Of a DNA stretch of 53,689 nucleotides, positions 1 through 53,689 are shown piece after piece. Both the position numbers and the translations under genes were made by a program. Under the pieces are notes generated by a model. The model was not told the DNA's origin, searched no databases, and saw only the letters and a program-made list of their open reading frames with translations. The stretch's first letter is position 1. Each line of letters begins with the position of its first letter. Location of the stretch: the NCBI RefSeq assembly GCF_014174255.1, contig NZ_JABEQJ010000032.1, positions 1 through 53,689 of the forward strand, written 5' to 3'. The stretch comes from Gluconacetobacter sacchari (GTDB lineage: Bacteria > Pseudomonadota > Alphaproteobacteria > Acetobacterales > Acetobacteraceae).

Positions 1-915
1 CACGCGCGGCCCCCCCGCCGTCCCCGGCGCGGCGGACCGCACGAAGCGGCACGGCGCCGCCGGCCCGTGCCGCGCGCCCGCGGCGCGGAACGCCACCGTG
101 CCGGCAAACGTCACCATGTCGAGAAACGCGCCGCATTCGCCGATCGGGTCCGAATGCCCCAGCAGCAGCCAACCCGGCGGCGACAGCCGCTCCGCCATCG
201 CCCGCACCAGGTCGAGCGCCCGCGCGGTTTCGAAATACAGCAGCACGTTGCGGCACAGAATCAGGTCGAACGGCCCGCCCGGGCCGCCGCCGGCCGGCAG
301 GTCCATGATGTTGCCATAGGCGAAGCGCACCATGCGGCGATAGACGTCGCGCAGGATCCAGTGCCGTCCGCAGGGGGCGGGTCGAAACCATCGCCGCCGC
401 TCCGACGCGCCGACATCGCGCAGCGACCACGCGCCATATTCCGCGCGCCGGGCGCGCTCCAGCGCCTGCTCGCTGATGTCGGTGCCCAGGATCTCCACAT
501 CCCAGTCGGCCTCGCCGCGCGCCCGCAGCATGCGGTGCAGCAGGATGGCCAGCGAATAGGGCTCGGCGCCGTTGGCGCAGCCGACGCTCCAGATCCGGAT
601 GGCGCGCCGGGGCCGCAGCCGGGTCAGCAGGTCGGGCAGGATCGTGCGCTCCAGCGCGTGGAACTGCTCGGCATAGCGGAAGAAGAACGTCTCGCCGATG
701 GTCACGGCGGATTCCAGCGCCCGCCACTCGGCCACTCCGGCCGCATCGTCCGACAGCAGCGCCAGATACTCCGTCGGGCCGGCGCAGCCGCGCGCATCCA
801 TGCGCCGCCGCAGCACCATCTCCAGCAGGTCCGTCTTGTCGGCGTAGTAATGCAGCCCCGTCCGCGCGACCACCCGCGCCGCCAGCCGCTCGAAGGCGCC
901 CCGGGGGTCAGACAT
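1..915 (-). CDS. cheR: CheR-type chemotaxis protein methyltransferase (partial, 3' end off window)
   Basis: Read on the minus strand from ATG at 915; the frame is open to the window edge, so at least 305 codons are present and the C-terminus is missing. CheR methylates glutamates of chemoreceptors using S-adenosylmethionine. Visible features are the N-terminal motif TIGETFFFR (about residues 72-80), the SAM-binding stretch IWSVGCANGAEPYS (about 108-121), ILGTDIS (about 142-148) and DLILCRNVLLYF near 220, in the usual CheR order. Its start overlaps the end of cheW by 8 nt, implying translational coupling. The tail beyond the methyltransferase fold is Ala/Arg-rich and continues out of the window, so an appended domain cannot be judged. 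Confidence 0.9.
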   Translation of the reverse strand, partial: MSDPRGAFERLAARVVARTGLHYYADKTDLLEMVLRRRMDARGCAGPTEYLALLSDDAAGVAEWRALESAVTIGETFFFRYAEQFHALERTILPDLLTRLRPRRAIRIWSVGCANGAEPYSLAILLHRMLRARGEADWDVEILGTDISEQALERARRAEYGAWSLRDVGASERRRWFRPAPCGRHWILRDVYRRMVRFAYGNIMDLPAGGGPGGPFDLILCRNVLLYFETARALDLVRAMAERLSPPGWLLLGHSDPIGECGAFLDMVTFAGTVAFRAAGARHGPAAPCRFVRSAAPGTAGGPRV

Positions 916-1438
916 CCGCCCCCTCCCACACGGCGTCGCGCAGGGCGGCATCCCGGGCCAGGGCCTCGATGCGCCGCCGCTCGCGCTCCATCAGCAGCCG
1001 GTCCGGGTCCATCAGCAGCGCGGTCATGCCTCCGACCAGTTCGACCTCCCCCGCCAGCCAGTCCCCGGCGGGCCGCGCGTCGTCGGGCAACGCCGTCACG
1101 GCCCCGGCCATCGGCCGCACGTCCAGCACGCCGTCGACCATGAAGGCCGTCCTCACGCCCGCGCCCGCGCCGCACAGCAGCAGCGGCCGATACAGCATCG
1201 CGGCCGCGTCGGGCGCAAGCCAGTCCCGCAGCCCCAGCAGAACCGCGAGATCGATCGCGGCCACCCGCTCGCCGCCGAGGCGAAAGAACCCCAGGACCGG
1301 CGCGGGCGTTCCCGCCGGCCGGACGAGTTCCGGCATCGCCACGCATTCCCGCACCGCGGGCGCGGGCAGGCCATAGCATGTATCCACCAGACGGAAGATG
1401 ACGACGGCCACTGACACCGGGGCTTTGCTGCCTTCCAC
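908..1438 (-). CDS. cheW: CheW-like chemotaxis coupling protein
   Basis: A 176-residue single-domain protein with the CheW beta-barrel pattern: VFRLVDTCYGLPAPAVREC near the N-terminus, VLGFFRLGGERVAAIDLAVLLGL in the middle and FMVDGVLDV near residue 100. CheW scaffolds receptors to the CheA kinase at the cell pole. The length matches stand-alone CheW. It is followed directly by cheR with an 8-nt overlap, and the operon continues left out of the window, so the other che genes are presumably there. Function is inferred from family and from its neighbour. A specialised CheW paralogue in a non-flagellar chemosensory cluster is possible. Confidence 0.82.
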   Translation of the reverse strand: MEGSKAPVSVAVVIFRLVDTCYGLPAPAVRECVAMPELVRPAGTPAPVLGFFRLGGERVAAIDLAVLLGLRDWLAPDAAAMLYRPLLLCGAGAGVRTAFMVDGVLDVRPMAGAVTALPDDARPAGDWLAGEVELVGGMTALLMDPDRLLMERERRRIEALARDAALRDAVWEGADV

Positions 1439-1587
1439 CCGCGCCGGTTTGGCGATATCGTCGCGGCGCGATTCCTGCCTGCTTTTCTTCCCGAAGATTG
1501 CATTTAATACAAGTGACGGCTACCTCCGGCAGGGATGCGTACCCGGCAGGTCGGGCGCGCCGCACCGCCGCCGGAGATCCGACCGTC

Positions 1588-1998
1588 ATGGACAGTTTCA
1601 ATTCGGGCCGCGCCGCCGACCGGTTCCTTTCCCCGCGTGAGGGCCAGTCGCGGGGCTTTCCCGTCGCCCGCATCGTCCGCGTGGCGATATGCGCCGTGCT
1701 GTATGGTCTGTTCTATTTCGTCCAGCAGGTCACCGAACTGCTGGCGCCTCTGGTGCTGATCCTCGGCGTGGGCTGGAGCGCCCTGCCCCATATCGTCGGC
1801 GCCATCGGCGCCAGTGCCGCGTCGGCCGATCCGCAGACGCGCGACATCGTCACCCACGTCGCCGGCACCATCCCGCGCCAGATCGTCATCGGCGCCCATG
1901 TCGTGACCGCCGATTCGCTGGTGGCCGACGGGCTGCTGATGATGGCGGCGGCGGCGCTGTGCGCCACGCTGGCCGCCGTCGCGGCGCGCGAAATGTGA
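1588..1998 (+). CDS. hypothetical membrane protein
   Basis: A 136-residue protein from the ATG at 1588. The open frame extends upstream to 1498, but that part has low-complexity composition and no better start. It has a polar N-terminus of about 28 residues, hydrophobic segments near residues 29-50 and 52-72, a short polar stretch, and a last hydrophobic segment near 108-133 rich in Ala and Met. That gives two or three membrane spans. I do not recognise the family. It lies divergent to cheW and 22 nt before ftsE on the same strand, so it may share a transcript with ftsEX, but nothing in it points to a division role. Confidence 0.6.
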   Translation: MDSFNSGRAADRFLSPREGQSRGFPVARIVRVAICAVLYGLFYFVQQVTELLAPLVLILGVGWSALPHIVGAIGASAASADPQTRDIVTHVAGTIPRQIVIGAHVVTADSLVADGLLMMAAAALCATLAAVAAREM

Positions 1999-2020
1999 CG
2001 CGGCTGCCGCCCGCCCTCCG

Positions 2021-2693
<673 letters not shown>

Positions 2694-2701
<8 letters not shown>

Positions 2702-3686
2702 GCGCGCCGCGCCGGGCCTCCTCGCCCGCTGGCACCGCGCCCGGCGCGCCGACGGGCTGGCCCTGCGCCGCGCCCTGCCCGACCGGCTGCTGCCGTTGCT
2801 GGTCGCGGCCATGGCGGTGCTGGCGGCGCTCGCGCTGGCCGGCGCCACGGGCGCCGCGATCCTCTCCGCGCGCTGGTCGGCCGGCGCCGCGTCGCTGCTG
2901 ACCATCCAGGTCCCCGACCCCGACGCCCCGGCGGCATCGCCCCCCTCCACGCGCGCCGACGCCGTGCTGGCCGCCCTGGCGGACACGCCCGGCGCCTCGC
3001 GCGTGCATCGGCTGGACAAGGCGGAACTGGCCGCCCTGCTGGCCCCCTGGCTGGGCCAGGCCACCGAATTCGCCCTCACCCTGCCCGCGATCATCGAACT
3101 GCACATGGCGGCGGAGACCGGCGCGGAGACCGGCGCCGATCCCGATGCGGCGTCCCTGGCCCGCCGGCTCGCCACCGTGGCACCCGGCACGCTGGTCGAG
3201 CGCAATGCCGAATGGGGCGCGCGGCTGGGCCGCCTGGCCGACAGCCTGCATGGCTGCGCGCTGCTGGCGGTGGCGATCGTGGCCGGCATCGCGGTGGTGC
3301 TGATCGCGGCCACCACCCGGGCCGGGCTGGCGGCCCGCCGCATGCCGATCGAGCTGATCCACGCCATGGGCGCGTCCGACGGCTATATCGCGGGCCGCTT
3401 CGCCCGCCGGACCGCCCTGCTGGCCTTTGTCGGCGGCCTGGCCGGCAGCGTGGCGGCGCTGCCGCTCCTGGTGCTGCTGTCGCGCGTCGCCGCCCCCTTC
3501 GCGCAGGCGGCGCCATCGCCGGCGCCCGCATCGCCGGCGGACTGGGCCACGCTGCTTGCCCTGCTGCGCGACACGCTGCCCACGCCGCTCATCGTCACCC
3601 TGCTGGCCCTGGCTCCGGCGGCCGCGACGATCGGCTGGCTGACCACCCAGGCCACGGTGCGCGCATGGCTGCGCACGCTGCCCTGA
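2694..3686 (+). CDS. ftsX: FtsX-type cell-division permease
   Basis: A 330-residue membrane protein that starts inside the last codons of ftsE. It has one membrane segment near residues 37-60, a periplasmic stretch of about 120 residues containing the VHRLDKAELAALLAPWLG region, then three further spans near 180-205, 237-265 and 293-316. This 1+3 topology is that of FtsX. The segment MPIELIHAMGASDGYIAGRFARR between spans 2 and 3 matches the FtsX cytoplasmic loop. It works with FtsE at the divisome, signalling to periplasmic amidase activators. An envC-like gene may begin at the right end of this window. Confidence 0.88.
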
Positions 3687-4312
3687 TGGCGCGGCACGGC
3701 GGCGCCGCGCGGCGCTTCCTCCTCGGCACGCTGGCCGGCCTGCTGGGCTGCATGGTCCTGTGGGGCGCGGGCTTCGCCTGGTTCGTCCACGACGCGCTGA
3801 AACCACCCGTCCCGCCACCGGTCACCGACGGGATCGTGGCCCTGACGGGCGGACAGGGCCGGGTCGAGGCCTCGCTGCGGCTGCTGGCCGATGGAAGGGC
3901 GCGGCAATTGCTGATCTCCGGCGTCGCCCCGCGCGCCACGCCGGCCAGCCTCGCCGCCGCCCTGCCGCCCGACCTGGCCGCCAGCCTGACGGCCGGGGCC
4001 TGGCGGCAGGTCACGCTGGGCCGGCGCGCCACCTCGACCATCGGCAACGCGGACGAAACCGCGCAATGGGCCCGCGCGAACCGGCTGCGGTCGCTGATCG
4101 TGGTCACCGCCGGCTATCATATCCGCCGCGCGATGATGGAAATCCACCGCACCCTGCCCGACGTCGCGCTCCATCCCTACCCGGTCCGCCCGCCCGCGCT
4201 GCGGTCGCCGCTGCGCGCCTCCTCCCTCCGGCTGCTGGCCACGGAATACGACAAATGGCTGATGGCCGGCCTGGACCTGGCCCGCACCATGCCGGCCCGG
4301 GCTGGGGACTGA
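3686..4312 (+). CDS. YdcF/ElyC-type DUF218 membrane protein
   Basis: A 208-residue protein from an ATG that overlaps the ftsX stop by one base. An upstream in-frame extension is a shadow of ftsX. It has an N-terminal membrane anchor at about residues 11-33 followed by a periplasmic DUF218 domain: DGIVALTGGQGRVEASLRLLADGRARQLLISG near 47-78, RATSTIGNADETAQWA near 115-130 and LIVVTAGYHIRRAMMEI near 137-153, all typical positions. Members of this family have been linked to envelope and peptidoglycan-precursor homeostasis, but the biochemical activity is not settled. The position between ftsX and plsC fits an envelope role. Confidence 0.8.
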   Translation: MARHGGAARRFLLGTLAGLLGCMVLWGAGFAWFVHDALKPPVPPPVTDGIVALTGGQGRVEASLRLLADGRARQLLISGVAPRATPASLAAALPPDLAASLTAGAWRQVTLGRRATSTIGNADETAQWARANRLRSLIVVTAGYHIRRAMMEIHRTLPDVALHPYPVRPPALRSPLRASSLRLLATEYDKWLMAGLDLARTMPARAGD

Positions 4313-4387
4313 TCTTGTCTTCGGACGGTTTTTCTGATGTACGCCGCCACACCGCCGACACGCCCAGTCCGGAATGATGCCGCTCCC

Positions 4388-5158
4388 ATGATTTTCGTCC
4401 GCACCTGCCTCTTCAATCTCTATTTCGTGCTGCTGACGCTCGCGATGGGCATCGCGGCGCTGCCCATCCGCCTGTTCGCCCCCCGGCTCGCGCTGCCCTA
4501 CGCCAAGCTGTGGACCCGGCTGTCGGTGGCGGGCCTCTGCCGGATCTGCGGCATCACGGTCATCGTGACGGGCCGCGAGCACCTGCCGGCGGGGCCATGC
4601 CTGCTGGCGTCGCAGCATCAGTCGGCCTTCGACACGCTGGTCTGGATGAACCTGGTCGATCGCCCCGCCTATGTGATGAAGGAGGAACTGACGCGCATCC
4701 CCCTGCTCGGCCCGATGCTGCTGCTGGCGGGCATGATCCCCGTCCGCCGCACCGACCGCGCCAAGGCGCTCCGCGCCCTCCTGGTCTCCACCGGGCAAGC
4801 CGCCGCCGACGGCCGCCAGATCGTGATCTTCCCCGAGGGCACCCGCACCCGGGCCGGCGAAACCAGTCGGCTGCACCCCGGCATCGTCGCCATGGCCGGC
4901 CATACCGGCCTGCCGATCATCCCCGTGGCGACCGATTCCGGCCTGCGCTGGTCGCGCAACGCCTTCGTCAAGCGCCCCGGCCCCATCCATATCGCCATCG
5001 GCCCCGCCCTGCCGCCCGACCTGGGCAAGGCGCGCATCCTGGATGGAATCGCCACGCGGTGGCAGGACTTGTCGACCGGCTTCGACAGCAGCCCCGACGC
5101 GCGAAACCCTGTGGATAACTCTGTGGGCAGTCGCACTGGTCATGCGACGGGCCTGTGA
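4388..5158 (+). CDS. plsC: 1-acyl-sn-glycerol-3-phosphate acyltransferase
   Basis: A 256-residue enzyme from ATG 4388 that adds the second acyl chain to lysophosphatidic acid at the inner membrane. The acyltransferase motif HQSAFDT (the H-x4-D catalytic pair) lies near residues 75-81, the acceptor-binding motif FPEGTRTR near 148-155, and PIIPVATDSGLRW follows. Hydrophobic N-terminal helices anchor it. An in-frame ATG 17 codons upstream (4337) is less likely because the added residues lack any hydrophobic character. The tail of the gene contains a perfect DnaA-box 9-mer at 5110-5118, which forces the codons there. Confidence 0.9.
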   Translation: MIFVRTCLFNLYFVLLTLAMGIAALPIRLFAPRLALPYAKLWTRLSVAGLCRICGITVIVTGREHLPAGPCLLASQHQSAFDTLVWMNLVDRPAYVMKEELTRIPLLGPMLLLAGMIPVRRTDRAKALRALLVSTGQAAADGRQIVIFPEGTRTRAGETSRLHPGIVAMAGHTGLPIIPVATDSGLRWSRNAFVKRPGPIHIAIGPALPPDLGKARILDGIATRWQDLSTGFDSSPDARNPVDNSVGSRTGHATGL

Positions 5159-5409
5159 CGGTCCGTTTGTCCACCCCCTGGCCGTCTCCCTCCGCCGCCA
5201 CGCCCCAAATCACCCGGCGGAGCGGAACAACGCCATAACATATTATTTTTAAATCAGTTTCCGGCATATTTTCCCAGGATATCCGCCCCTGGACCGCCCG
5301 AGGCCCCGTTCCAGCCCATCTCCATGCCTCCAGCCACCCGGCATTGTGGATAAATTCACGCCCCGCGCATGCCCTCCGCCGGGGCGCGCTGTGAAAGATT
5401 TGTGAATCA
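5110..5409. other. DnaA-box cluster with AT-rich patch (candidate oriC or DnaA-controlled site)
   Basis: Two exact copies of the consensus DnaA box, reading TGTGGATAA on the plus strand, lie at 5110-5118 (inside the plsC 3' end) and 5345-5353. Weaker versions are TTGTCCACC at 5167-5175 and TGTGAATCA at 5401-5409. Between them is the most AT-rich stretch of the neighbourhood, about 5235-5260. Boxes flanking an AT-rich unwinding element resemble a bacterial origin. The flanking genes (plsC, DUF2125) are not the oriC neighbours I know from Caulobacter or Rickettsia, so this stays a candidate. The gap 5159-5430 holds no gene that I can support. Confidence 0.4.
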
Positions 5410-5430
5410 ATCTGTTCCCGGCCGTACGGG

Positions 5431-6528
5431 ATGTGCCCTATCAAGACCGACATGCCGCCACCCGCCACCCGACCCGCGCGCCGAGTCCGTCCATGGCCAC
5501 ACCGGGCCATGCTGGCCATGCTGGCGCTCGCGCTCCTCGACGGCGCGGCGTGGCAGGCGGCACAGCGGACGCTGGACCAGATGGCCGCCCGATGGAGCGC
5601 GCAGTTGCGCCGCGAGGGCTGGACCGTGCGCCCCGGCACGCCCGCGCGCGGCGGGTCGCCCCTCACGGCACGGCTCACCCTGCAAGACCCGCGCCTGGAG
5701 GGCCCGGCGGCCGGGCGAACCGTGGCCTGGGGCGCGCGGACGGTCGCCCTGTCCCTGTCCCTCCTGCACCCGCTGACACTCCGGATCGGGCTGGAAGGCC
5801 CGCAGGCCGCGCGCCTCGCCGGTCCCGGCCCGCTTCTGGCGCTCCGCGCCCAGGGCGACGGCCTCCGGTTCGGCCTGCCACTCGGCCTGTCGCACGGCCT
5901 GTCGCCCGATGCCATGGCCGGCCACGCCACCTGGGCCGCCCGCTCGCTCGCCCTCCAGGTACTGGCGGCGGATGGCCGCACGACCGACCTGAGGCTGCAT
6001 GACCTCGCGGGCCGCCTGCTCTGGAATGGCCGGGCCGGCCCCGATGCCAGCCGGCTGGCCCTGACCGCCCGCGCCGCGATGCTGGACCTGCCCCCGACCT
6101 GGCCGCTGCCCCCCACCCCGGCGGAGGCCCACCGCCTGTCCGATACCGGCCTGACCCTGTCCCTCCCCGGCGGCGGCGGATCGACCCTGCTGGTGCAGGA
6201 CCTGCACGCGCGCTGGATGCACCTGTCGCTCGCGGTCGCGGGCCGGGCGCGCCTGCCCGCCACCGGCGGCGCGAACGGCACCTTCACCCTGACGGTGGCC
6301 GGGATCGGCCGAACCGTCCGCACCCTCGACCAGGCTGGCGCCCTGTCGCCGGACTGGGCCCGGGCCGTCACCGCCATCGACCGGCTGGCCCGGGGCTCTC
6401 CGGGCGACGCCGCGCCGGACGCCCCACCCCCGACCGACCGCCGCCTCAGCCTGCCGCTCCGCCTGCAAGGCGGCACCCTGTTCCTCGGCGCGATGGCACT
6501 GGGGCACATGGCGGACCTCCTGCCCTGA
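5431..6528 (+). CDS. DUF2125-type exported/membrane-anchored protein
   Basis: About 365 residues. The start could be ATG 5431 or ATG 5452; neither has a clear ribosome site. After an Arg-rich N-terminus there is one membrane-spanning or signal segment (LAMLALALLDGAAWQAA), followed by a long beta-rich region with many alternating hydrophobic positions. The order of W-rich and RLTLQDPRLEGP-like segments agrees with the alphaproteobacterial DUF2125 family, whose role is unknown to me. From residue 8 on, the protein contains no lysine. It stands alone, downstream of the DnaA-box gap and convergent with phaR. Confidence 0.65.
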   Translation: MCPIKTDMPPPATRPARRVRPWPHRAMLAMLALALLDGAAWQAAQRTLDQMAARWSAQLRREGWTVRPGTPARGGSPLTARLTLQDPRLEGPAAGRTVAWGARTVALSLSLLHPLTLRIGLEGPQAARLAGPGPLLALRAQGDGLRFGLPLGLSHGLSPDAMAGHATWAARSLALQVLAADGRTTDLRLHDLAGRLLWNGRAGPDASRLALTARAAMLDLPPTWPLPPTPAEAHRLSDTGLTLSLPGGGGSTLLVQDLHARWMHLSLAVAGRARLPATGGANGTFTLTVAGIGRTVRTLDQAGALSPDWARAVTAIDRLARGSPGDAAPDAPPPTDRRLSLPLRLQGGTLFLGAMALGHMADLLP

Positions 6529-6543
6529 GCCTCCACCCGGCAG

Positions 6544-6595
6544 CGCCAGCCCGCAGCACCAGCCCGCAGTGCCGATCCGCAGTGTCAGTCCGCAG
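6544..6595. repeat. four degenerate 13-bp tandem repeats
   Basis: Four consecutive 13-bp units, each ending in CCCGCAG, TCCGCAG or a close variant, cover 6544-6556, 6557-6569, 6570-6582 and 6583-6595. The first two units differ by a single base. The array begins just after the DUF2125 stop and its last unit contains the phaR stop codon, so it sits in the convergent junction of the two genes. It is best explained by replication slippage. Confidence 0.7.
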
Positions 6596-7082
6596 CGTCG
6601 CGCGAGCCGTCCAGCGCGGCCTGCAAGGCCGCGACCTCGCGGCGCAGACGCCACACTTCCTCTTCCACGCTCCCGGCCGCTTCCACGTTCCCGGGCGCCA
6701 CGACCCCGCCCGCCGGTCGCCGCCCCTCGGCCGACTGGCGGAGCGAGGCGAACATCGCCATCGCCCGGTCCAGATAGTCCGGCACCAACCCCTGCATGCG
6801 GTCGCCATAGAAGCGGATGATCTGCCGCAGGAAGCTGGCGGGCAGCATGGCGCGCCCCCTGGTCTCCTCCTCCATGATGATCTGGATCAGCACGGAGCGG
6901 GTGATATCGTCGCCCGTGCGGGCGTCGAACACCACGAAGTCCCGACCGGAACGGACCATGTCGGCCAGCGCATCGAGCGTGACATAGATCGACCGCTCGG
7001 TGTCGTAGAGACGTCGGTTGGCGTATTTCTTGATGACGACCGGGGCGCCCGGGCGGCTGGCATCCGGCAATATACCCTCCAT
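6585..7082 (-). CDS. phaR: PhaR-type polyhydroxyalkanoate synthesis repressor
   Basis: A 165-residue regulator from ATG 7082; an in-frame ATG at 7154 would add 24 residues of low-complexity sequence. The N-terminal DNA-binding domain contains VVIKKYANRRLYDTERS followed by YVTLDALADMVRSGRDFVVFDA, the hallmark of PhaR/PHB accumulation regulators. The second domain has the helical ILIQIIMEEE-like stretch. The C-terminus forms a short coiled coil. PhaR binds PHA granules and represses phasin and PHA genes. No PHA biosynthesis genes lie in the window, so targets must be elsewhere. Confidence 0.88.
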   Translation of the reverse strand: MEGILPDASRPGAPVVIKKYANRRLYDTERSIYVTLDALADMVRSGRDFVVFDARTGDDITRSVLIQIIMEEETRGRAMLPASFLRQIIRFYGDRMQGLVPDYLDRAMAMFASLRQSAEGRRPAGGVVAPGNVEAAGSVEEEVWRLRREVAALQAALDGSRDAAD

Positions 7083-7213
7083 CGACGGGCTGGCAGGACG
7101 ATCGGCCGGGGCATTCCTACCGAATACGCGCGCCGGGGTCCGAAATCCTAGCACGGCCGCGCCGGATGGTCACGACGGCACGGCGGTTCACGCGTGGTTT
7201 GCGATATGGAATG

Positions 7214-7711
7214 TTATCGATTTGCATCTATATCAATTCTCGATAAAATAGTTTCGAATTTACGTATATCAGATTTTATGTTTCGGAATATTTTTTGAAG
7301 TAATTGCGTATTTTCATGAAGAAGGCGCAGGGTTGTCCGTTCGCCTTTTGGCGTAAGGGCGACGAGAACCTGGCGTCGATCCTGCGGATCTTCTGCGACT
7401 TCCACGTAAGCTTGAGCCAAAAGAGCCTCGACCAGACCAGAAACGGTCGCACGGCTTACTTTGAGCGCCTGGACGATCACGCGATGCGGGATCGGGCCAT
7501 CCGCGGCCCATAGAACGACAAGGACTTGCCACCGCCCCGGCGTCAGCTCGTCCTTTTCCAACCATCGCGTGAAGACATTATCCAACCCCTGCACGGCAGA
7601 ACGGAGAGCAAACATAAGCTCGATCGCCGCCATGGCATCGGCGTCGAGGACCGTCGCCATTTTTTGCCGGATTTCAGCCGACGCTATGTCTCTTTCGCCA
7701 GGTGTCCGCAT
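7214..7711 (-). CDS. MarR-family transcriptional regulator
   Basis: A 165-residue winged-helix protein. The recognition-helix region LKVSRATVSGLVEALLAQAYVEVAED and the wing PQDRRQVLVALTPKGE are the classic MarR layout, with a helical dimerisation region at both ends. It is divergent from the DHA2 efflux gene, and the 140-nt shared gap has an inverted repeat and a good promoter, which fits a local repressor of the pump that responds to small phenolic or lipophilic ligands. The base composition is visibly less GC-rich than in flanking core genes, which suggests acquisition. Confidence 0.85.
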   Translation of the reverse strand: MRTPGERDIASAEIRQKMATVLDADAMAAIELMFALRSAVQGLDNVFTRWLEKDELTPGRWQVLVVLWAADGPIPHRVIVQALKVSRATVSGLVEALLAQAYVEVAEDPQDRRQVLVALTPKGERTTLRLLHENTQLLQKIFRNIKSDIRKFETILSRIDIDANR

Positions 7712-7719
7712 TTTGTCCC

Positions 7720-7770
7720 TTGACTCTGTTAGGTGCCTTACAAATAATCCGTGGGCTCTGTAGACCTAAC
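7720..7770 (+). promoter_or_regulatory. putative efflux promoter with MarR-type operator
   Basis: A sigma-70-like promoter reads TTGACT (7720-7725), a 17-nt spacer, then AATAAT (7743-7748), pointing toward the efflux gene. An inverted repeat GTTAGGT (7728-7734) ... ACCTAAC (7764-7770) has one arm inside the spacer and the other just past the start-site region, so a bound dimer or pair of dimers would block transcription. The arms are 29 nt apart, wider than a single MarR site. Confidence 0.5.
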
Positions 7771-7851
7771 GGGTAATCCGCCGATGGAAAAGCGTCTTGA
7801 TGTCTGTCGACCGGTCAAGGGGATAACGGCCTCCCTTGGCAAGCTTGCATC

Positions 7852-9435
7852 ATGAACGCGACGCCCGAGGTCGACAAGGAACCATGGCGCCCCGCAGCCA
7901 ATCCGTGGCTGATCGCGGTGACCGTCACATTGGCCGCATTCATGGAAATTCTGGACGGCACCATCATCAATGTGGCGCTACCGCACATTTCCGGTGCGCT
8001 GGGCAGTTCCTATGACGATGCGACCTGGGCTCTGACTTCCTATCTGGTCGCGAACGGCATTGTACTGACGATTTCAGCATGGTTCGGAAAACTATTTGGC
8101 CGAAAACGATACTTCATGATTTGTATCGTCATGTTCACGGTCTGCTCCTTCCTGTGCGGCCTGTCGACCTCACTGCCGATGTTGATCGTCTTCCGCCTGA
8201 TGCAGGGCTTCTTCGGTGGCGGCCTGCAACCAAACCAGCAATCCATCATTCTCGACACCTTCCCGCCGGACAAGCGTGGTGCCGCCTTCGGGTTGACCGC
8301 GATCGCGACGATCATCGGCCCGATCATGGGACCGTTGCTCGGCGGCTATCTCGTCGATAATTTCTCGTGGCGCTGGATTTTCTATGTCAACGTACCCTTC
8401 GGTATTCTGGCCACGATCGGCGTCGCGCTGCTGGTGGAAGATCCGCCATGGGAGCGCTCGGCGCGCCAACCCGTCGATATCATCGGGATCGCTCTGATCT
8501 CGCTCGGCCTCGGTGGGCTGGAAATCATGTGCGATCGTGGCGAGGATGAAGACTGGTTCGCCTCGCCCTTCGTCACTGCAATGGCCGTCTGCGGGGTTGC
8601 CGGGATGATCGGAGCCATCATCTGGCTTCGACGGGCTCGGCATCCGCTGGTCAATCTCGACATCTTCAAGGATCGGAATTTCGCGGCCGGCACGTTCCTC
8701 ATGGGTATGATGGGTGCCGTTCTCTATGCTTCGGCGGTCATTGTCCCGCAATTCGCGCAACAGGTACTTGGCTATACGGCGACATGGTCGGGTCTTCTCC
8801 TGGCGCCCGGCGGCGCCGTCGTGATCCTCATGATCCCGATCATCGGCCGCATGATGGGCGTCGTGCAGGTCCGCACCATCATAGCCGCCGGTTTCTTCAT
8901 TATGGGAGCGAGCATGTTCATATCAGCGCGCCTGACCCCAAGCATAGATTTTTCGCACCTCGTCCTGTTCCGGATCATCCAGACGGCTTCACTGGGTTTT
9001 CTTTTCGTGCCGATCTCGACGGCTGCCTATTCGACCTTGCCGCGCGAATTGAACGCCGATGGATCGGCAATCTTCAGCATGGCCCGCAACTATGTCGGCT
9101 CATTGTCCATCTCCCTGGCTACGGCGACGATCATCCAGACGCAGCAACGGCAACAAGCGGCGCTCGTGGGCAGGATGTCTCCCTTCAGGCCGGAATATCA
9201 GCACTATTTGGCCATCGCGCAGCAGGTCGCACGCGATGCAGGCATGCCACCCGCGAGAGCAACCCAATATGCCCTCTATCGGCTTTATCGGACATTCATG
9301 ACCCAGGTATCGATTCTTGCCTATAATGAGGTCTTTATGTTGATCGGGCTCCTCGCCTTTTGCATCGTTCCACTTTGCTTCCTCCTGTCACCAAATCGAG
9401 ACCGGCCGGATAGTAGCGCTTCGGCCATTCACTAA
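7852..9435 (+). CDS. DHA2-family (EmrB/QacA-type) MFS multidrug efflux transporter
   Basis: A 527-residue proton antiporter predicted to have 14 membrane helices. It shows the DHA2 motif LDGTIINVALP near residue 37, motif A GKLFGRKRYF near 80 and the antiporter motif C in GPIMGPLLGGYLV near 160. The C-terminal loop between helices 13 and 14 (residues about 435-480) is long, as in EmrB. There is no adjacent EmrA-type adaptor or outer-membrane channel, so it either acts alone or borrows partners. It is divergent from a MarR regulator and has lower GC than the core genes, consistent with transfer. Confidence 0.9.
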   Translation: MNATPEVDKEPWRPAANPWLIAVTVTLAAFMEILDGTIINVALPHISGALGSSYDDATWALTSYLVANGIVLTISAWFGKLFGRKRYFMICIVMFTVCSFLCGLSTSLPMLIVFRLMQGFFGGGLQPNQQSIILDTFPPDKRGAAFGLTAIATIIGPIMGPLLGGYLVDNFSWRWIFYVNVPFGILATIGVALLVEDPPWERSARQPVDIIGIALISLGLGGLEIMCDRGEDEDWFASPFVTAMAVCGVAGMIGAIIWLRRARHPLVNLDIFKDRNFAAGTFLMGMMGAVLYASAVIVPQFAQQVLGYTATWSGLLLAPGGAVVILMIPIIGRMMGVVQVRTIIAAGFFIMGASMFISARLTPSIDFSHLVLFRIIQTASLGFLFVPISTAAYSTLPRELNADGSAIFSMARNYVGSLSISLATATIIQTQQRQQAALVGRMSPFRPEYQHYLAIAQQVARDAGMPPARATQYALYRLYRTFMTQVSILAYNEVFMLIGLLAFCIVPLCFLLSPNRDRPDSSASAIH

Positions 9436-9495
9436 CTCGTCTTATTCGGTGCCCCCCGACGGCTCATAACACCAGTGGAGGGAGGTGGAGGGTTC

Positions 9496-9717
9496 ATGAA
9501 GCAGGCCGGTTTGAGCGGGCTTGGTGATCGACTCGAGGCATTGTCCCGGACTGTGGATTTTGAGGTGTTCCATGGTGATCTGGAGCAGGCTCCGGCCTAT
9601 TCAACTGTCAGTAAAGGCGGTCGTCCACCGACGGCCTACCGCTCAAAAGCCAATGAGGACTTCATGGAAAAGCATGGCTTTGTCACGAAGGTCCACAGGC
9701 AAAGGCCGCATCTCAAA
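9496..9717 (+). pseudogene. IS5-type transposase remnant with internal deletion
   Basis: From ATG 9496 the peptide begins MKQAGLSGLGDRLEAL and runs through DFEVFHGDLEQA and SKGGRPP, which is the N-terminus of IS5-group transposases common in acetic acid bacteria. Directly after GGRPP the frame continues with TAYRSKANEDFMEKHGFV and KVHRQRPHLK, which is a stretch from the C-terminal half of the same protein. The catalytic core between the two is missing, roughly 200 codons from memory of the family. The frame is kept across the junction. After about 9717 the homology ends, so the element is dead. It sits in the AT-richer island between the efflux pump and araC. Confidence 0.75.
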
Positions 9718-9837
9718 TCTCCTGCCAGATCCGCTGATCGATCACCGGCTTCCACGGTACCAACACGAATTCCCGCGCGTTCTCGACCAGCGCGTAGGTG
9801 CCGCTCGCCAGCCGCGCCTTTTCGCGGAATGTGCCCC
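9713..9837 (-). pseudogene. possible C-terminal scrap of a DUF3363-type relaxase
   Basis: On the minus strand an open frame ending at a TGA (9713-9715) encodes TFREKARLASGTYALVENA followed by REFVLVPWKPVIDQRIWQEI. The wording LASGxYAxxExxREFxLVPWxPVI resembles the C-terminal DUF3363 region of plasmid/ICE relaxases, from memory and unverified. No start codon or upstream domain is present and the fragment abuts the IS5 remnant, so it would be a relic. If correct, it means this spot once held a mobilisable element. The rest of 9838-9907 shows nothing I can name. Confidence 0.35.
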
Positions 9838-9907
9838 CGCATGCCCGAAGACAACGATTCTCTCCAAAACCGACATCGCTCGCTCAAGAGCGCAACACGC
9901 CTGACTG

Positions 9908-10717
9908 TCAGGGCGTATCCGCCTGGCGCGCGGCCATGTAGCGGCCTGGCGAGACACCGAGTGTCTTCCGAAACATCGTTACGAAACTGGGCACGCTTTC
10001 GTAGCCAAGACCGCAGGCCACCTGCTGGATCGAAGCACCACCGGCCAGTCGCTCCACCGCGAGCATGATGGCGAACTGCTGGCGCCAGCGGCCGAAGCTC
10101 ATGCCTGTCTCCTGCCTCGTGAGACGCTCCAGGCTTCGTCCGCTCATTCCTGCCTGCCTCGCCCAGACGTCCAGCGTTCTGCGATCTCCTGGCGACGCCA
10201 TCATGTGAACGACGATCCGGCGCAGCCGGGAATCTTCAGGCATCGGAAGATGGAGGTCATCGCTTTCCGCCGAGATGAATTCGTCGAGAAGAACCCTCAG
10301 CAGGCGCGATTCCACCCCGCCTTCCTCATAGAAGGCCGGGAAGTGGGCCGCGCGAACAAGCAATTCCCGGAGCAGAGGCGTCACCGAAACCGCGCATCCC
10401 TGCTCCGGCAGCCGAAGGTCGGCGTCCGGATCGACGAAGGCGCAGTAACCTTCCATGGCGCCCGACGCCTTGATGGCGTGCGGCGTGGCGCCGGGAATCC
10501 ATACGGCGCTGCGCGGCGGCACGATCCACAAGCCGCCTTCCATCTCGCAACTCAGCGCGCCGCGTTGCACCAGCAGGATCTGCCCCTTGCGATGATGGTG
10601 AAGGTCAAGTTCGAAGCGGGTGAGTTCGGTCGACAGGCCGAAGGTCACGACAGGACGATCGATCTCGTCCGGCTCGATCCATTCGTTCTCTTTATGGGGA
10701 AAGCTCAGGATCGGCAT
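9908..10717 (-). CDS. AraC-family regulator with cupin sensor domain
   Basis: A 269-residue protein. The N-terminal half is a cupin-like domain (ELDLHHHRKGQILLVQRGALSCEMEGGLWIVPPRSAVWIPGATPHAIKASG, split across residues about 35-85). The C-terminal half carries two HTH motifs: TLDVWARQAGMSGRSLERLTRQETG and SIQQVACGLGYESVPSFVTMFRKTLGVSPGRY. The HHHRKGQ and PHAI residues suggest a metal or small-ligand pocket. It is divergent from an O-methyltransferase gene, with 126 nt between them, and is its likely regulator. The ligand is unknown. Confidence 0.88.
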   Translation of the reverse strand: MPILSFPHKENEWIEPDEIDRPVVTFGLSTELTRFELDLHHHRKGQILLVQRGALSCEMEGGLWIVPPRSAVWIPGATPHAIKASGAMEGYCAFVDPDADLRLPEQGCAVSVTPLLRELLVRAAHFPAFYEEGGVESRLLRVLLDEFISAESDDLHLPMPEDSRLRRIVVHMMASPGDRRTLDVWARQAGMSGRSLERLTRQETGMSFGRWRQQFAIMLAVERLAGGASIQQVACGLGYESVPSFVTMFRKTLGVSPGRYMAARQADTP

Positions 10718-10843
10718 TGTCAGGATCCGATAATAATCTGTCAGAACGTCGTAATGACGTCAGTTCCTGTCTTCCCTTATCCTTGTTCCATGGCCCCGTC
10801 GAGTGCTCGCGCGACCGGCCGGGGGAACGGAAAAGGACGCTCC

Positions 10844-11539
10844 ATGAACACGTTGACAACCAGGTGTGTTGCCCAAACCCTGAATGCGCTGCATGCGGAG
10901 GCCGAAATCGCCGACCGCGAGCATATAGCGGGGCGTATCGCGCAGATCGAGACGGCCGGCGAGACCTTCGCGCAGGCGGTTCCGCGCTGGCTCACCGAGG
11001 AGCGGGCAGGATATCAGCAGATTTATCGTGGCTATGCGGGCAATTTTCTTGCCGTCTCGCCCGCCTACGGCCGCTTCCTCTACATGATCGCACGGACGTG
11101 CTGGGCGAAACGCATTGTAGAGTTTGGCACATCGATGGGGATTTCGACCCTCTATCTCGCGGCGGCGTTGCGCGACAACGGTGGCGGACGGATCATCGGC
11201 AGCGAGATTGAGCCGAGCAAGGCAGCCCGGGCACGCGCCAACCTCGAAGAGGCCGGGCTGGCCGATCTGGTGGATATCCGCGAGGGCGATGCGCTCGACA
11301 CGCTCCGGGCCGTAGGCGGCGAAGTCGATCTGCTGCTGCTCGACGGCGCTTTCTCCCTCTATCTGCCCGTGCTCAGGCAGGTCGAGCCATTCCTGACGCG
11401 GGGCGCGGTCATCCTGGGTGAGAACGCCTTCGATCCCACCTATCTCGATTACGTCCGCAATCCGGAAAATGGCTACCTGTCACAGTCTCTCGCCATCGAC
11501 GACGGGCGTGGGAACGAATTCACCGTCAGGACCGCGTGA
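10844..11539 (+). CDS. class I SAM-dependent O-methyltransferase
   Basis: A 231-residue enzyme starting at ATG 10844 with a GGAAAAGGA ribosome site; a longer upstream frame is antisense to araC. The SAM-binding motif I is IVEFGTSMGISTLYLA near residue 91, followed by GGRIIGSEIEPSKAARARANLEEAG, the acidic motif VDIREGDALDTL and LLLLDGAFSLYLPVL. The fold matches catechol/caffeoyl-CoA-type O-methyltransferases (Methyltransf_24 group). The N-terminal helix containing AVPRWLTEERAGYQQIYRG is typical of small bacterial members. It is followed after 4 nt by a flavin reductase-like gene. The substrate is not visible; a catechol or siderophore-type phenolic is plausible. Confidence 0.82.
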   Translation: MNTLTTRCVAQTLNALHAEAEIADREHIAGRIAQIETAGETFAQAVPRWLTEERAGYQQIYRGYAGNFLAVSPAYGRFLYMIARTCWAKRIVEFGTSMGISTLYLAAALRDNGGGRIIGSEIEPSKAARARANLEEAGLADLVDIREGDALDTLRAVGGEVDLLLLDGAFSLYLPVLRQVEPFLTRGAVILGENAFDPTYLDYVRNPENGYLSQSLAIDDGRGNEFTVRTA

Positions 11540-11543
11540 GGAG

Positions 11544-12284
11544 ATGTCGATGAATGCGTCCTCTTCTCCAGCCTCGTCGAGGTCAGGGCCGGTCGGTCGA
11601 GCCCTGCTGAGACTCCTCATGAAGCGCGCGACCGTCTCGACGAGCGAGGAAGTCGCCGAAAATTTTCGGCTGATCACGCTCGAAGGGCCCGCGCTCAGGG
11701 GGGCCGCCTGGACGCCGGGACATAAGATCCAGATCGCGATGGGGTCGGCCTTCGTCGCACGGACCTATACGCCGATCGAATGGGACGCCGCCGGGCGTAC
11801 CCTCCTGCTGGGGTACTCCCACGGGCAGGGGCCGGGCAGCGCGTGGCTCGGCGGAGCCCGACCCGGCGATAGCTGCGACATATTCGGTCCGCGCCGCTCG
11901 CTGGATCTCGGCGCCTTGCCCGGCGCGCTCGCCGTCCTCGGCGACGAAACGTCGATCGGGCTCGCATGCGCCCTTCGGCGCGCGGGCCGCGTGCATCCGA
12001 AGGCCTGCCTTTTCGAGTTCGGCAACGTCGAAGCAGGCCGCCGCGTTCTGGCCCGTCTCGGGCTTGACGGAGCCACGCTGTTCGACAGGAGCGACGACGG
12101 CGCGCATTGCGCGAGGATGGAAGCAGCCCTTTCCGCGTTTGTCGCCAAGGACTTCACGTTCGTGCTGACCGGAAAGGCTACGACCATCCAACTTCTCAGG
12201 CAGAGGCTTCGGTGCTTGGGCGTCCCGCCCATGCGCCTCGCGGCCAAGGCCTATTGGGCGCCGGGCAAAACCGGTTTTGACTGA
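11544..12284 (+). CDS. siderophore-interacting-protein-type FAD oxidoreductase
   Basis: A 246-residue protein from ATG 11544 with a GAGGAG ribosome site overlapping the previous stop. It has an FAD-binding barrel with FVARTYTPIEWD (the R-x-Y-T motif, about residues 71-82) and YSHGQGPGSAWLGGARPGDSCDIFGPRRSL, which is the signature of the SIP/FAD_binding_9 family that reduces ferric siderophores. The C-terminal NAD(P)H part is AVLGDETSIGLACAL. It is paired with an O-methyltransferase under a divergent araC, suggesting a small iron or phenolic handling module. A pure flavin or quinone reductase role cannot be excluded. Confidence 0.8.
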   Translation: MSMNASSSPASSRSGPVGRALLRLLMKRATVSTSEEVAENFRLITLEGPALRGAAWTPGHKIQIAMGSAFVARTYTPIEWDAAGRTLLLGYSHGQGPGSAWLGGARPGDSCDIFGPRRSLDLGALPGALAVLGDETSIGLACALRRAGRVHPKACLFEFGNVEAGRRVLARLGLDGATLFDRSDDGAHCARMEAALSAFVAKDFTFVLTGKATTIQLLRQRLRCLGVPPMRLAAKAYWAPGKTGFD

Positions 12285-12308
12285 AGTTTTGACCGAAGTT
12301 TTGCTGAA
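12274..12308. repeat. three 12-bp tandem repeats spanning a stop codon
   Basis: Two near-identical 12-mers, GTTTTGACTGAA (12274-12285) and GTTTTGACCGAA (12286-12297), are followed by a shortened third unit GTTTTGCTGAA (12298-12308). The stop codon of the preceding oxidoreductase lies in unit 1, so the original C-terminus may have been altered by the duplication. The following 12309-12509 shows no gene that I can support and marks the right edge of the accessory island. Confidence 0.65.
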
Positions 12309-12509
12309 CATGTGGCCTGAAAGCGTCTTGTCCGATGGCCCAGGGTCACATGCCGTTCTCAGGCTCACGATCCACCGGCAGCGCATGTCCGCCCGTTCGA
12401 CCTCGCGCGGCAACGACGCCGCCCGCTGGGTCTCGCGCCGCCCGGACGATGGCATGAGGTATCCGATCTCATCGTCGATCGGCAGCCCGGCACGGCTATA
12501 GAAAGGGCC

Positions 12510-13238
12510 TCAGCGAAACCCGTCCTTTTCCTGCCGCAGCCGCGCGAACGCCGCGACATCGGGCGCGCGCAGGAACGGATTGGTGCGTTTCTCCTCGCCC
12601 AGCCGGACCGGCACGGTCGGCGCGCCCTCGGCCCGCAGGCGCTCGATCTCGGCCACACGCTCCCGCAGCGCACCATTCTCGGGGTCGACCGCCAGCGCGA
12701 AGCGGGCATTGGACTGGGTATATTCATGCCCGCAGCACACCAGCGTGGCATCCGGCAGGGCGGCGATCCGCCGCAGCGCGTCGAACATCTCCGCCGCCGT
12801 GCCCTCGAACAGCCGCCCGCACCCCAGGCTGAACAGCGTGTCGCCGCAGAACAGCGCCGGGGTCAGCGGAAAATAATAGGCGACATGCCCGCGCGTATGC
12901 CCCGGCGTCTCCATCACCGTGCCGATGGCCCCGCCCAGCGCCACGCCGTCGCCGTCATCCACCGCCTGGTCCAGCATCGGCAGCCGATAGCTGTCGGCCG
13001 CCGCCCCGGTCACAATCGCGCCGAAGCGCTTGCGCAGCGCATCGGTCGCCGCCACATGATCGGCATGATGATGCGTCAGGAAAATCTGGTCCAGCCGCCC
13101 CCCGGCCTCTTCCACCGCCGCGACCAGGGGCGCCTCCTCGGCCGGGTCGACCAGCGCGGTGGCGCCGCTTTCCTCGTCGCGCAGCAGCCAGGCGTAATTA
13201 TCGGCCAGGATCGGGACCGGGCGAATGGCGAGTACCAT
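12510..13238 (-). CDS. gloB: hydroxyacylglutathione hydrolase (glyoxalase II)
   Basis: A 242-residue metallo-beta-lactamase-fold enzyme from ATG 13238; the frame is open far upstream but that part is antisense to the next gene. The dinuclear metal motif THHHADH lies at residues 55-61, with further ligands in ETPGHTRGHV and FCGDTLFSLGCGRLFEG. The glutathione-binding region CCGHEYTQSNARFAL and the C-terminal KRTNPFLR signature are specific for GloB. It hydrolyses S-lactoylglutathione from methylglyoxal detoxification. It is divergent from a methyltransferase gene, an arrangement often seen in Alphaproteobacteria. Confidence 0.93.
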   Translation of the reverse strand: MVLAIRPVPILADNYAWLLRDEESGATALVDPAEEAPLVAAVEEAGGRLDQIFLTHHHADHVAATDALRKRFGAIVTGAAADSYRLPMLDQAVDDGDGVALGGAIGTVMETPGHTRGHVAYYFPLTPALFCGDTLFSLGCGRLFEGTAAEMFDALRRIAALPDATLVCCGHEYTQSNARFALAVDPENGALRERVAEIERLRAEGAPTVPVRLGEEKRTNPFLRAPDVAAFARLRQEKDGFR

Positions 13239-13307
13239 GATCTGTCTCCGTCTCGTACGCATCGCCGGGTCCGCCCGGCACTCTCCAACAGTTTGTACTG
13301 ATCGGGC

Positions 13308-14036
13308 ATGATGCAAGACGGTATCTGCACCGCGGCCGCATTCTACGCCAGCCGCGCGGGCGACAACACGACCCGGCTGCTGCGCCAGCGCCTCCATGCC
13401 TTCTGGCCCCACACGGGCGGCGACCGGATATTGGGGCTGGGCTACACCCTGCCCTTCCTGCCGCTCTGGGCCCGCGCGGACGGCGCGCCGTGCCTGTCGG
13501 CCCGCATCAACACCGCCGTCACCCGCGACGCGCCGGCCCGCATGGCCGAGGGCGTGCGCGACTGCCTGGTGGCCGAGGACCGGCTGCCGTTCCCCGACCT
13601 CTCCTTCGACCGGGTGCTGCTGGTCCACGCGCTGGAACTCACCGATCGGCCCGACGCGCTGATCCGCTCGGTGTGGAAGGTCATGAAGGATCACGGCCGC
13701 CTGCTGCTGGTGGTGCCCAACCGCACCGGCTGGTGGGCGCATTCCGACGGCACCCCCTTCGGCCAGGGCGCGCCCTTTTCCGCCCGCCAGATCGCGCGGC
13801 GCCTGTCGCAGGCCTTCCTGTGCGCCGAACGCCATGACGGCGCGCTGTTCATGCCGCCGCCGGGCGCGGCGCACCGGCGCGCCGCCGCCCTGGCGGAACG
13901 GGCCGGCCACATGCTGCTGCCGCAACTGGGCGGCGTGTTCGTCATCGAGGCGGTCAAGGATGTCTGGTCCGGCGTGCCGGTCCTGACGGCGCCCGCCCTG
14001 ATCCGCGCGCCGCGCCGGATCTACGAACCCGGCTGA
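13308..14036 (+). CDS. class I SAM-dependent methyltransferase of unknown substrate
   Basis: A 242-residue protein that begins at the first of two adjacent ATG codons. It has a Rossmann-type methyltransferase layout: [13 protein letters not shown] in the motif I position (glycine-poor compared with active members), then [51 protein letters not shown], which is motif II/post-II. The weakened motif I raises doubt about SAM binding. It lies head-to-head with gloB and before psd. I cannot assign a substrate. Confidence 0.7.
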
Positions 14037-14110
14037 CCGCCCCCCCCCGATCCATGCCACAGTGCGCCACGCTTGACCCGATCCCCCGTAAACCGCATGA
14101 AGCTCGGCCC

Positions 14111-14788
14111 ATGTCCCTGATCCAGTCCATCAAGCTCGTCCTCGCGCGGCCGCATCCCGCCGCCCGCCCCTTCCTCCTGGCATCGGGCGCCACCGCGCTG
14201 GCGGCCCGGCTGCTGCCCTGGCGCCCGGCGCGCTGGCTCGGCCGCGCGGCGGGGCTGTTCTTCGGCTTCTGCCTCTATTTCTTCCGCGACCCCCAGCGCG
14301 TGCCGCCGGCCGACCCGCACCTGGCGGTCGCCCCGGCCGACGGCCGCGTGGTGTCGGTGGAAAAGATCGCGCCGCCCGCGTCGCTCGACATGGGCGAGGC
14401 ACCGGTCTGGCGCATCGCCACCTTCCTGTCGGTGCTGGATGTCCACGTCAACCGCATGCCCGCCGCCGGCACCGTCACCCGCGTGGCCTACCATCCCGGC
14501 CAGTTCCTCAACGCCAGCCTCGACAAGGCGTCGGAACTGAACGAACGCAACGCCCTGCGCCTGACCCTGGCGGACGGGCGGAACCTCGCGGTGGTGCAGA
14601 TCGCGGGCCTGATCGCCCGCCGCATCCTGTGCGACGCCGAGGAAGGCATGACCTACGAGGCCGGCGAACGGTTCGGCCTGATCCGCTTCGGCTCGCGCAC
14701 CGACCTGTACCTGCCGCCGGGCGTGGAACCGCTGGTCACGGCCGGCCAGACCATGATCGGCGGCGAAACGGTCATGGCGCGACTCTGA
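14111..14788 (+). CDS. psd: phosphatidylserine decarboxylase proenzyme
   Basis: A 225-residue short-form Psd from ATG 14111. It is made as a proenzyme that cleaves itself at a Gly-Ser bond to form a pyruvoyl group; here this is the GS in [13 protein letters not shown] near residues 190-202. Other conserved parts are [23 protein letters not shown] and [19 protein letters not shown] hydrophobic N-terminal segment anchors it. Its stop precedes pssA by 5 nt, so the two phosphatidylethanolamine genes form one unit. A run of nine C lies upstream at 14040-14048. Confidence 0.93.
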
Positions 14789-14793
14789 CCCCG

Positions 14794-15771
14794 ATGGCGC
14801 CGACCGATCCCCAGCCGGCCACGCCCCGGCGGCGCCGCCGGCTGATCCGCCGGCGGCGGCCGCGCGTCCGCGGCCCGTCCTTCAACCGGCTGATCCCCAA
14901 CATCATGACGATGCTGGGCCTGTGCGCGGGGCTGACGGGCATGCGCTTCGCGCTCGACGACCGGTTCGGCGACGCGGCGGTGGCCCTGCTGATCGCGGCC
15001 TGCATCGACGGGCTGGACGGGCGGATCGCCCGCCTGCTGCGCGGCACCAGCCGCTTCGGCGCGGAATTCGACAGCCTGTCCGATTTCCTGTGTTTCGGCG
15101 TGGCGCCGGGCTTCGTGCTGTATCTGTGGGCGCTGCGCGATGCCGGGCGCTACGGCTACCTGCCCTGCATCATGTTCACGGTATGCATGGCGCTGCGCCT
15201 GGCCCGCTTCAACGCCAGCCTGGACGATACCGACAAGCCCAAATACGCCAGCAATTTCTTCACCGGCGTCCCCGCCCCCGCCGGGGCGGGGCTGGCGCTG
15301 TTCCCGCTGTTCCTGGGGCTGGAGGCCCGCAAGCTGGGCTGGAACCAGGTCTACGACATGACCCGCCTGCCGCTTCTGCCGGCGCTGACGCTCAGCCTCA
15401 CGGCCTTCCTGCTGGTCTGCACGCTGCCGGTCTGGTCGTTCAAGAATTTCAAGGTGCCGTCGGCTTATGTGCTGCCGCTGATGCTGGGCACCGGCGCCTA
15501 CGCCGCCGTGCTGGTCGCCGACCCCTGGGGCGCGCTGGCCGCCGCCGGCGTGATCTATGTCGCCCTGCTCCCCCTCAGCCGCCGCAGCTTCCACCGCCTG
15601 AAGCAGGAAGCCCTCGCCCTTCAGGCGGAGGAAGACAATCCCGAAGCCACGGCGCCCGAAACCCCGAGCAACCCCGCCAGCCCGGCCACGATGGCCGCCG
15701 GCGAGGGCGGGCAGCCGGGAATCGACGCATCCAGCGGCGCCCGGCCCTCCAGCCCGCCCAGAACGGCGTAA
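14794..15771 (+). CDS. pssA: CDP-diacylglycerol-serine O-phosphatidyltransferase
   Basis: A 325-residue membrane enzyme from ATG 14794. The CDP-alcohol phosphatidyltransferase signature is complete: DGLDGRIARLL, then G and FDSLSD (about residues 73-95). It has a basic N-terminus (RRRRRLIRRRRPRVRG) and about seven hydrophobic segments. It makes phosphatidylserine, which Psd decarboxylates. The enzyme proper ends near residue 275. The remaining tail of about 50 residues is rich in Pro, Ala, Ser and Glu and is encoded antisense to the C-terminus of the NuoB-like gene (151-nt overlap), so its length may be imposed by that gene. Confidence 0.92.
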   Translation: MAPTDPQPATPRRRRRLIRRRRPRVRGPSFNRLIPNIMTMLGLCAGLTGMRFALDDRFGDAAVALLIAACIDGLDGRIARLLRGTSRFGAEFDSLSDFLCFGVAPGFVLYLWALRDAGRYGYLPCIMFTVCMALRLARFNASLDDTDKPKYASNFFTGVPAPAGAGLALFPLFLGLEARKLGWNQVYDMTRLPLLPALTLSLTAFLLVCTLPVWSFKNFKVPSAYVLPLMLGTGAYAAVLVADPWGALAAAGVIYVALLPLSRRSFHRLKQEALALQAEEDNPEATAPETPSNPASPATMAAGEGGQPGIDASSGARPSSPPRTA

Positions 15772-16103
15772 TTCTCCCCGAACGGGCCGCCATCGATCGC
15801 GCAGGCCCCCACGGCCACCAGCGCGCGCGGATCGGGCATGGCATGCCAGGCCGCCTCCAGCACCGGGGCCATGCCGCGGGTCAGCGGCCCGGTCACCAGC
15901 AGCACGTCGGCCAGGCGCGGCGTGGTCACGAAGCGCACCCCCGTCGCCGAGAGCGCATAGGCCGCGCCATCCAGCGCCGCGACCTCCATCGCGCACCCCT
16001 CGCACCCGCCGGTCTCCACGTGGAACACCCCCATCGGCCCCACCGCCGGCAGGCGGATGGCGGGCCGGAATCCCCGCGCCAGGAACGCACGCAGCAACGC
16101 CAA
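15621..16103 (-). CDS. hyfI: NuoB/HyfI-like iron-sulfur subunit of a complex-I-type membrane complex
   Basis: A 160-residue protein starting at TTG 16103, chosen because a GGGAGG ribosome site lies 6-7 nt upstream; there is no ATG before residue 24. Four cysteines that would hold the proximal N2-like 4Fe-4S cluster are kept: GCEGC (34 and 37), VGACAIDGG (101) and PGCPPSP (131). This is the last gene of the operon and overlaps pssA tail-to-tail by 151 nt. It has no lysine. The intact ligands argue that at least this subunit is still functional. The gene name follows the Hyf nomenclature and does not imply hydrogenase activity. Confidence 0.78.
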   Translation of the reverse strand: MALLRAFLARGFRPAIRLPAVGPMGVFHVETGGCEGCAMEVAALDGAAYALSATGVRFVTTPRLADVLLVTGPLTRGMAPVLEAAWHAMPDPRALVAVGACAIDGGPFGENYAVLGGLEGRAPLDASIPGCPPSPAAIVAGLAGLLGVSGAVASGLSSSA

Positions 16104-16114
16104 GCCACCCCTCC

Positions 16115-17608
16115 CTAAAGGTCCGCGCCGGCGGCCGACAGACCGAACGACCGCACGATCATCGCCACATCCTCGTCCCGCGCCCCCGCCAGCACATGCT
16201 CCAACGCCGCGGCCTGCGCCAGCGCCGGATCGCAGACATGGGCCGCCGCGATCCGCCCCCCGACCAGACGGACCCAATACCACACCCCGCCGCGCGGCCC
16301 CTCCGCGCACCCCACGCCCTCGCCCGACGCCGGCCGAGCCGCCGGCGGCACATCCGGCGGGCCGTCCAGCGCCAGCCGCAGCAGGCGCGCGACGCCGCCC
16401 AACTCCGCCAGCCGCACATCGATGCGCGCCGCCACGTCGCCGCCGCGCCGCACGCCGCTCTCCAGCCAGGCGCGGCGATAGCCCGGCACCAGCCGGCGCA
16501 GGTCCGCCTCGCGCGCCGACGCCCGCCCGGCCACGCCCCCCACGCCCAGACTCCGCGCCGCCCGCGCGTCCAGCACGCCGACCCCGGCGATCCGCGCCTC
16601 CAGCCCCGGCCAGGCCCGGCCGCGCGCCAGCCCGTCCCGCCCCGCCTCCAGCAGATCCGCCACCCGCGCGCCGATGGCCGCCGCCACCTCGTCCCCGCCG
16701 CCGACCCACACCCGGTCCATCAGCAGGCGGTGCCCGCCGATCCGTCCGCACTGCTCCAGGATCGCCTCGCGCAGCCGGTCGCACTCCGCCGCCAGCGCCG
16801 TCGCCCCGGCAGCCCCCGCGACGCGCGAAAGATCGAGCAGATGGGTCGCCGCCCGCTCGATTTCCGCCAGCAGCACGCGCGACCGCACGGCGGCGGCACC
16901 GGCGCCCTGCCCGGTCGCGTCCTCGATCGCCCGGCACAAAGCCGATTGATGGGCGACCGACGCCCCGGCAACGGCACGCCCGGCCAGCCGGACCGCGCCA
17001 TCGGCATCGAGCCCCGTCAACCGCGCCACCACCCCGCGATGCGCATAGCCCAGTCGCCATTCCGCCTGCCCGACCGCCCCCCCGCCATCCAGCGCCAGAC
17101 GCAGATGCGCGGGCGCGCGATGCCCGCCATCGGCCGGCCCGATGCCCCAGACGGCATGATCGCGCGGCACCGGCCGGAAATCCGGCGGCTCGGGCGGCCA
17201 GGCGACAGGCCCCGGCCGGGCCCCGAGCGGCCAGGTGGCGGTCCACAGCCCCTGGTCCAGCCATGGGCGCGAATCCCGCGCGTCCATTGCCGAAAACCCC
17301 CACAAATCCTGCACGCAACGCTCGCACGGCGCAGCCGCCGGGCGCGCCGCCGACAGGCCCAGATAGCGGCCGCCATACGGTTCGACGCTCGCCACCAGCG
17401 GGCGCTCCCCGGCATCGAGGAACAGCGCATGCACGTCCCGCCCGTCGGCCCACAGGGTCACGAACGACAGCGGATCCCGCCGCAGCGCCGCGCCCAATGC
17501 GTGCCAGTCCTCCTCCTCCAGGCGGAACCGCCATCCCCCGGCCTCGTCCTCCCCCCGCCGGATCAGCGCGGCGGCGGCAGGCGGCGCGGGTTCGGCATTG
17601 TCCGTCAT
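16115..17608 (-). CDS. hyfG: HyfG/HycE-like large subunit lacking NiFe ligands
   Basis: A 497-residue fusion of a NuoC-like part (about 1-135, with CERCVQDLWGFSAMDARDSRPWL) and a NuoD/hydrogenase-large-subunit part. Where group 4 hydrogenases have the first Cys pair (RICGIC), this has RAVAGASVAHQ (211-221). Where they have DPCxxC at the end, this ends SFGLSAAGADL. All four NiFe ligands are therefore absent, as in energy-converting hydrogenase-related (Ehr) complexes. ATG overlaps the previous stop by 4 nt. No lysine occurs. A role in H2 chemistry is excluded by the sequence; the real electron donor or acceptor is unknown. Confidence 0.78.
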   Translation of the reverse strand: MTDNAEPAPPAAAALIRRGEDEAGGWRFRLEEEDWHALGAALRRDPLSFVTLWADGRDVHALFLDAGERPLVASVEPYGGRYLGLSAARPAAAPCERCVQDLWGFSAMDARDSRPWLDQGLWTATWPLGARPGPVAWPPEPPDFRPVPRDHAVWGIGPADGGHRAPAHLRLALDGGGAVGQAEWRLGYAHRGVVARLTGLDADGAVRLAGRAVAGASVAHQSALCRAIEDATGQGAGAAAVRSRVLLAEIERAATHLLDLSRVAGAAGATALAAECDRLREAILEQCGRIGGHRLLMDRVWVGGGDEVAAAIGARVADLLEAGRDGLARGRAWPGLEARIAGVGVLDARAARSLGVGGVAGRASAREADLRRLVPGYRRAWLESGVRRGGDVAARIDVRLAELGGVARLLRLALDGPPDVPPAARPASGEGVGCAEGPRGGVWYWVRLVGGRIAAAHVCDPALAQAAALEHVLAGARDEDVAMIVRSFGLSAAGADL

Positions 17609-18771
17609 CGCCACCCCCGCACCACCAGCACCACCAGGCCAGCCAGCAGCAGGCCGGCCACCCCGCGCCCCAGCCAGCCGGTCCGCGACCCGCCGCCGGC
17701 CGGCGGCGGACTGCCGACCACTACCCCGACCGCCACCGGCAGCAACAGCAACGGCGCCGCCCCGCACAGCGCCACCAGCGTCAGCACCAGCCCGCCGAAC
17801 GGCAGCAGCGGCGAATACAGCAACGGCGCCACCCCGCCAGACCCGAATGGCTCCCCATGCCGCGCCAGCGGCCCCAAAAGCGCGACCGACAGCAGCAGCG
17901 CCGCCAGGCCGGCCTGGCCGGCCGCACCGCCCGCTCCGGCCGCCACCGCCGCCAGGCCGACGGCCAGCCCCAGCGACAGGCGCCCGCGCCGCCCCACGGG
18001 CGCCACGCGGATGGACAGCGCCATCAGCCACAGCGTCACCACCCCCAGCGCCAGCACATCCGCCCGGTCGACACCCTCCGCCAGATGGCGCAGCACCGGA
18101 ATCGACGTCATGACCGGCGCCAGGGCCACGGGCGCGACCGCGTCCTCGGCCGCCAGCACCACCGGCGCGGCCGGACCCAGCCCCGCGACGGTCCCCAGCC
18201 CGACGGTCAGCAGCACGCCGCCCAGCCCCTCCAGCCGCCCCGCCGCGTCGGACGCCGCCAGCAGGGCGGCACCGGGCACGGCCAGCAGGATCCCGGACAG
18301 GCTGAGGCGGAACAGGTCCCACCCCGCGCGCGCGGCCCCTCGCGTCACGGCGGTCGCCAGCGCCACCAGCATCGCCACCCCGCCGACCGCCACCGCGCCC
18401 GACAACGGGTCGGCGCAGGCCGTGGCGACCACCGCGCCACCGGCCAGTCCATGCGTCAGCACGCGCGCCCCACGCCGCGCCGGCGCCGCATCGGCCGACA
18501 GGCTGGCCACGAACAGCGCCAGCAGGGGCAGGGGCAGCAGAATCCCCAACGGACCGGGCGGTACCGCGAACGGCGTCGCCGGCCACACGCTCCGCGACAG
18601 CACGGCCAGCACCGCCAGCCCCAGCCCGATCGCCGACAGCCCGGTCGCCGCCGCCCGCACCGAGGCCGGCGGACACGCCGCCAGCACCCCCATCGACAGG
18701 AACGGCCAGCACAGCGCCAGCGGCATCAGCACAGGAATCATGACGGGGACCGGAACGGGCGCCACGCTCAC
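17605..18771 (-). CDS. hyfF: HyfF/NuoM-like antiporter-type membrane subunit (short, divergent)
   Basis: A 388-residue, very hydrophobic protein from GTG 18771, which overlaps the hyfE-like stop by 4 nt. The segment VGLGTVAGLGP ... APVALAPVMTS matches the GTKAGLxPxHxWLPxAHxxAPxPVSALLSG helix pair of HyfF and Nuo antiporter subunits, but the pumping lysine is valine here. The later HDLKRLLAYSS and NHALxKSLLF helices are not recognisable. It is shorter than typical HyfF (about 480-530 residues from memory). No lysine occurs. It is assigned by position in the operon and the residual helix match. Confidence 0.68.
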   Translation of the reverse strand: MSVAPVPVPVMIPVLMPLALCWPFLSMGVLAACPPASVRAAATGLSAIGLGLAVLAVLSRSVWPATPFAVPPGPLGILLPLPLLALFVASLSADAAPARRGARVLTHGLAGGAVVATACADPLSGAVAVGGVAMLVALATAVTRGAARAGWDLFRLSLSGILLAVPGAALLAASDAAGRLEGLGGVLLTVGLGTVAGLGPAAPVVLAAEDAVAPVALAPVMTSIPVLRHLAEGVDRADVLALGVVTLWLMALSIRVAPVGRRGRLSLGLAVGLAAVAAGAGGAAGQAGLAALLLSVALLGPLARHGEPFGSGGVAPLLYSPLLPFGGLVLTLVALCGAAPLLLLPVAVGVVVGSPPPAGGGSRTGWLGRGVAGLLLAGLVVLVVRGWR

Positions 18772-19322
18772 GCCACCTCCCGGCCCCAGGCGATACGGCG
18801 CAGGCAGACGAAGGCCACCAGCAGCAATGCCCCCTGCAACGCCACGGCCCCCGCCAGCACCGCATCGCGCCCCGCCAGGCCGGCCAGCAGCAGCAATCCG
18901 TTCACCGCCCCCGCCAGCCCGGCGCACTGCCCCACCACCGAGCGGCGGACGGCGGCGGCCAGCACACCGCACAGGATGGCCACCAGCGCCGCGATCAGCT
19001 CCGGCCGGCCCACGGCGTCGATCAGCCCGCGCGGCACCGCCAGCACGGCCAGGATCGTCAGCAGCAGCCCGCCCCCCACGCCCGATATCCGCTCGCCCGG
19101 CGCGGGCGGCCGGTCCTCCAGCCGCGCCAGCCCCCAGGCCAGCGGCGCGGTCCCCGCCACCACGAACAGCGCCGCCAGGCAGGGGCGCACAGGGGCCGCG
19201 CCATCCAGCGCCGCCGCCAGCAGCGCCAGCACCACCAGCCCCCCCTGCCAGGGCAGCCCCCAGCGCAGGCCCGACAGCACGACCGAGGCGGCAATCAGCA
19301 GACCGGGCAAGGCCGACGCCAT
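18768..19322 (-). CDS. hyfE: HyfE-like membrane subunit
   Basis: A 184-residue protein with about six hydrophobic segments, starting at an ATG that shares a base with the previous stop. Size, operon position and the C-terminal AGLAGAVNGLLLLAGLAGRD segment fit HyfE, a NuoK-related subunit of hydrogenase-4-type complexes. In NuoK and HyfE this helix normally reads like GLLxLENGxxL with a membrane Glu; here the Glu is Val. No lysine occurs. The assignment depends largely on the flanking Hyf-like genes. Confidence 0.65.
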   Translation of the reverse strand: MASALPGLLIAASVVLSGLRWGLPWQGGLVVLALLAAALDGAAPVRPCLAALFVVAGTAPLAWGLARLEDRPPAPGERISGVGGGLLLTILAVLAVPRGLIDAVGRPELIAALVAILCGVLAAAVRRSVVGQCAGLAGAVNGLLLLAGLAGRDAVLAGAVALQGALLLVAFVCLRRIAWGREVA

Positions 19323-20275
19323 CACGCCACCTCCTGGCCGGTGAACAGCACCACGACCGCCAGCGTCGCGAACAGCAGCGCCAGCACCAGCCGGCCGCGC
19401 ACCCCGCGCGCCGCGCCCATCACCACCACCCGAGCAGCCACGATCCCGGCGCAGATCGCCACCGTCCGCGCCAGCCACGCCGCAACGGCGCCGGGCAACG
19501 ATCCGGCCGCCGGCAACAGGTCGCCCGCCCGCGGCACCGCCAGCCCGCCGGGCCACGCCAGGTCCCCCGCCAGGGTGATCCAGGCCAGCAGCGCAAGATC
19601 GCGCGCCAGTTCCAGCGCGGCGCGCCCACGTCCGCCCAGATCGACCATCCGGTCCGCCGCGCGCGCCTCGTCTCCCGGCCCGAGATCCGGGCCGGCCAGC
19701 AGGATCGCCACGGCCAGCAGCATCGACGACACCCGCCCGCCTCCCGGGTCGGGGTCGCGCAGCCGTGTCAGCAGGGCGTCGATCCCGCCATGCCCGGTCG
19801 CCATCACCGCCGCCGCCACCGCCAGCGGAAACACCGCCTGCATCGCCGCCAGCGCCGCCGCGTCGCCCGCCGCCGCCAGCCCCGCCCGCGCCCCGCCCGG
19901 CTCCAGCGCCCCCAGCAGCGGCAGCAGCCGCGCCAGCACCAGCAGCCCGGAAACCAGCAGCAGGTCCGCAAGCCCGCTCCCCGGCAGCCCGAGCGCGAGG
20001 GACGGCACCAGCGCGCACGCCGCCAGCGCCACCGCCAGCGCCAGCGCGGGCACGATCTCGGCCCCGCCGGCGGCCCGCACCCCGTGCCGCCGCGCGCAGG
20101 ACAGGATCAGCCGCCAGCGCGCGAGTACCGGCACTCGCCCCGCCCCGCCCAACCGCGCCATGCCGGCCACCAGCAGCCCCCGCGCGACGGGCGCGCAGGC
20201 GACCATGAGGGCCATATGCGCCACCGACAGCACGCACCCCACCATCCACGCCGCAATCACGCTCCATGACGGCAT
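19322..20275 (-). CDS. hyfC: HyfC/HycD (NuoH-like) membrane subunit
   Basis: A 317-residue protein from ATG 20275 with about eight hydrophobic segments. The order matches HycD/NuoH: an N-terminal helix with VARGLLVAGMARLGGAGR, long central helices, a polar loop RMVDLGGRGRAALELARDLALLAW and a final pair of helices. The loop normally holds the conserved Glu pattern TMVHEAMxLEYSG; here most of these acidic residues are replaced. It would link the peripheral arm to the antiporter-like arm. No lysine occurs. The start codon shares one base with the stop of the upstream gene, as throughout this operon. Confidence 0.7.
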   Translation of the reverse strand: MPSWSVIAAWMVGCVLSVAHMALMVACAPVARGLLVAGMARLGGAGRVPVLARWRLILSCARRHGVRAAGGAEIVPALALAVALAACALVPSLALGLPGSGLADLLLVSGLLVLARLLPLLGALEPGGARAGLAAAGDAAALAAMQAVFPLAVAAAVMATGHGGIDALLTRLRDPDPGGGRVSSMLLAVAILLAGPDLGPGDEARAADRMVDLGGRGRAALELARDLALLAWITLAGDLAWPGGLAVPRAGDLLPAAGSLPGAVAAWLARTVAICAGIVAARVVVMGAARGVRGRLVLALLFATLAVVVLFTGQEVA

Positions 20276-22020
20276 CACGACCGGCCCCACATCCGGGCCA
20301 GCGCCGCCACGGCCAGCCACAGCAGCACCAGCCCCATGGCGTGGCGCGACACCCCGGCCACCCCGGCCTCCACCAGCCACGCCGCCCGGCGGGCCGCATA
20401 GCGGAGCAGACGCACGATCCGCCGCAGGCCGCGCCGCGCGGAATACCCGGCCGGCGCGCCCCATGGCAGCATGCCGGCAAACTGCGCCGGCCCGGCCTGC
20501 GCCGTCGGCTCGCCGAACGGCATCCACGGCGGCGAGGGCGGCGCCCCTTCGTTCCACGCCGCCACCGGACGCGACGGCACCGTGCCGGCCAGGCGCGAGA
20601 GCGCCCACACCAGCCCCCCCGCCAGCGCCAGCAGGGCGGCGACGCCGAGCGGATACAGCATGCCACTCCCCCCGGGGGCCGCCAGCGCCAGCCAGTCCGG
20701 CAGCGCTCCCGACGGGACCGGCCCCGCCAGGCCGGCGGCCTCCCACCCGGCGCGCCGCGTCAGCCACAGCCAGCCCCCGGGCACCAGCACCATCCAGGCA
20801 CTCCCCGCCAGACAGGCCCCCGGCACGGCCAACCGGCCCGGCGCGGGGTCGCTCGCACCGGCCGCGCGCGGCGTGCGCGGCCGGCCCAGCACCAGACAGG
20901 ACAACAGCCGCACCGCCGCCAGGATCAGCAACCCGCACGCCAGCCCCACCCCGGCCAGGGTTGCCAGCGGCGGCATCGCCCCCACCAGCCCCTCGGCACG
21001 CGGCAGCGCCAGCAGCGACTGCACCAGCAGCCACGCCACGGCGAACCCGCCCGACGGCGGCAGGGCACACAGGCCGGCCAGCGCCAATGCCAGCAGCCCC
21101 GACGTCCTCGGCATGAGCACGGCCAGCCCCCCGGCACGCGCCAGATCCAGCGAGCCCGCGGCCTCGGCGATCCGCTCCAGGGTCAGGATCGCCGCCAGAA
21201 ACGCCATCCCCACCCCGCCCGCCAGCAGCATCAGGGCGCGGAACGCCCCCAGCGCCAGCAACGGCAGGTCATCCGCCCGCCCGGTCATCACCAGCCCGAC
21301 CAGCAGCAGCCCAAGCCCGCCCCAGCCGGCCAGCATGCCGGCCAGTACCCGTCCCGCGTCGCGCGCGCCCAGGGCCCGGCCGCCCCCCACCAGCGCCAGC
21401 GCCAGCCCGGCGACGGCCACTCCGCCCCCCCAGACGGCACCGACCGGCACCACCGGCCACACCACGAGCATCCGCGCGGCCAGACAGAGCCCCACCACCA
21501 CCCCCGCCAGATGCGCCACGCCGCCCGACCCGCCATGCCGCCCCCCGGCCAGCGGCCGAAGCGACACGCCCATCAGCGCCGCCGCCGCCACCAGCGCGGG
21601 AACGGGCAGCACCGCCAGCCGCCCACTCCCCGGGCCGGACAGCAAGGCCGCCGCCACGGCCGCCCCGGCGCTGCCCCAGGCCACCATGCCGCGCGACACC
21701 ACGCCGCGCGCGTGCAGAAGGGGCAACAGACCCGCCGCACCGATACAGAACAGGACAGGATGATCGACACCGGCCGTCAGCGCCGCGCCGGCCAGCACCG
21801 GGCTCCGCTCCCCCGACGCCAGCCCCGCCACCGACAGGATCAACACGAACGGCAGCGAAAGCGCATCGACACGCGGCAGGCCCGCCGGGCCGGAGACGGG
21901 CGGCAGGCAGGCCATCGCCACGGCCAGCACAAGGACCAGCCCCCAGCCCGCCCGCGCCACCTGCGGCGTCGCGAACCGGGGCATCAGGCCGTCCAGCAGC
22001 AGCACCGACAGCACAAGCAT
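20275..22020 (-). CDS. hyfB: HyfB/NuoL-like antiporter-type membrane subunit (divergent)
   Basis: A 581-residue protein with about 14 or more hydrophobic segments, first gene of the Hyf/Ehr-type operon. The helix ending LCALPPSGGFAVAWLLVQSLL matches the LPPxxGFxSEWLL segment of HyfB and NuoL, and RDAGRVLA matches the position of HDLKRLLA. The charged residues of the proton path (Lys in GTKAG, Lys in HDLKR, Lys in NHALFK) are not present. No lysine occurs in the whole protein. The C-terminal 100 residues are amphipathic and Arg/Trp-rich, as in HyfB. It starts 69 nt after the aldo/keto reductase stop and may be co-transcribed with it. Confidence 0.75.
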   Translation of the reverse strand: MLVLSVLLLDGLMPRFATPQVARAGWGLVLVLAVAMACLPPVSGPAGLPRVDALSLPFVLILSVAGLASGERSPVLAGAALTAGVDHPVLFCIGAAGLLPLLHARGVVSRGMVAWGSAGAAVAAALLSGPGSGRLAVLPVPALVAAAALMGVSLRPLAGGRHGGSGGVAHLAGVVVGLCLAARMLVVWPVVPVGAVWGGGVAVAGLALALVGGGRALGARDAGRVLAGMLAGWGGLGLLLVGLVMTGRADDLPLLALGAFRALMLLAGGVGMAFLAAILTLERIAEAAGSLDLARAGGLAVLMPRTSGLLALALAGLCALPPSGGFAVAWLLVQSLLALPRAEGLVGAMPPLATLAGVGLACGLLILAAVRLLSCLVLGRPRTPRAAGASDPAPGRLAVPGACLAGSAWMVLVPGGWLWLTRRAGWEAAGLAGPVPSGALPDWLALAAPGGSGMLYPLGVAALLALAGGLVWALSRLAGTVPSRPVAAWNEGAPPSPPWMPFGEPTAQAGPAQFAGMLPWGAPAGYSARRGLRRIVRLLRYAARRAAWLVEAGVAGVSRHAMGLVLLWLAVAALARMWGRS

Positions 22021-22089
22021 GAGAAATAGCGGCAGGATGGCCTATCCCCGAATCACGGGTCCGATCGAACCGCCATCAAACCATGCCGC

Positions 22090-22944
22090 TCAGATCATGG
22101 CGAGGGGAACCTTGCGGCGCGGCGGCGGGATCGACCGGTCGATCGCCTCCAGATCCTCCGCCGTCAGCACCAGCTCGGCCGCCGCCGCGTTCTCGCGCAT
22201 GTGCGCCACGCCGCCGGCCTTGGGAATCGCCAGCACGCCGGGCTGCCGCAGCACCCAGGCCAGCGCCACCTGCGCCGGGGTCGCGGGCCCCAGGCTGGTC
22301 TCATGCCGCCCCGCGATCCGCTCCAGCACCGGCTGGCGCAGCAGGTCGCCGCCCTGCCCCAGCGGGGAATAGGCCATGGTGACGATGGACCGCCGCCGAT
22401 CGGCCTCCAGCAGGTCGAATTCCACCCCGCGATAGTCCAGGCTGTAGAGGATCTGGTTGGCCGCGCACGACCCGGCCGCGCCGGCGCGCGCCAGATCGTC
22501 CAGGTCCCCGACATCGAAATTCGACACACCCCAGGCGCCGATCAGCCCGTCGCGCCTCAGCCGCTCGAACGCCTCGACCGTCTCCTCCAGCGGCACGCCT
22601 CCCCGCCAGTGCAACAGATACAGGTCAACGCGGTCGGTCCCCAGACGCCGCAGCGACGCCCGGCAATGCTCCGCCACCCCGGCGCGGGAAGCGTTGGAAG
22701 GCAGGATCTTGGTCACCAGGAACACCTCGTCCCGCCGCCCGGCGATCGCCTCGCCCACCAGCCGCTCCGACCGGCCCGCCCCGTACATCTCGGCGGTGTC
22801 GATCACCCGCAACCCCAGATCCAGGCCCAGCCGCAGGCTCGCGATCTCCTGCTCCCGCCGCCCGGCGGCGTCGCCCAGCGCCCAGGTCCCCATGCCCAGC
22901 GCCGGCTGACACGCGCCATCGGGAAACGTGACGGAATTGACCAT
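22090..22944 (-). CDS. aldo/keto reductase
   Basis: A 284-residue TIM-barrel NADPH-dependent reductase. The catalytic tetrad is visible: Asp in VIDTAEMYG with its Tyr (about 49 and 54), Lys in LVTKILP (about 79) and His in LYLLHWRG (about 112). The NADPH-binding end reads AIPKAGGVAHMRENAAAAELVL. It reduces aldehydes or ketones; the substrate cannot be told. It sits between holC and the Hyf-like operon on the same strand, probably as a passenger in a common transcript. Confidence 0.9.
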   Translation of the reverse strand: MVNSVTFPDGACQPALGMGTWALGDAAGRREQEIASLRLGLDLGLRVIDTAEMYGAGRSERLVGEAIAGRRDEVFLVTKILPSNASRAGVAEHCRASLRRLGTDRVDLYLLHWRGGVPLEETVEAFERLRRDGLIGAWGVSNFDVGDLDDLARAGAAGSCAANQILYSLDYRGVEFDLLEADRRRSIVTMAYSPLGQGGDLLRQPVLERIAGRHETSLGPATPAQVALAWVLRQPGVLAIPKAGGVAHMRENAAAAELVLTAEDLEAIDRSIPPPRRKVPLAMI

Positions 22945-22995
22945 TGCCCAGCGACCTTTCCATGCGGATCCGACGCGCCGGACCGCGATCCGGCG

Positions 22996-23445
22996 CTAAC
23001 GCCCTCCCCGGGCCCAGCCCCTGGCCTCCTGCCGCCAGTAGACGAGCGTGTGGCCCGCCTCGCGGGCCCGCGTCCAACGCCCGCGGGCCGCTTCCACGTC
23101 CTGCGGATCGCCCCCGTCGAAGAGGTCGAACACCCGTTCGAACGCGGCGGCGTCGGGACAGTTCACCCCATCGACCAGGAACAGGTAGGTCGCCCCGTTC
23201 GGCACATCGTCTCCCGCCGTCAGCCAGATCGGCTGCAACGGCCCATGCCCCATCGCCGCGCTGCCATGCGGCAGCCACACCGGATCGGCGGCGCGCCACA
23301 GCGCCTCGTCGATCGCCTTGACCCGTTGCGCGTCGCCGCAGCGCAGGACGGCCCGCCGCCCGGATTCCAGCGTCCGTCCCAGCAGGGCCGGCAATGCCTG
23401 TTCGACGCTGGTGCGCGTCAGATGATAGAAACCGATCTCCGCCAT
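22996..23445 (-). CDS. holC: DNA polymerase III chi subunit
   Basis: A 149-residue protein starting MAEIGFYHLTRTSVEQALPALLGRTLESGRR, split here only by description; the EIGFYHLT start is the family signature. Conserved parts are ALWRAADPVWLPHG, PIWLTAGDDVPNGATYLFLVDG and ERVFDLFDG. Chi binds single-strand-binding protein and links it to the clamp loader. It lies directly after pepA (18-nt gap), the usual pepA-holC pair in proteobacteria. Confidence 0.93.
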   Translation of the reverse strand: MAEIGFYHLTRTSVEQALPALLGRTLESGRRAVLRCGDAQRVKAIDEALWRAADPVWLPHGSAAMGHGPLQPIWLTAGDDVPNGATYLFLVDGVNCPDAAAFERVFDLFDGGDPQDVEAARGRWTRAREAGHTLVYWRQEARGWARGGR

Positions 23446-23463
23446 GGCCGGCCGCGACCCCGC

Positions 23464-24933
23464 TCAGCCCTCGTGATGGTCGCGCACGAAACGGTCCAGC
23501 AGGCGCACGCCGAAGCCCGTGGCCCCCTTGGGCGCGCAGGGCGCGGCCTTCCGGGCCCAGGCGGTGCCGGCGATGTCCAGGTGAGCCCACGGCACCTGGT
23601 TGACGAACTGTTCCAGGAACTTGGCCGCCGTGATCGCGCCGCCCGGCCGGCCGCCGACATTCTTGAAATCCGCGATGTCCGAGCGCAGCGCCTCGCGATA
23701 GGAATCGGCCAGGGGCATGCGCCACAGCAACTCGCCCGTGTCCTCGCCGGCCGCCGCCAGCCGCCCGGCCAGCGTGTCGTCGTTCGAGAACAGGCCGGCA
23801 TAGTCATGCCCCAGCCCGACGACGATCGCCCCCGTCAGCGTCGCCAGGTCGACCATCAGGCGCGGCGTGAAGCGCTGCTGCACGTACCACAGCACGTCGG
23901 CCAGCACGAGCCGCCCCTCGGCATCGGTATTGATCACCTCGACCGTCTGCCCCGAACAGGTCCGCACCACGTCGCCCGGACGCTGGGCATTGCCGGCCAG
24001 CATGTTCTCCACCAGCCCGACCGCCCCCACGACATTGACCCGCGCCCCGCGGCCGGCCAGCGCCGCGACCAGCCCCACCACGGCGGCCGCGCCCGCCATG
24101 TCGGTCTTCATCTCCTCCATGCCGCCCGCGGGCTTGATCGAAATGCCGCCGGAATCGAAGGTCACGCCCTTGCCGACGAAGGCCAGCGGCGCCGACTCGT
24201 CCCCGGCGCCGTTCCAGCGCATCAGCGCGGTGTATGACGGGGCATCGCTGGCCTGCCCGACGCCCAGCAGCGCGCCGAAGCCCAGTTCGGCCATCGCATC
24301 GCGATCCAGGATCTCGACCTCCACCCCCAGCTCGCGCAGCGCCTCGATCCGGGTGACGAATTCCGGCGGCCGCAGGACGTTCGCCGGCTCGCTGACCAGG
24401 TCGCGGGCCAGATAGACGCCCCGCGCCACGGCGGACAGGTCCGTCCAGGCGGCCTCGGCCCCGGCGGCATCCGGGGTCAGGATTTCCACCCGCGTCAGGC
24501 GCCACCGCGCATCTTCGGGCATGCGGGTATGATAGGTGTCGAAGCGGAACGCCGTCAGCACCGCCCCCTGGGCGACATGCGCCGCCAGCCCGGGCGCGAT
24601 GCCGTCGGCCGCGATCCGCGCCGCGTCCGCCAGCTTGCCCAGCGCCGCGACGGCGGCGCCGGCCGCGTTCTCGACGACCCGGGCGCCGATCTCGGCGGCC
24701 TTGCCCAGACCGACCAGCAGAACACGATCGAACCCGCCCCCCGGCGCCAGCAGCATGCAGGTGCGTCCGGCACCGAACGAGAACGAATCCGCCCCCACCG
24801 CGCGCTCCAGCGCGCCGCCGGTCGCCCGGTCGGCCGCGACGTAGGAGGCCGGGCGCGGCCCGTCCTCGGGCACCAGGATGGCCAGGACGCCATCGACGGG
24901 AAGGGCGGCGTCGGAAAAAACCGTCTGCAACAT
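23464..24933 (-). CDS. pepA: leucyl aminopeptidase (M17)
   Basis: A 489-residue enzyme from ATG 24933; 21 codons further upstream are open but lack family similarity. The dimetal active site is intact: GKGVTFDSGGISIKP (Lys and Asp ligands, about 256-270), the helix EEMKTDMAGAAAV and NTDAEGRLVLAD (about 334-345). In E. coli, PepA also binds DNA and regulates carAB. Whether that applies here is unknown, but carAB lies 19 kb away in the same window with its own odd HTH extension. It heads the transcript pepA-holC-aldo/keto reductase-hyf. Confidence 0.95.
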   Translation of the reverse strand: MLQTVFSDAALPVDGVLAILVPEDGPRPASYVAADRATGGALERAVGADSFSFGAGRTCMLLAPGGGFDRVLLVGLGKAAEIGARVVENAAGAAVAALGKLADAARIAADGIAPGLAAHVAQGAVLTAFRFDTYHTRMPEDARWRLTRVEILTPDAAGAEAAWTDLSAVARGVYLARDLVSEPANVLRPPEFVTRIEALRELGVEVEILDRDAMAELGFGALLGVGQASDAPSYTALMRWNGAGDESAPLAFVGKGVTFDSGGISIKPAGGMEEMKTDMAGAAAVVGLVAALAGRGARVNVVGAVGLVENMLAGNAQRPGDVVRTCSGQTVEVINTDAEGRLVLADVLWYVQQRFTPRLMVDLATLTGAIVVGLGHDYAGLFSNDDTLAGRLAAAGEDTGELLWRMPLADSYREALRSDIADFKNVGGRPGGAITAAKFLEQFVNQVPWAHLDIAGTAWARKAAPCAPKGATGFGVRLLDRFVRDHHEG

Positions 24934-25069
24934 GGCGCTGGATACTCCGCAACGATCGGTCGGACAGGGGCCGCAGCATGCCGCATGCGGGCGCATCTGT
25001 CCAAGCGGCGCCGGAACCGCAAGAAAGGCGCATGACGCGCGGCCGCGAGTGGGCTAATCCGATGGACCC

Positions 25070-25870
25070 ATGAACCCTTCCTCCCCGCACCATCCCGGCG
25101 ACGACGCGCTGCTGGACCTGGCGACCAGGCTGGCCGACGAGGCCGCCGAACTGATCCGCGCCATCCGCGCGCGCGGGTTCGAAACCGTGACGAAATCCGA
25201 CTCGTCCCCGGTGACCGAGGCCGATCACGCGGCCGAGGCCCATATCCTGGCCGGCCTGCGCGCCTTCGCGCCGGACATTCCCGTGATCGCCGAGGAAGAG
25301 GCCGCCGCCGGCATCCGCATCGCGGGCGGCCATATTTTCTGGCTGGTCGATCCGCTGGACGGCACGCGCGAATTCGCGGCCGGGCGGGACGATTTCACCG
25401 TCAATATCGGCCTGGTCCGCGACGGCCGCGCCGTGCTGGGCGCGGTGGCCCTGCCGGCCTATCACCAGCTTTACGCCGGCCATGTCGGCACCGGCGCGCG
25501 CCGCATCGACGCCGATGGCGCACACGCCATTCATGCGCGCGCGGTACCGCCCGAGGGGCTGACGGTGCTGGCCTCGCGCCATTATGCCGACGATCCGCGC
25601 CTGTCCGCGTTCCTCGGCGGCCGGCGGATCGCCCATATCGGCAATATCGGCTCCGCCGCCAAATTCATCCGCGTGGCCGAGGGCGCGGCCGACCTGTATC
25701 CGCGCCTGGGCACCACGATGGAATGGGATACCGCCGCCCCCCAGGTCATCGTCGAGGCCGCCGGCGGCAGCGTCATGGCGATGGACGGCACACCGCTGCG
25801 CTACGGCAAGCCCGACTGGCGCAACCCGCATTTCATCTGCGCCGGAAAGCGGGAGCAATCAGGCGCGTGA
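25070..25870 (+). CDS. cysQ: 3'(2'),5'-bisphosphate nucleotidase
   Basis: A 266-residue member of the inositol-phosphatase superfamily. Metal-binding motifs are EEEAAAG (about residues 80-86), the signature WLVDPLDGTREFA (about 96-108) and WDTAAPQVIVEAAGG (about 223-237). TKSDSSPVTEADHAAE near residue 45 is typical of CysQ. It removes the 3' phosphate of PAP formed during sulfate assimilation. It is divergent from pepA with a 136-nt gap and is followed by tsaC. Confidence 0.9.
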   Translation: MNPSSPHHPGDDALLDLATRLADEAAELIRAIRARGFETVTKSDSSPVTEADHAAEAHILAGLRAFAPDIPVIAEEEAAAGIRIAGGHIFWLVDPLDGTREFAAGRDDFTVNIGLVRDGRAVLGAVALPAYHQLYAGHVGTGARRIDADGAHAIHARAVPPEGLTVLASRHYADDPRLSAFLGGRRIAHIGNIGSAAKFIRVAEGAADLYPRLGTTMEWDTAAPQVIVEAAGGSVMAMDGTPLRYGKPDWRNPHFICAGKREQSGA

Positions 25871-25923
25871 CGCGTTATGATCGACGACATGATCGGTGAC
25901 GAACGGGACGGGCAGAGGGGGAG

Positions 25924-26895
25924 ATGACGGAACGTCTGGAGGCAAACGACGCGGGCATCGCGCGCGCGGCCGAGCTGCTGCGGGCGGGCGGGCTTGTGGC
26001 ATTCGGGACCGAGACCGTCTACGGGCTCGGCGCCGACGCGACCAACGATACGGCCGTGGCCGGGATCTTCGCCGCCAAGGAACGCCCGCGCTTCAATCCG
26101 CTGATCAGCCATTTCCCCGATGCCGAATCCGCGTTCGCCCAGGCCCTGCCCGACGATCTCGCCCGCCGGCTGGCCGACCGGTTCTGGCCCGGCCCGCTGA
26201 CGCTGGTCCTGCCGCGCCAGCCCGGCAGCACGATCTCGGACCTGGCGGCCGCCGGCCTGCCCTCGGTGGCGGTCCGCGTGCCGCGCGGCGCGGTCGCCGC
26301 CGCCCTGCTGCGCGCCACGGGGCGCCCGGTCGCGGCCCCGTCGGCCAACCTGTCGGGCAGGGTCAGCCCGTCGGACGCGTTTCATGTCCTGCGCGGCCTG
26401 GCCGGCCGCATCGACGCGGTGGTGGATTCCGGGCCGTGCCAGGTCGGGGTCGAAAGCACGGTCCTCGACCTGACGGGCACCGCGCCGATGCTGCTGCGCC
26501 CCGGCGGCATCACCATCGAGGCCCTGGCGGAGGTCTGCGGCCCGATCTCGCATCCCGACGACTACGCCGACACGCTGCCCGTCTCGCCGGGGCGGATGGA
26601 ATCGCACTACGCCCCCGCCCTGCCGGTGCGGCTGGACGCGCACGCGGTCGCCGCCGACGAAGCCCTGCTGGCCTTCGGGCCGGAAGTGCCCGGGGCCGGA
26701 CTGGTCTGGAATCTCAGCCCCTCCGGCGCGCTGGACGAAGCCGCCGCCCGCCTGTTCGCCGGCCTGCGCTTCCTGGACAGCGAGGGCGCGCGGCGCGGCC
26801 TGACGCGCATCGCCGCGATGCCGATCCCGCGCGCGGGCCTGGGCCTCGCCATCCGCGACCGCCTGCGCCGCGCCGCCTCTCCCCGCCCCGCGTGA
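25924..26895 (+). CDS. tsaC: L-threonylcarbamoyladenylate synthase (Sua5/TsaC type)
   Basis: A 323-residue enzyme making the TC-AMP intermediate for the t6A modification of ANN-decoding tRNAs. The YrdC domain shows GLVAFGTETVYGLGADATN, the substrate motif KERPRFNPLISHF, FWPGPLTLVLPR and PVAAPSANLSGRVSPSDAFHV. Beyond it a C-terminal Sua5 domain is present, joined by the linker PGRMESHYAP. The full Sua5 length separates it from short TsaC. The start ATG 25924 follows a GGGGGAG ribosome site. Confidence 0.93.
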   Translation: MTERLEANDAGIARAAELLRAGGLVAFGTETVYGLGADATNDTAVAGIFAAKERPRFNPLISHFPDAESAFAQALPDDLARRLADRFWPGPLTLVLPRQPGSTISDLAAAGLPSVAVRVPRGAVAAALLRATGRPVAAPSANLSGRVSPSDAFHVLRGLAGRIDAVVDSGPCQVGVESTVLDLTGTAPMLLRPGGITIEALAEVCGPISHPDDYADTLPVSPGRMESHYAPALPVRLDAHAVAADEALLAFGPEVPGAGLVWNLSPSGALDEAAARLFAGLRFLDSEGARRGLTRIAAMPIPRAGLGLAIRDRLRRAASPRPA

Positions 26896-26905
26896 CGCCT
26901 CCGCC

Positions 26906-27448
26906 ATGAGCGACAAACTCGACCCCAAGGAACTGAAGATCCTGGCGGATATCCTGGCACTGGTCCTGGAGGACCATCCCGGGCAATCAGCGAACGCGCT
27001 CGATGCCATCCGCAACCGCGCCCGCCGCAACGGCACGACCGGCGGGGCGCTGAAAAACCTGTTCACCGCCCTCGCCCCCAATCCGCCACCGCGCCCGCCG
27101 CCCCGGCCGCGCGCGTCCCGCGCCGCCTCGTCGGCGGCGGCCGAGGACATGCAGGCGGCCCGGGCGCGGATCCTGCAACTGACCGAAAGCGTCAACCGGC
27201 TCGATCTCGACCTGCGCAGCGCCCGGGCCCGCAACGAGGAACTGCGCTCGCAGCTCTATCTGACCCAGCAGGCCCGCGCCGAAACCCAGGCCGCCCTCTC
27301 CGTCATGCGGGCCCGTCCCGCGCGGGGCCGCCGCTCGACGGTCGCGCTGGCCCTCGCCGTCGGGGCCCTGGCGGGCGCGATCGGCATGGGCATGGTGCGC
27401 GCGATGGATGTGCCCGCCCTCCCGCTCAGGACGACCGCGCTGAACTGA
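26906..27448 (+). CDS. hypothetical coiled-coil protein with C-terminal membrane helix
   Basis: A 180-residue protein of unknown family. Residues 1-50 are charged and helical (DPKELKILADILALVLED), followed by a Pro/Arg-rich linker near 58-72, a heptad-like coiled coil at about 80-130 (QAARARILQLTESVNRLDLDLRSARARNEELRSQL in part), a basic stretch, then a membrane helix at about 144-165. Ribosome site and 10-nt spacing to tsaC suggest co-transcription. I do not recognise a function. Confidence 0.6.
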   Translation: MSDKLDPKELKILADILALVLEDHPGQSANALDAIRNRARRNGTTGGALKNLFTALAPNPPPRPPPRPRASRAASSAAAEDMQAARARILQLTESVNRLDLDLRSARARNEELRSQLYLTQQARAETQAALSVMRARPARGRRSTVALALAVGALAGAIGMGMVRAMDVPALPLRTTALN

Positions 27449-27544
27449 CCGCGCCGGCGGAAGATTGCCACGCCCGTCCTTCTGCCCCAAGACAGGCCGC
27501 GCCGCGGCCCGCGCCGATCCTCCATCGCCACCGGAAACCCCGCC

Positions 27545-28993
27545 ATGACCGTCACCCCGCCCTCCGCCTCGCCGACCGCCGATCTGCTGGCCCGTCTGGC
27601 GCGCCTGCTGGGGCCATCGGGCATCCTGACCGCGGAGCCCGACATCGCGCCGTACTGCACCGACTGGCGCTCGCTGTATCACGGCCGGGCAGCGGCCATC
27701 CTGCGCCCGGCCGGCACCGCCGAACTGGCCGAGGCCGTCGCGCTGTGCGCCGGCGCGGGGGTCGCGATGGTCCCGCAGGGCGGCAATACCAGCATGGTCG
27801 GCGGGGCCACGCCGGACGATAGCGGGCGGGCCATCGTGGTCTGCCTGTCACGGATGAACCGTGTCCGGCGGATCGACCCGCTGGACCATACGATGGAGGT
27901 CGAAGCCGGCGTGACGCTGAAGGCGGCGCAGGACGCCGCGCGCGAAGCCGGCCTGATGCTGCCGCTCTCGATCTCGTCGGAGGGCTCGGCCCAGATCGGC
28001 GGCGTGCTGGCCACCAACGCGGGCGGCAACAATACCGTGCGCTACGGCAACGCGCGCGAGCTGGTGCTGGGGCTGGAGGTCGTGCTGCCCGACGGCGGCG
28101 TCTTCCACGGCCTGCGCCGCCTGCGCAAGGACAATACGGGCTATGCGCTGCGCCAGCTCTTCGTGGGCTCCGAGGGCACGCTCGGCTTCATCACCTCCGC
28201 GATCCTGCAATTGCAGCCCCAGCCGCGCGCCGTCGAGGCCGCGCTGTGCGCGGTGGCCGATGCCGGGGCGGCGCTGGCGCTCTTCGCCGCGTTCCGCGAC
28301 CACGATCCGGCGCTGATCCAGGCGTTCGAATACATGTCGGGCGCGGGCATGGACCTGGTCACGCGGCTGGTGCCCGGCACCAGCCTGCCGCTGGCCGAGC
28401 CCGCCCCGGCCTATGTGCTGGTGGAACTGGCGACCCCGCGCCGCGACGCCGGCCTGCGCGCGGCGCTGGAGGACGTGCTGGCCGGCATGTTCGAGACCGG
28501 CACGGTCAGCGACGCCGTGATCGCGGAAAGCGAGGGCCAGCGCCTGGCGCTGTGGAAACTGCGCGAGGAACATGCCGAGGCCCAGCGCCGCGCGGGTGCC
28601 AGCGTGAAGAACGACGTGTCGGTCCCCGTCTCGCGCGTGCCTGAGCTGATCGCCCGCGCCACCGCCGCCTGCGCCGCCCTCGTCCCCGGCATCCGGCCCG
28701 CGCCGTTCGGCCATATCGGCGACGGCAACATCCATTTCAACCTGGTCCAGCCCGAGGGCATGGACCCGGCCGCGTTCCTGGCGCAGGATCACCGGATCAT
28801 GGACACGGTTGCCGCCATCGTGCGCGACCTGGACGGCTCGTTCTCGGCCGAGCACGGGGTCGGACGCCTGAAGCCCTACATGATGCCCGACTGGCGCGGC
28901 GGGGCCGAACTGGCCACCATGCGCCGGATCAAGGACGCGATCGACCCGCTGGGGCTGATGAATCCCGGCACGCTGTTTCCCTCCGCCGGCTAG
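27545..28993 (+). CDS. FAD-linked oxidase (GlcD / D-2-hydroxyacid dehydrogenase family)
   Basis: A 482-residue flavoprotein with an N-terminal FAD_binding_4 domain (VPQGGNTSMVGGATPD near residue 77, SEGSAQIGGVLATNAGGNNTVRYGNARELVLGLEVVLPDG in pieces near 141-180) and a C-terminal FAD-oxidase domain. The active-site His cluster is visible in GHIGDGNIHFNL, and SAEHGVGRLKPYMM ends the domain. Substrates in this family include D-lactate, glycolate and D-2-hydroxyglutarate. The single-subunit form with no GlcE/GlcF beside it fits D-2-hydroxyglutarate or D-lactate dehydrogenase. Reoxidation is probably by the respiratory chain. Confidence 0.85.
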   Translation: MTVTPPSASPTADLLARLARLLGPSGILTAEPDIAPYCTDWRSLYHGRAAAILRPAGTAELAEAVALCAGAGVAMVPQGGNTSMVGGATPDDSGRAIVVCLSRMNRVRRIDPLDHTMEVEAGVTLKAAQDAAREAGLMLPLSISSEGSAQIGGVLATNAGGNNTVRYGNARELVLGLEVVLPDGGVFHGLRRLRKDNTGYALRQLFVGSEGTLGFITSAILQLQPQPRAVEAALCAVADAGAALALFAAFRDHDPALIQAFEYMSGAGMDLVTRLVPGTSLPLAEPAPAYVLVELATPRRDAGLRAALEDVLAGMFETGTVSDAVIAESEGQRLALWKLREEHAEAQRRAGASVKNDVSVPVSRVPELIARATAACAALVPGIRPAPFGHIGDGNIHFNLVQPEGMDPAAFLAQDHRIMDTVAAIVRDLDGSFSAEHGVGRLKPYMMPDWRGGAELATMRRIKDAIDPLGLMNPGTLFPSAG

Positions 28994-29095
28994 CGGGCCG
29001 CCGCGCGGGAACTGTCGGGACGGATGGCCGTAACGGTCCCACAACAGCCGGGCGCGGGGGCTTTCACCGCCTTCTCCGGGGAGCTACACAAACCT

Positions 29096-30289
29096 ATGCC
29101 GTTCGCCCGATCCGCAATCAGACGTCCGCCAAGGGCGCATCTGCCGATGCTCGACCGCTACGTGCTGCGGCAGCTTCTGACGGCCCTGGCGGCGACCACG
29201 GGCGGCCTGGCCGCCCTGATCTGGCTGACCCAGTCGCTGCGCTTCGTCTCGCTGGTGGTCGAACGCGGCCTGTCGCTGCGGGTCTTCATCGAACTGACCA
29301 GCCTGCTGGTGCCGTCCTTCGTCGCCATCATCCTGCCGATCACCACCTTCGTGGTGGTGCAGTTCGTCTATCAGCGCCTGGCCGGCGACCGCGAGCTGAC
29401 GGTCATGCGCGCGGCGGGCCTGTCGCCCTTCCGCGTCGCGCGGCCCGCCCTGATCTGCGCCGCGGCGTCTGTGCTGCTGTGCCTGATGCTGAATCTCTGG
29501 ATCGTCCCGCAGGCCTTCCACGCGTTCAAGCAATATGAATTCCAGATCCGCAACCGCATCGCCGCCTTCATGTTGCAGGACGGCGTCTTCACCCCGCTGT
29601 CGGCTACCATGACGGTCTATGTGCGGTCCCGCGATCCCGACGGCACGCTGCACGGCATCATGGTCGAGGACGGCCGCCAGCCCGACAACCCGTCGACCAT
29701 CCTGGCCGAGCGCGGCACGATGCTGGTCGTCAACGACCAGCCCCGCGTGGTCCTGTTCGACGGCTCGCGGCAGGAAATCGACCGCCGGACGGGGCGGCTG
29801 AACGTGCTGACCTTCGCGCGCAACACCATCGACCTGACCACGCCCCCCGGCGACCAGGTCCGCTACCGCGACTCCAGCGAAATGTCGCTGCACGAGCTGC
29901 TGCATCCCGACCCCCGCCTGGTCCCGGCCCGCGATCGCGGCAAGTTCGCGGTCGAGGCCTGGCGGCGCCTGACCTCGCCCTTCACCGCCTTCTCGTTCGC
30001 GATGATCGGGCTGGTCAGCGTGCTGCGCGGCAGTTTCTCGCGGCACGGCAACATCCTGCGCCCGTTCACCGCGATCATGAGCGTGGTATGCCTGCTGGCG
30101 GCCAGCCTGATGGTGCAGAACCTCGCCGGCCGCAATCCCCGCCTGATGCCCCTGATGTGGATCGAGGCGATCGTGCCGGGCGCCCTGTGCGCGATCGTGC
30201 TGTTCCTGCCGGAATGGCGCCAGCGGCAGCAGGCGATGGCCGCGTCGCTTCTGGCCCCCGCCGCGCCGGGCCGGGCCCCCCGGCCATGA
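29096..30289 (+). CDS. lptF: LPS export ABC permease LptF
   Basis: About 397 residues from ATG 29096, which has a GGGGAG site upstream; ATG 29147 (MLDRYVLRQL) would give the compact family start. Three N-terminal membrane helices (LDRYVLRQLLTALAA..., FIELTSLLVPSFVAIILPITTFVVV, ARPALICAAASVLLCLML), a periplasmic beta-jellyroll (about 130-270) and three C-terminal helices give the LptF/G topology. With LptG and LptB it extracts lipopolysaccharide from the inner membrane. Its stop overlaps the lptG start by 4 nt. Confidence 0.92.
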   Translation: MPFARSAIRRPPRAHLPMLDRYVLRQLLTALAATTGGLAALIWLTQSLRFVSLVVERGLSLRVFIELTSLLVPSFVAIILPITTFVVVQFVYQRLAGDRELTVMRAAGLSPFRVARPALICAAASVLLCLMLNLWIVPQAFHAFKQYEFQIRNRIAAFMLQDGVFTPLSATMTVYVRSRDPDGTLHGIMVEDGRQPDNPSTILAERGTMLVVNDQPRVVLFDGSRQEIDRRTGRLNVLTFARNTIDLTTPPGDQVRYRDSSEMSLHELLHPDPRLVPARDRGKFAVEAWRRLTSPFTAFSFAMIGLVSVLRGSFSRHGNILRPFTAIMSVVCLLAASLMVQNLAGRNPRLMPLMWIEAIVPGALCAIVLFLPEWRQRQQAMAASLLAPAAPGRAPRP

Positions 30290-31395
30290 CCGTCTCGGTC
30301 ACCCTGTCCTTCTATATCGCGCGGCAGTTCATGCTGGCGGTCATGGCGATGATCCTGTCGCTGACCGGCCTGGTCTCGCTGTTCGATTTCATCGACCTGC
30401 TGCGGCGGGTCGCGACGCGCCCCAACGTCCCGACCAGCCTGGTCAGCGAGATCGCGTTCCTGCACATCCCCTATTTCATGATCGAGATCCTGCCCTTCGG
30501 CGTGCTGCTGGGCGGCATCGTCTGCTTCTGGCGCCTGACGCGCTCGTCCGAACTGATCGTGGCGCGCGCCGCCGGCATTTCGGCCTGGCAGTTCCTGACC
30601 GGCCCGCTGGCCTGCGCGCTGCTGATCGGGGCGCTGGCCACCGGGGGACTGTCGCCGCTGTCCTCGGTCATGTACCGGCGGGCCGAGACGCTGGACCATG
30701 TCTATCTGCGCAGCGGCGGCCCGCTGAACCTGGCCGACGGCGCGCTGTGGATCCGCCAGGCCGACAACGGGTTGGTACCCCACGGGGTGGCGATCCTGCA
30801 CGCGCGCGCGGTGCATCTGCAGGACGGCGTGCTGCGGATCAGCGGCGTCAGCCTCTTCCGGCTCGACGACGCCGACCGCATGATCCTCCGCGCGGAGGCG
30901 CCGACCGGCCATCTGGGCAACGGAGAATGGGTGCTCGACGAGACCCGCACCATCCGGCCCGACCGGCTGCCCATCCAGGTGGGGCGGTTCACGCTGCCCA
31001 CCGAACTGACGCTCTCGCGGGTGCAGGAAAGCTTCGCCTCGCCCGACACCCTGTCGGTCTGGGCGCTGCCGGGCTTCATCTCCCTCCTGGAACGCTCGGG
31101 CTTCTCCTCCATCCGGCACCGGCTGCATTTCCAGTCGCTGCTGACGCTGCCCATCCTGGCCGGCACCATGGCCCTGGTCGCGGCGGGGTTCTCGATGCGC
31201 CCGACCCGGCGCGGCGGCGTCGCGCGCATGGTCTTCGGCGGGGTGGCGGCGGGCTTCGCGCTGTTCACGGTGTCCAAGGTGGCGGCCCAGTTCGGCGAAT
31301 CCGGGGCCATGCCGCCGATTCTGGCGGCCTGGGCCCCGACCGGGGCGGGTCTCTGCCTTGCAGTTTCTCTCCTGCTTCATCTAGAAGACGGATGA
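30286..31395 (+). CDS. lptG: LPS export ABC permease LptG
   Basis: A 369-residue partner of LptF with the same 3 + jellyroll + 3 layout. The first helix begins LSFYIARQFMLAVMAMILSL, followed by YFMIEILPFGVLLGGIVCFWRLTRSSELIVARAAGIS, the coupling-helix region that contacts the LptB ATPase. The C-terminal helices include LPILAGTMALVAAGFSM. ATG overlaps lptF by 4 nt and its own stop overlaps lptD by 4 nt, so lptF-lptG-lptD are translationally coupled. Confidence 0.93.
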   Translation: MTVSVTLSFYIARQFMLAVMAMILSLTGLVSLFDFIDLLRRVATRPNVPTSLVSEIAFLHIPYFMIEILPFGVLLGGIVCFWRLTRSSELIVARAAGISAWQFLTGPLACALLIGALATGGLSPLSSVMYRRAETLDHVYLRSGGPLNLADGALWIRQADNGLVPHGVAILHARAVHLQDGVLRISGVSLFRLDDADRMILRAEAPTGHLGNGEWVLDETRTIRPDRLPIQVGRFTLPTELTLSRVQESFASPDTLSVWALPGFISLLERSGFSSIRHRLHFQSLLTLPILAGTMALVAAGFSMRPTRRGGVARMVFGGVAAGFALFTVSKVAAQFGESGAMPPILAAWAPTGAGLCLAVSLLLHLEDG

Positions 31396-33743
31396 TGCCC
31401 ATCCTCCCGTCCAGCAGCCTGTTTCGCCCCGTCGCGGGCCGGTCCCCGCAGGCGCGCAGGTCGCTGCTGGCCGCCAGCATGCTCGGCGGCACGCTGGTGG
31501 GGGCGGCCATCCAGGTCCATCGCGCCCACGCCCAGGTCCACCCGGTCCATGTCGACGCCGGCACGCCGGTCTCGCAGAAGGACCCGGTGACGTTCCAGGC
31601 CGACACGGTCTCCTACGACAATGCGCGAGGGATCGTGACCTGGTCGGGCAATGTCCAGATCTGGCAGAACGACCACGTGCTGCGCGCCGACACCGTCACC
31701 TACGACCGCAACACCGGCATCGCCGCCGCGCACGGCCACGTCGCGATCGTCGAGGCCGACGGCACCGTGCTGTTCAGCGACTACGCCGAACTCAGCAACG
31801 GCATGCGCGACGGCATCATGACCAGGCTGCACGCGCTGATGGCCGACAATGCCAGGCTCGCCGCCAACGGCATGCGCCGCACCGGCGCGCGTGTCAACGA
31901 CATGGCGCGCGCCGTCTATACCGCCTGCGAGATCTGCGCCAGGCACCCCGCCCGCCCGCCCTTCTGGCAGTTGCGGGCCTATGACGCGATCGACGATACC
32001 GAGCACAGGCGCATCGAATTCCGCGATGCCTATCTCGACCTGTTCGGCATCCCGGTCATGTACCTGCCGGCCTTCTCGATGTCCGACCCGTCGGTCCGGC
32101 GGCAGAGCGGCTTCCTGACCCCCGGCATCACGCCGCACGACCGGTATCTGGGGGCCTATCTCACCATCCCCTATTACTGGGTGATCGACGGCCAGTCCGA
32201 CCTGACGGTCCAGGGGCTGGTCTCCACGCGCACCGGCCCGCAGGTCAGCAGCCAGTATCGCAACGTCTTCAACTGGGGCACGCTCAACATCCTGGCCGGC
32301 CTCGCCTACGACACCCATCACGCCGAGCAGTATATCAACACGTTCGGCAACACGAGCGGCTCGGGCAACGAGCACGGGGTGCAGGGCTACATCTTCGCCC
32401 AGGGCCAGGCCTCGATCTCGCGCGAATGGCGGACGGGGATGAACATCAACCTCACCACCTCCGCCAACTACATGCGCGACTACCGCGTCACCGGCTACGG
32501 CCAGGAAACGCTGACATCGAACATCTTCCTCGAAGGATTCGGCACGGGGTCCTATTCGCGGGTCGACGCGCAGGCCTACCAGGGCCTGAACCAGGGCGTC
32601 ATCCGCAACAGCGACCTGCCCTGGGTCCTGCCGCGCTACACGTTCAGCTATTTCGGCCAGCCCGACGCGCTGGGCGGGCGGCTGGCGCTGGACACCACCG
32701 ATTTCTACGTCTACCGCCAGAACGGCGTCTCGGACCAGCGCGGGCAACTCTCCGCGAACTGGGACCGGCCGTTCCATAACCGGCTGGGCCAGCTCTGGAT
32801 GCTGACCCTTCACCTGGAATCGACCCTCCATCGCGCCACCAGCCTGAACGAACAGCCGCTCTACGCCGCCACGGCGACCCGCCGCGCCGTGGTGACCGGC
32901 CAGGTCCTGCCGACCGTGGCGCTGAAGATGAACTGGCCGTTCCTGCGTACCTTCCAGCATGGCGGCGGCACCCAGATCCTCGAACCGATCGCGCAGGTCA
33001 TCGCGGCGCCCAACAGCGGCAACAGCACCACCCGCAACATGCCCAACGAGGACAGCCTGTCCTACGAGTTCACCGACTCGACCCTGTTCTCGCTCAACCG
33101 CTATCCGGGGACCGACCGCCTGGACGGCGGCCTGCGCGGCAATATCGGCGTCCACGGCAACTGGACCTGGAACGGGCATGAAGTCGACACGCTGGTCGGC
33201 GAGAGCATCCAGGAGCATATCGACCATAACCGCATCCCCTATTCGGGGCTGAACCACCATCTGTCCGACGTGGTGGCCCGGGCGCGCATCGCCCCCAACC
33301 GCTATGTCGACTTCACCGGCCGCACCCGGATCGACCCCTACGCCAGGCGCATCGATTTCGGCGACGCGCTGTTTTCCACCGGAGTCACGCATTTCCACGT
33401 CACCGGCGGCTATGTCTACGAGCCGGTAACCCCCTATTATTACTACGCCACCAACCTCCATACCGGCAGCCCGACCTCCGCCTATTACGTCCGCACCAAC
33501 GAACTGACGCTCGGCGCCTCGACGAACTGGAGCGGCTACTCCCTCTCGGGTTTCGTCCGGCGCAGCCTGTCGCGCAAGCAATTCGTCAGCCTGGGCGGCA
33601 ACGCGGGGTACCAGAACGACTGCTTTGCCTTCAATATCATGTATATTAAGCAATATACGTCGATCGGCGGCCAACAGCGCAATTCGACCATTATGTTTAC
33701 CCTGACCTTCAAGACCATCGGGGCCTTTGGTATCCATGGCTGA
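31392..33743 (+). CDS. lptD: LPS assembly outer-membrane protein LptD
   Basis: A 783-residue protein from ATG 31392. A signal peptide spans about residues 1-47 (SLLAASMLGGTLVGAAIQVHRAHAQ). The periplasmic OstA beta-jellyroll follows (FQADTVSYDNARGIVTWSGNVQI, DTVTYDRNTGIAAAHGHVAIVE), then the long C-terminal barrel with alternating aromatic strands ending in MFTLTFKTIGAFGIHG. It inserts LPS into the outer leaflet together with LptE. Cysteines are few: two in the jellyroll-barrel linker region (TACEICAR) and one near the C-terminus (QNDCFAF), so the E. coli disulfide pattern is only partly available. Confidence 0.93.
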   Translation: MMPILPSSSLFRPVAGRSPQARRSLLAASMLGGTLVGAAIQVHRAHAQVHPVHVDAGTPVSQKDPVTFQADTVSYDNARGIVTWSGNVQIWQNDHVLRADTVTYDRNTGIAAAHGHVAIVEADGTVLFSDYAELSNGMRDGIMTRLHALMADNARLAANGMRRTGARVNDMARAVYTACEICARHPARPPFWQLRAYDAIDDTEHRRIEFRDAYLDLFGIPVMYLPAFSMSDPSVRRQSGFLTPGITPHDRYLGAYLTIPYYWVIDGQSDLTVQGLVSTRTGPQVSSQYRNVFNWGTLNILAGLAYDTHHAEQYINTFGNTSGSGNEHGVQGYIFAQGQASISREWRTGMNINLTTSANYMRDYRVTGYGQETLTSNIFLEGFGTGSYSRVDAQAYQGLNQGVIRNSDLPWVLPRYTFSYFGQPDALGGRLALDTTDFYVYRQNGVSDQRGQLSANWDRPFHNRLGQLWMLTLHLESTLHRATSLNEQPLYAATATRRAVVTGQVLPTVALKMNWPFLRTFQHGGGTQILEPIAQVIAAPNSGNSTTRNMPNEDSLSYEFTDSTLFSLNRYPGTDRLDGGLRGNIGVHGNWTWNGHEVDTLVGESIQEHIDHNRIPYSGLNHHLSDVVARARIAPNRYVDFTGRTRIDPYARRIDFGDALFSTGVTHFHVTGGYVYEPVTPYYYYATNLHTGSPTSAYYVRTNELTLGASTNWSGYSLSGFVRRSLSRKQFVSLGGNAGYQNDCFAFNIMYIKQYTSIGGQQRNSTIMFTLTFKTIGAFGIHG

Positions 33744-35130
33744 CCCGACGCGCGAGAGACCGAACAGAATGCGACGCCGCCTTTCCCCGACCGGATTCCC
33801 CTCACCCCTCCTCGGCCGCCTCGCGGCCGCCGGACTGGTCGCATGGGCCGCCTGCGCGATCGCGCCGGCCCACGCCGCGCGCGTGGCGGCCGCCAAACCG
33901 GCCGCCGAGGCGGCGGATGATTCGATCCCCCAGGATTCGATCATTGCCGTCATCAACGGCACGGTGCTGACGCAGCGCGACGTGGACAATCGCGGCCGGC
34001 TGTTCGCGATGTCCGCCGGCCTGCAACTGACCGACGACCTGATGAGCCGCCTGCGCCCGCAGATCGTGCGCCAGTTGATCGACGAGCGGCTGCGGCAGCA
34101 GGAAATGCTCTCGCGCCACATCAACGTGCCGCCCGAGCAGATCGCCGCGTCGATCGCGGATATCGAGCGGCGCAACAACATGCCGCACAACGCCCTGCGC
34201 GACCGCCTGGCGGCCGACGGCATTTCCCTGACCACCATGATCGACCAGATCCGGGTGCAGCTCGGCTGGACCCAGGTCCTGCGCGAGGAATTGGGCTCGC
34301 ACGGCCGCACCACCGCCGCCGAGATAGCCCAGCGCGAGGAAGCGCTGCGCCACGAGGACGGCAAGCCGCAATATCTGCTGAGCGAAATCTTCATCCCGGT
34401 CGATGACGCCCGTCATTCCGAGGACGAGCTTAAATTCACCCAGACGATCATCCAGGAACTGCGCAACGGCGCGCCCTTCCCCGTCGTCGCCGCCCAGTTC
34501 TCGCAGAGCCAGACGGCGCTGGAAGGCGGCATGATGGGCTGGGTGCAGGAAGACAGCCTGGATCCCGAAGTGGTCGCCGTCGCGCGCGCCATGCCGGAAG
34601 GCGCGATCTCCAACCCCATCCGCGTGGCCGGCGGCTATGTCATCGCCACGCTGAACGGCCGCCGCGTCATCGGGCACCAGATGGGCACGATGCTGACGCT
34701 GCGCCAGGCCTTCCTGCCCTTCGCCACGCCGCTCAATCCGCAGGCCCCCTCCGAGCAGCAGCGCGACATGCTGCAACAGGCCCAGCAGCTTGCCGCCACC
34801 GTGCATTCCTGCCCCGATCTCGAAGCGGCGAACCACCGCTACGGCGACAAGCGCCCCGCCAACCCCGGCGACCTGCAACTGGAGCGCATCAACCCGCAGA
34901 TGCAGCAGATCCTGGCCAACCTCCCGCCCAACAAGGCCAGCCGCCCGCTGGTCTCGGGCGACGGCATCGCGGTGCTGATGGTCTGCTCGCGGCAGCAGAA
35001 GAATTTCGCCCAGCAGACCCCGAGCGAAATCGCCGACCAGCTGATGAACGAGCGGGTGGAACAGACCTCGCGCCAGTTGAACCGCGACCTGCGCCGCCGC
35101 GCCGTCATCGACATCCGGTCGAAGGTGTGA
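33736..35130 (+). CDS. surA: periplasmic peptidyl-prolyl isomerase / chaperone SurA
   Basis: A 464-residue protein from ATG 33736 (8-nt overlap with lptD); ATG 33727 or 33769 are alternatives. It has a signal peptide at about 18-40 (GRLAAAGLVAWAACAIAPAHAA), then the SurA N-domain IIAVINGTVLTQRDVDNR and one parvulin domain (YLLSEIFIPVDDARHSEDEL through GGYVIATLNGRR). The second half is a helical region. It assists folding of outer-membrane barrels including LptD, matching its position. Its stop overlaps rsmA by 4 nt. Confidence 0.9.
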   Translation: MADPTRERPNRMRRRLSPTGFPSPLLGRLAAAGLVAWAACAIAPAHAARVAAAKPAAEAADDSIPQDSIIAVINGTVLTQRDVDNRGRLFAMSAGLQLTDDLMSRLRPQIVRQLIDERLRQQEMLSRHINVPPEQIAASIADIERRNNMPHNALRDRLAADGISLTTMIDQIRVQLGWTQVLREELGSHGRTTAAEIAQREEALRHEDGKPQYLLSEIFIPVDDARHSEDELKFTQTIIQELRNGAPFPVVAAQFSQSQTALEGGMMGWVQEDSLDPEVVAVARAMPEGAISNPIRVAGGYVIATLNGRRVIGHQMGTMLTLRQAFLPFATPLNPQAPSEQQRDMLQQAQQLAATVHSCPDLEAANHRYGDKRPANPGDLQLERINPQMQQILANLPPNKASRPLVSGDGIAVLMVCSRQQKNFAQQTPSEIADQLMNERVEQTSRQLNRDLRRRAVIDIRSKV

Positions 35131-36008
35131 CCGGCCCGGCCGTCGCGCCGCCCGGCGAGGAGAAACTGGGCGACGTCATCGCCCGCCACGGGCTGGACGC
35201 CCGCAAGGCGCTGGGCCAGCATTTCCTCCTGGACCCGGGCATCACCGCGCGGATCGCCGCCCTGGCCGGCGATCTGACCGGCCGCCACGTGGTCGAGGTC
35301 GGCCCCGGCCCCGGCGGCCTGACCCGCTCCCTGCTGGCCACCCCGGCCGCGAGCGTGACGGCGGTGGAAATCGACCGCCGGGCCGTCGCCATCATCGCGG
35401 AACTGGTCGCCCGCTTCCCCGACCGGCTGCGGCTGGTGGAAGCCGACGCGACCACGCGCGACCTGGCGGAACTCTGTCCCGCGCCACGCCAGGTCGTCGC
35501 CAACCTGCCCTATAATGTCGGCACCCCGCTGCTGGTCGGCTGGCTGCGCCAGGCCGCGTCGTGGGAACGCCTGACCCTGATGTTCCAGATGGAGGTCGGC
35601 GAGCGGATCTGCGCCGCCCCCGACACCAGCCATTACGGCCGCCTGGCCGTGCTGGCCCAATGGACCTGCCAGGCAGGCCTGGTCATGCGCATCCCGCCGG
35701 GCGCCTTCTCGCCGCCGCCCAAGGTCCATTCCGCCGTGGTCAGCCTGATCCCCCACGCGATCCAGCCCGAACCCGCGCTGTTCCGGGCCATGGAGCAGGT
35801 CACGGCGGCGGCCTTCGGCCAGCGGCGCAAGATGCTGCGCGGATCGCTCCGCGCGATCGGCGGCGAAACCCTGCTGGGCGAAGCCGACATCGCCGGCGAC
35901 CGCCGGGCGGAAACCCTGTCGATCGCCGAATTCGACCGGCTGGCGCGCTGTCACGCCGCAAGGGCGGCCGGCCCGGCCTACCCGGCCCGCTCCGCATCGA
36001 CCATGTAA
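35127..36008 (+). CDS. rsmA: 16S rRNA adenine dimethyltransferase
   Basis: A 293-residue KsgA enzyme with GTG start, overlapping the surA stop by 4 nt. Signatures are the N-terminal KALGQHFLLDPGITARIA, SAM motif VVEVGPGPGGLTRSLL, acidic VTAVEIDRRAV and the catalytic NLPYNVGTPLL. It dimethylates two adjacent adenines in helix 45 of 16S rRNA during 30S maturation. The usual pdxA gene between surA and ksgA is absent here. The last 31 nt overlap the end of cfa on the other strand. Confidence 0.94.
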   Translation: MTGPAVAPPGEEKLGDVIARHGLDARKALGQHFLLDPGITARIAALAGDLTGRHVVEVGPGPGGLTRSLLATPAASVTAVEIDRRAVAIIAELVARFPDRLRLVEADATTRDLAELCPAPRQVVANLPYNVGTPLLVGWLRQAASWERLTLMFQMEVGERICAAPDTSHYGRLAVLAQWTCQAGLVMRIPPGAFSPPPKVHSAVVSLIPHAIQPEPALFRAMEQVTAAAFGQRRKMLRGSLRAIGGETLLGEADIAGDRRAETLSIAEFDRLARCHAARAAGPAYPARSASTM

Positions 36009-37189
36009 TCCCGCGTCAGCGGCACCGCGTCGATCGAACGCGTCAGTTGCAACTGGAAGTTCATGTGCCCCTGGACGCGGAACGACAGTTCCGCCCCGGC
36101 CAGGTAGAATTCGAACATCCGGCAGAACCGCTCGTCGTACAGCGCCGCGACGCGCGCCCGATTGGCGGCGAAACGCGCGCGCCAATGCGCGATGGTCTTC
36201 GCGTAATGCAGGCGCAGCACCTCGCAATCCGTCACCCACAGCCCCGCCTTCTCGATCGCGGCCAGCGTCTCGCTCAGCGCCGGCGAATACCCGCCGGGGA
36301 AGATGTAGCGGTCGATCCACGGATTGGTCGAACCCGGCCCGTCGTTCCGGCCGATGGAATGCAGCAGCATCACCCCGTCGGGCGCCAGGATCGCCCGCGC
36401 CTTGTCGAAGAACTGCCGATAATGGCCGATCCCGACATGCTCGAACATCCCCACCGACACGATGCGGTCGAAGTGCCGCGTCACGTCCCGGTAATCCACC
36501 AGTTCGAAGCGCACCCGCTCCGCCAGCCCCTCTTCCGCCGCGCGGCGGCGCGAAACGGCAAGCTGCTCTTCCGACAGGGTGATGCCGGTCACCCGCGCGC
36601 CATGCTCCCGCGCCAGCGTCAGCGCCATGCCGCCCCAGCCGCTGCCGATATCCAGCACCTCCAGGTCCGGGCGGTCCAGGCGCAGCTTGGCGGCGATATG
36701 CCGCTTCTTGGCGACCTGCGCCTCCTCCAGCGTCTCGTCCCCGCGCGGAAAATAGGCGCAGGAATATTGCCGGTCGCGATCGAGGAACAGGTCGTACAGC
36801 GCACCGTTCAGATCGTAATGATGCGCCACGTTCCGCCGCGACCGCGACGCGGGGTTGAACTGGGTCCAGGTCCGCTTGCCATAGCGGATCACCGCCGCCA
36901 CGGCCTCGCCGACATGACCCGCCCGCATGCTGTTGGCCATCAGCAGGTCCAGCAATTCGTACAGCGTGCAGCCCACCGGCTCGACCAGCCCGTCCATATA
37001 GGCCTCGCCAAAGGCCAGGCCCGGATTGACGATCAGCCGCCGCTCCACCGACGGCGCGAGAATGCGCATCGCCGCGACCCGCCCCGGCCTGCCGACATAG
37101 GTACGCCGCGACCCGTCCGAAAAGACGACATCGAGCCGTCCCTCGGTGATGAAGCTGCGAAAGATCCTGTCGATCACCGGCGTCATCAT
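35978..37189 (-). CDS. cfa: cyclopropane-fatty-acyl-phospholipid synthase
   Basis: A 403-residue methyltransferase that adds a methylene bridge from SAM to unsaturated acyl chains of membrane lipids. The SAM motif is VLDIGSGWGGMALTLA near residue 177, preceded by NVAHHYDLNGALYDLFLD and YSCAYF, which are diagnostic for Cfa, and followed by VSVGMFEHVG and the active-site region HSIGRNDGPG. It is convergent with rsmA, with 31 nt of overlap. Cyclopropane lipids support acid and ethanol tolerance, in keeping with an acetic acid bacterium. Confidence 0.95.
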   Translation of the reverse strand: MMTPVIDRIFRSFITEGRLDVVFSDGSRRTYVGRPGRVAAMRILAPSVERRLIVNPGLAFGEAYMDGLVEPVGCTLYELLDLLMANSMRAGHVGEAVAAVIRYGKRTWTQFNPASRSRRNVAHHYDLNGALYDLFLDRDRQYSCAYFPRGDETLEEAQVAKKRHIAAKLRLDRPDLEVLDIGSGWGGMALTLAREHGARVTGITLSEEQLAVSRRRAAEEGLAERVRFELVDYRDVTRHFDRIVSVGMFEHVGIGHYRQFFDKARAILAPDGVMLLHSIGRNDGPGSTNPWIDRYIFPGGYSPALSETLAAIEKAGLWVTDCEVLRLHYAKTIAHWRARFAANRARVAALYDERFCRMFEFYLAGAELSFRVQGHMNFQLQLTRSIDAVPLTRDYMVDAERAG

Positions 37190-37279
37190 TCAGCTCCCTC
37201 TCTCCGCATGGCAGCATGAAGTCTGCGCGGCCATCCGTAAAGAACGCGCGAAGGGGCTTTCGATGGTTTTTCAACGACA

Positions 37280-37313
37280 AAAGGCCCGGAAGCGCGAACG
37301 CTCCCGGGCCTTT
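37280..37313 (-). terminator. Rho-independent terminator of the rpsF-rpsR-rplI operon
   Basis: A 15-bp stem with one mismatch (37280-37294 with 37299-37313) closes a CGAA tetraloop. On the minus strand the stem is followed by a T-rich tract (TTTTG), about 35 nt after the rplI stop. It is placed to end the ribosomal-protein transcript before it reads into cfa. Confidence 0.85.
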
Positions 37314-37348
37314 CCCAGCTTCGGCGCCGCGGCGCCGCGGCAGTCGGA

Positions 37349-37915
37349 TCAGATCTCGGCCGGAGCCTCTTCCGTTTCCTCGACCAGCGCTTCCTCGACG
37401 AAGCCGGCCGGCTCTTCCTCGACGCCGATGGCCTCGCCGCGCGCCTGGCGCTCGGCTTCCTCTTCCGAACGCGCGACATTGACCGTGACCGGAATCGAGA
37501 CTTCCGGATGCAGGGCGACGCGCACGGTATACAGGCCAAGCTGCTTGATCGGGTGCTCCAGGACGACCTGGGTGCGCGCGATCGTCAGCCCGGCGGCCGT
37601 CGTGGCCTCGGCCACGTCACGGGTCGTCACCGACCCATACAGGCTGCCGCTGTCGCCGGCCTGACGGATCAGGACGACCGACAGGCCATGCATGCGCTCG
37701 GACAGGCGCTCGGCCTCCTCGCGACGCTTCAGGTTCAGCGCTTCCAGTTGCACGCGCTCGCGCTCGAAGCGCTCGCGGTTCATGCCGTTGGCGCGGATCG
37801 CCTTGCCCTGGGGCAGAAGGAAGTTACGGGCATAGCCCGGCTTCACCTTCACGATCTCGCCCATCTGCCCCAGATTCTCGACGCGCTGGAGCAGGATCAG
37901 TTCTACTGCGGACAT
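37349..37915 (-). CDS. rplI: 50S ribosomal protein L9
   Basis: A 188-residue protein beginning with [33 protein letters not shown], which is the N-terminal rRNA-binding domain of L9, then the long central helix and the C-terminal domain ([32 protein letters not shown]). Typical L9 is about 149 residues. The extra 38 or so residues are an acidic Glu/Ala tail (for example [18 protein letters not shown]), as in several Alphaproteobacteria. It is third in the rpsF-rpsR-rplI operon. Confidence 0.96.
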
Positions 37916-37927
37916 GATCTGCCTCCC

Positions 37928-38203
37928 TCAACCGACGATATAGGGCAGCAGGGCCAGGAAGCGGGCCCGCTTGATCGCCTGGGCCAGCTCGCGCTGCTTC
38001 TTCGCCGAAACGGCGGTGATGCGGCTCGGCACGATCTTGCCGCGCTCGGACAGGAAGCGGCTGAGCAGACGCACGTCCTTGTAGTCGATCTTCGGCGCGT
38101 TGGGGCCGGAGAACGGGCAGGATTTGCGACGGCGATAGAAGGGCCGACGCGCCCCAACGGCCGTGCGACGGGCGGCGGGATTGATTTCGGTGGTGTCGGA
38201 CAT
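37928..38203 (-). CDS. rpsR: 30S ribosomal protein S18
   Basis: A 91-residue basic protein. The family core [62 protein letters not shown] is complete (quoted in parts). S18 pairs with S6 on the 30S platform. It lies 6 nt after rpsF and 12 nt before rplI in the standard order. Confidence 0.97.
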
Positions 38204-38209
38204 GGCTGC

Positions 38210-38680
38210 TTACTCCGCTTCGCCGTCGGTGTCGCGCGGCTCGTCATTGCGGGCGCGGAATTCCTCGCGGTCGTCATAGCTGCGACGCGGGCCGCCGCGG
38301 CCGCTCTCGAACCGGCCGGCCGGCTTCGGGCCACGGAAACCACGCTCGCGCTCGTCGCCCTTGCGGGACAGGATCACGGACGGCGCCTCGTCGATTTCTT
38401 CGACGCGCAGGGTCAGGACGCGCATCACGTCCTCGTTCAGGCTCAACTGGCGCTCGATCTCCTTGATCGTCTCCGGCTTCGCATCCAGGCCCAGGAGCAT
38501 GTAGTGCCCCTTGCGGTTCTTCTTGATGCGATAGGCCAGGCTGCGCAGGCCCCAGTATTCGCGCTTCTTGACGGCACCGCCGTCAGTCTCCAGCAGGGTG
38601 GCGATTCCGTCGGCGACGGCTTCGACCTGCTGCTGCGACACATCATTCCGTGCGATGAACACGGTCTCGTATAACGGCAT
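38210..38680 (-). CDS. rpsF: 30S ribosomal protein S6
   Basis: A 156-residue protein starting PLYETVFIARNDVS with LAYRIKKNRKGHYMLL near residue 50, diagnostic of S6. The RNP-like core ends around residue 100. The C-terminal 50 residues are an Arg/Gly/Asp-rich, charged tail (for example GRFESGRGGPRRSYDDREE), of the kind common in Alphaproteobacteria. A GGGAG ribosome site precedes ATG 38680. Confidence 0.96.
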   Translation of the reverse strand: MPLYETVFIARNDVSQQQVEAVADGIATLLETDGGAVKKREYWGLRSLAYRIKKNRKGHYMLLGLDAKPETIKEIERQLSLNEDVMRVLTLRVEEIDEAPSVILSRKGDERERGFRGPKPAGRFESGRGGPRRSYDDREEFRARNDEPRDTDGEAE

Positions 38681-38790
38681 GGGAACTCCCTTCGGATAAG
38701 GTCAACCCGGCCGCCTCGGACACGGTCCGCACGGCGCCCCTCCCGGGGGGCATGGGTATAGCCGGGGCGATGCCGCGCACCGGCAGGGAA

Positions 38791-38817
38791 GGAGGGGTGT
38801 GAAGCACAAACCCCTCC
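38791..38817 (-). terminator. hairpin downstream of the GNAT gene
   Basis: An 8-bp stem GGAGGGGT (38791-38798) with ACCCCTCC (38810-38817) can be extended inside the loop by GTG/CAC. It sits 16 nt downstream of the acetyltransferase stop on the minus strand and is followed by TTCCCT, a weak T tract. It probably separates that gene from the rpsF operon. The remaining 38681-38790 region shows no gene. Confidence 0.5.
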
Positions 38818-38833
38818 CGATCACAAGGAAAAA

Positions 38834-39409
38834 CTATACCAGCAACGCGGCCGGCACCCGCATCCCCAGCCGGTCGGGAATGTCCCAGACCTCCCGCACG
38901 GTGCGAACGACGCGGAATCCGGCCTGCCGATAGGTCTCCATCGCCCTGGGATGATCGGCCGAGCAGGTATTCACCCGCACGCTCTGCGGCCGCCAGCCCC
39001 AGGCCTCGTCCAGGGCGGCGCGCAGGAAGGCCCGGCCGATCCCATGCCCGATCTGTCCCGGCATCAGGCCGAAATAGGCCAGGTTGACCTCGCCGGGCAC
39101 CTGCCGGTCCAGTTCGAAGAAGCCACAGGCCTCCTCGCCCCGCCACAGGACATGCAGCTGCACGCGCGGATCGCGCAGCAGCGCGGTCAGTTCGCCCTCG
39201 GGCATGACCCGCCGCATCCACCAGCAATAATCCTGCCCCACGCCGTCATAGAGAACCCGGTAGAAGGCGGCATCCGGCGCGGGGTGCCGCGCGATCCGGT
39301 ACCCCTCCGGCAGCACCGCCGCCGGCCCCGCCGGCGGCGCGTCCATGCACAGGAACGTCACGTCGACCACGATCCGGGTCGTCGGTCCGGACCCGATCAT
39401 CGCATTCAT
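38834..39409 (-). CDS. GNAT-family N-acetyltransferase
   Basis: A 191-residue protein. The acetyl-CoA-binding motif A is in [28 protein letters not shown] (about 118-145) with the Q/RxxGxG/A pattern [39 protein letters not shown] is motif B. Substrate is unknown. It lies 13 nt after rpoD on the same strand and could be read through from it, ending at the hairpin near 38800. Confidence 0.88.
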
Positions 39410-39422
39410 CGCGCGGGCTCTC

Positions 39423-41360
<1,938 letters not shown>

Positions 41361-41430
41361 CGCCTGCCCTATCCCTAAGCGCTAACCCGCCGCCACGCAT
41401 TCCCCGCGCCACGGCATCGCCGGCCCTGTC

Positions 41431-41460
41431 TCCCACCCGGTCCCACCATGACGGGTGGGA
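41431..41460 (-). promoter_or_regulatory. inverted repeat in the rpoD leader (shared with yqeY leader)
   Basis: On the minus strand TCCCACCCG (41460-41452) and CGGGTGGGA (41439-41431) form perfect 9-bp arms with 12 nt between. The near edge is 70 nt before the rpoD start codon. The same two arms recur before yqeY at 43942-43972. An internal GGTGGGA (minus strand, 41447-41441) can pair with the first arm instead, giving two mutually exclusive hairpins. There is no T tract behind it, so a simple terminator is unlikely. The rest of the 41361-41577 gap shows no gene. Confidence 0.6.
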
Positions 41461-41577
41461 TACAAACCTCCGGATACGAAACGGCCATTCTATCGCATCT
41501 GACAAATTACAAGTGGTGTGCAGGTGGTCGATTCACCGGTCAAAGTCAAGGCCCGGCATGATCCGGACCGTCCCGCG

Positions 41578-43410
41578 TCACGCCTCGTCGACCGACACTT
41601 CCCCCCGCCGCAGGGCTTCCCACGCCAGCAGCCGGGGGCGCAGGCTGGCCCACGCGCGCTCGTCCAGCGTGCCCGCGCACATCCGCTCGGTATCCCCCCG
41701 CAGATCCTCGCCGAACTGGCGGACATTCATCAGCGCGTAGAAATGCCACCATTCCTGCGCCACATCGACCGCCATCAGGTCGTCTGCCGCGGTCACCGCC
41801 ATCGGCAGCGGCCGGGCCGACAGCACGGCGGCACGGTCCTCTCCCAGCCCCGCCTCGTCCAGCCAGGCGGCCAGCGCCCCGGCATCCATCGGCACGCCGT
41901 CCGAAGCCGCATCCATCAGCGCCGCGCGGACCCGGCCCAGCGCCGGAGGCAGGTCGAGCCGGCAATAGGCGTCCTCGACCTCGGGCAGCAGGGCCGGATG
42001 GCGCAGCAGGATCGCGGTCAGGATCCGCATCCGCTCCTCCGTCGCCGCCAGCGTGCCGAACGGTGCCGCGTCCATCGTGACGACGGAGCGTCGCACCGCC
42101 CCGTCTTTGCGCGGACCGCCGCCGGGGCGGCGGCGATAGGTTTCGAAAAACCGGTCCAGCAGGGTCGAGCGGTATTCCGCGGCCAATCCCTTGTCGGCGA
42201 CCATCGCGGCCGCCTCCGCCAGGCGCCTGCGCAACGCCGCCCGCTGCTCCGGCCCCGGATCACGCACGCCCCGGGTCAGCAGGTCGAACAGCACGGCACT
42301 CAACGGGCGCGCGCCCTCCACCAGCGCGGCGATGGCGCCCGCGCCGCGCGCCCGCAGCAGGCTGTCGGGGTCCTCGCCCTCGGGCAGGGTGCAGAACCGG
42401 ACCGTACGGTCGATCGACAGCAGCGGCAACGCGGTCTCGGCCGCCTTGACCGCCGCCCGCTGCCCGGCGCCATCCCCGTCGAAACACAGGATCGGCGCCG
42501 GCGCCAGGCGCCACAGCGCCTCCATCTGCTCCGGCGTCAGGGCGGTGCCCAGCGGCGCGACCGCGCCCGGAAAACCGGCCTGATGCAGGGCGATGACATC
42601 CATATAGCCCTCGACGACCAGCAGTTCGACCGGCGGCGCCCCCCGCGGCCGCGCCACGCGCAGCGCGGCGCGGGCACGATCCATGCCGAACAGCACCCGC
42701 CGCTTGGAAAACAGCTCGGTCTCCGGCCCGTTGAGATATTTCGGCTGCCCGTCCCCCAGGATCCGCCCGCCGAACGACACCAGCCCGCCCCGCCGGTCGC
42801 GGATCGGAAAGGTGACGCGATTGAAGAACAATTCCCCCCTGGGCCGCCCCTCCTCGTCCACCCGCATCAGGCCGGCCCTGGCCAGCAGGTCGGGCGTCAC
42901 CCCCCGGGGGCGCAGTTCCTCCAGCAGGCCGCCCCGTCCATCGCCCGACCAGCCGAGCCCGAAGCCGGCGATCGTCTCGTCCGACAGGCCCCGCCCCCGC
43001 AGATACGCCAGTCCGCCCCGCCCCTCCGGCGCGTGCAGCCGGCGCACCCAGGCGGCCTGGACCAGTTCCAGCACCTCGGCCAGGTCGCGGGCGCGCTGCT
43101 CGCTCTCGCGCTGCCGGGGGTCGGCGCGCGGCACCTCCAGCCCCGCCTCCGCCGCCAGTTCGGCGACGACCTCGGGAAAGCCGCGCCCCTCGCTCTGCAT
43201 CACGAACGTGATCACGTCGCCATGCGCGCCACAGCCGAAACAATGGAAATGATCGTCATAGACGTAGAAGGACGGCGTCTTCTCGCCATGAAAGGGGCAG
43301 CAGGCCTTCCAGTTCCGTCCCGAGCGGACAAGCTTCGTCCGCCGCCCGATCACCGCCGCGATCGGCGTGCGGGCGCGAAGCTCTTCCAGAAAAGCAGGGT
43401 CGAGCGCCAC
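41578..43410 (-). CDS. dnaG: DNA primase
   Basis: A 610-residue primase with GTG start at 43410. The CHC2 zinc ribbon uses Cys38, His41 (CPFH), Cys57 and Cys60 (CFGC). The catalytic core has the NFRVTFPI-like FFNRVTFPIRDRRGGLVSFGGRIL, the Toprim glutamate VVEGYMDVIALHQ and the DGDGAGQRAA metal motif. The C-terminal part is the DnaB-binding helical domain. It lies 4 nt after the yqeY stop and before rpoD, the alphaproteobacterial form of the macromolecular-synthesis operon. Confidence 0.96.
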   Translation of the reverse strand: MALDPAFLEELRARTPIAAVIGRRTKLVRSGRNWKACCPFHGEKTPSFYVYDDHFHCFGCGAHGDVITFVMQSEGRGFPEVVAELAAEAGLEVPRADPRQRESEQRARDLAEVLELVQAAWVRRLHAPEGRGGLAYLRGRGLSDETIAGFGLGWSGDGRGGLLEELRPRGVTPDLLARAGLMRVDEEGRPRGELFFNRVTFPIRDRRGGLVSFGGRILGDGQPKYLNGPETELFSKRRVLFGMDRARAALRVARPRGAPPVELLVVEGYMDVIALHQAGFPGAVAPLGTALTPEQMEALWRLAPAPILCFDGDGAGQRAAVKAAETALPLLSIDRTVRFCTLPEGEDPDSLLRARGAGAIAALVEGARPLSAVLFDLLTRGVRDPGPEQRAALRRRLAEAAAMVADKGLAAEYRSTLLDRFFETYRRRPGGGPRKDGAVRRSVVTMDAAPFGTLAATEERMRILTAILLRHPALLPEVEDAYCRLDLPPALGRVRAALMDAASDGVPMDAGALAAWLDEAGLGEDRAAVLSARPLPMAVTAADDLMAVDVAQEWWHFYALMNVRQFGEDLRGDTERMCAGTLDERAWASLRPRLLAWEALRRGEVSVDEA

Positions 43411-43414
43411 CGTC

Positions 43415-43870
43415 TCAGGCGGACAGCAGCGACTTGACCAGGGCGCTGGCCCGGCCGGCATCCAGCGCCGCGCCGAAGCGCGCCTTCAGCGCCGCCATCA
43501 CGCGGCCCATATCCTTCATCGACCCGGCCCCCAGTTCGGCGATCGCCTCGCGCGCCGCCGCCTCCAGCGCCGCCGCGTCCAGCTCGGCAGGCAGATAGGC
43601 GCGGATGGTCGCGATCTCGGCTTCCTCCTTCTCGGCCAGCTCGGGCCGGCCGCCCTGATGGTACAGCGTGGCCGATTCGGTGCGCGACTTGATCATGCCG
43701 CGCAGCATCGACACGATCTCGTCCTCCGACATCTCGGCGCCGCGCGCCCGGGCGGCGATGTCGGCATCCTTCAGCTTGGCGTTGACCATGCGCAGGGTCC
43801 CGACCCGCGCGCTCTGCCCGGCCTTCATCGCCGCCTTGAGATCTTCCATGAAACGCGCGCGCAGGCTCAT
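43415..43870 (-). CDS. yqeY: GatB/YqeY domain protein
   Basis: A 151-residue, all-helical protein of the YqeY family: MSLRARFMEDLKAAMKAGQ, RVGTLRMVNAKLKDADIAAR, EEEAEIATIRAYLPAEL and the C-terminal GSMKDMGRVMAALKARF. The domain resembles the tRNA-binding tail of amidotransferase GatB, but no amidotransferase activity is expected. It is the first gene of yqeY-dnaG-rpoD and divergent from carA, an arrangement conserved in Alphaproteobacteria. An inverted repeat lies 71 nt upstream. Confidence 0.92.
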   Translation of the reverse strand: MSLRARFMEDLKAAMKAGQSARVGTLRMVNAKLKDADIAARARGAEMSEDEIVSMLRGMIKSRTESATLYHQGGRPELAEKEEAEIATIRAYLPAELDAAALEAAAREAIAELGAGSMKDMGRVMAALKARFGAALDAGRASALVKSLLSA

Positions 43871-43940
43871 GATCCTGTACTCCTGGTTGCGAGGCCCCCG
43901 CCATAGAACGGGCGCCTCCGGGTCGACAGCCGGAAGATTT

Positions 43941-43973
43941 TTCCCACCCGAAAGGAAACGATCCGGGTGGGAA
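43941..43973. promoter_or_regulatory. inverted repeat between yqeY and carA (terminator-like toward carA)
   Basis: TTCCCACCCG (43941-43950) and CGGGTGGGAA (43964-43973) are perfect 10-bp arms with a 13-nt loop, followed on the plus strand by TTTTCTT. Toward carA this has the form of an intrinsic terminator 59 nt before the start codon, so it could be an attenuator. Toward yqeY the inner 9-bp arms are identical to the repeat in the rpoD leader and end 71 nt before the yqeY start codon, nearly the same distance. It can be an RNA hairpin or a protein operator. Confidence 0.65.
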
Positions 43974-43981
43974 TTTTCTTC

Positions 43982-44001
43982 CCAGCCTCACGAGAGGCTG
44001 G
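43982..44001 (+). promoter_or_regulatory. second hairpin in the carA leader
   Basis: CCAGCCTC (43982-43989) pairs perfectly with GAGGCTGG (43994-44001) around an ACGA tetraloop. It lies 8 nt after the first hairpin and ends about 14 nt before the carA ribosome site GGAAGGAAG (44016-44024). Its arms do not pair with the first hairpin, so it would form independently. Confidence 0.55.
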
Positions 44002-44032
44002 TAGGAGATACCCCCGGAAGGAAGAATTCTCC

Positions 44033-45430
44033 ATGCCGTCATCGATCGACCATATCATCGACCGTCTGGGCGGTGCCGACAATGCGGCACGCCTGACCGG
44101 CGTCGGGACCGAGGCCATCCGCAAATGGCGCCAGGCCGGCGCGATCCCGCCCAAACACTGGGCGGTGATCCTGCGCCAGACCGGCCTCAGCCTTGCCGAC
44201 CTACACCCCGACGGACCGGAGACCCCGATGACCGAGCGCCAGGCCCCCGCCCCTCCCTCCGTCACCCCCCCCGCCGGCGCCACCGCCGCGCTGGTGCTGG
44301 CCGACGGCACCGTCCTGTGGGGGCGCGGCTTCGGCGCCCACACCCCGGCCTCGGGCGCCGCCATCGGCGAGCTATGCTTCTCCACCGGCCTGACCGGCTA
44401 TCAGGAAACGCTGACCGACCCGTCCTTCGCCGGGCAGATCATCACCTTCACCTTCCCGCATATCGGCAATGTCGGCACGAACGAAGCCGATGACGAAGCC
44501 GCCCGAATCGCCGCGCACGGGCTGGTCGTCAAGCAGGATCTCACCGAACCCGCCAACTGGCGCGCCACCCAGGGCCTGGACGCCTGGCTGACCGCGCGCG
44601 GCGTGCCGGGCATCTGCGGCATCGATACCCGCGCCGTCACGCTGCGCGTCCGCGACGGCGGCCCGCAGACGGCCATCCTCTCCTACCCCGCCCGCGGCAC
44701 GTTCGACATCGCGGCCCTGCGCGCGCAGGCCGCCGCCTGGCCGGGCCTGGAAGGCATGGACCTGGCGCGCGAAGTCACCTGCGCCGAAGCCTACACATGG
44801 GCCGAAGGCGTGTGGACCTGGCCCGGCGGCACCCTGCCGCTGCCCCTGAAGCGCCGCCGCGTCGTCGCCGTCGATTACGGCGCCAAGCGCAACATCCTGC
44901 GCTGCCTGGCCAATGCCGGCTGCGACGTCACGGTCGTGCCGGCCACCGCCACGGCGGAGGACATCCTGGCCCACGACCCGGCCGGCGTGTTCCTCTCCAA
45001 CGGCCCGGGCGACCCGGCCGCGACGGCCGAATACGCCGTGCCCGCCATCCAGGGCGTGCTGGCGGCCGGCAAGCCCGTCTTCGGCATCTGCCTGGGCCAT
45101 CAATTGCTGGCCCGGGCACTGGGCGCGCGCACCTACAAGCTGGCGCGCGGCCATCGCGGCGCCAACCAGCCGGTCAAGGACCTCGGCACCGGCAAGGTCG
45201 AGATCACCAGCCAGAATCACGGTTTCGCGGTGGACGAATCCAGCCTGCCCGACGATGTCCGCGTGACGCACAGCAGCCTGTTCGACGGCTCGAACGAAGG
45301 CATCGCCTCCACGCGCTACCCGGCCTTCTCGGTCCAGTACCACCCCGAGGCCAGCCCCGGCCCGTCGGACAGCCACTACCTGTTCGACCGCTTCGTCGCC
45401 CTGATCGACCGCACCAATCAGCCCGCCTGA
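44033..45430 (+). CDS. carA: carbamoyl-phosphate synthase small subunit with N-terminal HTH-like extension
   Basis: A 465-residue glutaminase subunit from ATG 44033 with a strong GGAAGGAAG site. The standard CarA begins only near residue 66 (ATG 44228, then APPSVTPPAGATAALVLADGT). CarA features follow: ELCFSTGLTGYQETLTDPSF, CGIDTRAVTLRVRD, the catalytic Cys353 in FGICLGHQLLARAL and the His/Glu of VQYHPEASPGP. The first 58 or so residues (IIDRLGGADNAARLTG, TEAIRKWRQAGAIPPKHW, LSLADLHPDG) look like a YdaS/Cro-type helix-turn-helix. As I recall, such an extension has been noted in other alphaproteobacterial CarA proteins. carB follows after 12 nt. Confidence 0.93.
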   Translation: MPSSIDHIIDRLGGADNAARLTGVGTEAIRKWRQAGAIPPKHWAVILRQTGLSLADLHPDGPETPMTERQAPAPPSVTPPAGATAALVLADGTVLWGRGFGAHTPASGAAIGELCFSTGLTGYQETLTDPSFAGQIITFTFPHIGNVGTNEADDEAARIAAHGLVVKQDLTEPANWRATQGLDAWLTARGVPGICGIDTRAVTLRVRDGGPQTAILSYPARGTFDIAALRAQAAAWPGLEGMDLAREVTCAEAYTWAEGVWTWPGGTLPLPLKRRRVVAVDYGAKRNILRCLANAGCDVTVVPATATAEDILAHDPAGVFLSNGPGDPAATAEYAVPAIQGVLAAGKPVFGICLGHQLLARALGARTYKLARGHRGANQPVKDLGTGKVEITSQNHGFAVDESSLPDDVRVTHSSLFDGSNEGIASTRYPAFSVQYHPEASPGPSDSHYLFDRFVALIDRTNQPA

Positions 45431-45442
45431 AAGTCGCGCCCC

Positions 45443-48697
<3,255 letters not shown>

Positions 48698-48711
48698 GCG
48701 TACCCGGCCAA

Positions 48712-48752
48712 CGCCGGGAACGGGGCCGGCCGATCGGGCCCCGTTCCCGGCG
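48712..48752 (+). terminator. hairpin terminator after carB
   Basis: A perfect 16-bp GC-rich stem (48712-48727 with 48737-48752) encloses a 9-nt loop, beginning 14 nt after the carB stop. The downstream sequence CCTTCGGTCTTGT has only a weak T tract. It most likely ends the carAB transcript and separates it from greA. The rest of the gap to 48829 shows no gene. Confidence 0.75.
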
Positions 48753-48829
48753 CCTTCGGTCTTGTGGAATGCTCTTGTCGCAATCTGTCATGTCGGCCAC
48801 CTGACCGACCTTCACCCTGGGGACGCGCC

Positions 48830-49303
48830 TTGCAGAAATTTCCGATGACAGGCAAGGGCCTGCAACGGCTGGAAGATGAACTTCGCAAACTCAAGAGTGA
48901 AGAACGCCCCGCCGTGATCCGCGCGATCGCCGAAGCCCGCAGCCACGGCGACCTGTCGGAAAACGCCGAATATCACGCCGCGCGCGATCGCCAATCCTTC
49001 ATCGAGGGCCGGATCATCGAGCTGGAGGAAATCGTCTCGTCGGCCGAAGTGATCGATCCGTCCACCCTGTCGGGCGACCAGGTGAAATTCGGCGCCCAGG
49101 TCAGCCTGGTGGACGAGGAAACGGACAAGGAAGCCACCTACCAGATCGTCGGCGTGCATGAGGCCGACATCAAGCAGGGGCTGCTGTCGATCTCCTCGCC
49201 GCTGGCCAAGTCGCTGATCGGCAAGAAAAGCGGCGATTCCGTCTCGGTGCCCGCCCCCGGCGGCGACCGGACCTACGAAATCCTGGCCGTCACCTACGGC
49301 TGA
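48830..49303 (+). CDS. greA: transcription elongation factor GreA
   Basis: A 157-residue protein starting at TTG 48830: the sequence then reads QKFPMTGKGLQRLEDELRKLK, the usual GreA N-terminus, and a GGGGA site lies 6 nt upstream. ATG 48845 is the next option but would trim family-conserved residues. The N-terminal coiled coil includes GDLSENAEYHAARDRQSFIEGRI, whose acidic tip enters the RNA polymerase secondary channel. The C-terminal globular domain has SISSPLAKSLIGKKSGDSV. It rescues backtracked polymerase. Confidence 0.94.
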   Translation: MQKFPMTGKGLQRLEDELRKLKSEERPAVIRAIAEARSHGDLSENAEYHAARDRQSFIEGRIIELEEIVSSAEVIDPSTLSGDQVKFGAQVSLVDEETDKEATYQIVGVHEADIKQGLLSISSPLAKSLIGKKSGDSVSVPAPGGDRTYEILAVTYG

Positions 49304-49313
49304 GGTCCGGCCG

Positions 49314-50510
49314 ATGATCACGCTCGACGACCTCCGGGCCGCCGCCGCCCGGATCGAGGGGCGCGTCCTGCGCACGCCCACCGTGCCCTCGCACGCCCTG
49401 TCGAAGGCGACGGGCGCGGAGATCGTGCTCAAGCTGGACAATCTCCAGGCGGTTGGGTCGTTCAAGGAGCGAGGCGCCGCCAACAAGCTGGCCCTGCTGA
49501 CGGCGGAGGAACGCGGCCGCGGCGTCATCACCGTCTCGGCCGGCAACCACGCCCAGGGCGTCGCCCGCCACGCCTCGCTGCTGGGCATCGACGCGGTCAT
49601 CGTCATGCCCCGCTTCACCCCCGCCGCCAAGGTCACGCGCACCGCCGCGTGGGGCGCGCGCGTGGTGCTGGCCGGCGACAATTTCGCCGAGGCCACCGCC
49701 CATGCCGACGCCCTGTGCGCGGCGGAAGGCCGCGTCTTCGTCCACCCGTACGACGACCCGGCGGTCATGGCCGGCCAGGGCACCTTCGCGCTGGAACTGC
49801 TCGAGGATGCCGGCCCGCTGGACGTCTTCGTCGGTCCGATCGGCGGCGGCGGCCTGCTCTCGGGCTGCGCCGTGGCCGCCACGGCCCTGCGGCCCGGCAT
49901 GGACATCGTCGGCGTGCAGGTCGAGGCCTATTCCTCGCTCTCCGATTTCCCGGGCGAGGAACAGTCGCCCCCCGGCGGGGCGACGATCGCCGAGGGCATC
50001 GCGGTGATGCGGATCGGCCGCCAGCCGCTCTCCGTCATCCGCGAGCATGTCTCACGCGTGCTGGTCGTCCCCGAACGCGCGGTCGAGGACGCGATCACCT
50101 TGATGGCCGAGGGCGCCAAGCAGGTCAGCGAGGGCGCGGGCGCCACCGCGCTGGCGGCGGTCCTCACCTACCCGGACCTGTTTCGCGGCAAGCGGGTCGC
50201 GCTGCCGGTCACCGGCGGCAATATCGACAGCCGCATCCTGGCCAACACGCTGCTGCGCACGCTGCTGCGCGACGGCCGGCTGCTGTGCCTCAAGATGGAC
50301 ATCCCCGACCGCCCGGGCGTGCTGGCCGACATCTCGCGCACGATCGGCGACGCCGGCGGCAACATCATCGAGGTCTCGCACCAGCGCCTGTTCACCGCCG
50401 CCAGCGTCCAGGCGGCGGAACTGGAAGTGATGATCGAGGCCCGCGACCCCGCCCACGCCCAGCAGATCATGGACGAGCTTGCCAGGACCTACATCGTCCG
50501 CCGCGTCTGA
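49314..50510 (+). CDS. threonine ammonia-lyase (PLP enzyme with C-terminal ACT domain)
   Basis: A 398-residue fold-type II PLP enzyme. The Schiff-base lysine is in VGSFKERGAANKL near residue 50, SAGNHAQGVA contacts PLP and the phosphate loop is GPIGGGGLLSG near 180. The last 75 residues form an ACT regulatory domain (LKMDIPDRPGVLADISRTIGDAGGNIIEVSHQR in part). One ACT domain and this length match the short IlvA/TdcB-like threonine dehydratases that give 2-oxobutanoate for isoleucine or for catabolism. It follows greA by 10 nt. Confidence 0.9.
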   Translation: MITLDDLRAAAARIEGRVLRTPTVPSHALSKATGAEIVLKLDNLQAVGSFKERGAANKLALLTAEERGRGVITVSAGNHAQGVARHASLLGIDAVIVMPRFTPAAKVTRTAAWGARVVLAGDNFAEATAHADALCAAEGRVFVHPYDDPAVMAGQGTFALELLEDAGPLDVFVGPIGGGGLLSGCAVAATALRPGMDIVGVQVEAYSSLSDFPGEEQSPPGGATIAEGIAVMRIGRQPLSVIREHVSRVLVVPERAVEDAITLMAEGAKQVSEGAGATALAAVLTYPDLFRGKRVALPVTGGNIDSRILANTLLRTLLRDGRLLCLKMDIPDRPGVLADISRTIGDAGGNIIEVSHQRLFTAASVQAAELEVMIEARDPAHAQQIMDELARTYIVRRV

Positions 50511-50519
50511 ACGCCCGCC

Positions 50520-50732
50520 CTACGTCCCGTCGATGGTGAAGCCGACCTTCAGCGTCACCTGGTAATGGCCGACCTGCCCGTTGACGACATGGCCGCGCAG
50601 ATTCACCATCTCGAACCAGCGGATGGCATGCACGCTGTCGGACGCGCGCGACAGCGCGCTGCCGATCGCGGCCTCGATGGTGTCGGGCGACGACCCCACC
50701 AGCTCGACCACCTTGTAGACATGCTCGGACAT
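50520..50732 (-). CDS. dodecin family flavin-binding protein
   Basis: A 70-residue protein from ATG 50732 with a GGGAGGAAC site; a longer frame upstream is antisense to nothing but lacks similarity. It has the dodecin layout: VYKVVELVGSSPDTIEAAIGSALSRA (strand-helix), SVHAIRWFEMVNLRGHVVNGQVGHYQVTLKVGFTI (two strands, the Trp stacks on flavin), quoted in pieces from memory of the fold. Dodecamers store or buffer FMN/FAD. It is convergent with the threonine ammonia-lyase gene and follows upp. Confidence 0.92.
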   Translation of the reverse strand: MSEHVYKVVELVGSSPDTIEAAIGSALSRASDSVHAIRWFEMVNLRGHVVNGQVGHYQVTLKVGFTIDGT

Positions 50733-50784
50733 GATGTTCCTCCCGGCCTGACGGAGGAACAACGATGCCCGCCAGCCGGGGTTC

Positions 50785-51441
50785 CTATTTGGTCCCGAAC
50801 AGCCGGTCCCCGGCATCGCCCAGCCCGGGCCGGATATAGCCATGGTCGTCCAGTTCGCGGTCGATCGCGCAGGTGACGATCTTCACGTCCGGATGCGCCG
50901 CCGACAGGAACGCCACCCCTTCCGGCGCGGCCAGCAGGCAGACGAAGACCATGTGCCGCACCCCCGCCGCCTTCAGCCGGTCGATGGCGGCCGAGGCGCT
51001 GTGGCCGGTGGCCAGCATCGGATCGACGACGATGCAGAAGCGCGCGCCGATATCCTCGGGCAGCTTCATGTAATATTCGACCGGCTCCAACGTCGCCGGA
51101 TCGCGGAACAGGCCGATATGCCCGACCCGCGCCGCCGGCAGCAGGTCCAGCATGCCGTCCAGGATGCCGTTGCCGGCCCGCAGGATCGACACCAGGCACA
51201 GTTTCTTCCCCGACAGCAGGCGCCCTTCCATGGGCTCCAGCGGGGTCTCGATCTGCACCGTCTCCAGCGCCAGGTCCCGCGTCGCCTCATAGGCCATCAA
51301 CAGGCTGATCTCGCGCGTCAGGCGCCGGAACCCGGCCGTCGACGTACTCGCCTGGCGCAGGCGGGTCAGCTTGTGCTGCACCAGCGGATGATCCAGCACC
51401 ACCACGGGCGCGGAAGGGGGGGTGATCACATTCTCGCTCAT
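50785..51441 (-). CDS. upp: uracil phosphoribosyltransferase
   Basis: A 218-residue salvage enzyme forming UMP from uracil and PRPP. Conserved segments are [32 protein letters not shown], the PRPP loop [22 protein letters not shown] near residue 136 and the uracil-binding [25 protein letters not shown] end. It is near carAB, the de novo route, and reads toward the dodecin gene. Confidence 0.96.
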
Positions 51442-51493
51442 GCAGCCCTTCTACGGCAGATCGTGGCGGAACCGAAAGGGCCGCCGCACCATA

Positions 51494-51916
51494 TCACGGC
51501 GTATCGGGCACGAAATCCAGCGCCAGCCCGTTGATGCAGTAGCGCAGGCCGGTCGGCCTCGGCCCATCGGGAAAGACATGCCCCAGATGCCCCTTGCAGG
51601 ACGCGCAATGGACTTCCGTCCGCACCATGCCATAGCTTGCATCGGTATGGCTTTCCACCGCCCCCGGCAGCACGTCATAGTACGAGGGCCAGCCGCTGCC
51701 GCTGTCATATTTGGTCTCGGAGCGGAACAGCGGCGTGCCGCAGGCCGCGCACCGATACAGGCCCGCCCGCTTCTCATGATTCAGGGGGCTCGATCCGGGG
51801 CGTTCCGTGCCATGGTCGCGCATTACGCGGATCTGCTCGGGGGTCAGCGGGCCGCAGCCACAGGCCGGGCCATCCACCGTCGCGCCGTCGATCGGGCGCG
51901 TTTCGTTCGCTGTCAT
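51494..51916 (-). CDS. msrB: peptide-methionine (R)-S-oxide reductase
   Basis: A 140-residue enzyme from ATG 51916, chosen over upstream ATGs because of a GGAGG site 8 nt before it. The zinc site has two CxxC pairs ([11 protein letters not shown] and [14 protein letters not shown]). The catalytic Cys is in [24 protein letters not shown] is the substrate loop. It repairs methionine-R-sulfoxide. It is divergent from gpmI with a 111-nt gap. Confidence 0.95.
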
Positions 51917-52027
51917 CACGTTTTCCTCCATCCGGGGCATCGATCCCGTCGCTTTTCTGCCCCGCGCCATTCGCAAGTCCGACAATCGATGCCATCATGG
52001 GCGACAAAATAACGGGAGAGAATACCC

Positions 52028-53578
52028 ATGTCCGACCAGACACAGCTTCACCCGCGCCGCCCGGTCATGCTCGTCATCCTCGACGGGTTCGGCTGGCGCG
52101 AAGACGTGGCCGACAACGCCGTGCGCGCGGCCGCCACCCCCGCCTTCGACCGATTGTGGCAGGAAGGCCCCCACGCCTTCCTCAAGACATGTGGCGAGGA
52201 TGTCGGCCTTCCGGAAGGGCAGATGGGCAATTCCGAGGTCGGCCACCTCAATATCGGCGCCGGCCGCGTCGTCATGCAGGAGCTGCCGCGCATCTTCGCC
52301 GCCATCCGTGACGGCAGCCTGACCGCCAACCCCGCCCTGGCCAGCCTGATCGCGGCGGTGAAGAAGACCGGCGGCACCTGCCACCTGATGGGCCTGGTCT
52401 CGGCCGGCGGCGTGCATTCCCACCAGGACCACGCCGTGGCCCTGGCGAAGATCCTGGCCGACAACGGCGTGCCGGTCGCCTTCCACATCTTCACCGACGG
52501 GCGCGACACGCCGCCGCATTCGGGCCGCGACTTCGTCGCCCGCCTGGTCGCCGCCCTCCCGCCCGCGGTCTCCATCGCCACCATCTCGGGCCGCTATTTC
52601 GCCATGGACCGCGACCGGCGGTGGGACCGGGTGGAAAAGGCGTACGATGCCGTCGTGGCGGGCCAGGGCCCGCATGGCGACGGCCCGCTGGCGGTGCTGG
52701 ACGCCGCCTACAAGGCCGGCACCACCGACGAATTCCTGCCGCCGACCGTCCTGGGCGCCTATGCGGGCATGAAGGACGGCGACGCCGTGCTATCCTTCAA
52801 TTTCCGCGCCGACCGCATCCGCCAGCTCCTGGACGCGATACTGGAGAAGGATTTCCAGGGCTTCGCCCGGTCGCGCGTGGTCCAGGTCTCCGCCGCCGCC
52901 GGCATGACCCGCTACAGCGACCGCCTGGCGGCGCTGATGGGCGTGCTGTTCCCGCCGCAATCGCTGGACGACCTGCTGGGCGAGGTGGTCTCGGCCGCCG
53001 GCAAGCACCAGCTCCGCATGGCCGAAACCGAGAAATACCCCCACGTCACCTACTTCCTCAACGGCGGCAAGGAAGGCGAGCTGCCGGGCGAAGACCGGAT
53101 CATGGTCCCCTCGCCCAAGGTCGCGACCTACGACCTCAAGCCGGAGATGTCGGCGCCGGAACTGACCGCGAAGGCCGTCGAGGCCATCAACAGCAACAAG
53201 TATGACCTCATCATCCTCAACTACGCCAACCCCGACATGGTGGGGCATACCGGCGTCTTCAGCGCGGCGGTCAAGGCGATCGAGGCGGTGGACCGAGGGC
53301 TCAAGCAACTGGTCGAGGCCGTGCATCGCCATCGCGGCGCCATCCTGGTCACCGCCGACCACGGCAATGCGGAAACCATGTTCGACCCGGAAACCGGCGG
53401 CCCGCACACCGCCCACACGCTCAACGTGGTGCCCGTCGTCCTGTCGGGCGCGCGGGAGGTGGAACTGCGCGACGGCCGCCTGGCCGACCTCGCCCCCACC
53501 CTGCTGGCCCTGATGGGCCTGAAGCAGCCGGCGGCCATGACCGGCCATTCGCTCCTGGTACCGAAGCACGGCTTCTGA
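52028..53578 (+). CDS. gpmI: 2,3-bisphosphoglycerate-independent phosphoglycerate mutase
   Basis: A 516-residue alkaline-phosphatase-superfamily enzyme. The metal/phosphoserine elements are VILDGFGWRE near residue 18 and GQMGNSEVGHLNIGAGR with the catalytic Ser near 66. Further ones are SAGGVHSHQDH, FTDGRDTPPHSG, SFNFRADRIRQL and the C-terminal NYANPDMVGHTG and VTADHGNAE. It interconverts 3- and 2-phosphoglycerate in glycolysis/gluconeogenesis using Mn. A GGGAGAG ribosome site precedes ATG 52028. Confidence 0.96.
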   Translation: MSDQTQLHPRRPVMLVILDGFGWREDVADNAVRAAATPAFDRLWQEGPHAFLKTCGEDVGLPEGQMGNSEVGHLNIGAGRVVMQELPRIFAAIRDGSLTANPALASLIAAVKKTGGTCHLMGLVSAGGVHSHQDHAVALAKILADNGVPVAFHIFTDGRDTPPHSGRDFVARLVAALPPAVSIATISGRYFAMDRDRRWDRVEKAYDAVVAGQGPHGDGPLAVLDAAYKAGTTDEFLPPTVLGAYAGMKDGDAVLSFNFRADRIRQLLDAILEKDFQGFARSRVVQVSAAAGMTRYSDRLAALMGVLFPPQSLDDLLGEVVSAAGKHQLRMAETEKYPHVTYFLNGGKEGELPGEDRIMVPSPKVATYDLKPEMSAPELTAKAVEAINSNKYDLIILNYANPDMVGHTGVFSAAVKAIEAVDRGLKQLVEAVHRHRGAILVTADHGNAETMFDPETGGPHTAHTLNVVPVVLSGAREVELRDGRLADLAPTLLALMGLKQPAAMTGHSLLVPKHGF

Positions 53579-53579
53579 C

Positions 53580-53689
53580 ATGCCCGCCCGGACCCGCGCG
53601 CCGGCGGCGGCCCAGCGCGCGGTTCCGGCGCGCGTTGCCGTCGCCATCGCCGCCGCCCTGGTCGCCGGGCCAGCCGCCGGGGCCGCCAC
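53580..53689 (+). CDS. start of an exported protein (partial; possibly EnvC/M23-type)
   Basis: An ATG overlapping nothing but 1 nt after the gpmI stop opens a frame that runs off the window after 36 codons. The residues are basic then hydrophobic (VAVAIAAALVAGPAAGA), a signal peptide. In many Alphaproteobacteria gpmI is followed by an EnvC-like murein hydrolase activator and a CtpA protease, so this is the likely identity, but the visible part is only a leader and proves nothing about function. Confidence 0.5.
   Translation, partial: MPARTRAPAAAQRAVPARVAVAIAAALVAGPAAGAA

Follow-up and report, generated by a model that had tools for sequence, protein, structure and literature searches.

The window, by which we mean the whole stretch of DNA analysed, comprises 53,689 nt of the Gluconacetobacter sacchari contig NZ_JABEQJ010000032.1 (assembly GCF_014174255.1). 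It contains carA, encoding the glutaminase subunit of carbamoyl phosphate synthetase, with carB on its 3' side and yqeY diverging from it. The names of dnaG, rpoD and CarA are taken from NCBIfam matches in the window. The product of yqeY had no NCBIfam match at E 0.001 and its name is carried over from the original prediction, which concerned an inverted repeat found before both yqeY and rpoD. The genes and the domain that are central to the analysis are as follows.

43418 to 43870, minus strand: yqeY, open reading frame divergent from carA, a possible second target of the operator pair described below
44033 to 45427, plus strand: carA with an N-terminal helix-turn-helix (HTH), 465 amino acids (TIGR01368, 2.7e-131; NF046037, 8.5e-18)
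44045 to 44203, plus strand: Cro-like helix-turn-helix (carph-isopro) domain, from NCBIfam, Pfam and profile matches
45443 to 48697, plus strand: carB, open reading frame 3' of carA

In the gene-order comparison carA was divergent from yqeY in all 76 of the loci that hold it, and carB adjoined carA in eight of the nine loci probed in relatives that hold carA whole or in part; for the ninth, L204, carB is not within the stretch examined.

Counting duplicates, the HTH and the enzyme share one reading frame in 120 of the 121 loci where CarA was matched; the single exception, L040, comes from a draft assembly and shows a shift further along. The enzyme part is intact as judged by TIGR01368 (E 2.7e-131), and Cys353, His437 and Glu439, which we take to be catalytic, are invariant in 27/27 aligned sequences. 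NF046037 (carph-isopro) matches the window over its curated cut-off (64.3 against 38 bits) and does so in 142 of 150 family genomes, part of these matches being to stand-alone proteins such as those at L198–L201. Short open frames are seen at the domain in some family genomes (for example G070, G072 and G124). We found no mention of the name carph-isopro in the literature searched. The best Pfam matches of the domain, P22_Cro and YdaS, are below gathering. For P22_Cro the window scores 24.9 bits against a gathering score of 30.2, with 19/19 members matching at E <= 0.01, and we therefore describe the domain as Cro-like and not as a member of P22_Cro. A profile of the 19 domains searched against the PDB matched phage regulators with E values from 0.00015 to 0.038, namely 5w8y (XPH1), 3bd1 (Cro protein), 2hin (repressor protein, Gp39) and 1rzs (regulatory protein cro). 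When HTH-CarA was sought in 385 genomes of the class, with at most 16 candidates scored per genome, seven matched at 1e-8. Five of these were family members; the two outside the family were weak, and the loci retrieved for them yielded no CarA. In acetic acid bacteria and their relatives, a repressor of viral type seems to have become fused to an enzyme that serves both nucleotide and arginine synthesis.

Between carA and yqeY lie two conserved 17-bp palindromes of the form TGGGAA-N5-TTCCCA, which we call O1 and O2.

43968 to 43984, no strand assigned: O1, the proximal palindrome, TGGGAATTTTCTTCCCA, 12 of 12 consensus bases, starting 65 bp before the HTH-CarA start codon
43930 to 43946, no strand assigned: O2, the distal palindrome, CCGGAAGATTTTTCCCA, 10 of 12 consensus bases, 38 bp from O1

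Two palindromes with at least 9 of the 12 bases are present within 260 nt in 62 of 64 non-redundant HTH-CarA upstream regions and the other two regions have one, the set leaving out identical 200-nt upstream regions, loci without a match to the CarA body (such as L053) and the window's copies. Among 3200 single-base shuffles 2906 had no palindrome and 20 had two or more. The spacing of 38 recurs in the same-genus loci L004–L015; over 13 distinct spacings no clear periodicity was found that would indicate helical phasing (resultants 0.23–0.43).

The sequences show that the palindromes go with the HTH domain of CarA. At least two were found at 40/40 loci with HTH-carA against 0/36 carA loci without the HTH, all with the same divergent gene order, though the loci are related, so that these counts are not independent and the association amounts to about one gain and one loss. 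A single stray site of 9/12 bases occurs in four of the 36 loci without the HTH. In the genus g54 (G066 and G152) carA lies between yqeY and carB without an HTH, probably through natural loss of the domain, and no palindrome of at least 9/12 was found upstream of it. The co-occurrence of HTH and palindromes, together with their absence in g54, fits a local autoregulator. It would seem probable from the sequences that HTH-CarA binds the palindrome pair and represses carA, making it a self-repressing enzyme; this estimate covers binding and the repression of carA, not every part of the model set out below.

The bases around the palindromes resemble those of a promoter, with a layout that varies between lineages. 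In the window the proposed elements are the following.

43979 to 44007, plus strand: proposed carA promoter, TTCCCA (-35, within O1), N17, TAGGAG (-10), inferred from sequence

Of the 26 regions that lack a site at -28 to -31 but have one between -69 and -63, 19 carry TAGG at the proposed -10 place. In 30 of the 64 regions the proximal palindrome lies at -28 to -31, the place of the spacer between -35 and -10. Directly 5' of it these 30 regions have T (29/30), T (26/30) and G (25/30), with the full TTG in 23, and further on A at -11 in 25, T at -10 in 19 and T at -12 in only 13. These bases resemble the G. oxydans promoter consensus, given as ttGnnn / Tatnnn in the part of the source available (PMC5756330).

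This layout bears on whether HTH-CarA might be an activator of carA in the acetous group. The -35 proposed there, TTCCCA, is weak and departs from the usual one, and O1 overlaps it. Class II activators have a site that overlaps the -35, as O1 would, and activation in this group retains some plausibility because the promoter layout differs between lineages. Against this, a protein bound in the spacer, as the site would be placed in the 30 regions above, should block the polymerase, and the domain resembles phage Cro regulators. We regard activation as unlikely, if the strongest of the alternatives.

The distribution of exact palindromes bears on a further explanation, that they are operators of an unrelated transcription factor acting on carA, yqeY or both, with the HTH of CarA having some other role. 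Exact palindromes are present in only 95 of 150 family genomes, and among the 75 listed 67 are within 136 bp of a domain match and 8 elsewhere; it is these eight, together with a link between domain and site that is drawn from sequence, that speak for another factor. Most of the family genomes examined have one or two exact sites, however, and of 37 exact palindromes in 36 family genomes 34 are beside HTH-carA, at 19–108 bp from the domain match, with 3 elsewhere. The sites also come with the domain and are missing in g54, where CarA is without the HTH. A separate factor is a slightly poorer candidate than activation and is itself improbable.

In the genome of the window O1 is the sole exact TGGGAA-N5-TTCCCA. 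Allowing one mismatch gave three further places against one for a control pattern, which we take as chance, and a wider regulon in this genome was rejected. Exact palindromes away from the domain were seen in G009 and G028, and outside the family G036, G038 and G059 have one each. G108 has 11, none on the contig where its domain match lies; the centre is ACACC/GGTGT in nine and GGTTT/AAACC in two, and we read these as a dispersed repeat.

The original prediction had taken two inverted repeats to be copies of one element, an operator or RNA hairpin that would set the level of the operon.

41431 to 41460, no strand assigned: inverted repeat before rpoD, N12, exact 9-base arms, outside the operator system
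43942 to 43972, no strand assigned: inverted repeat before yqeY, N13, made of the right half of O2 and the left half of O1, out of register

Both repeats are where they were said to be, with exact 9-base arms, and 100 shuffles of the window did not produce the pattern once. By the open reading frame coordinates the distance from the end of the repeat to the start codon is 70 nt for rpoD (41360, minus strand) and 71 nt for yqeY (43870, minus strand), as predicted, and with a spacer of N8–20 the pattern occurs at just two places in the whole 4.83-Mb genome. Identical arms, similar distances and only two copies would suit a shared element. The exact repeat was absent from all 59 other genomes compared, however, a lack of conservation that the prediction itself had named as counting against it, and the conserved cores of the two sites differ in relatives, so the two are not copies of one element. 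At rpoD an operator-like site of at least 9/12 bases was absent from all 13 Gluconacetobacter leaders, 11 of which are distinct in their final 100 nt; the leaders of relatives have other hairpins, only partly similar, and the rpoD leader as a query gave no match against plasmids. On the yqeY side the repeat consists of the inner halves of the two palindromes. What was reported is a by-product of the operator pair, and the shared yqeY/rpoD repeat, which we consider highly improbable, was rejected. The proposal of an operator-like element holds for the region between carA and yqeY, where the repeat had been drawn out of register, and fails at rpoD, where the 13 leaders show no counterpart. Its remark that no such element had been described agrees with our finding no description of an operator-like element at carA/yqeY in the literature.

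An RNA hairpin in the carA or yqeY leader, acting as attenuator, terminator or riboswitch, has very little probability: each palindrome would allow a stem of 6 bp and a loop of 5 nt, but the arm covariation by which the prediction was to be judged disfavours it, the 89 changed arm pairs at 126 palindromes being 74 broken, 13 G-T and 2 Watson–Crick (a count biased against compensated changes, the sites having been chosen by likeness to the consensus), the proximal site is upstream of the proposed transcription start in 30/64 regions, and no Rfam family reached gathering score in the window, a sub-threshold match to anti-hemB (E 0.028, 22.6 against 49.5 bits) being taken as chance. Compensatory arm changes and an Rfam match at gathering score, the marks of a structured cis-regulatory RNA, therefore do not characterise the palindromes.

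The linker between the HTH and the enzyme contains signals for an internal start.

44218 to 44230, plus strand: linker segment with Shine–Dalgarno-like GGAG (44218–44221) and in-frame ATG (44228–44230), where plain CarA is proposed to start

Of 64 linkers, 49 contain such a pairing of Shine–Dalgarno-like sequence and in-frame ATG, and three have no in-frame ATG or GTG. A Shine–Dalgarno-like sequence precedes 49/70 in-frame linker ATGs, against 6/197 in the CarA body and 0/33 out of frame, suggesting that plain CarA is a second product of the same gene.

On the preferred reading, self-repression by HTH-CarA, its Cro-like HTH would bind both 17-bp palindromes of the carA–yqeY interval as operators. 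Dimers of HTH-CarA may occupy both operators, cooperatively or through oligomers of the enzyme, and the bound protein would block RNA polymerase at the carA promoter. From the same mRNA the ribosome-binding site in the linker would also give plain CarA. Binding to DNA may be tuned by metabolic state, signalled for instance by pyrimidine nucleotides or by arginine/ornithine acting on CarAB, or by CarB occupancy. Because the palindromes lie between them, carAB and the yqeY-dnaG operon may be controlled together.

A more tentative proposal concerns origin. The ancestor of the Acetobacteraceae may have acquired a phage Cro-type repressor gene upstream of carA that became joined to it in frame, with carA keeping its own ribosome-binding site, such that one gene would give both an enzyme and an enzyme-repressor, while the operator pair between carAB and yqeY-dnaG-rpoD would couple the supply of carbamoyl phosphate to the operon of primase and the main sigma factor. 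We think this full scenario possible, though well short of likely. Pyrimidine and arginine synthesis both draw on carbamoyl phosphate, and an entire bacterial family seems to regulate this step through the enzyme subunit itself, by means of a domesticated phage-type repressor domain and a local operator pair. Here an enzyme would have become its own regulator, a clean case in which a lineage without the domain serves as natural control and the gene may have two products. If yqeY-dnaG-rpoD responds too, the supply of carbamoyl phosphate would be linked with the priming of replication and with transcription.

Phage Cro-type regulators use palindromic operators of about 17 bp. Those matched by the profile (5w8y, 3bd1, 2hin and 1rzs) are similar in sequence to the CarA domain but stand alone, whereas the CarA domain is fused to an enzyme. 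The NCBIfam entry NF046037 covers the N-terminus of the window's CarA and gives neither operator nor function.

Among enzymes that regulate, the available portion of one source describes PutA as a proline dehydrogenase that also represses the put operon, and BirA as a biotin enzyme that represses the bio operon (PMC6978683). On that description PutA is like the model for HTH-CarA in being an enzyme that directly represses transcription of its own pathway's operon, and BirA in being a working enzyme that represses biosynthesis genes. PutA is catabolic, whereas HTH-CarA has a Cro-like HTH, belongs to a biosynthetic complex as its glutaminase subunit and appears to have an internal start. The DNA-binding part of PutA is a ribbon-helix-helix; BirA has an HTH joined to the enzyme and represses genes other than its own. 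HTH-CarA differs from BirA in having one clear candidate target, its own promoter region. In BzdR, as far as the available part of the source goes, an HTH-XRE is linked to a shikimate-kinase-like domain without detectable kinase activity (PMC3602430). This resembles HTH-CarA in the recruitment of a DNA-binding domain to an enzyme domain, the two being joined by a linker, but in CarA the conserved residues are kept. The carAB operon of E. coli is controlled by several separate regulators and trigger enzymes, PepA and PyrH among them in the portion available (PMC6245113). These too are enzymes that regulate carAB transcription, as HTH-CarA would, but on this description they are separate enzymes, whereas in HTH-CarA the regulated enzyme has its own DNA-binding domain. 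Of the traits of a trigger enzyme, HTH-CarA has an intact enzyme part and a predicted DNA-binding part in the same protein.

The original prediction held that one inverted repeat with 9-bp arms lies before both yqeY (43942-43972) and rpoD (41431-41460) as a shared operator or RNA hairpin. A check of the window sequence places both repeats there with exact arms, and the distances of 71 nt to yqeY and 70 nt to rpoD agree with the ORF coordinates. The repeat is also rare, as its N8-20 form occurs at only these two places in the whole 4.83-Mb genome. Conservation is a different matter: among 60 genomes searched, none of the 59 others, including 13 of the same genus, contains the exact pattern. Upstream of yqeY, relatives in the Acetobacteraceae instead keep two 17-bp palindromes, TGGGAA-N5-TTCCCA (scored over 12 bases), and the yqeY repeat is made up of the distal palindrome's right half and the proximal one's left half. 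The CCG/CGG ends of the repeat differ between relatives.

Nor is the rpoD copy the same element. No site of at least 9/12 is found in the 190 nt before rpoD in any of 13 Gluconacetobacter leaders (the window and 12 relatives, L156-L167; 11 distinct over the last 100 nt). Close relatives have TCCCAC...GTGGGA-type hairpins with varying inner bases, and other Gluconacetobacter species have other sequences. The right arm in the window lies within CCGGGTGGGA, where close relatives have CCGGAT... Exchange of sequence between the two sites would be one explanation for the match; we take the likeness to be a species-specific coincidence. The rpoD leader can itself be folded as a TCCCAC...GTGGGA hairpin in the window (41441-41460) and in five relatives (L157-L160, L163), other species having other sequences, and may thereby form a small leader structure of its own. 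Many of the relatives' loci L016-L049 share a CCTTGACTT-type sequence upstream of rpoD (41535-41552 in the window, minus strand), which makes a separate rpoD promoter inside the operon probable.

Features of the carA-yqeY region in the window.
43930-43946, distal palindrome, 10/12 consensus bases, 38 bp apart from the proximal
43968-43984, proximal palindrome, 12/12 consensus bases
44033-45427, plus strand, carA, N-terminal domain scoring 64.3 bits with NCBIfam carph-isopro (cut-off 38)
44218 and 44228, plus strand, GGAG and ATG, internal start signals in the carA linker

The N-terminal domain of CarA is Cro-like. Its best Pfam helix-turn-helix (HTH) matches are P22_Cro and YdaS, both below gathering, while a profile of 19 domains matched the PDB entries 5w8y (protein XPH1, E 0.00015), 3bd1 (Cro protein, E 0.0003), 2hin (repressor protein, Gp39, E 0.0011) and 1rzs (regulatory protein cro, E 0.038), followed by seven unrelated proteins at E 0.8-1. 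Five phage records, two carrying the annotation transcriptional repressor, match the domain at about 32-33% identity. Of 121 loci with a CarA match (duplicates counted), 120 encode the HTH and CarA in a single frame; the exception, L040, in a draft of Asaia prunellae, has a frame shift further on. The 19 domain sequences agree fully at 13 of 60 columns, and C353, H437 and E439 of CarA, which we take to be the catalytic triad, are invariant in 27/27.

The palindromes follow this domain. At least two sites are present in 62 of 64 non-redundant upstream regions of HTH-carA and a single site in the other two (L113, L152); of 3200 single-base shuffles, 2906 had no site and 20 had two or more. carA was found in 76 of 80 loci, always divergent from yqeY. 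All 40 loci with HTH-carA have at least two sites; of the 36 without the HTH, 32 have none and four have one 9/12 site. L053, with the HTH present and CarA cut off, has two sites, and neither carA nor a site was found at L062, L065 or L075, the first being a Rhodovarius MAG. The nearer palindrome lies at a variable distance upstream of yqeY, between 33 and 165 bp to its start, so the pair looks anchored on carA.

Ten genomes were picked for missing, weak or stand-alone domain matches, nine from the family domain search plus G013. Among these, only G066 and G152, of one genus, have a complete CarA lacking the domain; CarA is cut off or partial in three (G063, G181, G105), and no convincing CarA was found in five (G013, G032, G146, G076, G111). 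In G066 and G152 the gene order is yqeY, carA, carB, and the region searched contains no site of at least 9/12. We read this as a single, probable natural loss.

Exact palindromes occur in 95 of 150 family genomes, against 11 for a reversed control pattern. In 36 family genomes there are 37, of which 34 lie 19-108 bp from a domain hit, and such a site accompanies the domain hit in 30 of the 34 genomes where the domain was hit. Among the matches listed for the 150 genomes, 75 exact places fall in 57 genomes, 67 of them 19-136 bp from a domain hit and eight elsewhere. The sole exact site in the window's own genome is that of carA. One genome, G108 (L180-L185), has eleven in two near-identical forms, probably a dispersed repeat.

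The domain is found in 144 of 150 family genomes at E 0.001, and in 142 above the cut-off. A class search with the CarA-type domain, scoring at most 16 candidates per genome, matched 7 of 385 genomes at 1e-8; five of these belong to the family, and no CarA was found in the loci of the remaining two. The label of one HTH-CarA locus, L055, goes no further than Rhodospirillales. Within the genomes searched, the fusion seems restricted to the Acetobacteraceae. Four family genomes, the window's own among them, also have small stand-alone carph-isopro proteins in open frames of 78-105 aa, perhaps phage-type regulators.

In 30 of the 64 regions a palindrome starts 28-31 bp upstream of the start codon, which is ATG in 29. 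The palindrome is directly preceded by T (29), T (26) and G (25), the full TTG occurring in 23, and followed by T at -12 (13), A at -11 (25) and T at -10 (19). For Gluconobacter oxydans, PMC5756330 gives mapped promoters as ttGnnn and Tatnnn, with 62 leaderless mRNAs; its text mentions neither carA nor yqeY. The bases on both flanks put the palindrome where a G. oxydans-type promoter would have its 17-bp spacer, and carA would likely start leaderless in this layout. In 26 other regions the site is at -69 to -63, with TAGG 17 bp after TTCCCA in 19 and other, mostly TA-like, words in the rest. Both layouts would fit repression, the 28-31 bp one more clearly.

An RNA hairpin would be expected to show compensated changes, and these are few: the 126 sites have 667 arm pairs that match the consensus, and among the changed ones 74 no longer pair, 13 form G-T and 2 form Watson-Crick pairs. 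Since sites were picked by consensus likeness (at least 9/12), a compensated change counts twice, and the tally is supportive, not decisive, of the palindromes acting as DNA. A sub-threshold Rfam anti-hemB match overlapping the operators (43895-43980; E 0.028, 22.6 against 49.5 bits) was taken as chance.

The linker between HTH and CarA is poorly conserved. An in-frame ATG is present in 58 of 64 loci, preceded at 4-14 nt by a Shine-Dalgarno-like word in 49; with GTG counted, the figures are 61 and 53. Such a word precedes 8.7% of all linker positions. In-frame ATGs have it in 49 of 70 cases in the linker, 6 of 197 in the body of CarA and 0 of 12 within the HTH (linker against body, Fisher p 5e-30, treating related loci as independent), out-of-frame ATGs in 0 of 33 and in-frame GTGs of the linker in 4 of 19. 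The frequency of ATG is 3.5% in the linker and 0.8% in the body, a fourfold difference. From this enrichment we infer that the original start of carA was retained, and there is a good chance that plain CarA is also made.

The palindromes, the fusion, their association, the promoter-like surroundings and the internal start signals are all visible in the sequence. On these grounds HTH-CarA very probably binds the palindromes and would probably act as a repressor. That it may also control yqeY-dnaG-rpoD is a tentative suggestion, somewhat less likely than not. A literature search, with most subscription journals outside its scope, found no description of carph-isopro by name, and among the papers listed none of HTH-CarA under carA or carbamoyl phosphate synthase in Acetobacteraceae with helix-turn-helix or Cro. 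Trigger enzymes are an already known kind (PMC6245113, PMC6978683, PMC3602430), and NCBI has already modelled the carph-isopro domain; what is new is therefore the pair of operators, their link with the domain and the two-start gene.
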